35,280 nt of DNA from Clostridia bacterium (GTDB taxonomy: Bacteria; Bacillota; Clostridia; Oscillospirales; CAG-272), in NCBI GenBank assembly GCA_017481495.1, contig JAFUPC010000049.1:1-35280 (forward strand). Direction: 5' to 3'. The notes beneath the pieces are model-generated. The model saw nothing but the letters and a program-made list of their open reading frames with translations. It was not told the DNA's origin and ran no database searches. Position numbers and translations under genes: made by a program. Positions 1-35,280 of the stretch are shown in pieces. The number at the start of each line of letters is the position of its first letter. The first letter of the stretch is position 1.

Positions 1-579
1 GTTCTGCATCAGGTCGAAGTCGTAGATGGGTGCGCCCTCCTCCTTTGCTTTTGCGGCGGCGGAGAACAGGCGGTTTTCACGGTCGTCCGTTAAAATCATG
101 ACGTGCGGGGTTTCCAGCGTCGCATCGCGGCGGATCTGCACGCGCGGCGGAATGCGGGACAGAACCGTCCCCTCCGTTGCGCGGATGGGAGAGGGAACGC
201 CCTTTTCGTAGCTGTATGCGTCAAGGTCGAATGCGCCGACAATGCCGTGACGGACCGTGCCGTTCTTCATCGTGCGTTCGACATAGATCATGGTTTCCGG
301 GAGAACGGTCAGCATCTGCTCTTCGTATTCCCGCATGACGGATGTGATGCGCCGGATGCGCGCTTCCTTGTCATCGGCGGACAGGTACAGCTCGGGATAC
401 GTGATGCGCAGGGTAGAGGGCGCATCGCCGACGGCGGCTTCCACGCTTTCCCAGTAGTCCGGCTCGCTTGTGTATTGGTCACAGGCGACGACGCTCCATT
501 TTTGCATTGCGGCGGGGGTGGTGTCACGCGGCAGGAGCAGCTCCGCGCGGCGGAAAATTCCGGTAGTATTGTTTGACAT
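1..579 (-). CDS. DUF1015 family protein (C-terminus beyond window)
   Basis: The frame is open from an ATG at 577-579 on the minus strand to the window edge, giving 193 N-terminal residues; the C-terminal half is outside. An AGAGAGG ribosome binding site lies just upstream. The protein begins MSNNTTGIFRRAELLLP and contains VVACDQYTSEPDYW near residues 30-43, followed by the 'LRITYPELYL' type segment, which matches clostridial DUF1015 proteins as I know them. The function of DUF1015 is not established. The gene starts 12 nt after the stop of the XRE-type regulator, so the two are probably cotranscribed. It was recognised by translating the strand directly, because no stop codon is present in the window. 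Confidence 0.8.
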   Translation of the reverse strand, partial: MSNNTTGIFRRAELLLPRDTTPAAMQKWSVVACDQYTSEPDYWESVEAAVGDAPSTLRITYPELYLSADDKEARIRRITSVMREYEEQMLTVLPETMIYVERTMKNGTVRHGIVGAFDLDAYSYEKGVPSPIRATEGTVLSRIPPRVQIRRDATLETPHVMILTDDRENRLFSAAAKAKEEGAPIYDFDLMQN

Positions 580-591
580 AAAAATCCTCTC

Positions 592-1500
592 TTATTGGAT
601 GTGATACCGCTTTTCCAGCTGTGCGCGTTTTGCGGCGTATTCGTATGCGGTTTTGTAGTCGTCAAGGGCGGCGGAAAGCTGTTCCATTTTCTTCACACAG
701 CGGTATGCAAGAATCGGGTCGTTTTCCACATATGGCCGCATCTCCTCGGAAAATACCCGCATCAGAAGCTCTCTTGCGGCGGCGCTTTCGCCCGCGGCGG
801 CTTTCTGCCAGACGGGGATGAGCGTTTTATAAAGCGGGTTTTCGATTTCCAGAATGGAAGCGGCGCGCGCGGCGCGGTCGGTATCCCCGTGTTCCATGTC
901 GTAGAAGAACCGCAGAAGCAGATACCGCTCCACATCGACCGCGCGTCCGAGGGAGGAGACGTAGGTTTCCAGATACGGCACCGGCGTTTCCCCGGTCATT
1001 TCGGCAAGCAGAGCTTTATAGAGCAGTGCTGTGCCGAGCGGAACCTCGGTATGGTACGACGTCATTTCGGCGTAAGACAGTGCGCGGTCAAACCAGAGAT
1101 TCGCGCCGGTCGTGTCGCCTGCGGCATAAGCGTTCTGCCCTATGTGAACGGCGCAGTCGCACAGGAGCATCGCACATTCGTTGTCGGTTTTGTCACCGTC
1201 CATGCCGTTTCGGGCGAAAAGCTCATAAGCATCGTTCCATTTTCCGCTCTCCATCAGGGCGCGGGCTTCTTTTGTCGCGGCGGGGCGGAGAAAGGCGGTC
1301 AGGTCGTCTTCCTCTGTCAGAAAATATCCTGCGGGAACCGAAAGTCTGTCCGCGAGGTACCGCAGGGTGTCAAGCGATGGCCCGATGTCTCCGGTTTCCA
1401 GACGGCTGATCATGTTGCGCGTGATGTATTCCCCCGACAGATCCGCCTGCGTCATGCCGAGCTGTTTCCGGCGGTGCCGGATCTTTTCACCTAAAGTCAT
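592..1500 (-). CDS. XRE-family regulator with helical (TPR-like) C-terminal domain
   Basis: The protein has 302 residues. Residues 1-65 form an HTH_3 domain: MTLGEKIRHRRKQLGMTQADL, then the recognition-helix region TRNMISRLETGD and SLDTLRYLADRLSVPAGYFL. Residues from about 70 on are helical and alanine-rich, with repeats resembling tetratricopeptide units (for example NDAYELFARN, ALSYAEM, LLYKALLAEM). This XRE-plus-helical-repeat layout is shared with RRNPP-type regulators, where the repeats bind a peptide, but no cognate peptide gene is visible here. The start at 1500 was chosen because an AAAGGAAA site lies 5-10 nt upstream; the open frame extends further upstream without a good initiation signal. 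It lies between rplS and the DUF1015 gene on the same strand. DNA binding is confident; ligand and targets are unknown. Confidence 0.8.
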   Translation of the reverse strand: MTLGEKIRHRRKQLGMTQADLSGEYITRNMISRLETGDIGPSLDTLRYLADRLSVPAGYFLTEEDDLTAFLRPAATKEARALMESGKWNDAYELFARNGMDGDKTDNECAMLLCDCAVHIGQNAYAAGDTTGANLWFDRALSYAEMTSYHTEVPLGTALLYKALLAEMTGETPVPYLETYVSSLGRAVDVERYLLLRFFYDMEHGDTDRAARAASILEIENPLYKTLIPVWQKAAAGESAAARELLMRVFSEEMRPYVENDPILAYRCVKKMEQLSAALDDYKTAYEYAAKRAQLEKRYHIQ

Positions 1501-1520
1501 ACTATTTCCTTTATGATAAC

Positions 1521-1544
1521 AAAAAACCCCATGATACGGAGGTC
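1521..1544 (-). terminator. Possible rho-independent terminator between rplS and the XRE gene
   Basis: Read on the minus strand, a short stem (ACCTC paired with GGGGT, one G-U pair) is followed directly by a run of six T. The stem is only 5 bp, so this is a weak call. A second inverted repeat, ATACGTA/TACGTAT (1580-1586 and 1592-1598), overlaps the rplS stop codon. Confidence 0.4.
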
Positions 1545-1597
1545 GTTTCCGTGACACAGGGTCGTTTGTCGTGTTTTCAATACGTATGCAGTACGTA

Positions 1598-1939
1598 TCA
1601 GATGTTTTCCTTGATCTTCGCAGCCTTGCCGACTCTGTCGCGGACATAGTACAGCTTTGCGCGTCTGACCTTACCGGAACGGATGATGTCAACCTTGACA
1701 ACGTTCGGGCTGTGGATGGGGAACGTCTTTTCAACGCCTACGCCGTAAGCGATGCGTCTGACGGTGAAGGTTTCGGAGATGCCGCCGTTCTTCTTTGCGA
1801 TGACGGTGCCTTCAAACATCTGAATTCTTTCTCTCGTACCTTCCTTGATCTTGTTGTGAATACGGACGGTGTCACCGATGTTGATCACCGGGACTTCCTT
1901 CTTCAGCTGCTCATTGGTAAAAGCCTTGATCATATCCAT
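1598..1939 (-). CDS. rplS: 50S ribosomal protein L19
   Basis: The protein has 113 residues, close to the usual 115. It carries the characteristic L19 core: [89 protein letters not shown]19 sits at the interface of the two ribosomal subunits. The start MDMIKAF at 1939 was chosen because AAGGAG lies 9 nt upstream; the open frame upstream has no ribosomal protein similarity. It is preceded by a roughly 145-nt leader and a consensus promoter, as expected for a highly expressed gene. Neither rimM nor trmD, its frequent neighbours, is next to it. Confidence 0.97.
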
Positions 1940-2093
1940 GATAAACTTCTCCTTATTATGACTGCGGACATTCGTGCAGAGCTTCGCAGAGGACTGTCCT
2001 GATATTTGGGGATAATTTCGTGTCCCATCCGATGCGGCACAATTTGTCAGCATCGCCTGATCAAATCAGAAAGTGATGTCCGAAATCCTAAAT

Positions 2094-2122
2094 ATTATAC
2101 CACATTCCGCCGTATTTTGCAA
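2094..2122 (-). promoter_or_regulatory. Sigma-A promoter for rplS
   Basis: On the minus strand TTGCAA (2117-2122) and TATAAT (2094-2099) are separated by exactly 17 bp. The resulting 5' leader to the rplS start is about 145 nt and contains a small hairpin (CTGAT/ATCAG, 2057-2061 and 2065-2069). Ribosomal protein leaders often carry autoregulatory structures, but I cannot show one here. Confidence 0.85.
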
Positions 2123-2265
2123 GAGAATGGAAGAAACTGAATTGTAAATAAATTGTGAACCGAAGAGAAGAACGGAAACTGTCCCCAAGACAGGCACGCA
2201 CACCGCCGCCCGGGCATATGATGGTTCTGAAAACCAAATTTCCAGACGGAAGGAACGATGTTCTC

Positions 2266-3333
2266 ATGACAAACACACGCGATGCTTATTTTGCCGCCGC
2301 AAACACCGCCGCCGGCTTTGTTTCCTCCTTTTCCGAGCTGTTCGATGCCGCAAGCGGCGAATGGAACAAGATATACATCCTGAAAGGCGGCCCCGGAACG
2401 GGAAAATCCGGTTTCCTGCGCAAAACAGCGGATGCGGCGGAAAAACGCGGCTACAAAACCGAGCGGTTCTACTGCTCCTCCGACACGCGGTCGCTGGACG
2501 GTGTGCGGATCCCGGAGCTGGGGGTGGCGCTGCTCGACGGAACCGCGCCGCATATGGTCGACCCGAAATATCCGGGTGCGGTGGAAGAGATTCTGAATCT
2601 CGGTATGTTTTTTGATGCGGGGGTTTTACGGGAACATACAACAGAGATTCGGGCATTATCCGGAGAAAACGCATCGCATCATGCCCGTGCCGCACGGTAT
2701 CTGCGCGCCGCAGGGGAGATGCGGCAGGTCCGCCGGGGCTTGCTGGATGGGGCATTTCTTCCCGAAAAAGCCGCGCGTGCGGCACAGCGCATCGTCCGTC
2801 TGTGTCCGACTGAAAAAACGGAGACCGTCCGTGCGGAAACGCGCTTTGCAACGGCAAACAGCACGCAGGGGTACGTCCATCTGCCGAGTGCCGAAAACAG
2901 CGCCGCGCACCTCATTTCGGTCGGGGATAAAAACGGCATTGCCGCAGGATTTCTGTCCGCGCTGGTCACAGCTGCCAAAGAACGCGGGGTGTCGTATGTG
3001 CGGTATGCAGACCCCCTGCTTCCCTCTGAGACGGAGGGAATTTATCTGCCCGGATGCGATACTGTGTATCTGGCGGACCGGTTTGGCGCTGTCAGAGAAG
3101 ATGCGGAGCACCTGAACGCCACGCGGTTCTATGATTCCGCCCGGCTCGGAGAAAACCGGGAAAAGCTGCGGTTCGCGGCAAAGTGCGAAACTGCTTTGCT
3201 GGATGGCGCATATGAAGCACTTGCTTCTGCCGGAAATGTGCATGATGCGCTGGAAACCTACTATATTTCCGCAATGGATTTCCGGGCGCTGGATGCGTAC
3301 ACGGCACGGTTTTTGAAGAGTGTGTTTGGATGA
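2266..3333 (+). CDS. PRK06851-type P-loop NTPase
   Basis: The protein has 355 residues from the ATG at 2266 (MTNTRDAYFAAANTAAGFVS). The Walker A motif GGPGTGKS is at residues 41-48, and the stretch with SLDGVRIPEL and LLDGTAPHMVDPKYPGA is strongly typical of the clostridial family known as PRK06851, which has two P-loop domains in tandem. In the second half the usual P-loop position (near SVGDKNGIAAGFL) has lost its GKS/T, so this copy probably has one working nucleotide site. The cellular role of the family is not established. An upstream in-frame ATG at 2155 exists, but family members begin with the YFAxxNTAxGF segment, and GGAAGGAA lies upstream of 2266. It stands alone on the plus strand and converges with the shikimate kinase-like gene. 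Confidence 0.75.
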   Translation: MTNTRDAYFAAANTAAGFVSSFSELFDAASGEWNKIYILKGGPGTGKSGFLRKTADAAEKRGYKTERFYCSSDTRSLDGVRIPELGVALLDGTAPHMVDPKYPGAVEEILNLGMFFDAGVLREHTTEIRALSGENASHHARAARYLRAAGEMRQVRRGLLDGAFLPEKAARAAQRIVRLCPTEKTETVRAETRFATANSTQGYVHLPSAENSAAHLISVGDKNGIAAGFLSALVTAAKERGVSYVRYADPLLPSETEGIYLPGCDTVYLADRFGAVREDAEHLNATRFYDSARLGENREKLRFAAKCETALLDGAYEALASAGNVHDALETYYISAMDFRALDAYTARFLKSVFG

Positions 3334-3336
3334 AAT

Positions 3337-3375
3337 CAAACAAAAACGCCCGAAGCATCAGACTCCGGGCGTTCT
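3337..3375 (-). terminator. Terminator of the seven-gene minus-strand operon
   Basis: A perfect 8-bp stem (AACGCCCG at 3345-3352 with CGGGCGTT at 3366-3373) is followed, on the minus strand, by TTTTTGTTTG. It lies between two converging genes. The T-run favours the minus-strand operon, but the stem could also act on the plus-strand NTPase transcript. Confidence 0.8.
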
Positions 3376-3388
3376 CTAAACCATCCTA

Positions 3389-4177
3389 TCAATTTTTCTT
3401 CTGCCTGCGTGCGGCTTTCGTTTTCTCCGCGTGCGAAAAACGCATTTTTTTCCGGGAATCGGGACCAGATGGAACATCTGTGGATGCCGCATCGTCCTGC
3501 GCATTCTGGGAGAACAGCGCGCGGTGCGGAAGAAAAGAGACCGCTTTTCCGCGGAAGAAGCCGAAGCGGCGCAGGGCGCGGTAAACACGCTCGGCAGTCT
3601 GGGTCGGGTAGCAGGTGCGCTCGTCGATGACGATGTCGGCGTATTTTTCGTACAGCGGAACCCGTTCCCGGTATAAATCGTAAAAGGTCTGTCCGTGGCG
3701 CAGGACGACACCGCGCTCGGCAAGCGAGGTATCGAGCCGCTTTTTGAGGAGCGGAAACGCCAGCTTCAGATAGACGACGGTTCCGATTTCCGATAGATGC
3801 CGCATGGCATCCTCCCCGTAGACAACGGAGCCGCCGGTCGCAATGACGCAGTTGTCGGTGTCGATTCCGGCGCAGATGCGGTTTTCAAGGGAAATGAAGC
3901 CCTCCGCGCCGTTTTCGGCGACAAGCTCGGAAATTTTTTTACCGCACTGGGCTTCAATGACACGGTCGGTATCGAGAAATTCCATATCGGCGGCGCGCAT
4001 GAGCCGTTTGGCAATGGTGGTTTTACCGACCCCCGGCATCCCGATGAGCACGATGTTGCGCTGTTTTCCCGTGGGCAGAGCAGATGCGCACGGGGCATTT
4101 TTTTCGGATGCGGGGGACATAGAGACGCCGGGTGCGGCGTCCTCCTGGGGACTTTGTGTGGATTTCTGTTCAGGCAT
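3389..4177 (-). CDS. Shikimate kinase-like P-loop kinase with long tails
   Basis: The protein has 262 residues, against about 170 for AroK. The kinase core is residues 41-190: Walker A GMPGVGKT (46-53), the DTD of the shikimate-kinase Asp motif (69-71), TGGS (114-117) in place of GGG, and the lid and C-terminal motif ERVPLYEKYAD (171-181). The substrate-binding Arg of the usual FRxxE motif is absent: this protein has FISLE at 94-98. An N-terminal tail of 40 residues and a Lys/Arg-rich C-terminal tail of about 65 residues are extra. Its start overlaps the end of the upstream nuclease gene by 8 nt, which suggests translational coupling. It is the last gene of the operon. It may be a true shikimate kinase of a divergent clostridial subfamily or a kinase for another small alcohol. 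Confidence 0.7.
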   Translation of the reverse strand: MPEQKSTQSPQEDAAPGVSMSPASEKNAPCASALPTGKQRNIVLIGMPGVGKTTIAKRLMRAADMEFLDTDRVIEAQCGKKISELVAENGAEGFISLENRICAGIDTDNCVIATGGSVVYGEDAMRHLSEIGTVVYLKLAFPLLKKRLDTSLAERGVVLRHGQTFYDLYRERVPLYEKYADIVIDERTCYPTQTAERVYRALRRFGFFRGKAVSFLPHRALFSQNAQDDAASTDVPSGPDSRKKMRFSHAEKTKAARRQKKN

Positions 4178-4916
4178 TGGGCGTCAGTGTTACCAGTACG
4201 GGGTTGTGGTCGGAGGGGTGTTCGCCGTCGTAGAGCGTGTCGATGACACGGTAGCTGTCAACGGTATAGGCATCGCGGCTGACAAAGCAGAAGTCGATGA
4301 TGATTTCCAGATTTTTGTAGCCGTGGAACGTGGGCGCGGAAACGGTGTCCTTTGCAAGGAACTTGGAATCCGCGATCTTGCCGGAGGTGAAGAATTTATA
4401 CGTCGTGCTTGTGCCCTCATCGCAGTTGAAGTCGCCGGTCACGGTGACGGGGAGATCAAGGGTGTTGATAAACTTGTCAAGATAATGCGCCTGCAACAGC
4501 CGCACTTCGTCCTTGCCGTGGTCAAGGTGGGTGTTGATGTGGTACAGGTCGCGGTTATTGTCCTTGTCGTGCAATTTTGCATAAGTAAAGACACGCGGGC
4601 AGAGACTGTCCTCTACATAAGAGAAGACATCGGGCGTGGCAGTCAGCCACTTTGTGCCCTCATCGAGGACGTCAAAACGGTCTGCGCGGACAAAGATGGC
4701 GCTGTATTCGCCCTTGTCGCCGCCCTCACGGCCATGTCCGACAGCATGATAACCTGGGAGCTGCTCGCGGAGCAGATTCATCCACAGGGGTGTCGCTTCC
4801 TGCACGCCAAGAATGTCGGGGTCGCAGTCCGCGATCGCCGAAAAGACCTTTGCGGTGCGTTCGGGCGTGACGCCGCCGCACCAGAGATTGAAGCTCATGA
4901 TTCTGATGGGTTTCAT
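4170..4916 (-). CDS. Endonuclease/exonuclease/phosphatase (EEP) family hydrolase
   Basis: The protein has 248 residues from the ATG at 4916 (MKPIRIMSFNLW). All EEP signature positions are visible: SFNLW with Asn10, DILGVQEA with the metal-binding Glu40, the INTHLDHG His/Asp segment, TGDFNCDEG (Asp/Asn), and PSDHNPV with the catalytic His near the C-terminus. EEP enzymes cleave phosphodiesters or phosphomonoesters in DNA, RNA, lipids or sugars using a metal ion; the substrate here cannot be inferred. No signal peptide is seen, so it is probably cytoplasmic. An in-frame upstream ATG at 4928 (MVNIMKP) is part of the repeated intercistronic element. The gene overlaps the kinase-like gene that follows. 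Confidence 0.85.
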   Translation of the reverse strand: MKPIRIMSFNLWCGGVTPERTAKVFSAIADCDPDILGVQEATPLWMNLLREQLPGYHAVGHGREGGDKGEYSAIFVRADRFDVLDEGTKWLTATPDVFSYVEDSLCPRVFTYAKLHDKDNNRDLYHINTHLDHGKDEVRLLQAHYLDKFINTLDLPVTVTGDFNCDEGTSTTYKFFTSGKIADSKFLAKDTVSAPTFHGYKNLEIIIDFCFVSRDAYTVDSYRVIDTLYDGEHPSDHNPVLVTLTPNA

Positions 4917-5027
4917 TATATTAACCATGACTTTCGCGAAGCGAAAGTTTCCTTTCTTGTGGAATTGTGGCGTAAGCCACAAAACACGATTGAAAATTTA
5001 TATTCAAACTTCCTCCGTTCGGAAGAT
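4917..5027 (-). repeat. Structured intercistronic element, copy A
   Basis: This fills the whole gap between the GNAT stop and the EEP nuclease start. In transcript order it contains CTTCC/GGAAG (5021-5025 with 5009-5013), TTGAA/TTCAA (5003-5007 with 4990-4994), GTGGC/GCCAC (4976-4980 with 4967-4971), the Shine-Dalgarno AAGGAAA (4948-4954), and an 8-bp stem ACTTTCGC/GCGAAAGT (4941-4948 with 4930-4937), followed by CATG and then the chosen start. Copies B and C have the same order of parts. Confidence 0.75.
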
Positions 5028-5513
5028 TCAGGGGTTTTCTGTTTGTTTGCAATACATCCGGGAAAGACCGTCCGATGTGTTGACGGGGTAGAGATACTGC
5101 CATCCGTACCGCTCATAAAAGCCCACATGGTCGGTGACAAGATACAGGGTGCGGATGCCGTGTTCTCCGGCATGGGCGCATACCGTATCGAGCAGACGTC
5201 CTGCCAGACCCATACCGCGGGATTCCGGGCAGACATAAACGGCACAGACATTCGGCGCAAGGTCGGGACGGTCGTGAAAATCGTTACCGATGATGCCGAT
5301 GCCGCCGACGATTTCCTCTTTTTCCACGGCAATGAACCATGCGGGAACGCCGTCCCGGGACGTCAGCGCATCCGTCATGCTGTCAAGATATGCCGATACG
5401 GGAATGTTCCATTTGTCGGAAAACCATTCTGCCGCCGCCGGGATGCGGTCAGAATGTTGGGTGAGGGAAAGGATGACGGGGGGAGTCTTACTGTTCGTTT
5501 TCGATCTCCGCAA
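5028..5513 (-). CDS. GNAT family N-acetyltransferase
   Basis: The frame encodes 161 residues. The acetyl-CoA-binding motif A is clear at VYVCPESRGMGLAGRLLD (R/Q-x-x-G-x-G/A), preceded by a beta strand (VGGIGIIGNDF) and followed by LYLVTDHVGFYERYGW, the usual GNAT beta5-alpha4 end. Such enzymes transfer an acetyl group to an amine; the acceptor is unknown. The start is uncertain: no ATG is present before the conserved part. A TTG at 5513 inside the end of rpiB (26-nt overlap) is the best candidate, with GGAG nearby. The overlap indicates cotranscription with rpiB. The gene is followed by intercistronic element A. Confidence 0.8.
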   Translation of the reverse strand: MRRSKTNSKTPPVILSLTQHSDRIPAAAEWFSDKWNIPVSAYLDSMTDALTSRDGVPAWFIAVEKEEIVGGIGIIGNDFHDRPDLAPNVCAVYVCPESRGMGLAGRLLDTVCAHAGEHGIRTLYLVTDHVGFYERYGWQYLYPVNTSDGLSRMYCKQTENP

Positions 5514-5943
5514 TCAGCGCAAGCCGTTCGGTGTGACGGCCGCCGCCCTCAAATTCCGTTTCGATGAACAGCTTTACCATGTCGAGCGCCAGACTCGCAC
5601 CGACGACACGGCCGCCCAGACACAGGACGTTTGCATCGTTGTGCATCCGGGTCATGCGCGCGGAAAACGTGTCGGAACAGCACGCCGCACGAATGCCCTT
5701 GAATTTATTTGCCGCCATGCTCATGCCAATGCCCGTTCCGCAGACGAGAATGCCGCGCGTGCAGTCGCCCGACTGAATGGATTTACAGACCTTGGATGCG
5801 TATACGGGATAATTGACGCTGGCGGTGGAATCACAGCCGAAGTCCTCATAGGCAATGCCCGCTTTGTCAAGATAGGCAAGAATCTCTTTTTTCAGTTCGT
5901 ATCCGCCGTGGTCACAGGCAATGGCAAGTTTCAGATCGTTCAT
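5488..5943 (-). CDS. rpiB: Ribose-5-phosphate isomerase B
   Basis: The protein has 151 residues, the normal RpiB length. It contains the IACDHGGYELK substrate-binding start, the active-site CGTGIGMSMAANK segment (with the catalytic Cys), a CSDTFSARMTRMHNDANVLCLGGRVVG stretch split over the usual positions, and a GGGRHTERLALI end. It interconverts ribose 5-phosphate and ribulose 5-phosphate in the pentose phosphate pathway; related enzymes act on allose or galactose phosphates. AAAGGAG lies about 9 nt before the ATG at 5943. It follows the PHP gene after 41 nt and overlaps the GNAT gene. The assignment is secure at family level. Confidence 0.92.
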   Translation of the reverse strand: MNDLKLAIACDHGGYELKKEILAYLDKAGIAYEDFGCDSTASVNYPVYASKVCKSIQSGDCTRGILVCGTGIGMSMAANKFKGIRAACCSDTFSARMTRMHNDANVLCLGGRVVGASLALDMVKLFIETEFEGGGRHTERLALIAEIENEQ

Positions 5944-5984
5944 TTATTTTAATACTCCTTTGGGGAAAATGTGATTGATGTATT

Positions 5985-6956
5985 TCAGCAGACCGCACAC
6001 TGCATAAACGGCGCAATGTCGTCCTTTGTAAGACCGAGCACCGCCGCGATGCCATCGGCATGGGAGATCAGCGCAAGACCGTCCACGGAATGGGAGTCCG
6101 TGCCGAACGTGAAGCGGCATCCGGCATCCTTTGCGATGCGGTACAGCTCGATCAGACGGTTGTCGGAGAAGTCAAACGACACCTCCGTGATGGCGCCGAC
6201 GTTCAGTTCAATATAAATGCCCATCGTCGCTGCTTTTTCATAGCATTCCCGTGCATCGTCATCGGAAATGGCGCGCAGATAGTCGTTTTTCATCGCGTGC
6301 GGCACGCCGCAGGGCGAGAACGAATGCGCGATGCTGACCGGAAGCTGTTTTGCGAGCACTTCCAGCGTGGGATTTGCCAGCAGGGAGCGGAATGTGTCCA
6401 CGTTTGCCGCGTTGGTGTAGGCTTTGATGTCGGGCGCAAGGTCGGGGAAGATCTTCAGAAGATCGGCTTCTTTCAATGTCGCCGCCATCGCATCGAGATT
6501 CTTTTCGGGGAAATCGGGAAATGTCTCGGCGAGTTTTTTTCGGACAGCGGCGCGGGCTTCCAGAATTTCCGGGAAGTCTGCCATAACCTCGTTCCGCATA
6601 TGCAGATGGGAGTGCGGGATGAGCAGATAGTCAAAGTGCGAAGCACCCTCCGGGGACATTCCGAGAATGTCCTTGCAGGCGTAATATTCGGTTTCCGCAC
6701 CGAACAGAACGGAAAGACCGGCGGGCGCATCGCGAAATGCGTTTTTCGCTTCTTCGGCTTTCAGGATGGTCTGGTTTTTATACCAGTAGGAAGCGCCGGG
6801 AACCCGTTCGTCCCAGAGATGGTTGGACAGCCCGAAGACGGTCATACCGAGCGCCGCTTCTTTTTCGAGATACGCCTTTGTGGATGCCGCACGGTCGGAG
6901 CAGCAGGCAGAGAAGACGTTGTGGGTGTGGATGTCGTGGGTAATGTGAAGATTCAT
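5985..6956 (-). CDS. PHP-domain phosphoesterase (histidinol-phosphatase-like)
   Basis: The protein has 323 residues. The PHP metal site is visible: HDIHTHN at the N-terminus (HxH), GLSNHLWD, GAETEYY with the bridging Glu, LLIPHSHLHMR, and GTDSHSVDGL at the C-terminus, which provide the His/Asp/Glu ligands of the trinuclear site. Members include histidinol-phosphate phosphatase HisJ/HisK and other phosphoesterases. No histidine genes are present nearby, so the substrate is open. The ATG at 6956 comes right after intercistronic element B, which also supplies the ribosome binding site. It lies between tsaB and rpiB on the same strand. Confidence 0.82.
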   Translation of the reverse strand: MNLHITHDIHTHNVFSACCSDRAASTKAYLEKEAALGMTVFGLSNHLWDERVPGASYWYKNQTILKAEEAKNAFRDAPAGLSVLFGAETEYYACKDILGMSPEGASHFDYLLIPHSHLHMRNEVMADFPEILEARAAVRKKLAETFPDFPEKNLDAMAATLKEADLLKIFPDLAPDIKAYTNAANVDTFRSLLANPTLEVLAKQLPVSIAHSFSPCGVPHAMKNDYLRAISDDDARECYEKAATMGIYIELNVGAITEVSFDFSDNRLIELYRIAKDAGCRFTFGTDSHSVDGLALISHADGIAAVLGLTKDDIAPFMQCAVC

Positions 6957-7086
6957 ATAAATTCATGACTTTCGCGAAGCGAAAGTTTCCTTTCATGTGG
7001 AATTTGGATTGGTTTTGTGTATGCACAAACTCGCAGTTGCAAGACTGCGAAAGTCCCAAAACACATCTGAAAATTTGTTTTCAGAC
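6957..7086 (-). repeat. Structured intercistronic element, copy B
   Basis: In transcript order it starts at the tsaB stop codon with TCTGAAAA/TTTTCAGA (7078-7085 with 7066-7073). A longer middle insert follows, with a CGCAGT/ACTGCG stem (7044-7049 with 7032-7037), where copies A and C have GTGGC/GCCAC. Then come the AAGGAAA site and the stem ACTTTCGC/GCGAAAGT (6979-6986 with 6968-6975), CATG, and the PHP gene start. From CATG through the stem and ribosome binding site it is nearly identical to copy A. Confidence 0.75.
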
Positions 7087-7830
7087 ATCTCCATTTCTTT
7101 CGCGTTCCGCCTGGGACGGACGCAGATAGGTCGGTTTCAGCAGAAGATCGGTGAATACGGTCTTGTCCGCTGCTTCGTCATAAATGCGTTTTGCCGTCAT
7201 GGCAACGGAATAGCCGGACTGATACCGGATGATCTCCGGCACCTCTTTGCAGTGCGGAAGATGAATCTCCTTTTCCGTCACGCGGCATCCCTCACCGACA
7301 AAATATACAGGGTGAGGAAGCGGTGCAAGTCGTGCGGCAAGCTGTTCTGCGGAAAGCATATTGTCCTCTGTTATCCGAGTGCGCGTGACCGTGCCGTCGG
7401 ATGCTGTTTCGTATAAAAACAGCGCGGTATAAAGCTGGGAGCGGCGCGCGTCCATGACCGGGCAGGCGTAAAAGGGTGAGCCAACGTTGACTGCCGTCAA
7501 CCCGGTGACTGCCGTCGGGCGCAGATTTTCCGAAAGTGCCTCAAGCGTGGAGACGGGAACGCACGGGATGTTCCGGCCGAACGCCAGTCCTTTGATGATG
7601 GAAACGCCGATGCGCACGCCGGTAAAGGAGCCGGGGCCTGCGGAGACCGCAAACAGGTCGATGTCAGAGACCGCGGTACGGGCGTTGGCAAGCACGTTTT
7701 CGACCATGTTCAGCATGGTCTCGGAGTGGGCCAGCGTTCCGTTCTGCACGGCAAGACCGAGCGGCTTTGTGCCATCCGTCAGCGCGGCGGCCGCCGTCTG
7801 TGCGGTGGTGTCGATTGCGAGTATTTTCAT
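7081..7830 (-). CDS. tsaB: tRNA threonylcarbamoyladenosine (t6A) factor TsaB
   Basis: The protein has 249 residues from the ATG at 7830 (MKILAIDTTAQTAAAALTD). The ASKHA-fold start ILAIDTT, LAHSETMLNMVENVL and the hallmark VSAGPGSFTGVRIGV segment near residues 63-77 identify TsaB, followed by KGLAFGRNIPCVPVSTLEAL. TsaB is a non-catalytic partner that activates TsaD in making t6A37 in ANN-decoding tRNAs. It lies downstream of tsaE as in many Bacillota; tsaD and a rimI-type acetyltransferase do not follow directly, since a PHP gene comes next. The open frame extends upstream into intercistronic element C, but the family start is at 7830. Its stop codon lies inside element B. Confidence 0.93.
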   Translation of the reverse strand: MKILAIDTTAQTAAAALTDGTKPLGLAVQNGTLAHSETMLNMVENVLANARTAVSDIDLFAVSAGPGSFTGVRIGVSIIKGLAFGRNIPCVPVSTLEALSENLRPTAVTGLTAVNVGSPFYACPVMDARRSQLYTALFLYETASDGTVTRTRITEDNMLSAEQLAARLAPLPHPVYFVGEGCRVTEKEIHLPHCKEVPEIIRYQSGYSVAMTAKRIYDEAADKTVFTDLLLKPTYLRPSQAERERNGDV

Positions 7831-7928
7831 AATTATGACCATCACTTTTGCTGCGCGAAAGTGATTTCCTCTCTTATTTGGAATGTGGCGCAAGCCACAA
7901 AATACGGTCTGAACATTTATTTTCAGAC
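7831..7928 (-). repeat. Structured intercistronic element, copy C
   Basis: In transcript order: GTCTGAA/TTCAGAC (7922-7928 with 7907-7913), which overlaps the tsaE stop codon; GTGGC/GCCAC (7894-7898 with 7885-7889); an AGAGAGGAAA ribosome binding site; then a stem ATCACTTT/AAAGTGAT (7858-7865 with 7841-7848) and the tsaB start. The last stem has a different sequence from that of copies A and B but still pairs fully, which argues that the structure is kept. Confidence 0.75.
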
Positions 7929-8375
7929 TGTTTCCTTGTTTATCGTAATGGTTCGCCGGTTTTCGTCGGTGGGGTCTTTTTTGATCGTCAGACGGTAGTG
8001 CGTATCCGGCAGGGCATAAGGGATCTTTTCACACCATTCGGCAAAGCAGTAGCCGCCGCGGTCGAGGTAATCCCAATACCCGATGGAATCAAGCGAATCC
8101 TCATCGTCGATGCGGTAGAGGTCAAAATGGAACAGAAGTCCGTTTGTTCCGTGATACTCGTTGACGATGGTGTAGGTCGGACTCTGGACGTGGGATGCGG
8201 GGGCGATGATCTCCGCCACGCCGCGCACGAACGCGGTCTTCCCGGCACCGAGGTCGCCGTACATCGCGGTGAACGCGCCGCCCGGTTCCTCTGCCAGAAG
8301 ATACCGTGCAAATTCCCGCCCTGCGTTCTCCGTTTCGGCGGTATTTTCCGTTTCAAACGAAAAAATCGGTTCCAT
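7923..8375 (-). CDS. tsaE: tRNA t6A biosynthesis ATPase TsaE
   Basis: The protein has 150 residues, the usual TsaE length. It shows Walker A GDLGAGKT (residues 40-47), SPTYTIVNEY (65-74), the HFDLYR signature (83-88), and the EW pair in CFAEWCEKI near 113-114. TsaE binds and hydrolyses ATP and cycles the TsaB-TsaD complex during t6A formation. A GGAGGATG site precedes the ATG at 8375, and the gene is the first of the minus-strand operon, with a promoter about 40 bp upstream. Its stop codon lies within the first stem of intercistronic element C. Confidence 0.95.
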   Translation of the reverse strand: MEPIFSFETENTAETENAGREFARYLLAEEPGGAFTAMYGDLGAGKTAFVRGVAEIIAPASHVQSPTYTIVNEYHGTNGLLFHFDLYRIDDEDSLDSIGYWDYLDRGGYCFAEWCEKIPYALPDTHYRLTIKKDPTDENRRTITINKETV

Positions 8376-8415
8376 TGTCTGTCATCCTCCTGATTTTCTC
8401 TGAATTCTCTCCTAT

Positions 8416-8444
8416 ATTATACCACATAATACGCAATTTTGAAA
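8416..8444 (-). promoter_or_regulatory. Probable promoter of the tsaE operon
   Basis: On the minus strand a perfect TATAAT (8416-8421) lies 17 bp downstream of a weaker TTTCAA (8439-8444). It is divergent from the SRP RNA promoter about 60-110 bp away. Confidence 0.6.
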
Positions 8445-8504
8445 GAGGTTTCGGCAAATAATTGTTAGCGATGTGTGAATTTTATGAAAAATGCGGATTT
8501 CCTC

Positions 8505-8533
8505 TTGCAAAAAACGCAATTATCTGGTATAAT
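8505..8533 (+). promoter_or_regulatory. Sigma-A promoter for SRP RNA / dnaX
   Basis: TTGCAA (8505-8510) and TATAAT (8528-8533) are separated by 17 bp. Transcription would begin near 8540, just before the predicted 5' end of the SRP RNA. Confidence 0.85.
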
Positions 8534-8540
8534 ATTAAAA

Positions 8541-8835
8541 GCAAGATATGAAGTAAGGCCATACCAGCCGGGGCGTCAGCGGTGCCTTGTACCTGCAATC
8601 CGCTATAGCAGGGGTGGTTTCCTTTTATAAGGTTTTGGCTCGTGTGGTCTGCTCTGCAAGAGTATTGTCAATGACGAACGGGTCTTGCGCAATCGGATGC
8701 TGTGAACCATGTCAGGTGGGGAACCAAGCAGCAGTAAGCAGAAGTTCCGGTGTGTTGCAAGGGTGCCTGTTCCGAGGCCGTTTCTGCAGGTGCGCACATG
8801 GGGTAAGATCGAATTTTGGGTGTATGGTCTTCCTT
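8541..8835 (+). ncRNA. ffs: SRP RNA (Bacillus-type large SRP RNA, ends approximate)
   Basis: The 5' part carries the Alu-domain sequence GTGCCTTGTACCTGCAATCC, as in Bacillus scRNA. The S-domain core is at about 8702-8745: CTGTGAACCATGTCAGG, a GGAA tetraloop and AAGCAGCAGTAAGC, which is the Ffh-binding helix 8. The two ends pair: GGCCATAC (8557-8564) with GTATGGTC (8822-8829). The length of about 290 nt fits Bacillota SRP RNAs, which keep an Alu domain. It guides signal-peptide-bearing ribosomes to the membrane with Ffh. It lies directly upstream of dnaX, the conserved order in this phylum. The exact 5' and 3' ends are estimates; a T-rich stretch follows. Confidence 0.92.
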
Positions 8836-8898
8836 TGTATCTTGCTTTATCGCTTACAGGACTTGGTTTTGCAAGCGAGTACACGGAGGAGGTTCGGT

Positions 8899-10659
8899 AT
8901 GCACCAGACATTATACAGAAAATGGCGTCCGATGACATTTGACGATGTCTGCGGACAGGAGCATATCACGTCCATTCTCCGGTATCAGGTCGCAAACGCG
9001 AAGACGTCGCACGCCTATCTGTTCTGCGGTTCGAGAGGAACGGGCAAAACGACGTGCGCGAAGCTTCTTGCCCGTGCACTCAACTGCGAAAATCCGCAGA
9101 ACGGTTCTCCGTGCGGTGTGTGTGAGACCTGCCGCGGCATTCTGTCGGGTGCCATCACCGATGTCATTGAGATGGACGCCGCATCCAACAACGGCGTTGA
9201 CAACATCCGCGACATCCGCGACGACGTTGCCTATGCGCCGACGGAATGCAAAAAGCGCGTGTTCATCATCGACGAGGTGCATATGCTGTCCACATCGGCA
9301 TTCAATGCGCTTCTGAAAACGTTGGAAGAGCCGCCGGAGCACATCGTGTTCATTTTAGCGACCACCGAAATGCACAAGATTCCCGCGACCATCCTGTCGC
9401 GCTGTCAGCGGTACGATTTCCGCCGCATCGAGTCCCACGTCATCGTTTCCCGTCTGCGCACCATTGCGGACAGCGAGGGGATTTCCATTGAGGACGATGC
9501 GCTTCATCTCATCGCAAAGCTGTCTGCGGGCGGTATGCGCGATGCCATCGGTATGCTCGAATTGTGCGCCGGTGCCGCATCAACGGACGGCAGACCCATC
9601 GACACTGCCGCCGCCGCATCTCTGCTCGGAACGTCCCCCATTGAGGAGACCGCCGCCGTGGCGGATGCCGTTGCAAGACACGACATTGCCGCCGTGTTCG
9701 GCATTGTGGACAGGTTGTACCGCGAAGCGCGCGACATCGGCGTGTTCTGGCAGTCGCTCATTTCCTTTTACCGCGATATGCTGGTGTGCAGAACGGTTGC
9801 GGATTCCGCACCTCTGCTTGACTTAACGGAAAAACAACGCGCACTGCCGATGGATCTTTCCAAAAAATTCCCGCTCGGAACGCTTCTCTATCACACCCGT
9901 GTTCTGGACGAAACACTGGCGGTCTTACAGCGGAACACCGCACCCGCCCGCATCACCGTGGAAATGGCGCTTGTCCGCCTGTGCGACAGCTCTCTTGATA
10001 CTGCAAACGATGCGGTTCTGGCACGGCTGTCGTCCCTGGAAGAAGCGATCGCATCGGGCATCCCGGCACAGACGGCAATACCGGTCACAGAGACCACACC
10101 CCGTGCTGTCCAGAATGTACAGCCGACGGAAGAGGTCGCATCCCCCACCGTTTCTGTAACAGAGGACTACGGTGCGCCCCCGCCGCCCGATGACGTGCCG
10201 CCCCCGTGGGACGATGTTCCCCCGCCGGCAGAAGCCGCATCCCCGGCATCCGGTCAGGGGAGAAGGCAGACATCACCGAAACCGGCGGAAGCCGCACCAG
10301 CGCAGAGCGCAAAGAAAACGCTTCGCGCGTTTGGCGCGTGGCAGCAGGTCATGAGCCGGCTGGAAAAGCACAATCCGATGACGGTATCGTTTCTGCGGGA
10401 GTGCAAGGCGTACACCTGTGCCGACGACGGAAAATTCTACATCCGTGCCGCAAACGCATTCACCGCCGCTCTGGTAACGGCAAAAAAGGAGAACATCACA
10501 CAGCTTCTGTCCGTTCTGAACGTCGTTTCGCAGGACAGAAAGTATACGGAAGCTGATCTTGTAATCGAAAATGCGGAAGCAAAGAAGACCGACGGCTATG
10601 AAATGATCGACGAGATCATCGAAAGTGCGGGACTCTCGTCGGAGGAAAACGACGGATAA
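8899..10659 (+). CDS. dnaX: DNA polymerase III subunit gamma/tau
   Basis: The protein has 586 residues from the ATG at 8899, which is preceded by AGGAGG (8886-8891); the longer open frame upstream is SRP RNA. The AAA+ clamp-loader motor is at residues 1-360: Walker A GSRGTGKT (44-51), a zinc module with Cys 63, 72, 75 and 78, Walker B DEVH (125-128), and the SRC sensor motif (167-169). A proline-rich linker (APPPPDDVPPPWDDVPPP, about residues 430-450) leads to a C-terminal domain of about 100 residues that would contact the polymerase alpha subunit. The subunit loads the beta clamp and couples polymerases. It is followed by ybaB and recR, the standard order. Confidence 0.97.
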   Translation: MHQTLYRKWRPMTFDDVCGQEHITSILRYQVANAKTSHAYLFCGSRGTGKTTCAKLLARALNCENPQNGSPCGVCETCRGILSGAITDVIEMDAASNNGVDNIRDIRDDVAYAPTECKKRVFIIDEVHMLSTSAFNALLKTLEEPPEHIVFILATTEMHKIPATILSRCQRYDFRRIESHVIVSRLRTIADSEGISIEDDALHLIAKLSAGGMRDAIGMLELCAGAASTDGRPIDTAAAASLLGTSPIEETAAVADAVARHDIAAVFGIVDRLYREARDIGVFWQSLISFYRDMLVCRTVADSAPLLDLTEKQRALPMDLSKKFPLGTLLYHTRVLDETLAVLQRNTAPARITVEMALVRLCDSSLDTANDAVLARLSSLEEAIASGIPAQTAIPVTETTPRAVQNVQPTEEVASPTVSVTEDYGAPPPPDDVPPPWDDVPPPAEAASPASGQGRRQTSPKPAEAAPAQSAKKTLRAFGAWQQVMSRLEKHNPMTVSFLRECKAYTCADDGKFYIRAANAFTAALVTAKKENITQLLSVLNVVSQDRKYTEADLVIENAEAKKTDGYEMIDEIIESAGLSSEENDG

Positions 10660-10806
10660 TTACTGTGTTTTACAGGAACAGCCGATTATATCAACACGGC
10701 TCGTTGCCTGTGTCAAAAATATCAAAATTCATTCCAATATTATCAGCAAAACCCGGACGGGCGGCATCATACAGCTTCCCGCACGGAAAAGAAAGGATTT
10801 ATACCA

Positions 10807-11154
10807 ATGAAAGCAAGAGTACCGAAGGGCGTGGGCGGCGGAGCCCAGAACATGAACGCAATGATCCGTCAGGCACAGCAGATGCAGGAGGATATGACCG
10901 CACTGCAGGAGCAGCTTGATGCAAAGGAATATGAAATTTCCGCCGGCGGCGGTGTTGTCACCATCAAGATCAACGGCAAGAAAGAGATCATGAACATCGA
11001 CATCAAGCCGGAGATCGTGGATCCCGACGATATCGAGACCCTGACCGACGTTCTGACCGCAGGCATCAACGAAGCCATCAAGAAGGTCGAAGACGTCAAC
11101 ACCGAGGAAATGTCCAAGATCACCGGCGGCATTTCCATGCCCGGTCTGTTCTGA
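10807..11154 (+). CDS. ybaB: YbaB/EbfC family nucleoid-associated protein
   Basis: The protein has 115 residues. It has a Gly-rich start, MNAMIRQAQQMQEDMTALQ (the coiled-coil helix), then the core KEYEISAGGGVVTIKINGK, INIDIKP-like and DIETLTDVLTAGINEAIKK segments, ending ITGGISMPGLF, as is typical. YbaB/EbfC proteins are small dimeric DNA-binding proteins of the nucleoid. AAAGAAAGGA lies upstream of the ATG at 10807. A gap of 147 nt separates it from dnaX, in which I see a small CTGT/ACAG hairpin but no convincing promoter. recR begins 5 nt after its stop. Confidence 0.95.
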   Translation: MKARVPKGVGGGAQNMNAMIRQAQQMQEDMTALQEQLDAKEYEISAGGGVVTIKINGKKEIMNIDIKPEIVDPDDIETLTDVLTAGINEAIKKVEDVNTEEMSKITGGISMPGLF

Positions 11155-11159
11155 GTTTC

Positions 11160-11759
11160 ATGCCGGGATACATTCTCCCGCTTGAAAAGCTCATCGAGCA
11201 GTTCGAGCATCTGCCCGGCATCGGGCACAAAACGGCGGTACGGCTGGCATTTTCCGTTCTTGAGGGGACGGAGGAGGAGGCAGGCGCATTTGCGCAGGCG
11301 ATTCTGGATGCCAAGCACAAGGTCGTCCGCTGCAAGGTCTGTCAGAATTTAAGCGACACGGAAGTCTGCTCCGTCTGTTCCGACCCGAAACGCGACCGTT
11401 CCATGCTCTGCGTGGTCGAAGACCCCAAAGCCGTTATGGCGCTGGAGCGGGTCAAGGAGTACAACGGTCTGTACCATGTCCTGCACGGGACACTGTCCCC
11501 CATGGACGGCATCGGCCCCGAACAGCTGACCATCCGGGAACTCATCGCCCGTCTGACCGACGGTGAAGTCAAGGAAATCCTGCTGGCGACGAACCCCACC
11601 ATCGAGGGCGAAACGACGGCAGTCTATCTATCAAAACTCATAAAGCCGCTCGGCATCCGCATCAGCCGTCTTGCATACGGCGTTCCCGTCGGCGGGGACA
11701 TTGATTACGCGGATGAAGTCACACTTTTCCGGGCAATCGAAGGACGCAGGGATCTCTGA
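11160..11759 (+). CDS. recR: Recombination mediator RecR
   Basis: The protein has 199 residues, the normal length. It shows the helix-hairpin-helix HLPGIGHKTAVRLA (residues 17-30), a C4 zinc finger with Cys 58, 61, 70 and 73 (CKVCQNLSDTEVCSVC), and the TOPRIM domain with LCVVEDPKAVMALE and ATNPTIEGETTAVYL, ending RLAYGVPVGGDIDYADEVTL. RecR acts with RecO and RecF to load RecA at gapped DNA. It lies 5 nt after ybaB and is followed by a terminator-like hairpin. Confidence 0.97.
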   Translation: MPGYILPLEKLIEQFEHLPGIGHKTAVRLAFSVLEGTEEEAGAFAQAILDAKHKVVRCKVCQNLSDTEVCSVCSDPKRDRSMLCVVEDPKAVMALERVKEYNGLYHVLHGTLSPMDGIGPEQLTIRELIARLTDGEVKEILLATNPTIEGETTAVYLSKLIKPLGIRISRLAYGVPVGGDIDYADEVTLFRAIEGRRDL

Positions 11760-11765
11760 CATACA

Positions 11766-11800
11766 GCGGAGAAAGGGTACTCTGCGCCTTTCTTTTTGTA
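11766..11800 (+). terminator. Terminator after recR
   Basis: GAAAGG (11771-11776) pairs with CCTTTC (11787-11792), followed by TTTTTG. The stem is 6 bp, so the confidence is moderate. Confidence 0.6.
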
Positions 11801-11826
11801 TATTTTGAATATATGAAGTATGGCAA

Positions 11827-11942
11827 CCGTGCACTGACCTTGGTTTTCATGAAACTTTCTTGCGAAACCGGGTGCTGCACGGCGGCAAGTTTCGTTTCAA
11901 TTTAGATTTCTATGTTATCATGATTCCGTATCATGCGGAATC
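11827..11942 (+). promoter_or_regulatory. Structured region upstream of homoserine dehydrogenase
   Basis: Nested inverted repeats are visible: CCGTGCA (11827-11833) with TGCACGG (11876-11882), enclosing GGTTT (11842-11846) with AAACC (11865-11869). Further down is a perfect GATTCCG/CGGAATC (11922-11928 and 11936-11942). I see no T-box or known riboswitch core and no clear promoter, so transcript boundaries are unknown. Confidence 0.4.
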
Positions 11943-11983
11943 TCCATATAAATTTCCACATAACCCCATAAAGGAGAACCCCC

Positions 11984-13222
11984 ATGACAAACATTGCCAT
12001 TCTCGGCTTCGGCGTGGTCGGCGGCGGTGTCGCTGACGTCATTACGAAAAACAACGATACCATTGCACGCAAGACCGGTGAGCATATCAACATCAAATAT
12101 ATTCTCGATCTGCGGGAATTTCCCAATCATCCGCTCGGCGACCGTGTCGTTCACGACATGAACATCATTCTGTCCGACCCAGAGGTCACGGTCGTCGCGG
12201 AAATGATGGGCGGCGCACACCCGGCATACGACTATTCCCGTGCGGCACTCGAAGCAGGAAAGCACGTTGTCACCTCCAACAAGGAGGTCGTTGCCACGTT
12301 TGGTGCGGAGCTGCTGGAAATTGCGCGGGAACACCATGTGCGTTACCTGTTTGAAGCAAGCGTCGGCGGCGGCATTCCCGTCATCCGTCCGATGAGCTCC
12401 TGCCTTGCGGCAAATGCGCTTTACGAGGTGGACGGCATTCTCAACGGTACGACGAATTATATTCTGACCCAGATGATCCGTGCGGGCAAGTCCTTTGAGG
12501 AAGCGCTTGCCGAAGCACAGGCAAAGGGGTATGCGGAACGCAATCCCGCGGCAGATGTCGAGGGTCTGGATGCGTGCCGGAAGATCTGCATTCTGTCGGC
12601 ACTCGCATTCGGAAAATCGTTCTCTCCCGCGGATATCCATACCGAGGGCATCACGAAGATCACCCTTGATGATGTTGCGGCGGCAGAAATGTACGGCGGT
12701 GTCATCAAGCTCATCGGCAGAACCGGTCTTTGTGACCCGGACGACCCCGATTCTCCCGTTTATATGCTCGTTGCACCTCATGTGATCGCGCACGACAATC
12801 CGCTTGCGGGCGTGGACGATGTGTTCAACAGCATTCTTGTCCGCGGCAACGCGGTGGGGGATGTCATGTTCTACGGCCGCGGCGCGGGCAATCTGCCGAC
12901 GGCAAGTGCGGTCGTTGCCGACATCATTGACATCCTGTCGCACAAGGACGCGGAAATTTTCGTTCCCGGCTGGAAAACGGCTGGTGCTGATGAGCTCTGC
13001 CAGACCGAAACTCTGCCGTATGCGTTCCTTGTCAGAATGAAAGCGGAATCCCGGGGTGCGGCTGTTGCCGGGGTACGCGCGGCGTATCCGGATGCGGAGA
13101 TTCTGACCGCAGCGGACGATGACAACGGCACACTTGCGTTCGTGACCCCCGTCACCACGGAAAAGGCACTCGGAGAAGCCTTCCCGGACGGCGTTCTTTC
13201 CGCTGTCCGCATCATGCCCTGA
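11984..13222 (+). CDS. hom: Homoserine dehydrogenase
   Basis: The protein has 412 residues. The Rossmann start is AILGFGVVGGGV (5-16); HVVTSNKEVVA follows, the signature GILNGTTNYIL lies near residues 147-157, and the catalytic Asp/Lys region ADVEGLDACRKICIL is near 190. A C-terminal ACT-like segment (PYAFLVRMKAESRGAAVAGVRAAYPDAEIL is its core, split here only for description) suggests feedback control by threonine. The enzyme reduces aspartate semialdehyde to homoserine for threonine and methionine synthesis. AAAGGAG lies before the ATG at 11984. No thrC or thrB follows; a small lipoprotein gene starts 1 nt after the stop. Confidence 0.96.
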   Translation: MTNIAILGFGVVGGGVADVITKNNDTIARKTGEHINIKYILDLREFPNHPLGDRVVHDMNIILSDPEVTVVAEMMGGAHPAYDYSRAALEAGKHVVTSNKEVVATFGAELLEIAREHHVRYLFEASVGGGIPVIRPMSSCLAANALYEVDGILNGTTNYILTQMIRAGKSFEEALAEAQAKGYAERNPAADVEGLDACRKICILSALAFGKSFSPADIHTEGITKITLDDVAAAEMYGGVIKLIGRTGLCDPDDPDSPVYMLVAPHVIAHDNPLAGVDDVFNSILVRGNAVGDVMFYGRGAGNLPTASAVVADIIDILSHKDAEIFVPGWKTAGADELCQTETLPYAFLVRMKAESRGAAVAGVRAAYPDAEILTAADDDNGTLAFVTPVTTEKALGEAFPDGVLSAVRIMP

Positions 13223-13223
13223 C

Positions 13224-13766
13224 ATGGATATGAAGCAGATGCAGAATTTCCCTGCGGCTTTGCGTGTGACTGCGGTTCTTCTGGCGACGGTTCTGCTGTT
13301 GTGTACAGGATGCGCATCGGAGGCGATTCTGATGTCCTCACAGGCGTATCTCATGGAGATCAATGAGCTGGTCGTCGAGGATTTCGGTGCGCTGACCGTG
13401 ACCGAAAATCTGGATGCCGACACCACCGTGACGCAGATTTCCGACCGGCTGTATCTGACGATGGCGGCAGACCCTGTCACGGGTTATGTCCGCCGCGCGG
13501 AGCTTGCGCTGTATTTCGACCCAGATATCGAGGAGCTGGATTACTCGTCATTTTCGTATTTCTTCCTCATTATGCTGAAAGCTTATGACGAAAATATCAC
13601 AGTGACAAATATCAATTCCATCCACGATGCGCTCGGCATCGGCGATTATTCAGCCGGTGTCTCCTCTTCCATCGGCTACGGGTCGAGCAATTATTATTAC
13701 ACCGTCACGGAGGAAATGGCACTGTTTTCCGCGGAATTTATTGTTTCCGCCAATGAAACAACGTAA
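13224..13766 (+). CDS. Small lipoprotein of unknown function
   Basis: The protein has 180 residues. It has a signal peptide with a hydrophobic core (VTAVLLATVLLLC) and a lipobox ending in Cys30 (LCTGC). The mature part has no domain I recognise; it is acidic and rich in Ser/Tyr, with a run of SSSIGYGSSNYYYTV near residue 150. It would be anchored outside the membrane. It begins 1 nt after the hom stop without an obvious ribosome binding site, so translation may be coupled to hom; an alternative ATG lies at 13230. The next gene starts 21 nt after its stop. Confidence 0.75.
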   Translation: MDMKQMQNFPAALRVTAVLLATVLLLCTGCASEAILMSSQAYLMEINELVVEDFGALTVTENLDADTTVTQISDRLYLTMAADPVTGYVRRAELALYFDPDIEELDYSSFSYFFLIMLKAYDENITVTNINSIHDALGIGDYSAGVSSSIGYGSSNYYYTVTEEMALFSAEFIVSANETT

Positions 13767-13787
13767 ATCAAAGGAACCAACAGGGAT

Positions 13788-15587
13788 ATGAAAATCAGTG
13801 TAAAAGTCAATTCTCCCGTACAGAAAACGGGATATCCGCCCGAGCGGCAGTATGCGGCGGCGGATCTGTCCAATCTGGTGAAGATCGGCGCTTCGCTGTT
13901 CGGCGAGAAGCCGTATCTGCGCTTCAAGCGGAACCGCCACGATATGTCGGTGTCCTATAAGGTCTTTGACCGGATGGTGGACTGCGTGGGAAGCACCTTT
14001 GCGGAGCTGGGCGTCGGGGAATCCCCCATCGCCGTCATCGGCGAATCATCGCCGGAATGGGTCGTGACCTATCTTGCCGCGGCAAACGGCGGCGGTATGA
14101 TCGTTCCGCTCGACCGGGAGCTGGCAGAGGGGGAAATTGCGAATTTCATCCGCCGCGCACACGTCCGGTACGTCGTGCATTCCGCGCATTTCACGGAGAT
14201 GTTCCGACGGCTGGCGGGAGAACTTCCGGATGTCGTCGGTTATGCGGAGATTTCCAAAGAATTTTTCCCGTATCCCGACCAGACCGGTGCGGATGCACCG
14301 GTAACGGAGCAGTTTGTCCCGTTTGAAGCATTGGTTCGGCGCGGCACGGCACTGCTCAACGCCGGGTATCACCGGTTTACTTCCTATAAACTCGATATGG
14401 ACAAACCCGCAGTGCTTCTGTACACCTCCGGAACGACCGGAACGTCAAAAGGTGTCATGCTGTCGCAGAAGAACATCACGACGGCAGTCAATTCCAGTTA
14501 TCGGATGATCGACGTGGTGCGGGACGACGTGCTGGTGTCTGTTCTGCCCATTCACCACACCTATGAAATGACCTGCACCTATCTGACACCGCTTCTGGTC
14601 GGCGCGACCATCTGCATCAACGAAAGCCTGAAGACCGTTCTGCGCAGTATGCAGGAATATCAGCCGACGGTCATGATTCTGGTTCCTCTGTTTGTTTCCA
14701 CATTCTATAAAAAAATCATGGAGACCGTCCGCAAAAAGGGCATGGAGCAGAAAATAAAACTGGCGATGGCGGCATCAAATACCGCGCGGCGGGTCGGTGT
14801 CGATATGCGCGGCACGTTGTTTGCCGAGATCCACAAAAGCTTCGGCGGACGGCTCGACCGCATCGTCTGCGGCGGCGCACCGATGAATCCCGAAATGGGA
14901 AAATTCTTTGACGCCATCGGCATCCGTCTGACACAGGGCTACGGCATCACCGAATGCGCACCGCTCATCTCCGTTTCGCCGTTCCACTGCATCCGCACGG
15001 CATCTGTCGGACTGCCGGTTCCGGGTCTGGAAGTGCGCATCGGCGGGGAAAACGGCGAGCTGCTTGAAAATCCGCCTGCCGGAACGGTCGGGGAGATCAT
15101 TGTCCGCGGCGACAACGTCATGCTCGGGTATCAGGATGACCCCGAGAAGACCGCGGAGGTTCTGGATGCGGACGGCTGGTTCCGCACCGGCGACATCGGG
15201 TATCTCGACCGCGACGGCTATCTCTATATCACGGGCCGCGCCAAGAATGTCATCGTTCTGCACAACGGCAAAAATGTGTTCCCGGAGGAGATCGAGGAAT
15301 ATCTTGAAAAGATCGACCTCATCAGCGAATGCGCTGTCATCGGCCGCACGGCAATGGACGGGGAGACCGTCAACGTCACGGCGGTCATCTATCCCGACTT
15401 CGCCCGTGCGGAGGAGCTGGGACTCGCGGGCATTGATGCCATTTCCGAAGAACTGCGCAAACGGGTGAACCGCATCAACACGACACTGCCGATGTTCAAG
15501 CAGATCCGCGGCGTGGAGGTGCGCAAGACACCGTTTGTCAAAACGACGTCGAAAAAGATCATCCGGCATCGGATCGATGAAGAATAA
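13788..15587 (+). CDS. AMP-dependent acyl-CoA synthetase/ligase
   Basis: The protein has 599 residues and all ANL-superfamily core motifs: A3 YTSGTTGTSKGVMLS near 211, YGITECAPLI near 384, GWFRTGDIGYLD near 463, ITGRAKNVIVLHNGKNVFP near 480, and the late catalytic Lys in VKTTSKKIIR near 588. These enzymes adenylate a carboxylic acid and then usually form a CoA thioester. Its length and the GKNVFPEEIEEYL segment resemble long-chain fatty-acid CoA ligases (FadD/AACS-like). The N-terminal 60 residues are atypical, so I do not assign a substrate. AAGGAA lies upstream of the ATG at 13788. It is the last gene of the hom cluster and is followed by a strong terminator. Confidence 0.85.
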   Translation: MKISVKVNSPVQKTGYPPERQYAAADLSNLVKIGASLFGEKPYLRFKRNRHDMSVSYKVFDRMVDCVGSTFAELGVGESPIAVIGESSPEWVVTYLAAANGGGMIVPLDRELAEGEIANFIRRAHVRYVVHSAHFTEMFRRLAGELPDVVGYAEISKEFFPYPDQTGADAPVTEQFVPFEALVRRGTALLNAGYHRFTSYKLDMDKPAVLLYTSGTTGTSKGVMLSQKNITTAVNSSYRMIDVVRDDVLVSVLPIHHTYEMTCTYLTPLLVGATICINESLKTVLRSMQEYQPTVMILVPLFVSTFYKKIMETVRKKGMEQKIKLAMAASNTARRVGVDMRGTLFAEIHKSFGGRLDRIVCGGAPMNPEMGKFFDAIGIRLTQGYGITECAPLISVSPFHCIRTASVGLPVPGLEVRIGGENGELLENPPAGTVGEIIVRGDNVMLGYQDDPEKTAEVLDADGWFRTGDIGYLDRDGYLYITGRAKNVIVLHNGKNVFPEEIEEYLEKIDLISECAVIGRTAMDGETVNVTAVIYPDFARAEELGLAGIDAISEELRKRVNRINTTLPMFKQIRGVEVRKTPFVKTTSKKIIRHRIDEE

Positions 15588-15602
15588 GCAAGAAATCGAA
15601 TT

Positions 15603-15636
15603 GCCGCAGGCGGATACCTGCGGCAGCTTGTTTTTA
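15603..15636 (+). terminator. Terminator after the acyl-CoA synthetase-like gene
   Basis: A perfect 8-bp stem GCCGCAGG (15603-15610) with CCTGCGGC (15617-15624) is followed by AGCTTG and a TTTTTAT tract. Confidence 0.85.
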
Positions 15637-15762
15637 TATGGGGTTTAATAATTTGGGATGGGGTGTTTACGGAGGTGCCCATGATTACGGTGTGAACATT
15701 ATTTGTGCAAGGATGCAGGCAAAACGGTTCGCACAAGGAACTTTCCCCATGGGGCAATGACG

Positions 15763-15846
15763 TCAATTTAAGAAAAGCGGCAATCATTACGTCGGTAGGG
15801 GCGCCCCTACAGAGTTAGAGAAAGCGCGTTTTCGCCCTTAAGTTGA
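15763..15846. repeat. Small MITE-like element with terminal inverted repeats
   Basis: TCAATTTAAG (15763-15772) and CTTAAGTTGA (15837-15846) are inverted repeats with one mismatch, and the similarity continues inward (AAAAGCGG against CGAAAACGCG). The centre holds a perfect 16-bp palindrome GTAGGGGCGCCCCTAC (15795-15810). There is no coding frame. The rest of the 15637-15870 gap contains a second small palindrome (CCCCATGGGG, 15745-15754) and TTGTGC/GCACAA. Confidence 0.45.
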
Positions 15847-15870
15847 TAACATTACCTATGAATCATCCCC

Positions 15871-17499
15871 TCAAATCCTCCCGAACACCCATCCGCCGGC
15901 AGGAATGGAAACGTGAAGAATCCCGTCTCCCCGCGCGACGGAACCGTTGCCCTCGAGCATTTCGAAAGATTTTCCGCCCTTGACGGACAAGCCCACGCAG
16001 ATGTCGGTGCCGTCGAGGAATTCTTCACCGTTCGCGACCGTGCGGCGGATGCCGCTGTTGTTCAGTAGCATCACATAATAACAGCCGTCTTTTTGGCTTT
16101 TTGTGATCTGCATCGAGCATCCGCCCCATTTTTTGACGGGGAGCAGCTCGTCGATGACCGTCCGCGCGCGGCGGCAGTCAATGATGGCATCGGCGTGTTC
16201 CCGTGCAAATTCTGGATTCCCGGTTGCATCAATGAGAATGGGATATTGTCCTACGGTCGGCGCATCCTCTGTGATGATGTCAACGGCATCGGGAGTGACG
16301 GTATTGCGGAGCGAGATCTGTTCCGTTCCCGCCATCGGGGCGCTGTCGCAGAACAGGAAGTTCAGCGCATCCACGACCTCCCCGAGCTTTTCGCGGAACG
16401 CACCCTCTGCTTTATAGCCGAGATACGTGTCGCGGGAGAGAGAAAGGTCAAGAACAGGCATTTCTCGCGGGAGAACGAGCGCCGCCGGGATGACGGGTGT
16501 GCCGATGTCCGGATACCGTGTTGTAAAATCGAGGAAGTCTTTTTTCACCTGTCCATATGGAGACAGTTCAAAGTCGTGCCAGTCGCAGAATGTGTTGCAC
16601 ATCCCCCATTCCTCCGCCATGAACGAGGCACCTGCCATGTAGGAATACAGGTGCAGACGGTGTTGAAGCGATCGCGAGGAACCGCCGTTTCCGCCGGAGG
16701 TGCGGAACGGGAACGACTCTGCGGAGATGTTCCACTCGTTCTTTTCCTCTTTGTGGTAACAGCACGCGGAGAATGGGGCGCCGCCCCATGGCTCATAATA
16801 CGTGCCGAACGGAATGCCCGCCGCCCGTGCCATGCCGCGTGCGTAGGCGATCTGAATGTTCGTGCCGCGGGTCTGGGCGCCGATCTCGGGCATCAGGCAT
16901 TTTGCACCGAGACGGATCTCCAAGGCTTGTGCCTGCATGGAACTGTCACAGGGGAGAAGATCGCCCGATACCTGCGCCTGCCGCTTGGAAAACAATTTTT
17001 CCATAGCGTTTAAATATTCGTCGATGCTTGCAGGGATGCCCATCTCCGCGTATTCTTCGGCGTTCATCGCTTCTAAAAACGTGTGTTCAAACGGATATGC
17101 CTGACGGATGGTCTCGGTGATGGCTTCCGCCGTCCACTCCGGACAGTTGTTGGAGGTGATCTTATGCAGATCCGATCGGACGTTGGACATCCACTCGTGC
17201 ATCTGGAATCCCCAGAAATTTTCGCCGAGCAGGGAACGGTATTCGTTCAAAAGCACTTCGTCGTAAGGATATTCTTCCAGAAAGCACCCGCCTTGCAGGC
17301 GGTCGATGTAGAACGGACAACAATGTTCCTTGACGTAATTGTAAAGATCGCCGCCGACACGGGCAAGATTGTTGAATTTCAGCCGTTCCTCAATGTCGAT
17401 GCTCTGGCAGAACCGGATGCCGTCGCCCGGACGGACGAGTCCCGCATCCACCTGAGCCTGCCAGGTTTCGGGCATATAGCAGTGTAAATAGGTGAACAT
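15871..17499 (-). CDS. Large protein of unknown family, possible TIM-barrel glycoside hydrolase
   Basis: The protein has 542 residues from the ATG at 17499 with AAGGAG upstream. I do not recognise the family. There is no signal peptide. Several aromatic-rich, acid-containing segments look like barrel loops of glycoside hydrolases: WGFQMHEWMSN, GTYYEPWGGAPFSACCY and FMAEEWGMCNTFCDW; the two Glu residues in EPW and EEWG could be a catalytic pair, which is inference only. A C-terminal beta-rich part (SMQITKSQKDGCYYVMLLNN) resembles the small domains that end GH42-like enzymes. It is the last gene of a three-gene operon with a solute-binding lipoprotein and a deacetylase-like protein, divergent from a ROK regulator, which supports a role in carbohydrate breakdown. 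Confidence 0.7.
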   Translation of the reverse strand: MFTYLHCYMPETWQAQVDAGLVRPGDGIRFCQSIDIEERLKFNNLARVGGDLYNYVKEHCCPFYIDRLQGGCFLEEYPYDEVLLNEYRSLLGENFWGFQMHEWMSNVRSDLHKITSNNCPEWTAEAITETIRQAYPFEHTFLEAMNAEEYAEMGIPASIDEYLNAMEKLFSKRQAQVSGDLLPCDSSMQAQALEIRLGAKCLMPEIGAQTRGTNIQIAYARGMARAAGIPFGTYYEPWGGAPFSACCYHKEEKNEWNISAESFPFRTSGGNGGSSRSLQHRLHLYSYMAGASFMAEEWGMCNTFCDWHDFELSPYGQVKKDFLDFTTRYPDIGTPVIPAALVLPREMPVLDLSLSRDTYLGYKAEGAFREKLGEVVDALNFLFCDSAPMAGTEQISLRNTVTPDAVDIITEDAPTVGQYPILIDATGNPEFAREHADAIIDCRRARTVIDELLPVKKWGGCSMQITKSQKDGCYYVMLLNNSGIRRTVANGEEFLDGTDICVGLSVKGGKSFEMLEGNGSVARGDGILHVSIPAGGWVFGRI

Positions 17500-17526
17500 C
17501 AATATTTCTCCTTTTATAAATCCATT

Positions 17527-18999
17527 TTAAGAAAGATCGGCGAGTGCCGCTTCAAATTTTTCGAGCTGTGCTTCCACGCCTGCGGTGATCTTTTCGGTCT
17601 GGGATACAATTTCCGGGGAGGATTTTGAGAAGATGCTGCTGACATATTTGTTCTTCGTTTCGGCTGACCAGACACCGGTACCGAGGTCATATGCGGAGCA
17701 GTCGAAAACAAGCTCCAGCATTTCGGCGGAATCAATGTCGCGGGCGACCTTTTCTTTCAGAAGCACATTGATATATGCCGGAATGGATTCGTAGTAGGAA
17801 TAATAGCCGAGCGCGTTTAACAGAATACCGACCTTTTCAAGGTCTGCTTCGTCCAGTGTACGCGGAAGAACGGATTGTGCGCCGCCCTCAACCAGAGAAT
17901 AATATTCCGTCTGTTCTTCATCGAATTTCGGCGGCGGAACAAAGCCGATGTCAAATTCAAGCGAACGCATCTTTGCCGCCTCACCGACATATGCGGCACA
18001 GAACATCGCGCGGCCGTCCGTGAATACAGTGTCAATGTCAACATTGATATCTGCCAGCTTGTCATTGAAGATATCCGGATTCTGCGAATCGAGCTGTACG
18101 AATTTAGACATAACGGTCTGCGCGTGCTCATTTCCGGGTACGGCAAAATACAGCTTTCCGTCGCTGTCCTTATCAACGTATTTGACACCGGCTCCCATCA
18201 ACAGGGCACTGTAATGACGGGTCGGCGTTCCGATGATGCCGTAACGGTCGTTTTCCGGCTCCATTTTTCCGTCACCGTTGAGGTCCGAAACCGCCAGCTC
18301 CGCGAGCGCATACATGGTTTCCAGTGTCCATTTTTCGTCACGCACCAATGTGTAGAGGTCATCCTCCACATCCAGCTCCGCCATCATTTTGTTGTTGAAC
18401 ACATAAACGTGACGGGTGGAATAATTGTAAAGCGAATATGCGCCGGATACTGCTGCTTGGATGCCGCCAAAATTGTAGGTCTCGGTTGCAGCATTGTCCC
18501 ACCAAGGCTGTGAAAGGTCCAGTCCCCGGACTTCATCCCACGAAAGCAGACAATCCTTTAAGAGAATGGTTGCAACGGATGCATCAAAGACCATTGCGGT
18601 ATCGAAATATTTATCTCCTGCGGAGACGGCGTTGGGAATGGCGGTGCGCATATTGGCGTTTTCTTCCGGGATTTCCTCGATGGAACAGTTGTACAGCTCC
18701 TCCACCCGCTGTTCGCGGTCGAAAAGGGCATCGTTCAGTATCTCGCCGATCGGTTCATCGACAAGGATCGTTGTCGTTGCCCAGTTGAAACTTTCGGCTG
18801 TGGAGTTGAGAATGGTCAGCACAGCACCGTTCATGTCCAAAATCTCTGGCGCGGGAAGACGGTCGTCATCGACGACGGTCTCTGTCACAGTACTGGTGGA
18901 GACGGTGTCGGTCGTGACAGCACCGCTGTCCGTTTCATCGGCACAGGAGGCACACAGCAGCGCGGTCAGCAGAAAACATAGAAAAAACTGTCGCTTCAT
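17527..18999 (-). CDS. Extracellular solute-binding lipoprotein (ABC importer type)
   Basis: The protein has 490 residues. It has a signal peptide with lipobox LCASC and lipidated Cys19, then a Ser/Thr/Val-rich linker. The body shows features of family 1 sugar-binding proteins: an N-terminal beta strand (AVLTILN), WWDNAATETYNFGG, KWTLETMYALAEL, RYGIIGTP and VPPPKFDEEQTEYYS. It contains an EF-hand-like loop DLNGDGKMEPENDRYG and a DKDSDGKLYF segment, which probably bind calcium. It would deliver a sugar or oligosaccharide to an ABC permease. No permease or ATPase gene is in the window. The start at 18999 has AAGGAG about 9 nt upstream, overlapping the end of the previous gene, and the next gene starts 27 nt after its stop. 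Confidence 0.85.
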   Translation of the reverse strand: MKRQFFLCFLLTALLCASCADETDSGAVTTDTVSTSTVTETVVDDDRLPAPEILDMNGAVLTILNSTAESFNWATTTILVDEPIGEILNDALFDREQRVEELYNCSIEEIPEENANMRTAIPNAVSAGDKYFDTAMVFDASVATILLKDCLLSWDEVRGLDLSQPWWDNAATETYNFGGIQAAVSGAYSLYNYSTRHVYVFNNKMMAELDVEDDLYTLVRDEKWTLETMYALAELAVSDLNGDGKMEPENDRYGIIGTPTRHYSALLMGAGVKYVDKDSDGKLYFAVPGNEHAQTVMSKFVQLDSQNPDIFNDKLADINVDIDTVFTDGRAMFCAAYVGEAAKMRSLEFDIGFVPPPKFDEEQTEYYSLVEGGAQSVLPRTLDEADLEKVGILLNALGYYSYYESIPAYINVLLKEKVARDIDSAEMLELVFDCSAYDLGTGVWSAETKNKYVSSIFSKSSPEIVSQTEKITAGVEAQLEKFEAALADLS

Positions 19000-19014
19000 A
19001 TTTTTAATCGCTCC

Positions 19015-20556
19015 TTATGAATTGATGATCGTGAACATAAGCACGCCGTTTTCATCGGAATGCGCTTCTGCGGTATCGGAAAATTGCCCCGCGGTCAGGC
19101 AAAGTCCGTATTCTGTTCCGCCGTAGGAGAGGGTGAGGGTATCCTTTGTTTGTGCGGTGACAGTGGGAAGATGATCGTCGTTCCCGATGTGCGCTTTGAG
19201 AATAAACGGTCGGTCGCAGGTGATGTGGATGCTCTCCTCGGACAGCGTTACGGTGACAGGGGAATAAGTAAGCTGTGCCGTGCCGCCGCCGAGGTCGGAG
19301 AACTGCATTTTTTTACACGGAATGCGATTCCCGTCCGTGTCGGTGAGATACAGTCCTGCCAGAATCCCCGCGCCCGTGTGGCGGTTGCCGTCGATGACAG
19401 GAAGCGTTTCGTAGACCGCTTCGTTTGATTTGCAGACAACGTCTTCAAACGGGTCGGGATACGTTTCGCGGAAGACGTGCAGATCGCGGATGCGCATTTT
19501 TTCGCCGTCGGCGTACAGGTTGATGCGGTAATTCTTGGAGGAATACCAGACGGAGGTCTTGTCATCATCGTCAAATGCACAGTGTGCGGTAATGGCGGAT
19601 GCAGGGGTCTCGGCATATGTTTCCTTATACCAACGGCCGGTGTCGCCGAGCGGCTCGACCGTCAGCTTGTCCTCCGCCTGCAAACGCGCGAACTGCGTGA
19701 ACTGGTAGGTAAGCCCGTCCTTCATCGCATCCCAGCCGAAGGAATTTTCCTGTCCCGCCTGCGCATAACCGAACGTCAGGCAGTCGCCGTTGTAGTTTTC
19801 AGAAAGATACCAATCCACCCAGCGCGGAACACCGCCGCCGCCCGTGTTGTTCGTGTAAACGGGCTCCAGCGTGATGACCCCTTGGGTTTTTGCACCCTCT
19901 TCCAAACTCATGCCGAAATCGTACTGGTAGACATGGTCGGAGCCGAGCATCCGGAACAGTGGAACGTCCAACTGCTGTTCCTTCGTCTGTGCGGGCATGA
20001 AGACATTTGTGCGGCTCGGATAATACGCCTGTCCGTAGTAGCCGCCCCACAGGGTGTAACCGTCGGTGCCGTACTGTTCCTTGCAGTTGCAGACGGCGTC
20101 GAGACCGTAAGTATCGCAGAGGTAACGGACGGTGTGCGAATCAAAAAACCACGAACCGAACACGCGCGGATAATAGCCGAATGTCTCGCGGAATTTTTCA
20201 AAAAGGACATCGCACAGCCGCTCGCGCTGTTCCTTTGTGTACCCGACCGAAAATCCGCAGTGTGCGTGCCAGTCCCACGGATAGCGTCCCGTCCACGGAA
20301 TCCCCGCATCGGCGGTTTCCGGCTCCACAATCTCGTGCCAGACACCCAGCTCAAACTGCGCGGGGTCAAGCGACTTCATCAGCTCCACATAAACGGGGTC
20401 GCAGAGCGCATCGTACTGCAAAAGAAATGTGCCGCGTAAATCCAGTTTTTTCATCAGCGCGATCTGCTCCCGGACGGGGGTGACGAGGTCCATTTCCAGA
20501 CGCGGTTCGATGTCGCGGATGAAGTTGACGATGTTGACGATCTGTCGTTTGTTCAT
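19015..20556 (-). CDS. Polysaccharide deacetylase-like / beta-alpha-barrel carbohydrate enzyme
   Basis: The protein has 513 residues from the ATG at 20556 (MNKRQIVNIVNFIRDIEPR), with AAGGAG 9 nt upstream; the longer open frame reaches through the promoter. The N-terminal 330 residues look like a NodB/GH57-type barrel: RGTFLLQYDAL, FELGVWHEIVEPE, WDWHAHCGFSVGYT, FGSWFFDSHTVRYLCDTYGLDAVCNCKEQYG. His and Asp residues in WHE, HAHC and DSH are candidates for metal binding. The C-terminal 180 residues are beta-rich (for example DGNRIPCKKMQFSDLGGGTAQL). There is no signal peptide, so it should be intracellular. It is the first gene of the operon, divergent from the ROK regulator. The family assignment is by pattern only. 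Confidence 0.65.
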   Translation of the reverse strand: MNKRQIVNIVNFIRDIEPRLEMDLVTPVREQIALMKKLDLRGTFLLQYDALCDPVYVELMKSLDPAQFELGVWHEIVEPETADAGIPWTGRYPWDWHAHCGFSVGYTKEQRERLCDVLFEKFRETFGYYPRVFGSWFFDSHTVRYLCDTYGLDAVCNCKEQYGTDGYTLWGGYYGQAYYPSRTNVFMPAQTKEQQLDVPLFRMLGSDHVYQYDFGMSLEEGAKTQGVITLEPVYTNNTGGGGVPRWVDWYLSENYNGDCLTFGYAQAGQENSFGWDAMKDGLTYQFTQFARLQAEDKLTVEPLGDTGRWYKETYAETPASAITAHCAFDDDDKTSVWYSSKNYRINLYADGEKMRIRDLHVFRETYPDPFEDVVCKSNEAVYETLPVIDGNRHTGAGILAGLYLTDTDGNRIPCKKMQFSDLGGGTAQLTYSPVTVTLSEESIHITCDRPFILKAHIGNDDHLPTVTAQTKDTLTLSYGGTEYGLCLTAGQFSDTAEAHSDENGVLMFTIINS

Positions 20557-20599
20557 GATAATGACTCCTTCTTTTAACGAACGGATTTTGATTGCTTTC

Positions 20600-20628
20600 A
20601 TTATACCATATTCCCAAAAGAAAAACAA
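20600..20628 (-). promoter_or_regulatory. Promoter of the deacetylase-like/solute-binding operon
   Basis: On the minus strand TTGTTT (20623-20628) and a perfect TATAAT (20600-20605) are separated by 17 bp, about 45 bp before the start codon. Confidence 0.65.
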
Positions 20629-20683
20629 GCACCCAAGCGAAATCCACACGAAAATATTTTTTCAATTCTATTTAGAAAAGCAC

Positions 20684-20712
20684 TTGACAAATCCGCGAAA
20701 AAGGAGTATAAT
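20684..20712 (+). promoter_or_regulatory. Consensus sigma-A promoter of the ROK regulator gene
   Basis: TTGACA (20684-20689) and TATAAT (20707-20712) are both perfect and separated by 17 bp. It is back-to-back with the minus-strand promoter, with about 55 bp between the two -35 boxes. Confidence 0.9.
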
Positions 20713-20737
20713 TATTATATAATCACAGAAAAAATTT

Positions 20738-20814
20738 AAGAATCCTCGGCTTTCCGGTTTTATGGGGGATTCTTTCCGGATACAGCAGAAATCCGTTGAA
20801 AAACGATGGATTTC
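20738..20814 (+). promoter_or_regulatory. Paired hairpins in the ROK gene leader
   Basis: Within the 140-nt leader are two inverted repeats: AAGAATCC (20738-20745) with GGATTCTT (20767-20774), and GAAATCC (20788-20794) with GGATTTC (20808-20814). They share the AATCC/GGATT core. They may be operators for the ROK protein or RNA hairpins. Confidence 0.45.
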
Positions 20815-20857
20815 GTGACGAATGGTGAATAATGTTGAATAAAGAAAGGAATTCCGT

Positions 20858-21946
20858 TTGGAACGCATCAATTTAAGCAGCATCAAAAAGGAAAGTGTCC
20901 GCGCCATCTTTACCGCGATCACGGCAAAGGATCAGATCAGCCGCGCGGAGATCGCCGAGATCACGGGGCTTTCACTGATGACCGTCGGCAAGGTGGTGGA
21001 TGCACTTCTGGAAAGAAGCGTCATCAGCCAGTGCAAGGAGGTTCGCAACATGGCTGGCCGCCGTGCGGGTCTTGTCAGCCTGAACACCGCCAAATTTTTC
21101 ATGATTCTTGATCTTACCTCCCGTTCCATGTCCATGACGGTGATGGATCTCGCCCTCAATATCGTGGATCGGGTTACATACGAGTACAATCATGACTTCT
21201 ATTATGAAGAAAATCTCTACATCTTCATGAAGAATGTCAAGATCTATATTCTGCGGAAGCTGAATATGGACGACGCGGTCGGCATCGGTGTCGTTCTTCC
21301 TGGGAACTACAACGCGGAAAGCGACACCGTGGATGCCCCGCGCATTCCGGAGCTGTCAAAGACCCACGTCCGCGCCATCATCGAGGACGTTCTGCGCACT
21401 CCGGTCACAACGCTGGAAAAGGACGTCGTCACCGCGGCGGCATCGAATCTTGCCGACCTGACGGCGGAAAACATTTCCAATGCGGTTTATGTCTGCATCG
21501 GCGAAACGCTGTCGGGCGCGCTGATTTCCGGCGGGCAGCTGCTCCACGGAAAGAGCGGATATGCCGGCGACATCGGCAGATTTCCAACCGAGCACGCGCG
21601 CGGCATGAACGCGGATTACCGGAACAACGGAAACGCATCAGGCGCGAAGACCTTGCAGGCACTCTTTGACGAGCGTGGTCTGCGGGAGGAGACCGTTTCC
21701 GCGCTTGCGGAGGCGATTGCATACGAAATTCTGCTGCTTAGCCCCGATGTCGTTGTGATCGAAAATTGCTGTGGGGTCATCATGGAGACGTTCCGCCCGC
21801 TCCTGACGGAGAAACTCTCCCGCATCACACAGACGGACACGGCAGATCTGCCCCAGATCCGCATTCTGGAATCCGGCGTGCGGCACGCATACCGCGGCCT
21901 TGCGCTTGGAATGCGCAGTGCATGGATTCAGAACGAATCCAAATAA
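20858..21946 (+). CDS. ROK family transcriptional regulator
   Basis: The protein has 362 residues and starts at a TTG (20858) with AAAGGA 8 nt upstream; no better start exists. Residues 1-75 form a winged helix (SRAEIAEITGLSLMTVGKVVDALLERSVI, with the recognition helix at its centre), followed by the two-lobe ROK fold: DLTSRSMSMTVMDLA, IGVVLPGNY, LEKDVVTAAASNL, VYVCIGETLSGALISGGQLLHGKSGYAGDIGRF. The CxCGxxGCxE zinc motif of typical ROK proteins is missing, and so is a kinase-type catalytic Asp pattern, so it probably only senses a sugar. It is divergent from the carbohydrate operon and is likely its repressor. An aldo/keto reductase follows after 25 nt. Confidence 0.85.
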   Translation: MERINLSSIKKESVRAIFTAITAKDQISRAEIAEITGLSLMTVGKVVDALLERSVISQCKEVRNMAGRRAGLVSLNTAKFFMILDLTSRSMSMTVMDLALNIVDRVTYEYNHDFYYEENLYIFMKNVKIYILRKLNMDDAVGIGVVLPGNYNAESDTVDAPRIPELSKTHVRAIIEDVLRTPVTTLEKDVVTAAASNLADLTAENISNAVYVCIGETLSGALISGGQLLHGKSGYAGDIGRFPTEHARGMNADYRNNGNASGAKTLQALFDERGLREETVSALAEAIAYEILLLSPDVVVIENCCGVIMETFRPLLTEKLSRITQTDTADLPQIRILESGVRHAYRGLALGMRSAWIQNESK

Positions 21947-21971
21947 ATGCAATTTATAAATAGGATATATT

Positions 21972-22946
21972 ATGAAATCAGTGACCATCCGGACGGCGTT
22001 TGCCTCGACCGGCGCAAAACCGCTGACCGTTTCCCCCATCGCGCTCGGCATTGCAAAATACGGCGGATATGACCGGACAGCGGAAAACCATGCACAGCTC
22101 GACCGCTTTGTCAGCGGCGGCGGGAACTTGATCGACACCGCACTTGTCTACGGCCGCTGGCACGATGAAACGCGCACCAGTTACAGCGAAAAAATTCTGG
22201 GCAGCTGGCTCAAAAAAGACGACAACAGCGAAAAAGCGATCGTCTGCACCAAGGGCGCGCATCCGCTTCCGGGAACGACGGAACCACGAGTGACCCCGGC
22301 GTGCATTGCCGCAGACATTGCGGAGTCGCTTGACAATCTGCACACGTCACCGGACATCTATTTTCTGCACCGGGACGACGAACGCATCCCGGTCTCCGAC
22401 ATCATGGATGAATTGAACCGCCATACCGAAAAAGGGGAGATGAACCTGCTCGGTGCTTCCAACTGGACGGCGCAGCGCATTTACATGGCAAACGATTACT
22501 GCGAACAGCACGGTCTGCGCGGCTTTGATGTGTCCCAGATCTGCTTCAACATCATCCGCACCACCCCGGCGCAGATCGGCGACACTACGCTTGTGTCTAT
22601 GACTGAGGAGGACAGGAGCATTTACCGCGACCTCGGAACGACCATCATGGCGTTTTCCTCCCAGGCGGGCGGATTCGTTTCCAAATTCTATCACATCCCC
22701 GATGCGGAAATCCGCTCCCCATTTGCGTGTGAAGAAACCTTTGCGCGGATGCGCCGCATCCGCATGGTGTGCGAAAGCGAAAACCTCACCCCGACCGCCA
22801 TCACCCTTGGCTACCTGCGCGGACAGGACATCCCGGTCATTCCAGTCATCGGTGCGTCAAACGACAGACAGCTCGACGACTGTATGGCGTGGGCGGACTT
22901 CGCACTGCAGCCGGAGTGGATTCGGTTTATTGACGGGGAATTGTAA
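21972..22946 (+). CDS. Aldo/keto reductase
   Basis: The protein has 324 residues. The AKR catalytic tetrad is visible: Asp55 and Tyr60 in NLIDTALVYG, Lys94 in IVCTKG, and His133 in YFLHRDD. The phosphate-binding end of the NADP site appears as IPVIPVIGASNDRQLDD. It reduces an aldehyde or ketone, often a sugar, with NAD(P)H. It lies 25 nt after the ROK gene on the same strand, so it probably belongs to the same regulon. A GGATAT site precedes the ATG. A bidirectional terminator follows. Confidence 0.9.
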   Translation: MKSVTIRTAFASTGAKPLTVSPIALGIAKYGGYDRTAENHAQLDRFVSGGGNLIDTALVYGRWHDETRTSYSEKILGSWLKKDDNSEKAIVCTKGAHPLPGTTEPRVTPACIAADIAESLDNLHTSPDIYFLHRDDERIPVSDIMDELNRHTEKGEMNLLGASNWTAQRIYMANDYCEQHGLRGFDVSQICFNIIRTTPAQIGDTTLVSMTEEDRSIYRDLGTTIMAFSSQAGGFVSKFYHIPDAEIRSPFACEETFARMRRIRMVCESENLTPTAITLGYLRGQDIPVIPVIGASNDRQLDDCMAWADFALQPEWIRFIDGEL

Positions 22947-22962
22947 AGGGAATATAAAAATG

Positions 22963-22998
22963 AAACGACAGAGTTTTTGCGGCTCTGTCGTTTTTGTG
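22963..22998. terminator. Bidirectional terminator between the aldo/keto reductase and DUF4230 genes
   Basis: An 11-bp perfect stem, AAACGACAGAG (22963-22973) with CTCTGTCGTTT (22983-22993), is followed by T's on the plus strand and by a T-rich tract on the minus strand (complement of AATATAAAAA). It serves the converging genes on both sides. Confidence 0.85.
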
Positions 22999-23003
22999 TT
23001 GGG

Positions 23004-23729
23004 TCAGGAATTTTCTTCAGCTGGCTTGAATTTAATGGTGAGAGTACGGTCACCGACAGTCGGTGTCAGGAGTGTGCGAATCAACAGTTCGGACTGTTTT
23101 TCTGCTTCGGCGAGAAGTGATTTTTTGTCAAGATTCTTGTTAAGATCCTCTTCTGCTTCATGCAAAGCTTCGACAATATCCTGCGGATTCGATGGATTGA
23201 AAATTGATTCCCTTTCATCGAAAAGTCGAAGATTATCATTATCAATGTTCATACTGAGAATTTCAACCGTAGGTAATGAAATGATGACCTCCGTGTCGGT
23301 GATGATTATGTCATCGTTTGTGAATTTCTCGAAATTGATTCCGGCTTTCGCTGTTGCTGTGTAATACATGGTAAAGGATTTCTTTGCCAAAAAAGAACCA
23401 TCCTGAAAATAGATAAATCCATTCTGAATGATTTGCGCGGAAGCAAGTTCCTTTACACTTTGCAACTGTGCGGAAACGACCTCGACGGTGATTCGATCTA
23501 TTTCTTCAATTTTGTGTTTTAGATTGTCGATCTCCTCCTCTTGTTTTCCGATGGTTAAATAGGCATCGCGGACATACCAAGCAAGGAAAATGAGGAGTGC
23601 GCATAATATGCAGACAAAAACGACCTTGGTATATCGCAGAATGGTCGCAAGGGAGTGCGGGAGTCTCGGTCGCCCCTGCCGTTCCCGATGCTCGGGGTTG
23701 GGTGGAAAGAAGTTGTTCTGATTGTCCAT
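23004..23729 (-). CDS. DUF4230 single-pass membrane protein
   Basis: The protein has 241 residues. A cytoplasmic, basic N-terminus (about 33 residues) is followed by one membrane helix (VVFVCILCALLIFLAW, about 36-51) and a short coiled coil (EEEIDNLKHKIEEID, about 63-77). The outside part matches DUF4230: KKSFTMYYTATAKAGINFEKF, IIISLPTVEILSMNIDNDNLRLFDE and LLTPTVGDRTLTIKF. The family has no established function. AAAGGA precedes the ATG at 23729. The gene is richer in A/T than its neighbours and has its own consensus promoter, divergent from a small XRE regulator; this looks like an independently acquired pair. Confidence 0.8.
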   Translation of the reverse strand: MDNQNNFFPPNPEHRERQGRPRLPHSLATILRYTKVVFVCILCALLIFLAWYVRDAYLTIGKQEEEIDNLKHKIEEIDRITVEVVSAQLQSVKELASAQIIQNGFIYFQDGSFLAKKSFTMYYTATAKAGINFEKFTNDDIIITDTEVIISLPTVEILSMNIDNDNLRLFDERESIFNPSNPQDIVEALHEAEEDLNKNLDKKSLLAEAEKQSELLIRTLLTPTVGDRTLTIKFKPAEENS

Positions 23730-23846
23730 TGTTTTACAATGTCCTTTCTGTTTATGAGAATTTTTGCAGAAATAATCTTCTGCATATAAGAATCCGTAAA
23801 TATCGCGAAGATTCGTTTTTCTGCGACAAAATATTCATTTGCATCA

Positions 23847-23901
23847 ATTATATCACAATTTGAGATGAATGTCAATATCTCAATGTGAGATATTATATAA
23901 T
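23847..23901. promoter_or_regulatory. Divergent promoter-operator between DUF4230 and XRE genes
   Basis: The minus-strand promoter is TTGACA (23870-23875) with TATAAT (23847-23852), 17-bp spacing. A perfect palindrome ATCTCA-ATG-TGAGAT lies at 23877-23891, and a further half-site TGAGAT lies at 23861-23866 inside the minus-strand promoter spacer. On the plus strand TATAAT (23896-23901) follows directly, so the palindrome sits in its spacer. One regulator bound here could block both promoters. Confidence 0.75.
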
Positions 23902-23941
23902 GGAGTATCCAAATCCAAGAGAAAGACGGGGTATCTCCATC

Positions 23942-24148
23942 ATGCGCCTGAAAGACATCCGGGAAGACCGCGACCTGACCCAGAAGCAGATCGCGGATTA
24001 TCTTCATGTTAAACAGAACACCTACTCCCAATATGAAAACGGACAGCGACAGCTGCCCATTGATGCGCTCATCGCGCTTGCGCGGTATTATAAAACCTCC
24101 GCGGACTACCTGCTCGGTCTGACCGACGACCCGCGACCGTATCGGTGA
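23942..24148 (+). CDS. Small XRE-family HTH regulator
   Basis: The protein has 68 residues and is one HTH_3 domain: MRLKDIREDRDLTQKQIADYL, the recognition helix in VKQNTYSQYENGQRQLP, then LIALARYYKTSADYLLGL. The start at 23942 is preferred over ATGs at 23900 and 23885 because those lie in or before the promoter -10 box. The divergent DUF4230 gene and the palindrome between them suggest that it represses both. DNA binding is confident; the signal is unknown. Confidence 0.85.
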   Translation: MRLKDIREDRDLTQKQIADYLHVKQNTYSQYENGQRQLPIDALIALARYYKTSADYLLGLTDDPRPYR

Positions 24149-24150
24149 AC

Positions 24151-24226
24151 GATCACCGCGGTGAAGAATCAACATGGTGAAGAACCGGCGTGGTAAAAAA
24201 TACCGCGTAAAAAACCGCCGTAGTTC
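24151..24226. repeat. Degenerate short tandem repeat, about 16-bp units
   Basis: Four to five imperfect units follow each other: GATCACCGCGGTGAAGAA (24151-24168), TCAACATGGTGAAGAA, CCGGCGTGGTAAAAAA, TACCGCGTAAAAAA and CCGCCGTAGTTC. Each has a (C)CGnnG-G-T core followed by an A-rich tail. It starts 2 nt after the XRE stop codon. Confidence 0.5.
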
Positions 24227-24289
24227 CGTCCGGAGGTGGTCGGGGGAGTGCGCAATGTCAAGGTTCTTTTATAGATTTTCCGGAACTTC

Positions 24290-24318
24290 TTGCATTCTGC
24301 TCCCATCTGTGATATAAT
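24290..24318 (+). promoter_or_regulatory. Promoter of the broken alpha/beta hydrolase gene
   Basis: TTGCAT (24290-24295) and TATAAT (24313-24318) with 17-bp spacing lie about 40 bp before the ATG at 24361. The promoter still looks intact. Confidence 0.75.
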
Positions 24319-24360
24319 TATAAATAAGATAATAAAGCTCCCAAAGAAAGGACCCCTGTC

Positions 24361-24846
24361 ATGGAAAACATCATTACCTATGAAACCCTGTCCTCATTTG
24401 CCCACACCAATGCTCCCATCGTAAAAACTCCCGTCCGCGGTATCGTGCTCGTGTTCAACGGGCTGGGATTTTCGTCGATGTTCAGCGAATACGACGATGA
24501 ATCGAAGCGGCTGGCGGATCTGGGGATTCGTCGTGTGATTCCGTACTACAACCCGTGGTGCTGGATGAATCGGCAGACAGTAGATTATGTGGATGAGCTG
24601 GTCGATGTGCTGACCGGAAAGTTTGACCTGCCGGACGATATTCCCGTGGTCGCAACGGGCGGCAGTATGGGCGGACAGTGTGCCCTTGTCTACTGCGCAT
24701 ATGCGCGTCGGACCCCCGCCGCGGGCACTGTGAACTGCCGGAAGCGGAACGCCGTCAGTACATGGACATCGCGGTCGATGCCATTCCGTAATTTTAACAC
24801 AATTTTTACACATCCAACGATTCCAGTTTATACGGAGATGGTATAA
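24361..24846 (+). pseudogene. Alpha/beta hydrolase with internal deletion and frameshift
   Basis: The N-terminal part is a normal alpha/beta hydrolase: RGIVLVFNGLGFSSMFSEYDDES, RVIPYYNPWCWMNRQTVDYVDEL, then the nucleophile elbow ATGGSMGGQCAL (GxSxG) near residues 98-109 and VYCAYARRTPAA. Directly after this (about 24720) the frame becomes unrelated (GTVNCRKRNAV...). In the -1 frame at the same point, however, GHCELPEAERRQYMDIAVDAIP reads to a TAA at 24789-24791, which looks like the true C-terminus with its catalytic His. About 100 codons between the two parts appear to be missing. The residual open frame (161 residues) runs on to 24846. It is most likely a pseudogene; an assembly deletion is the alternative. 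Confidence 0.7.
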
Positions 24847-24847
24847 T
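24839..24847 (+). promoter_or_regulatory. Extended -10 promoter for the metallo-beta-lactamase lipoprotein
   Basis: TGGTATAAT at 24839-24847 fits the TGnTATAAT extended -10 form. No good -35 box is seen. It overlaps the end of the degenerate hydrolase frame, 39 bp before the next start codon. Confidence 0.55.
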
Positions 24848-24885
24848 AATTCCAATTCCTGTCGGATAAAGGAGGAATCCGCCCA

Positions 24886-25734
24886 ATGTCCTGTGTGCAT
24901 CCCCGTCGATTGATCGCGGTCTGCTTGACTGCGATACTGCTCTTGTCTGTTTTTCTGCTGTCCGGTTGTACTGTGACCGCAGAACCGTCGCTGACTGTTA
25001 CCTTTTACAAAATCGGCAAAGCCGATGCCGCGCTTCTGTCTGTCACCGGAGAGGGCGGAACCCATTCTGTTCTCATCGACACCGGGGAATCCGACGATGC
25101 GCCGGAACTGATCGACAAGCTCCGCGATGCCGGTGTGGAGACGCTCGACTGTCTCATTCTGTCGCATTTTGACAAAGACCACATCGGCGGCTTTCCGTCT
25201 GTAATTGCCGAAATTCCGGCAGAACGCATTCTCCTGCCCGATTATGAGGGGACAGGGGAACCGTATGAAGCAATGCGGGAAACGCTTGCACAGTGCAGCG
25301 GTGCGGAAATTCTGACGGAGGACGTCACGTTTACGCTTGGGGATGCGCAGTTCACGGTCTCCGTGCCGCAGTGCGCGGAATACGAAAAGAAGCAGGACAA
25401 CAATTCCTCGCTTGCCGTCACTGTGACATATGGGCAGAACACCATGCTCTTTGCCGGGGATGCGGAAGCCGAACGGCAGGAGGAACTGATCGGTACGATG
25501 CCGGGTTCCGTGACGCTGTTGAAAGTACCGCATCACGGGGTGTGGAATAAGGGACTGGATACGTTCTTTGCCGCCACCTCACCCGTGTATGCCGTCATCA
25601 CCGACTCCGACAAAAATCCCGCCGAGCAGAAAACGCTTGATGCGTTGAACACGCTTGGAACACGGATTTATGAAACCCGAAACGGCGACATCCGCGCGGT
25701 CTTCACGCAGACAACTGTCACCGTAATGCAATAA
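24886..25734 (+). CDS. ComEC-like metallo-beta-lactamase lipoprotein
   Basis: The protein has 282 residues. It has a signal peptide and lipobox LLSGC with lipidated Cys28. The mature part is a metallo-beta-lactamase domain of the ComEC/Rec2 type: VTFYKIGKADAALL, SVLIDTGE, the metal motif LSHFDKDHIGG (HxxxDH with Phe-Asp-Lys between), DNNSSLAVTVTYG, MLFAGDAE and VPHHG. It matches the extracellular nuclease-like domain of ComEC but lacks the membrane channel, so it is an anchored surface hydrolase, perhaps acting on nucleic acid or a phosphodiester. AAAGGAGG lies 11 nt before the ATG at 24886. The GNAT gene follows after 14 nt. Confidence 0.88.
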   Translation: MSCVHPRRLIAVCLTAILLLSVFLLSGCTVTAEPSLTVTFYKIGKADAALLSVTGEGGTHSVLIDTGESDDAPELIDKLRDAGVETLDCLILSHFDKDHIGGFPSVIAEIPAERILLPDYEGTGEPYEAMRETLAQCSGAEILTEDVTFTLGDAQFTVSVPQCAEYEKKQDNNSSLAVTVTYGQNTMLFAGDAEAERQEELIGTMPGSVTLLKVPHHGVWNKGLDTFFAATSPVYAVITDSDKNPAEQKTLDALNTLGTRIYETRNGDIRAVFTQTTVTVMQ

Positions 25735-25748
25735 AAAAAGGAGTATCC

Positions 25749-26240
25749 ATGCAATCCTCATCCATTACCTACCGCACGGCGGAACGCCGTGACATTCCGG
25801 CGGTGCTTGCGCTTGTCCGCGCGCTTGCCGCCTACGAACATATGGAAGATGCCGTTGTCGCCACCGAAGCGCAGTATGAAGAATGGCTGTTTGAACGCCG
25901 TGTCGCAAGTGTCCTGCTTGCCTGCGACGGGGACGATGTCATCGGCATCGCGCTGTATTTCTACAATTTTTCCACCTGGCTCGGCCGTGGCGGAATCTAT
26001 CTGGAAGACCTGTTTGTCAGGCCCGAATACCGCGGACGGGGCATCGGTCAGGCGCTTCTGCGGGGACTGGCAAAACGTGCCGTTGCCGAGGGGTGCGGGC
26101 GCGTGGAATGGAGCTGTCTTGACTGGAACACGCCGTCCATTGAGTTTTACCGTGCGCAGGGTGCCGTTCCCATGGACGGATGGACGGTCTACCGTCTGAC
26201 TGGGGAAGCTCTGGAAACATTTGCGGAAGAGGAAAAATAA
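25749..26240 (+). CDS. GNAT acetyltransferase, diamine/spermidine acetyltransferase-like
   Basis: The protein has 163 residues. Motif A is VRPEYRGRGIGQALL (RxxGxG/A). The preceding YNFSTWLGRGGIYLEDLFV and the following EWSCLDWNTPSIEFYRAQGA match the SSAT-like subgroup of GNATs, whose members acetylate polyamines, thialysine or related amines. The acceptor here is not proven. AAAGGAG lies 6 nt before the ATG at 25749. Its stop overlaps the start of proC by one base (TAATG), so the two are translated from one message. Confidence 0.88.
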   Translation: MQSSSITYRTAERRDIPAVLALVRALAAYEHMEDAVVATEAQYEEWLFERRVASVLLACDGDDVIGIALYFYNFSTWLGRGGIYLEDLFVRPEYRGRGIGQALLRGLAKRAVAEGCGRVEWSCLDWNTPSIEFYRAQGAVPMDGWTVYRLTGEALETFAEEEK

Positions 26241-27061
26241 TGTCTGAAAACAAAAAACTCCATCTCGCGTTCATCGGCGCGGGAAACATGGCACAGGCGA
26301 TGATCGCAGGTCTGCTCCGCACGGGCGACGAAACCTTTACACTCGGCATTTCCAGCCGCACCCGCGCAAAATGCGAACCGCTCGCCGCATCCGGTGTGAC
26401 GGTATTTGAAACCAATGCCGATGCGGCGCGTTGGGCGGACATGATCGTGCTTGCGGTCAAGCCCCAGCAGTACGAAACGGTGCTCTCCGATTTGCGGAAT
26501 GCGGGAATTGGGGCGGGGAAAGTCTTCGTCTCGATCGCCGCGGGAGTCTCCTGCGCATCGGTCTGCCGGCAGCTTGGGGCGGAAGTCCCCGTTGTCCGCG
26601 CGATGCCGAACACCCCGATGCTCATGGGTATGGGCAGTACTGCTATCTCGCGCAACGCACTCGTCACGGACGATGTTTTCGCGGTAGCGGAGCGCATCTT
26701 TGCCGCATCCGGAAAAACGATGGTGTTGGAGGAAGACCGCATGAATGCCGTGATCGCGGCGACCGGTTCTGCACCCGCTTATCTCTATCTCATCATCAAA
26801 GCCATTAACGACGAAGCGCGGCGAGAGGGAGTCGATGCACCTGCCTTGCTTGAAAACATCTGTCAGATGGTGCGCGGTGCGGCGGAAATGGCGGAACATT
26901 CCCCCGACAACCTCGACACGCTGATCAAAAAAGTCTGCTCCCCTGGCGGAACGACCGAACGCGCGATGAACGTGCTTTATGAGCGCGGTCTTCCCGGCAT
27001 TCTCGCCGAAGCCATGCAGGCCTGCACCGACCGTGCGGAAGAGCTTGGCCGTCAGTATTGA
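26240..27061 (+). CDS. proC: Pyrroline-5-carboxylate reductase
   Basis: The protein has 273 residues from the ATG at 26240. It has the NADP-binding start FIGAGNMAQAMIAG (about 11-24), LAVKPQQ, VRAMPNTPMLMGMGST, ATGSAPAYLYLIIKA, and the signature CSPGGTTERAMNVL. It catalyses the last step of proline synthesis. A longer in-frame upstream region exists but lies inside the GNAT gene; the TAATG overlap and the AGAGG site favour 26240. No proA or proB is nearby. Confidence 0.95.
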   Translation: MSENKKLHLAFIGAGNMAQAMIAGLLRTGDETFTLGISSRTRAKCEPLAASGVTVFETNADAARWADMIVLAVKPQQYETVLSDLRNAGIGAGKVFVSIAAGVSCASVCRQLGAEVPVVRAMPNTPMLMGMGSTAISRNALVTDDVFAVAERIFAASGKTMVLEEDRMNAVIAATGSAPAYLYLIIKAINDEARREGVDAPALLENICQMVRGAAEMAEHSPDNLDTLIKKVCSPGGTTERAMNVLYERGLPGILAEAMQACTDRAEELGRQY

Positions 27062-27088
27062 CAGGTAAGTCTGAACCTTGACATCCCC

Positions 27089-27118
27089 GTCATGTTTTCC
27101 GCCTGTCCTCCATATACT
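27089..27118 (+). promoter_or_regulatory. Possible sigma-E (mother-cell) promoter
   Basis: GTCATGTT (27089-27096) and CATATACT (27111-27118) are separated by 14 bp, resembling the sigma-E pattern (ATATT-type -35, CATACAnT-type -10). The next start codon is 40 bp downstream. Confidence 0.45.
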
Positions 27119-27158
27119 GGTAAAAAAATACCGGAAAAAAACAACGGAGGACAGATGT

Positions 27159-27851
27159 ATGAACCGTACAAAGGAACAAACCACATCCCGCGGACAGGCA
27201 CGCGGGCAGCATTCCGGCGAGACCGAAACACCGCTCGCCCTGTTTGCATCCGGCATGAAACGGTATGCACTTGCCGGCACAGCACAGGCGAAAACGCTTG
27301 CAAAGCTTGCGGCGGCGGCAGGTGTGGGAATTGTTATCGGCGTGTTTTGCTACTGGTATCTCGGTACATCTGCCGACCGGGAACTGCTGATGGAAGATTA
27401 TACGCATCTGCGGGCATTTGTGTCTTATGAATCGGTGCGCGATTATGCCGTGTTCTTTTCCGACTGGTTCTGTCATCATGCGGTGTGGCTGTTCTGCGTG
27501 CTCCCGCTTGCCCTGACGGTCTATCCGGGATGCTTCTGCGCACTTTTGTGCGCGGCGCGGGGCATGACGGCGGGGTTTTCGGTCTGCACGGTCAGCGGCG
27601 GATTTTCGCTGTTTACTGTCTATTACGCCGCGGCGCAGGGGGCGTTGTGTGTCTTTCTTTTGATGGCGTGTGCCAAAGGTGTGGCATATGCTGGGTACCG
27701 CCGTGCTCTGCCGCGCACAGGACACAGACAGTTCTCCCTTGTGTGGCTCTGCGGGGATCTTTCTCCCATGCTGTGCGGAATCTTGTTTGCCGCCGCCGCG
27801 CAGATGACGGGAATGCTGCTTGTGTCTGCGGTCTGCTGCTTTTTTGTGTAA
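27159..27851 (+). CDS. Multi-pass membrane protein, SpoIIM-like
   Basis: The protein has 230 residues. GGAGG lies 8 nt before the ATG at 27159. After a charged 45-residue N-terminus there is one membrane helix (AAAAGVGIVIGVFCYWYL), a hydrophilic loop, then about four more helices (including HAVWLFCVLPLALTVYPGCF and TVYYAAAQGALCVFLLMAC) and a C-terminal helix. The arrangement and length resemble stage II sporulation protein M, which helps drive engulfment, but I see no diagnostic motif. The sigma-E-like promoter upstream is consistent with this. It follows proC by 97 nt and precedes a DUF624 gene by 34 nt. Confidence 0.6.
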   Translation: MNRTKEQTTSRGQARGQHSGETETPLALFASGMKRYALAGTAQAKTLAKLAAAAGVGIVIGVFCYWYLGTSADRELLMEDYTHLRAFVSYESVRDYAVFFSDWFCHHAVWLFCVLPLALTVYPGCFCALLCAARGMTAGFSVCTVSGGFSLFTVYYAAAQGALCVFLLMACAKGVAYAGYRRALPRTGHRQFSLVWLCGDLSPMLCGILFAAAAQMTGMLLVSAVCCFFV

Positions 27852-27885
27852 ATAAATTCAAATCAAAATAAAAAGGAATCACAAA

Positions 27886-28902
27886 ATGTCCAATCGAAAC
27901 AACTTCCGGGATTACCGGAAACAGAACAAAAAGAAAACCTTCAACCTGTACGAAATGTTCCAGGGCGGTGTTGACGGCAAGGGTGTTAAGAAAGAGGACA
28001 AAATTACCGATTTCAACGTCATCAACTTCTTCAAGCTCTACATCCGCAACTTCGGCAAGATCATTCAGCTGAACCTGTTGTTTTTGTTCGGCAACTTTCC
28101 GATTCTGTTCTACCTGTTCGCGCGCTCCGGCAATCTGAGCATTAAAAGTCTCACCTCGGCGAACATTCTGAACAACTCGTTCCACGGTGTCATGCTCGGC
28201 GGAAACCTCACGCCCGTGACCGCCGCGCTGAACGGGGTGCTTGGCTACCGCACCATCAATTATGTCCCGACAACGGCGACCTATGTCTGCATGGCGCTGA
28301 CGGTGCTGGTCATTTTCACGTTCGGATTTGTCAACGTCGGCTCAGCGTATGTCATGCGCAACATCGTCAAAGGGGAACCGATCTTCCTTCTGAGCGACTT
28401 CTTCTACGCCATCCGCCGCAACTGGAAGCAGGCACTGGTCTTCGGCATTCTCGACTGTCTGTTCTGCGTTGTCATCGTTTACGACGTGATTTTCTTCTAT
28501 TATAATATCGGCTCGTTTTTCAACAACGTCTGCTTCTATATGAGTCTGTTCCTGGCGTTTTTGTATTTCGTCATGCGATTCTACATCTACCCGATGATGG
28601 TGACGTTTGACCTGTCGATCTTCAAAATGATCAAGAACGCATTCATCTTTGCTCTGCTCGGCATCAAGCGCAATCTGCTGGCGGTCGTCGGCATGGTTCT
28701 GTTTGTACTTTTGTGCTACGGTCTGCTTCTGACCTACGCACCGCTCGGTCTGCTCACGCCCATTCTGCTGATTTTCGGCACCTGTGCATTCATGGCGATC
28801 TACGCCGCCTATCCGAAGATCAAGGCTGTGATGATCGACCCGTACTACAAAGAGGAAGAACCAGAGGACGACATTGAGCCGGTGTTCAGGGATATGGGCT
28901 AA
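27886..28902 (+). CDS. DUF624 (YesL-like) membrane protein
   Basis: The protein has 338 residues. After a Lys-rich N-terminus, the segment VINFFKLYIRNFGKIIQLNLLF followed by LFGNFPILFYLF is typical of DUF624/YesL. About six membrane helices follow, with the conserved GSAYVMRNIVKGEPIFLLSDFFYAIRRNWKQAL region in the middle (quoted in part). The C-terminus is acidic. YesL-type proteins are often found next to sugar transport genes; their function is unknown. AAAAAGGA lies 10 nt before the ATG. The 2-hydroxyacid dehydrogenase starts 35 nt after its stop. Confidence 0.85.
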   Translation: MSNRNNFRDYRKQNKKKTFNLYEMFQGGVDGKGVKKEDKITDFNVINFFKLYIRNFGKIIQLNLLFLFGNFPILFYLFARSGNLSIKSLTSANILNNSFHGVMLGGNLTPVTAALNGVLGYRTINYVPTTATYVCMALTVLVIFTFGFVNVGSAYVMRNIVKGEPIFLLSDFFYAIRRNWKQALVFGILDCLFCVVIVYDVIFFYYNIGSFFNNVCFYMSLFLAFLYFVMRFYIYPMMVTFDLSIFKMIKNAFIFALLGIKRNLLAVVGMVLFVLLCYGLLLTYAPLGLLTPILLIFGTCAFMAIYAAYPKIKAVMIDPYYKEEEPEDDIEPVFRDMG

Positions 28903-28937
28903 TATTTGAATTTTCTTTGGAAAGGATATATGACATT

Positions 28938-29942
28938 ATGAAAAAAGCGGTGTTTATGACCGGGAACAAAGCCGGGATCGCAAATGCGTATGCAGAAGAA
29001 CTGCGTGCGAAGATGGCGGAGACGTATGAATTTCTGCCGGAGATCTACACGATGAAGGAAGATGCGGGGGAAGACCTGTCTGCGCTTGCGGATGTGGAGG
29101 TCATTTTCTCGACGTGGGGTATGCCCGCACTCACGGAGGAGCAGATCCGCACGGTACTGCCGAATCTGAAAGCGGTCTTTTACGGCGCGGGAAGTGTACA
29201 GGCATTTGCCAGACCCTTCCTTGCGTGCGGCGTGGCGGTATTTTCCGCGTGGGCGGCGAATGCGGTTCCCGTGGCGGAGGTCACGGTGGCGGAGATCATT
29301 CTCGCAAACAAAGGCTATTATCAGCGGATGCAGTATGAAGACGGTGCGTGGACAAACCACAATATGAAAAACGCGCCCTTGGGCAACTACAACACCAACG
29401 TCGGCATCATCGGCGCGGGCATGATCGGAAAACTCGTCATTGAAATGCTCCGTGCGTACAAGCTGAATGTGTATGTGTTCGACCCGTTCCTGCCCGACGA
29501 AAAGGCGGCGGCGATGGGCGTAACCAAAGTGGAAAACCTGCCCGAGCTGTTTGCGACGTGCCATGTCATTTCCAACCACCTTGCCAACAATCCGCAGACG
29601 GTCGGCATGATCAACAAAGAATGCTTTGACCGCATGATGCCGTCCGCTGTGTTCATCAACACCGGTCGTGGCGCGCAGGTCGTGGAAGCGGACATGATTG
29701 CTGCGCTGAAAGAATGCCCCGAACGTGTGGCGCTGCTCGACGTCACGATGCCCGAACCGCCCGTCGCCGGCTCCGAGATGTACAAGATGCGCAACATCAT
29801 CCTGACCCCCCATCTCGCCGGTTCCATCGGATGGGAAGTCCAACGGATGGGACAGTATATGTATGAAGAATCCCTGCGTTGGCTTGCAGGGGAGGACACG
29901 CCGTGGCGCGTGAGTGAAAAAATGCTGGAAACGATGGCGTAA
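28938..29942 (+). CDS. D-isomer-specific 2-hydroxyacid dehydrogenase
   Basis: The protein has 334 residues from the ATG at 28938 (MKKAVFMTGNKAG). The nucleotide-binding domain is clear: NVGIIGAGMIGKLV (GxGxxG) and VYVFDPF with the Asp that selects NAD. The catalytic residues are in INTGRGAQV (Arg), MPEPPV (Glu) and LTPHLAGS (His). It interconverts a 2-oxo acid and a D-2-hydroxy acid. A TTG at 28917 would add seven residues, but AAAGGA lies between, so 28938 is preferred. It is the first gene of the redox series. Confidence 0.88.
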   Translation: MKKAVFMTGNKAGIANAYAEELRAKMAETYEFLPEIYTMKEDAGEDLSALADVEVIFSTWGMPALTEEQIRTVLPNLKAVFYGAGSVQAFARPFLACGVAVFSAWAANAVPVAEVTVAEIILANKGYYQRMQYEDGAWTNHNMKNAPLGNYNTNVGIIGAGMIGKLVIEMLRAYKLNVYVFDPFLPDEKAAAMGVTKVENLPELFATCHVISNHLANNPQTVGMINKECFDRMMPSAVFINTGRGAQVVEADMIAALKECPERVALLDVTMPEPPVAGSEMYKMRNIILTPHLAGSIGWEVQRMGQYMYEESLRWLAGEDTPWRVSEKMLETMA

Positions 29943-29982
29943 CAGCTGCCGGACCAGGACTGCATAAGGAGTAAAAAGACAA

Positions 29983-30741
29983 ATGTTTATACCCGGACTC
30001 GTATCCGTTACCTACCGCCCGATGACCCCGGCGGAGATCATTTTTGCCGCACGCCATGCGGGACTTTCCGCCATTGAATGGGGCGGCGATGTCCATGTCC
30101 CCCACGGGGATACCCGCCGTGCAACGCTGGTGGGCGGCATGACCCGCGGCGCGTGCCTGTTCCCGCTGTCCTATGGGACGTATTACCATGCGGGCACCTA
30201 CGGCGACGACTACCGCGCGGAAATGCTGCGCTGTATCGAAACCGCCGACGACCTCGGCACGCCGAATCTGCGTCTGTGGGCAGGGAAGAAAAATTCCGAA
30301 GATGTGACCCCGGAGGCGCGTGCGGCACTCGTTTCCGAGCTGCGTGAATGCGCACGGCTGGCGGCTTGCCGCGGAAAGAAGATCTCGTTTGAATATCACC
30401 AGAATACCCTGACGAACAAAGCACCATCCGCGGTACAGCTGATCGAGGAGATCGGAATGCCGAACGTGACCTTGTACTGGCAGCCCAATCAGTTCGTTTC
30501 GTTTGAACAGAACATCGAAAACCTGAAGCTCGTTCTGCCGTATGTGTCCAATGTCCATGTGTTCGCATGGAAAGAACGCGACCGCTTCCTGCTTTCCGAG
30601 CATGAGACGATGTGGCGCACCTACCTTGACATTCTGTCGTCCGACGGAAAAGAACACGGTCTTCTGATGGAATTTGTGCCGCACGATGACCCGGCACTGC
30701 TGGATTCCGAAGCCGCGACCCTGCTTTCCTGGATCAAATAA
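29983..30741 (+). CDS. Sugar phosphate isomerase/epimerase-like TIM-barrel protein
   Basis: The protein has 252 residues. It has the AP-endonuclease-2 type barrel: AARHAGLSAIEWGGDVHVP at the N-terminus, MLRCIETADDLGTPNLRLWAG, KKISFEYHQN with a Glu and His for metal, LYWQPNQF, NVHVFAW and LMEFVPHD. Such enzymes epimerise or isomerise sugars, sugar acids or inositols using a divalent metal. GGAG lies 8-12 nt before the ATG. It starts 40 nt after the dehydrogenase and ends 18 nt before the OYE gene. Confidence 0.85.
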   Translation: MFIPGLVSVTYRPMTPAEIIFAARHAGLSAIEWGGDVHVPHGDTRRATLVGGMTRGACLFPLSYGTYYHAGTYGDDYRAEMLRCIETADDLGTPNLRLWAGKKNSEDVTPEARAALVSELRECARLAACRGKKISFEYHQNTLTNKAPSAVQLIEEIGMPNVTLYWQPNQFVSFEQNIENLKLVLPYVSNVHVFAWKERDRFLLSEHETMWRTYLDILSSDGKEHGLLMEFVPHDDPALLDSEAATLLSWIK

Positions 30742-30759
30742 GAAAGGATTTTCAAGACA

Positions 30760-32076
30760 ATGGCAACCTATCCGTTCAATTATCATACCTTAGACGACCT
30801 CCGTACCGCCATTGAAGCACAGCATCTGCAGATTCCCGTTTCCGAAGACCTGTCTGTTCTGTCGGAGAGTATCCCGCTCGGCACATCCGGCGTGACACTT
30901 GACAATCGTCTCATCGTACACCCGATGGAGGGCTTTGACACGACCGAGGATGGCGCGCCGACCGAGCTGACGATGCGCCGTTATGACCGGTTTGCCGAAA
31001 GCGGTGCTTCCATGGGATGGAGCGAAGCGATCGCTGTCTGTCTGGAGGGACGCTCCAACGCGCACCAGATGATGATCACAAAGGACAATCTGGATGCTTA
31101 CAAGCGCATGGTCGATTCGTTCCACGAAAAATCCGGCGGCAAGCCGATCATCGCGCAGATGACGCATTCCGGCCGTTTTTCCGCACCCGAGGGAACACTG
31201 CACCCGCTGGTGCTTTACAAAAATCCGCTGTTTGACAAAACCAAGTTCCACGACATCGACGAAATTCCCGTCGTGACCGACGAATATCTCGACACCCTGC
31301 CCGAAAAGTACCACAACGCGGCAGAGCTTGCCGTGGAAGCCGGTTTTGATGGCATTGATGTCAAAGCCTGCCACAAATATCTGCTCGGCGAAACGCTTGC
31401 GGCATACGAACGCGAGGGCAGATACGGCGGAAGCTTTGAAAATCGCACGCGCCTGTTCCGCGGCATCATCAAGGACACGGCGGAATCGTTCGGAAACAAA
31501 GCGTTCCTTGCTTCCCGCTTCAATCTGTACGATGCGATGGAATATCCCTACGGCTTCGGCTGCTCGCGGGACGATTACATGGTTCCCGATTTTGAGGAGA
31601 TCTCCCGCCTTGTCACAGAAATGGAGAATCTCGGCATCTCCTGCATCAACATTACGATGGGAACACCGTACCTGACCCCCCACATCAACCGTCCGCACAC
31701 CAACGGCGGCGTGATCCCGGAAGATCCGCTCATCGGATGCGACCGCATGATCAAGTACACGGCAGAGCTGCAGAAGCGGTTCCCGAAGATCGCCATCGTC
31801 GGCGCAGGCTACTCGTTCTTCCGAGAATTTGCCCCGTATGTCGCCGCCGGCGCCATCAAGTCCGGCATGACCACGCTGGTCGGATTCGGTCGCATGGCAT
31901 TCGCATATCCCGATTTCGCGACCGCGATGATGAACGGCACGTTTGACAAATCGAAGTCCTGCATCACCTGCTCCAAGTGTACCGAGCTGATGCGCACCCA
32001 TCACAGCACCGGATGTCCCATCCGCGACCAGGAGATCTATCTGCCGCTGTACAGAAAGTACTGTCAGGGGAAATAA
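30760..32076 (+). CDS. NADH:flavin oxidoreductase, Old Yellow Enzyme family with Fe-S site
   Basis: The protein has 438 residues. The FMN barrel is seen in LIVHPMEGFDTT, QMTHSGRFSAPEG, AGFDGIDVKACHKYLLGET and GRYGGSFENRTRLFRGII. Near residues 401-419 is a cluster CITCSKC...GC (Cx2Cx2Cx11C) like the 4Fe-4S site of FadH-type OYEs. The usual HxxH/HxxN pair is KACH here. It lacks the C-terminal FAD/NAD(P)H domain found in FadH and in daidzein reductase, so electrons must come from another protein. It reduces activated C=C bonds. AAAGGA precedes the ATG by 11 nt. A terminator follows. Confidence 0.9.
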   Translation: MATYPFNYHTLDDLRTAIEAQHLQIPVSEDLSVLSESIPLGTSGVTLDNRLIVHPMEGFDTTEDGAPTELTMRRYDRFAESGASMGWSEAIAVCLEGRSNAHQMMITKDNLDAYKRMVDSFHEKSGGKPIIAQMTHSGRFSAPEGTLHPLVLYKNPLFDKTKFHDIDEIPVVTDEYLDTLPEKYHNAAELAVEAGFDGIDVKACHKYLLGETLAAYEREGRYGGSFENRTRLFRGIIKDTAESFGNKAFLASRFNLYDAMEYPYGFGCSRDDYMVPDFEEISRLVTEMENLGISCINITMGTPYLTPHINRPHTNGGVIPEDPLIGCDRMIKYTAELQKRFPKIAIVGAGYSFFREFAPYVAAGAIKSGMTTLVGFGRMAFAYPDFATAMMNGTFDKSKSCITCSKCTELMRTHHSTGCPIRDQEIYLPLYRKYCQGK

Positions 32077-32100
32077 AACGCACGAATATCCCACCTCCGT

Positions 32101-32141
32101 CGTGAATGTCGTCGTAAAAGCGGCATTCACGGTAATTTTTT
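32101..32141 (+). terminator. Terminator after the Old Yellow Enzyme gene
   Basis: CGTGAATG (32101-32108) pairs with CATTCACG (32124-32131), extended by two further base pairs inside, followed by GTAATTTTTT. It would split the redox series into two transcripts or act as a leaky terminator. Confidence 0.8.
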
Positions 32142-32345
32142 CAAAAACATCAATAGCCGATTGCAAATCTCTTTGCTCCCACCGCCCATAGGGCGGTATA
32201 TAAATAAATTGCGTCGCTCGGACGGGTTTCCAGGCCGAGAAGACACCTTCAAAGCGACCAAAGGGAGCCATCGGGCTGCGTCAGCCCGATGGAACCGATT
32301 GCAAAACGGAGTTTTACAATCGACTACACCGAAAGGAACATCATA
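32142..32345 (+). promoter_or_regulatory. Highly structured region upstream of the SDR gene
   Basis: In order it contains GCAAA/TTTGC (32163-32176), ACCGCCC/GGGCGGT, CTCGG/CCGAG enclosed by GTCGC/GCGAC, a perfect 10-bp stem CCATCGGGCT/AGCCCGATGG, and CGATTG/CAATCG with AAAAC/GTTTT inside. The 10-bp stem is preceded by an AAAGGGAG. No convincing promoter is visible. It may be a structured leader or a relative of the intercistronic elements seen at 4917-7928. Confidence 0.45.
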
Positions 32346-32347
32346 GT

Positions 32348-33124
32348 ATGACCACCATGAAAACAGCCATCGTGACCGGTGCATCCCGTGGGATCGGCCG
32401 CGGCATTTCCACCATTCTTGCAAAAAACGGCATCGCCGTCTGCGGTGTCGGCACCAAGCCCGCGGATGCGGTAAAAGAATATGAGGACGAACTGAAATCC
32501 TGCAATGCGGAAAGCTTCTATCTGCAGGGTGACATTTCCAAGGCGGAAGACCGCGAGAACATCGTCAATACCGCATACGAGCGCTTCGGCCATCTCGATT
32601 TTCTCATCAACAATGCGGGTGTCGCTCCGCTGCAGCGCATGGATATTCTCGAAATGTCCGAGGAGTCGATGCAGAGACTGCTCGACATCAATCTGAAAGG
32701 CACGTTTTTCCTCACCCAGCTTGCCGCAAAGCGCATGATCGAAGAGCGCAGAGCCGGAAACACCGACTTCAAGATGATCACGCTCGTCACCTCCATTTCC
32801 GCCGAGACCTCCTCCACGAACCGCGGGGAATACTGTGTTTCCAAAGCTGGACTTGCCATGGCGACGAAGCTGTTTGCCGACCGTCTGGCAGAAGACCGCA
32901 TCAACGTCTACGAACTGCGCCCCGGCATCGTCGAGACCGACATGACCGCGGTCGTGCATGACAAATATGCCGCGCTCATCGAGGGCGGTCTGCTCCCTAT
33001 CAAGAAGATGGGCGTTCCCGCCGACATCGGCAACGCGGTGCTGGGCTTAACCTCCGGTCTGTTTGCCTATTCCACGGGTGATGTCATCAACCTGGACGGT
33101 GGATTCCACATTTCGAGACTGTAA
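32348..33124 (+). CDS. Short-chain dehydrogenase/reductase (SDR)
   Basis: The protein has 258 residues of classical SDR type: TGASRGIG (10-17) for the cofactor, NNAG (88-91), catalytic Ser149, Tyr162 and Lys166 in the EYCVSKAG motif, and a C-terminal DVINLDGGFHISRL. It resembles FabG and glucose/sugar dehydrogenases; it oxidises an alcohol or reduces a ketone with NAD(P)(H). GAAAGGA lies 10 nt before the ATG at 32348. The flavoprotein gene starts 23 nt after its stop, so they are cotranscribed. Confidence 0.9.
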   Translation: MTTMKTAIVTGASRGIGRGISTILAKNGIAVCGVGTKPADAVKEYEDELKSCNAESFYLQGDISKAEDRENIVNTAYERFGHLDFLINNAGVAPLQRMDILEMSEESMQRLLDINLKGTFFLTQLAAKRMIEERRAGNTDFKMITLVTSISAETSSTNRGEYCVSKAGLAMATKLFADRLAEDRINVYELRPGIVETDMTAVVHDKYAALIEGGLLPIKKMGVPADIGNAVLGLTSGLFAYSTGDVINLDGGFHISRL

Positions 33125-33147
33125 AACGACCGGAGTCGCAAAATGAT

Positions 33148-35226
33148 ATGGAATATCTGAATTACGAATACTGGGGAAGCACCTACCGCATTCCGTGCTT
33201 TTCCTATCATACGATCATTGTCGGAACGGGCGCGGCGGGCTACAACGCGGCGGACGAGCTGTATAACGGTGGTCTTCACGACATCGCCATTCTGACCGAG
33301 GGTGTCAACATGGGCACCTCCCGCAACACCGGCTCCGACAAGCAGACCTATTACAAGCTGACACTGGCGGGCGGTGCGCCCGATTCCGTGCGCGGCATGG
33401 CGGAAACCTTGTTTGAATGCGGTTCGATGCATGGCGACATTGCGCTGTGTGAAGCGGCAGGCTCTGCGCGGGCGTTTTTCAAACTTGTGTCGCTGGGTGT
33501 GCCGTTCCCGGCAAACGAAGCGGGGGAATATGTCGGCTACAAAACCGACCACGACCCCGCCATGCGTGCGACCTCCTGCGGCCCGCTGACCTCTCGTCTC
33601 ATGACGGAAGCTCTGGAGCGCAGTGTCAGGGCAAAGAACATTCCCGTCGTGGACGGCTGCCGTGTCATCCGCATCTTCAAAGACACGGACGAAACCGGTG
33701 AACGTTGTGCCGGATGCGCCGCGCTGTGTGAGGATGCCGTTACCAAAGAAAACCCCGCGGGACTGGTGTTCTTTTTATCGGAAAACATCATCTGGGCGAC
33801 CGGCGGCCCGTCAGCCATTTACGCGGCGACCGTTTACCCCGAAAGCCAGACCTGCGCACACGGAACGCTGTTCCGCGCGGGTGTCAGAGGCGCATCTCTG
33901 ACCGAATCGCAGTACGGCATCGCCTCCGTGAAATTCCGCTGGAATCTGTCGGGAACGTATCAGCAGGTGCTTCCGCGGTATGTCTCGGTGGACAAAGACG
34001 GATGTGAATATGAATTTCTCGGCGATTATTTCGACACCCCAGAAGCACTTCTGACAGCGACATTTTTGAAAGGCTACGAGTGGCCGTTCGACCCGCGCAA
34101 AATTTATCGGGACGGAAAACGCGGCTCGTCTGCCGTTGACCTTGCCGTCTTTGCGGAAACGCAGAAAGGGCGGCGGGTGTACATGGATTTTATGCACAAT
34201 CCGTCATGCGCCGACCGGGCGGGGAAGCTTGACTTCTCCCTGCTTGAGGAAACGCCGCATACCTATTTATCAAATTCCGGCGCACTGCTTGACACGCCGA
34301 TTGCCAGATTGCAAAAGATGAATCCCAAAGCCATCGCGCTGTATGCCGACCACGGCATTGACCTTGCAAACGAATATCTGGAAATTGCCGTCTGCGCCCA
34401 GCACAACAACGGCGGCATCGCCGTGGACTGTAACTGGGAATCGTCGCTTCGGGGTCTGTATGTTGCGGGTGAGGCGGCGGGTACGTTTGGCATCTGCCGT
34501 CCCGGCGGAACCGCGCTCAATTCCACGCAGGTCGGTTCGTACCGCGCGGCGCAGAAGATTCTCGCCGAATACCGTGCGGCAAAGGAAGCCGAAAATGTCC
34601 GCGAAACGGAATCCGCGCCGATGACCGGTCTGTTTGCCGTGCTTGGCACACCGAAAACAAAAGAAACGGGATATTCCCGCCTGATGACGGAGGCGCTGTA
34701 TTATCAGACGGAAACCGTCATGCAGTTGGGGGCGGCACTCGTTGACGGGGAAAACGGTTCGACCGCGGAGACCCTACTCGAAGAACGCGCGGCGTTCGCC
34801 CGGGAAATGAGCGACTGTGGGGCGTTTCTGCGCCGGCGGGATGCGCTGGAAACGCTGATGGCGCACCGCAATATGCAGCTCGGCGGCTATTTCCACATCC
34901 ACCGTGCAAAGGATTTCCGCGCACTGCGGGAGCTGTTCATTGATTACGACATTCTTCTGACCCAGTACGTCTACGCGGGCGCGATGCTCGATTATCTCGC
35001 CGACGGCGGCAAGTCACGCGGTTCTGCCGTTTATACCGATAAAACCGCCGCAGAACTGCTTGCGGTCACGGTCTCGCAGGACATCGACACCGAACACGCG
35101 ACCGTCGTGCAGGAGACGGTGTTCGACAATGATACGGGTCTTGTGAAAAGCACGTTCGTCTCCGTCCGAGCGATTCCCGATGCGGAGCTGTGGTTTGAAA
35201 ACGTCTACAACCGGAGCCGATCATGA
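33148..35226 (+). CDS. FAD-dependent oxidoreductase, fumarate reductase/succinate dehydrogenase flavoprotein-like
   Basis: The protein has 692 residues. The FAD-binding start is HTIIVGTGAAGYNAADEL (GxGxxG at 26-31), followed by WATGGPSAIYAAT near 215, and the C-terminal FAD/substrate motif GLYVAGEAAGTFGICRPGG near 435. The His-Thr covalent-flavin motif of SdhA/FrdA is absent (GTSRNTGSDKQTYYK at that place), so FAD is probably held non-covalently. There is no Tat signal, heme or Fe-S motif. Members reduce or oxidise C-C bonds next to a carboxylate or carbonyl. It lies 23 nt after the SDR gene and overlaps the next start by 4 nt (ATGA). Confidence 0.85.
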   Translation: MEYLNYEYWGSTYRIPCFSYHTIIVGTGAAGYNAADELYNGGLHDIAILTEGVNMGTSRNTGSDKQTYYKLTLAGGAPDSVRGMAETLFECGSMHGDIALCEAAGSARAFFKLVSLGVPFPANEAGEYVGYKTDHDPAMRATSCGPLTSRLMTEALERSVRAKNIPVVDGCRVIRIFKDTDETGERCAGCAALCEDAVTKENPAGLVFFLSENIIWATGGPSAIYAATVYPESQTCAHGTLFRAGVRGASLTESQYGIASVKFRWNLSGTYQQVLPRYVSVDKDGCEYEFLGDYFDTPEALLTATFLKGYEWPFDPRKIYRDGKRGSSAVDLAVFAETQKGRRVYMDFMHNPSCADRAGKLDFSLLEETPHTYLSNSGALLDTPIARLQKMNPKAIALYADHGIDLANEYLEIAVCAQHNNGGIAVDCNWESSLRGLYVAGEAAGTFGICRPGGTALNSTQVGSYRAAQKILAEYRAAKEAENVRETESAPMTGLFAVLGTPKTKETGYSRLMTEALYYQTETVMQLGAALVDGENGSTAETLLEERAAFAREMSDCGAFLRRRDALETLMAHRNMQLGGYFHIHRAKDFRALRELFIDYDILLTQYVYAGAMLDYLADGGKSRGSAVYTDKTAAELLAVTVSQDIDTEHATVVQETVFDNDTGLVKSTFVSVRAIPDAELWFENVYNRSRS

Positions 35227-35280
35227 AACAGACGAAACGGGAAATTCCGCTTGTAACATTGGAGACCCCGCGCTTGACCA
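35223..35280 (+). CDS. Start of a downstream gene, possibly GNAT (cut by window)
   Basis: Only 19 codons are present: MKQTKREIPLVTLETPRLT. The ATG overlaps the stop of the flavoprotein gene (ATGA), so it belongs to the same transcript. The LETPRLT sequence resembles the first strand of GNAT acetyltransferases of the RimJ/RimL kind, but this is too short to decide. Confidence 0.5.
   Translation, partial: MKQTKREIPLVTLETPRLT

Follow-up and report, generated by a model that had tools for sequence, protein, structure and literature searches.

What recurs before the start codons of three neighbouring genes in a single stretch of clostridial DNA? The window analysed here is a 35,280-nucleotide stretch of contig JAFUPC010000049.1 (assembly GCA_017481495.1). 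A first-pass annotation, made from the letters of the sequence, had proposed three copies of a structured element at the junctions GNAT/EEP, tsaB/PHP and tsaE/tsaB, here called copies A, B and C. All three are present, all lie on the minus strand and each folds better than any of 200 dinucleotide shuffles (z = -4.0, -3.8 and -3.3, respectively). The element measures 93-130 nt and, read 5' to 3', comprises a 5' stem, a middle stem or three-way junction, the Shine-Dalgarno (SD) sequence AAAGGA, a last stem and ATGGTCATA, followed after about 3 nt by the gene's own ATG. AUG1 denotes the element's AUG, behind the last stem (the bridging hairpin). The parts are as follows.

4917..5009, minus strand: copy A, whole element, before the exo_endo_phos gene (ATG 4916-4914); ends from nested copies and relatives
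4988..5009, minus strand: copy A 5' stem GTTTGAA...TTCAATC with one mismatch, read directly; the stem covaries in other copies
5011..5016, minus strand: native SD GGAGGA of the downstream gene, upstream of copy A; AGGAGG adjoins the start codon in G001, G003 and G004
4965..4982, minus strand: copy A middle stem TTGTGGC/GCCACAA (sequence and folding)
4950..4955, minus strand: copy A own SD AAAGGA (sequence)
4930..4948, minus strand: copy A bridging hairpin ACTTTCGC-TTC-GCGAAAGT (sequence and folding)
4917..4928, minus strand: copy A tail with AUG1 at 4928-4926, 12 nt ahead of the gene's ATG and in its frame (sequence)
6957..7086, minus strand: copy B, whole element, before the PHP-like gene (ATG 6956-6954); absent here in G001 and G004, another subtype in G003
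7065..7086, minus strand: copy B 5' stem, containing the tsaB stop TGA (7083-7081) (sequence)
7004..7059, minus strand: copy B three-way junction with closing TTGG/CCAA and arms TCGCAGT/ACTGCGA and TTTGTG/CACAAA; the junction covaries in other copies
6988..6993, minus strand: copy B own SD AAAGGA (sequence)
6968..6986, minus strand: copy B bridging hairpin (sequence and folding)
6957..6966, minus strand: copy B tail with AUG1 at 6966-6964, 10 nt ahead of the gene's ATG and not in its frame (sequence)
7831..7928, minus strand: copy C, whole element, between tsaE and tsaB (tsaB ATG 7830-7828); found before tsaB in 0/8 congeners
7907..7928, minus strand: copy C 5' stem, containing the tsaE stop TGA (7925-7923) (sequence)
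7933..7937, minus strand: native SD AAGGA of tsaB, upstream of copy C; adjoins the start codon in G001, G004 and G007
7884..7899, minus strand: copy C middle stem TGTGGC/GCCACA (sequence and folding)
7867..7870, minus strand: copy C own SD core AGGA (sequence)
7841..7865, minus strand: copy C bridging hairpin ATCACTTT...AAAGTGAT, with a single mismatch inside (sequence and folding)
7831..7842, minus strand: copy C tail ATGGTCATAATT; its AUG1 shares the frame of the tsaB ATG, which follows 12 nt on (sequence)

Several details of the first description change on inspection. In copies B and C the 5' stem contains the upstream stop codon; in copy A the stem close to that codon (5026-5011) pairs the native SD, and the real 5' stem of the element lies at 5009-4988. 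Copy B does differ in its middle part, but what stands there is a three-way junction and not a stem, one of several subtypes of a region that is variable or simplified between copies. The last stem of copy C, reported as fully paired, consists of 8 bp, a C-A mismatch and 2 bp. The near identity of copies A and B across the last stem is borne out (98% over 41 nt), as is the order of SD and last stem, with the added precision that this stem separates the SD from the start codon.

The ends of the element, AGTCTGAAA and ATGGTCATA, are set by three nested copies, in which one element lies inside another. A study of pneumococcal repeats (PMC3049150) lists as traits of MITEs a high AT content, terminal inverted repeats, a highly paired structure and target site duplication. 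Two of these are seen here, a low GC content (0.35, 0.38 and 0.40 in copies A, B and C vs 0.55 in the window) and a highly base-paired structure; the two ends are not inverted repeats of each other. No target site duplication is visible on comparing tsaB with G001; at argH only the right flank is comparable, and few sites allow the comparison.

The covariance-model search of this genome and its relatives that the first-pass annotation had suggested returns further copies. The own genome has 36 matches at E <= 0.01 (a copy split between contig ends may have entered this count twice), and a pattern of the last stem without a start codon has 21 matches in it vs 0 in a backward control. One congener holds at least 135 model matches, and 7 of the 9 genomes of the genus, the own included, have matches, about 280 in total. 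In the family, 55 of 295 genomes have matches at E <= 0.001, and in the order 15 of 394, from five families, at E <= 0.0001; both counts are lower bounds because few candidates were scored per genome, and the genomes are incomplete MAGs. The spread over family and order is patchy, and near-identical copies stand at unrelated genes. Autonomous long copies were rejected on the strength of three 5' stems in the own genome (L207, L208 and L209) that have no 3' hairpin and lead directly into a gene.

Pairing is maintained across copies. In 27 copies chosen for a complete junction (32 picked, with L048, L077, L094, L182 and L204 excluded before alignment, some of them for a diverged 5' stem), 90.2% of the cells of 38 pairs are paired and 19 pairs have changed on both sides; none of 500 shuffles scores as high and slid controls reach 35-44%. 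A 5' stem search on 117 copies left 31 without a stem, and part of the 86 found are false. Stems are kept far more often than broken, in agreement with the idea that sequence differences preserving the pairing reflect selection on the RNA; neither of the two outcomes named beforehand as telling against the element, a lack of further copies or stems broken as often as kept, is what the genomes contain. The SD is nearly invariant in the A3 copies, for which the search pattern held GGAA. A UUCC/GGAA helix masking the SD was rejected as a conserved part, having no double changes and pairs formed in 55% and 87% of cells. RNAalifold does draw this helix on A6, where double changes are again missing.

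Copies differ greatly in the sequence and length of the last stem, yet few bases are left outside it. Among segments caught by the SD and ATGGTCATA alone, 68 of 72 distinct ones fold into one closing stem vs 16.7 expected from shuffles. The linear distance from the SD to the element's AUG is 20-44 nt, but in 69 of 70 segments the predicted stem takes up all but 0-8 nt of it. In two hairpin-less copies, 7 and 4 nt separate the SD from the start codon. Because so few bases remain outside the predicted stem despite the long linear distance, the hairpin likely bridges the gap between SD and AUG1. Between the SD and the host ATG at least 12 nt remain outside the stem, which is long against the optimum for SD spacing.

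Where does the element sit? Of 101 distinct copies that the model found and that have an assignable ORF, 88 show the host ATG exactly 12 nt past AUG1, and every copy with an assigned ORF reads in the sense direction of its gene. The underlying set holds the best-scoring 117 of about 280 genus matches, with one antisense row (L040) dropped and one duplicate tail merged. R1 and R2 include ATG columns and the stem, so that counts on their matches lean towards both, and patterns lacking these parts served as controls. With no start codon in the pattern, an ORF start lies within 20 nt in 19 of the 21 stem-pattern matches, 18 of them at the usual distance (L008 starts 20 nt on, L005 lacks an ORF start where one is expected and L014 leaves the contig). 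With neither stem nor start codon in the pattern, an ATG at +12 is found in only 22 of 32 matches among the fetched loci. The constant feature is the position between SD and start codon and not the operon junction; other copies follow promoter-like sequences, as judged by eye. Some precede genes resembling der, plsX and glnS (named by eye), which are essential, and these copies would therefore have to permit translation.

The role of AUG1 itself is less uniform. Of 117 copies, 18 have a triplet other than ATG in its place, as do 17 of the 88 whose spacing is 12 nt; in 12 of 101 its frame differs from that of the host ATG (spacings 10, 11, 13 and 19), and in-frame stops between the two, present in 3 of 88, are not avoided; AUG1 is therefore not needed everywhere. 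An obligatory fusion of AUG1 to the gene was rejected, since stops in the NNN codon are not avoided (the same 3/88). Conservation at the third positions of GTC and ATA (72% and 76%) is lower than at the adjacent positions, a pattern that is suggestive and no more.

Relatives show how these leaders look in its absence. By eye and by folding, ordinary SD-start leaders precede argH in 8 of 8 congeners, der in 7 of 7 and tsaB in 6 of 8. At tsaB, AAGGAAAG-ATT-ATG of G001 corresponds to AAGGAAAC-(element)-ATT-ATG in the own genome, and at argH the ACC before the ATG is identical to that of 5 of 8 relatives. In 42 of 64 distinct copies an SD core stands no more than 14 nt ahead of the 5' stem, vs 17 of 192 control windows; in the other 22 none was found there. 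Because most relatives have the same genes without it, the element was likely inserted at the genes where it is found. Mobility, as first suggested, is thus the part of the "mobile intercistronic element" that stands; its restriction to operon junctions was too narrow. In G002 and G006, tsaB has a predicted hairpin between SD and start codon with the rest of the element missing, so such leaders may also arise without it.

We think it probable that these copies form a family of small DNA elements which likely moved from gene to gene and carry their own SD together with a hairpin predicted to bring that SD near a start codon. The element would land about 3 nt before the start codon, leaving the gene's own SD far upstream where it is still visible. 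Ribosomes would bind the element's SD, and initiation could follow at AUG1, which in most copies shares the frame of the host AUG, and/or at the host AUG itself, by analogy with T4 genes 38 and 25; the 5' stem and junction may end or shield upstream translation and would sense no signal. More tentatively, and with the balance of our judgement against it as a whole, the element may seek out start codons: it would sever the native ribosome-binding site, supply a hairpin-bridged spare, be able to stop the upstream gene by a stop codon that the element brings and mostly add an M-V-I-X leader, with tens to hundreds of starts rewired genome by genome across the order.

Patchy spread, near-identical copies at unrelated genes and nesting would also be expected of a parasitic MITE- or REP-like element, whose stems serve its own movement as DNA, whose start-codon sites are either survivors or the target and whose SD does no more than spare the host gene. 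Single-strand transposons, too, have a stem at each end and lack inverted terminal repeats. We nevertheless regard this account as unlikely: neutral sites are hardly used (the 19 of 21 stem-pattern matches above), a variable last stem with few bases outside is not predicted by DNA recognition alone, and no Y1 transposase partner was found. The Y1 transposase (PF01797) is missing from three of the seven element-bearing genomes of the genus (G000, G006 and G008, all incomplete) and R2 matches nothing up to E 1 near any of 14 Y1 loci, so a Y1 (IS200/IS605-type) driver was rejected. Carriage by viruses or plasmids was rejected too: plasmid and phage collections gave no match to one full copy and viral contigs none to the strict pattern, and the 38 viral stretches fitting a loose pattern are about the chance level by our estimate; R2 matches among them reach E 0.014 at best.

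A conserved, covarying three-way junction beside an SD could instead belong to a cis-regulatory RNA (riboswitch, thermometer or protein-binding leader) tuning the translation of many genes in concert. This we consider improbable, as the middle part changes or is simplified from copy to copy and the SD-masking helix is not conserved; the downstream proteins have no common theme by eye, and because these genes look unrelated the regulon-type motif once proposed is not supported. Rfam has no match up to E 5 in window positions 4800-8000 or up to E 1 in five loci (a gathering scan of the window gives only SRP RNA, elsewhere), and a search of titles and abstracts, covering subscription papers thinly, recognised no such element. 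On another account the element is cut out of the mRNA or skipped on it, and the native SD would again face the start codon; where that SD is visible, the element does lie between the two. The probability is very small, given that 22 of 64 copies have no SD core within 14 nt upstream, that the copies found carry their own SD (though the searches favour those with one) and that all self-splicing introns known to us are far larger than 93-130 nt. Smaller still is that of vertically inherited leaders lost in relatives without any movement: some copies do occupy the same gene in two species (L080/L081 and L091/L092), but argH and der are without the element in every relative read, G003 has a different subtype at the tsaB/PHP site and nearly identical copies precede unrelated genes.

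Bacterial interspersed repeats usually sit where harm is small. The element does the reverse, occupying the most sensitive bases of a gene while seeming to carry the parts for continued translation. If this is true, one genome would offer a natural library of more than 100 bridged ribosome-binding sites with stems differing in length and sequence, on which the T4 gene 38 idea becomes testable at scale; start-site annotation, operon coupling and expression would differ between sister species independently of the genes themselves, and the question arises how a mobile element finds a start codon. BIME/REP and ERIC are likewise intergenic, structured and multi-copy, but they are palindromic or inverted-repeat sequences that are not known to carry an SD of their own, a distinction drawn here from their general anatomy. 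The pneumococcal BOX, RUP and SPRITE repeats are small, structured and interspersed, with BOX being modular; they are sometimes nested, and some are transcribed within operons (PMC3049150). They resemble the element in structure and in insertion into one another; they are over-represented between convergent genes (PMC3049150), whereas the element, in all copies with an assigned ORF, lies sense to the gene, at a fixed distance before the start codon and with its own SD. Placement is shared by the TAACTGA repeats of Beggiatoaceae, many sets of which lie forward-oriented just upstream of start codons of genes without pattern (PMC4679880), as here. These are simple heptamer arrays with an SD in only about 10% of repeat regions and no stem predicted for the repeat itself, and the part of that report consulted describes no comparison with empty sites (PMC4679880). 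A mechanistic parallel is found in the leaders of T4 genes 38 and 25, in which, as summarized in a review (PMC3014915), structure shortens the SD-AUG spacing from 22 to 5 nt and from 27 to 11 nt. In the element, structure between SD and AUG is predicted to reduce 20-44 nt to 0-8 nt before AUG1; the T4 leaders are single phage leaders, whereas the element is repeated, has likely moved and brings a 5' stem and junction with it.

One element is common to three junctions on the minus strand of the window, those before the exo_endo_phos gene, the PHP-like gene and tsaB:

4917..5009, minus strand, copy A (93 nt), upstream of the exo_endo_phos gene
6957..7086, minus strand, copy B (130 nt), upstream of the PHP-like gene
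7831..7928, minus strand, copy C (98 nt), upstream of tsaB

The gene names are taken from Pfam, where the tsaB product matches the TsaD family; the PHP-like gene has no Pfam match at E 0.001 and keeps its name from the first-pass annotation. The element consists of a 5' stem (GTCTGAAAA...TTTTCAGAC), a middle stem (TTGTGGC/GCCACAA, a three-way junction instead in copy B), a Shine-Dalgarno sequence (SD, GAAAGGAA) 5' of the last stem and the last stem itself (ACTTTCGC/GCGAAAGT). Its 3' end is N-ATGGTCATA, followed by about three bases and the start codon. Copies A, B and C each fold better than 200 of 200 shuffles, and their GC content is 0.35-0.40 compared with 0.55 for the window. The upstream gene ends, in copies B and C, at the TGA within the 5' stem; in four congeners (G001, G003, G004 and G007) the tsaE stop and tsaB start overlap as ATGA. 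Beyond tsaE, on the opposite strand, lies a bacterial large SRP RNA (Rfam RF01854, window 8559-8827, plus strand, 162.6 bits). At window 2092-2125, 8414-8447 and 8502-8536 lie three AT-rich stretches, related to each other, in which promoter sequence like TGGTATAATAT occurs on either strand.

The element is a real family. Searching the 3.23 Mb genome for SD plus last stem (23 nt, up to three mismatches) gives 21 matches (reversed pattern: 0), and the 5' stem pattern varies in a compensatory way, for instance as ATCTG...CAGAT and GTTTG...CAAAC. The covariance model R1, built on 19 of the 3' modules, has 36 matches in this genome (E <= 0.01; one copy split by contig ends is possibly counted twice); seven of the nine genomes in the genus have matches, at least 135 of them in G007, where 150 candidates were scored. 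R2, built on 84 copies, finds the element in 28 of the family's 71 genera (55 of 295 genomes, E <= 0.001) and in 13 of the order's 169 genera, which belong to five families (15 of 394 genomes, E <= 0.0001). Among named genomes a strict pattern finds 18 stretches. Every one comes from a MAG whose title reads Clostridia, Clostridiales or Oscillospiraceae bacterium, and for 13 the title also contains goat, roe deer, water deer, yak or 'Lapin'.

The pairing is conserved. In 27 copies picked for a full junction, 90.2% of the cells in 38 named pairs are paired, compared with 35-44% when partners are slid by 1-3 columns; both-sided changes occur in 19 of the 38 pairs (104 cells), a level reached in 0 of 500 shuffles. 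In 78 distinct copies from other species the last stem alone shows 51 double changes and 98.1% paired cells; this alignment was fitted to the model and is hence biased towards the stem. A stem-free control pattern (SD and ATGGTCATA only, 16-46 free bases between) has 106 matches in 6 of 9 genomes, with 1 for the reversed pattern; 68 of its 72 distinct segments hold one closing stem of at least 5 bp (16.7 expected from shuffles). One subtype, in this genome, G001 and G003, has an extra hairpin like CCCGAATTTCGGAACGAAATTC directly 5' of the SD (L012, L016, L018 and L021; also L097, L188, L191, L198 and L200). Loci L148 and L176 have an additional stem module replacing the usual parts (GGCTGTTGCATG...CATGTAAATGCAACAGCC in L148), relatives of which precede ATGGTCATA elsewhere in G007.

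The element is bound in its site to the start codon. An ORF starts within 20 nt in 19 of the 21 pattern matches, at the usual distance in 18 (exceptions L005 and L014, and L008 with a start at 20 nt). An ORF could be assigned for 101 of 116 distinct tails (the segment after the last stem) in model-found copies and not for the other 15; in 88 of the 101 the ATG of the downstream gene (host ATG) lies exactly 12 nt behind AUG1, the element's own AUG behind the last stem, the other spacings being 13 (six copies), 11, 10 and 19 (two each) and 9 nt (one). ATG is at +12 in 22 of 32 matches of the stem-free pattern, from loci fetched for 30 of the 106 hits. By eye, copies lie both within operons and downstream of promoter-like sequences, and the downstream genes have no evident relation to one another.

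Movement of the element between genes is well supported by sequence comparison, and the family is likely to be mobile. The element is before tsaB in 0 of 8 congeners and the leader is an ordinary SD-start in six, being AAGGAAAG-ATT-ATG in G001 compared with AAGGAAAC-[element]-ATT-ATG in this genome. In G002 (L124) and G006 (L122) an SD precedes a predicted hairpin of another kind, and the element's remaining parts are absent; stem-bearing leaders may be commoner in the clade than the element itself. Ordinary leaders are found before argH in 8 of 8 relatives and before der in 7 of 7 (der of G004, at a contig start, was left out); ACC directly precedes the argH ATG in this genome and in five of eight relatives. 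Among six orthologues of the copy A gene (at least 61% identity) the element is absent in G001, G003, G004, G006 and G008, and G007 has the SD-stem-ATGGTCAT module, its stem being different throughout. The copy B site is empty in G001 and G004, holds a different subtype cut by a contig end in G003 and has a different next gene in the other readable congeners. An SD core in the 14 nt before the 5' stem, the remnant expected of insertion between SD and start codon, is present in 42 of 64 distinct copies compared with 17 of 192 control windows; the other 22 showed no such core, as would follow if the gene did not need its native SD any more. In three nested copies (L153, L163 and L176) a second element directly follows the ATGGTCATA or ATGGTTATA of the first before the same start codon, so both ends are fixed. 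Recent spread is indicated by several near-identical copies in this genome, which agree over ~135 nt and stand at unrelated genes. In near-identical copies of this genome the last nine bases (ATGGTCATA, ATGATCATA, ATAGTCATA, ATGATTATC) are more variable than the preceding hairpin (L012, L013, L015-L018, L020, L021 and L027).

The family is apparently without a name so far: it matches no Rfam family, and no element of this kind was recognised in the literature searched. It is AT-rich and highly paired as a MITE would be, yet inverted terminal repeats are missing and readable sites show no target duplication, and we do not file it as one. A Y1 transposase was considered as partner and dropped, since its occurrence does not go with the element; in phage, plasmid and viral collections the element did not turn up more often than by chance. 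A masking helix over the SD found no support.

The element has an SD of its own. Spacing was measured in the 70 of 72 segments whose predicted fold has a single outermost pair: AGGA and AUG1 are 20-44 nt apart linearly, with only 0-8 bases outside the predicted stem in 69 of the 70. At L207 and L208 in this genome hairpin and tail are absent, and the SD lies 7 and 4 nt before the start codon. From these folds we infer bridged initiation on the element's SD, the simplest reading being that the hairpin would bridge the gap to the AUG. This geometry would favour AUG1 as start codon. Against its sole use, AUG1 is absent in 18 of 117 copies (17 of the 88 with +12 spacing) and out of frame with the host ATG in 12 of 101, copy B among them, and in-frame stops between the two are not avoided (3 of 88); in such copies, at least, the host AUG would have to be used. 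We consider it reasonably probable that a mobile element with its own SD and a hairpin-bridged start explains the whole, our confidence being slightly reduced by the two tsaB leaders of eight with a different hairpin behind the SD. The bridge would act as in T4 genes 38 and 25, for which the published account (PMC3014915) describes a structure between SD and AUG closing the gap.
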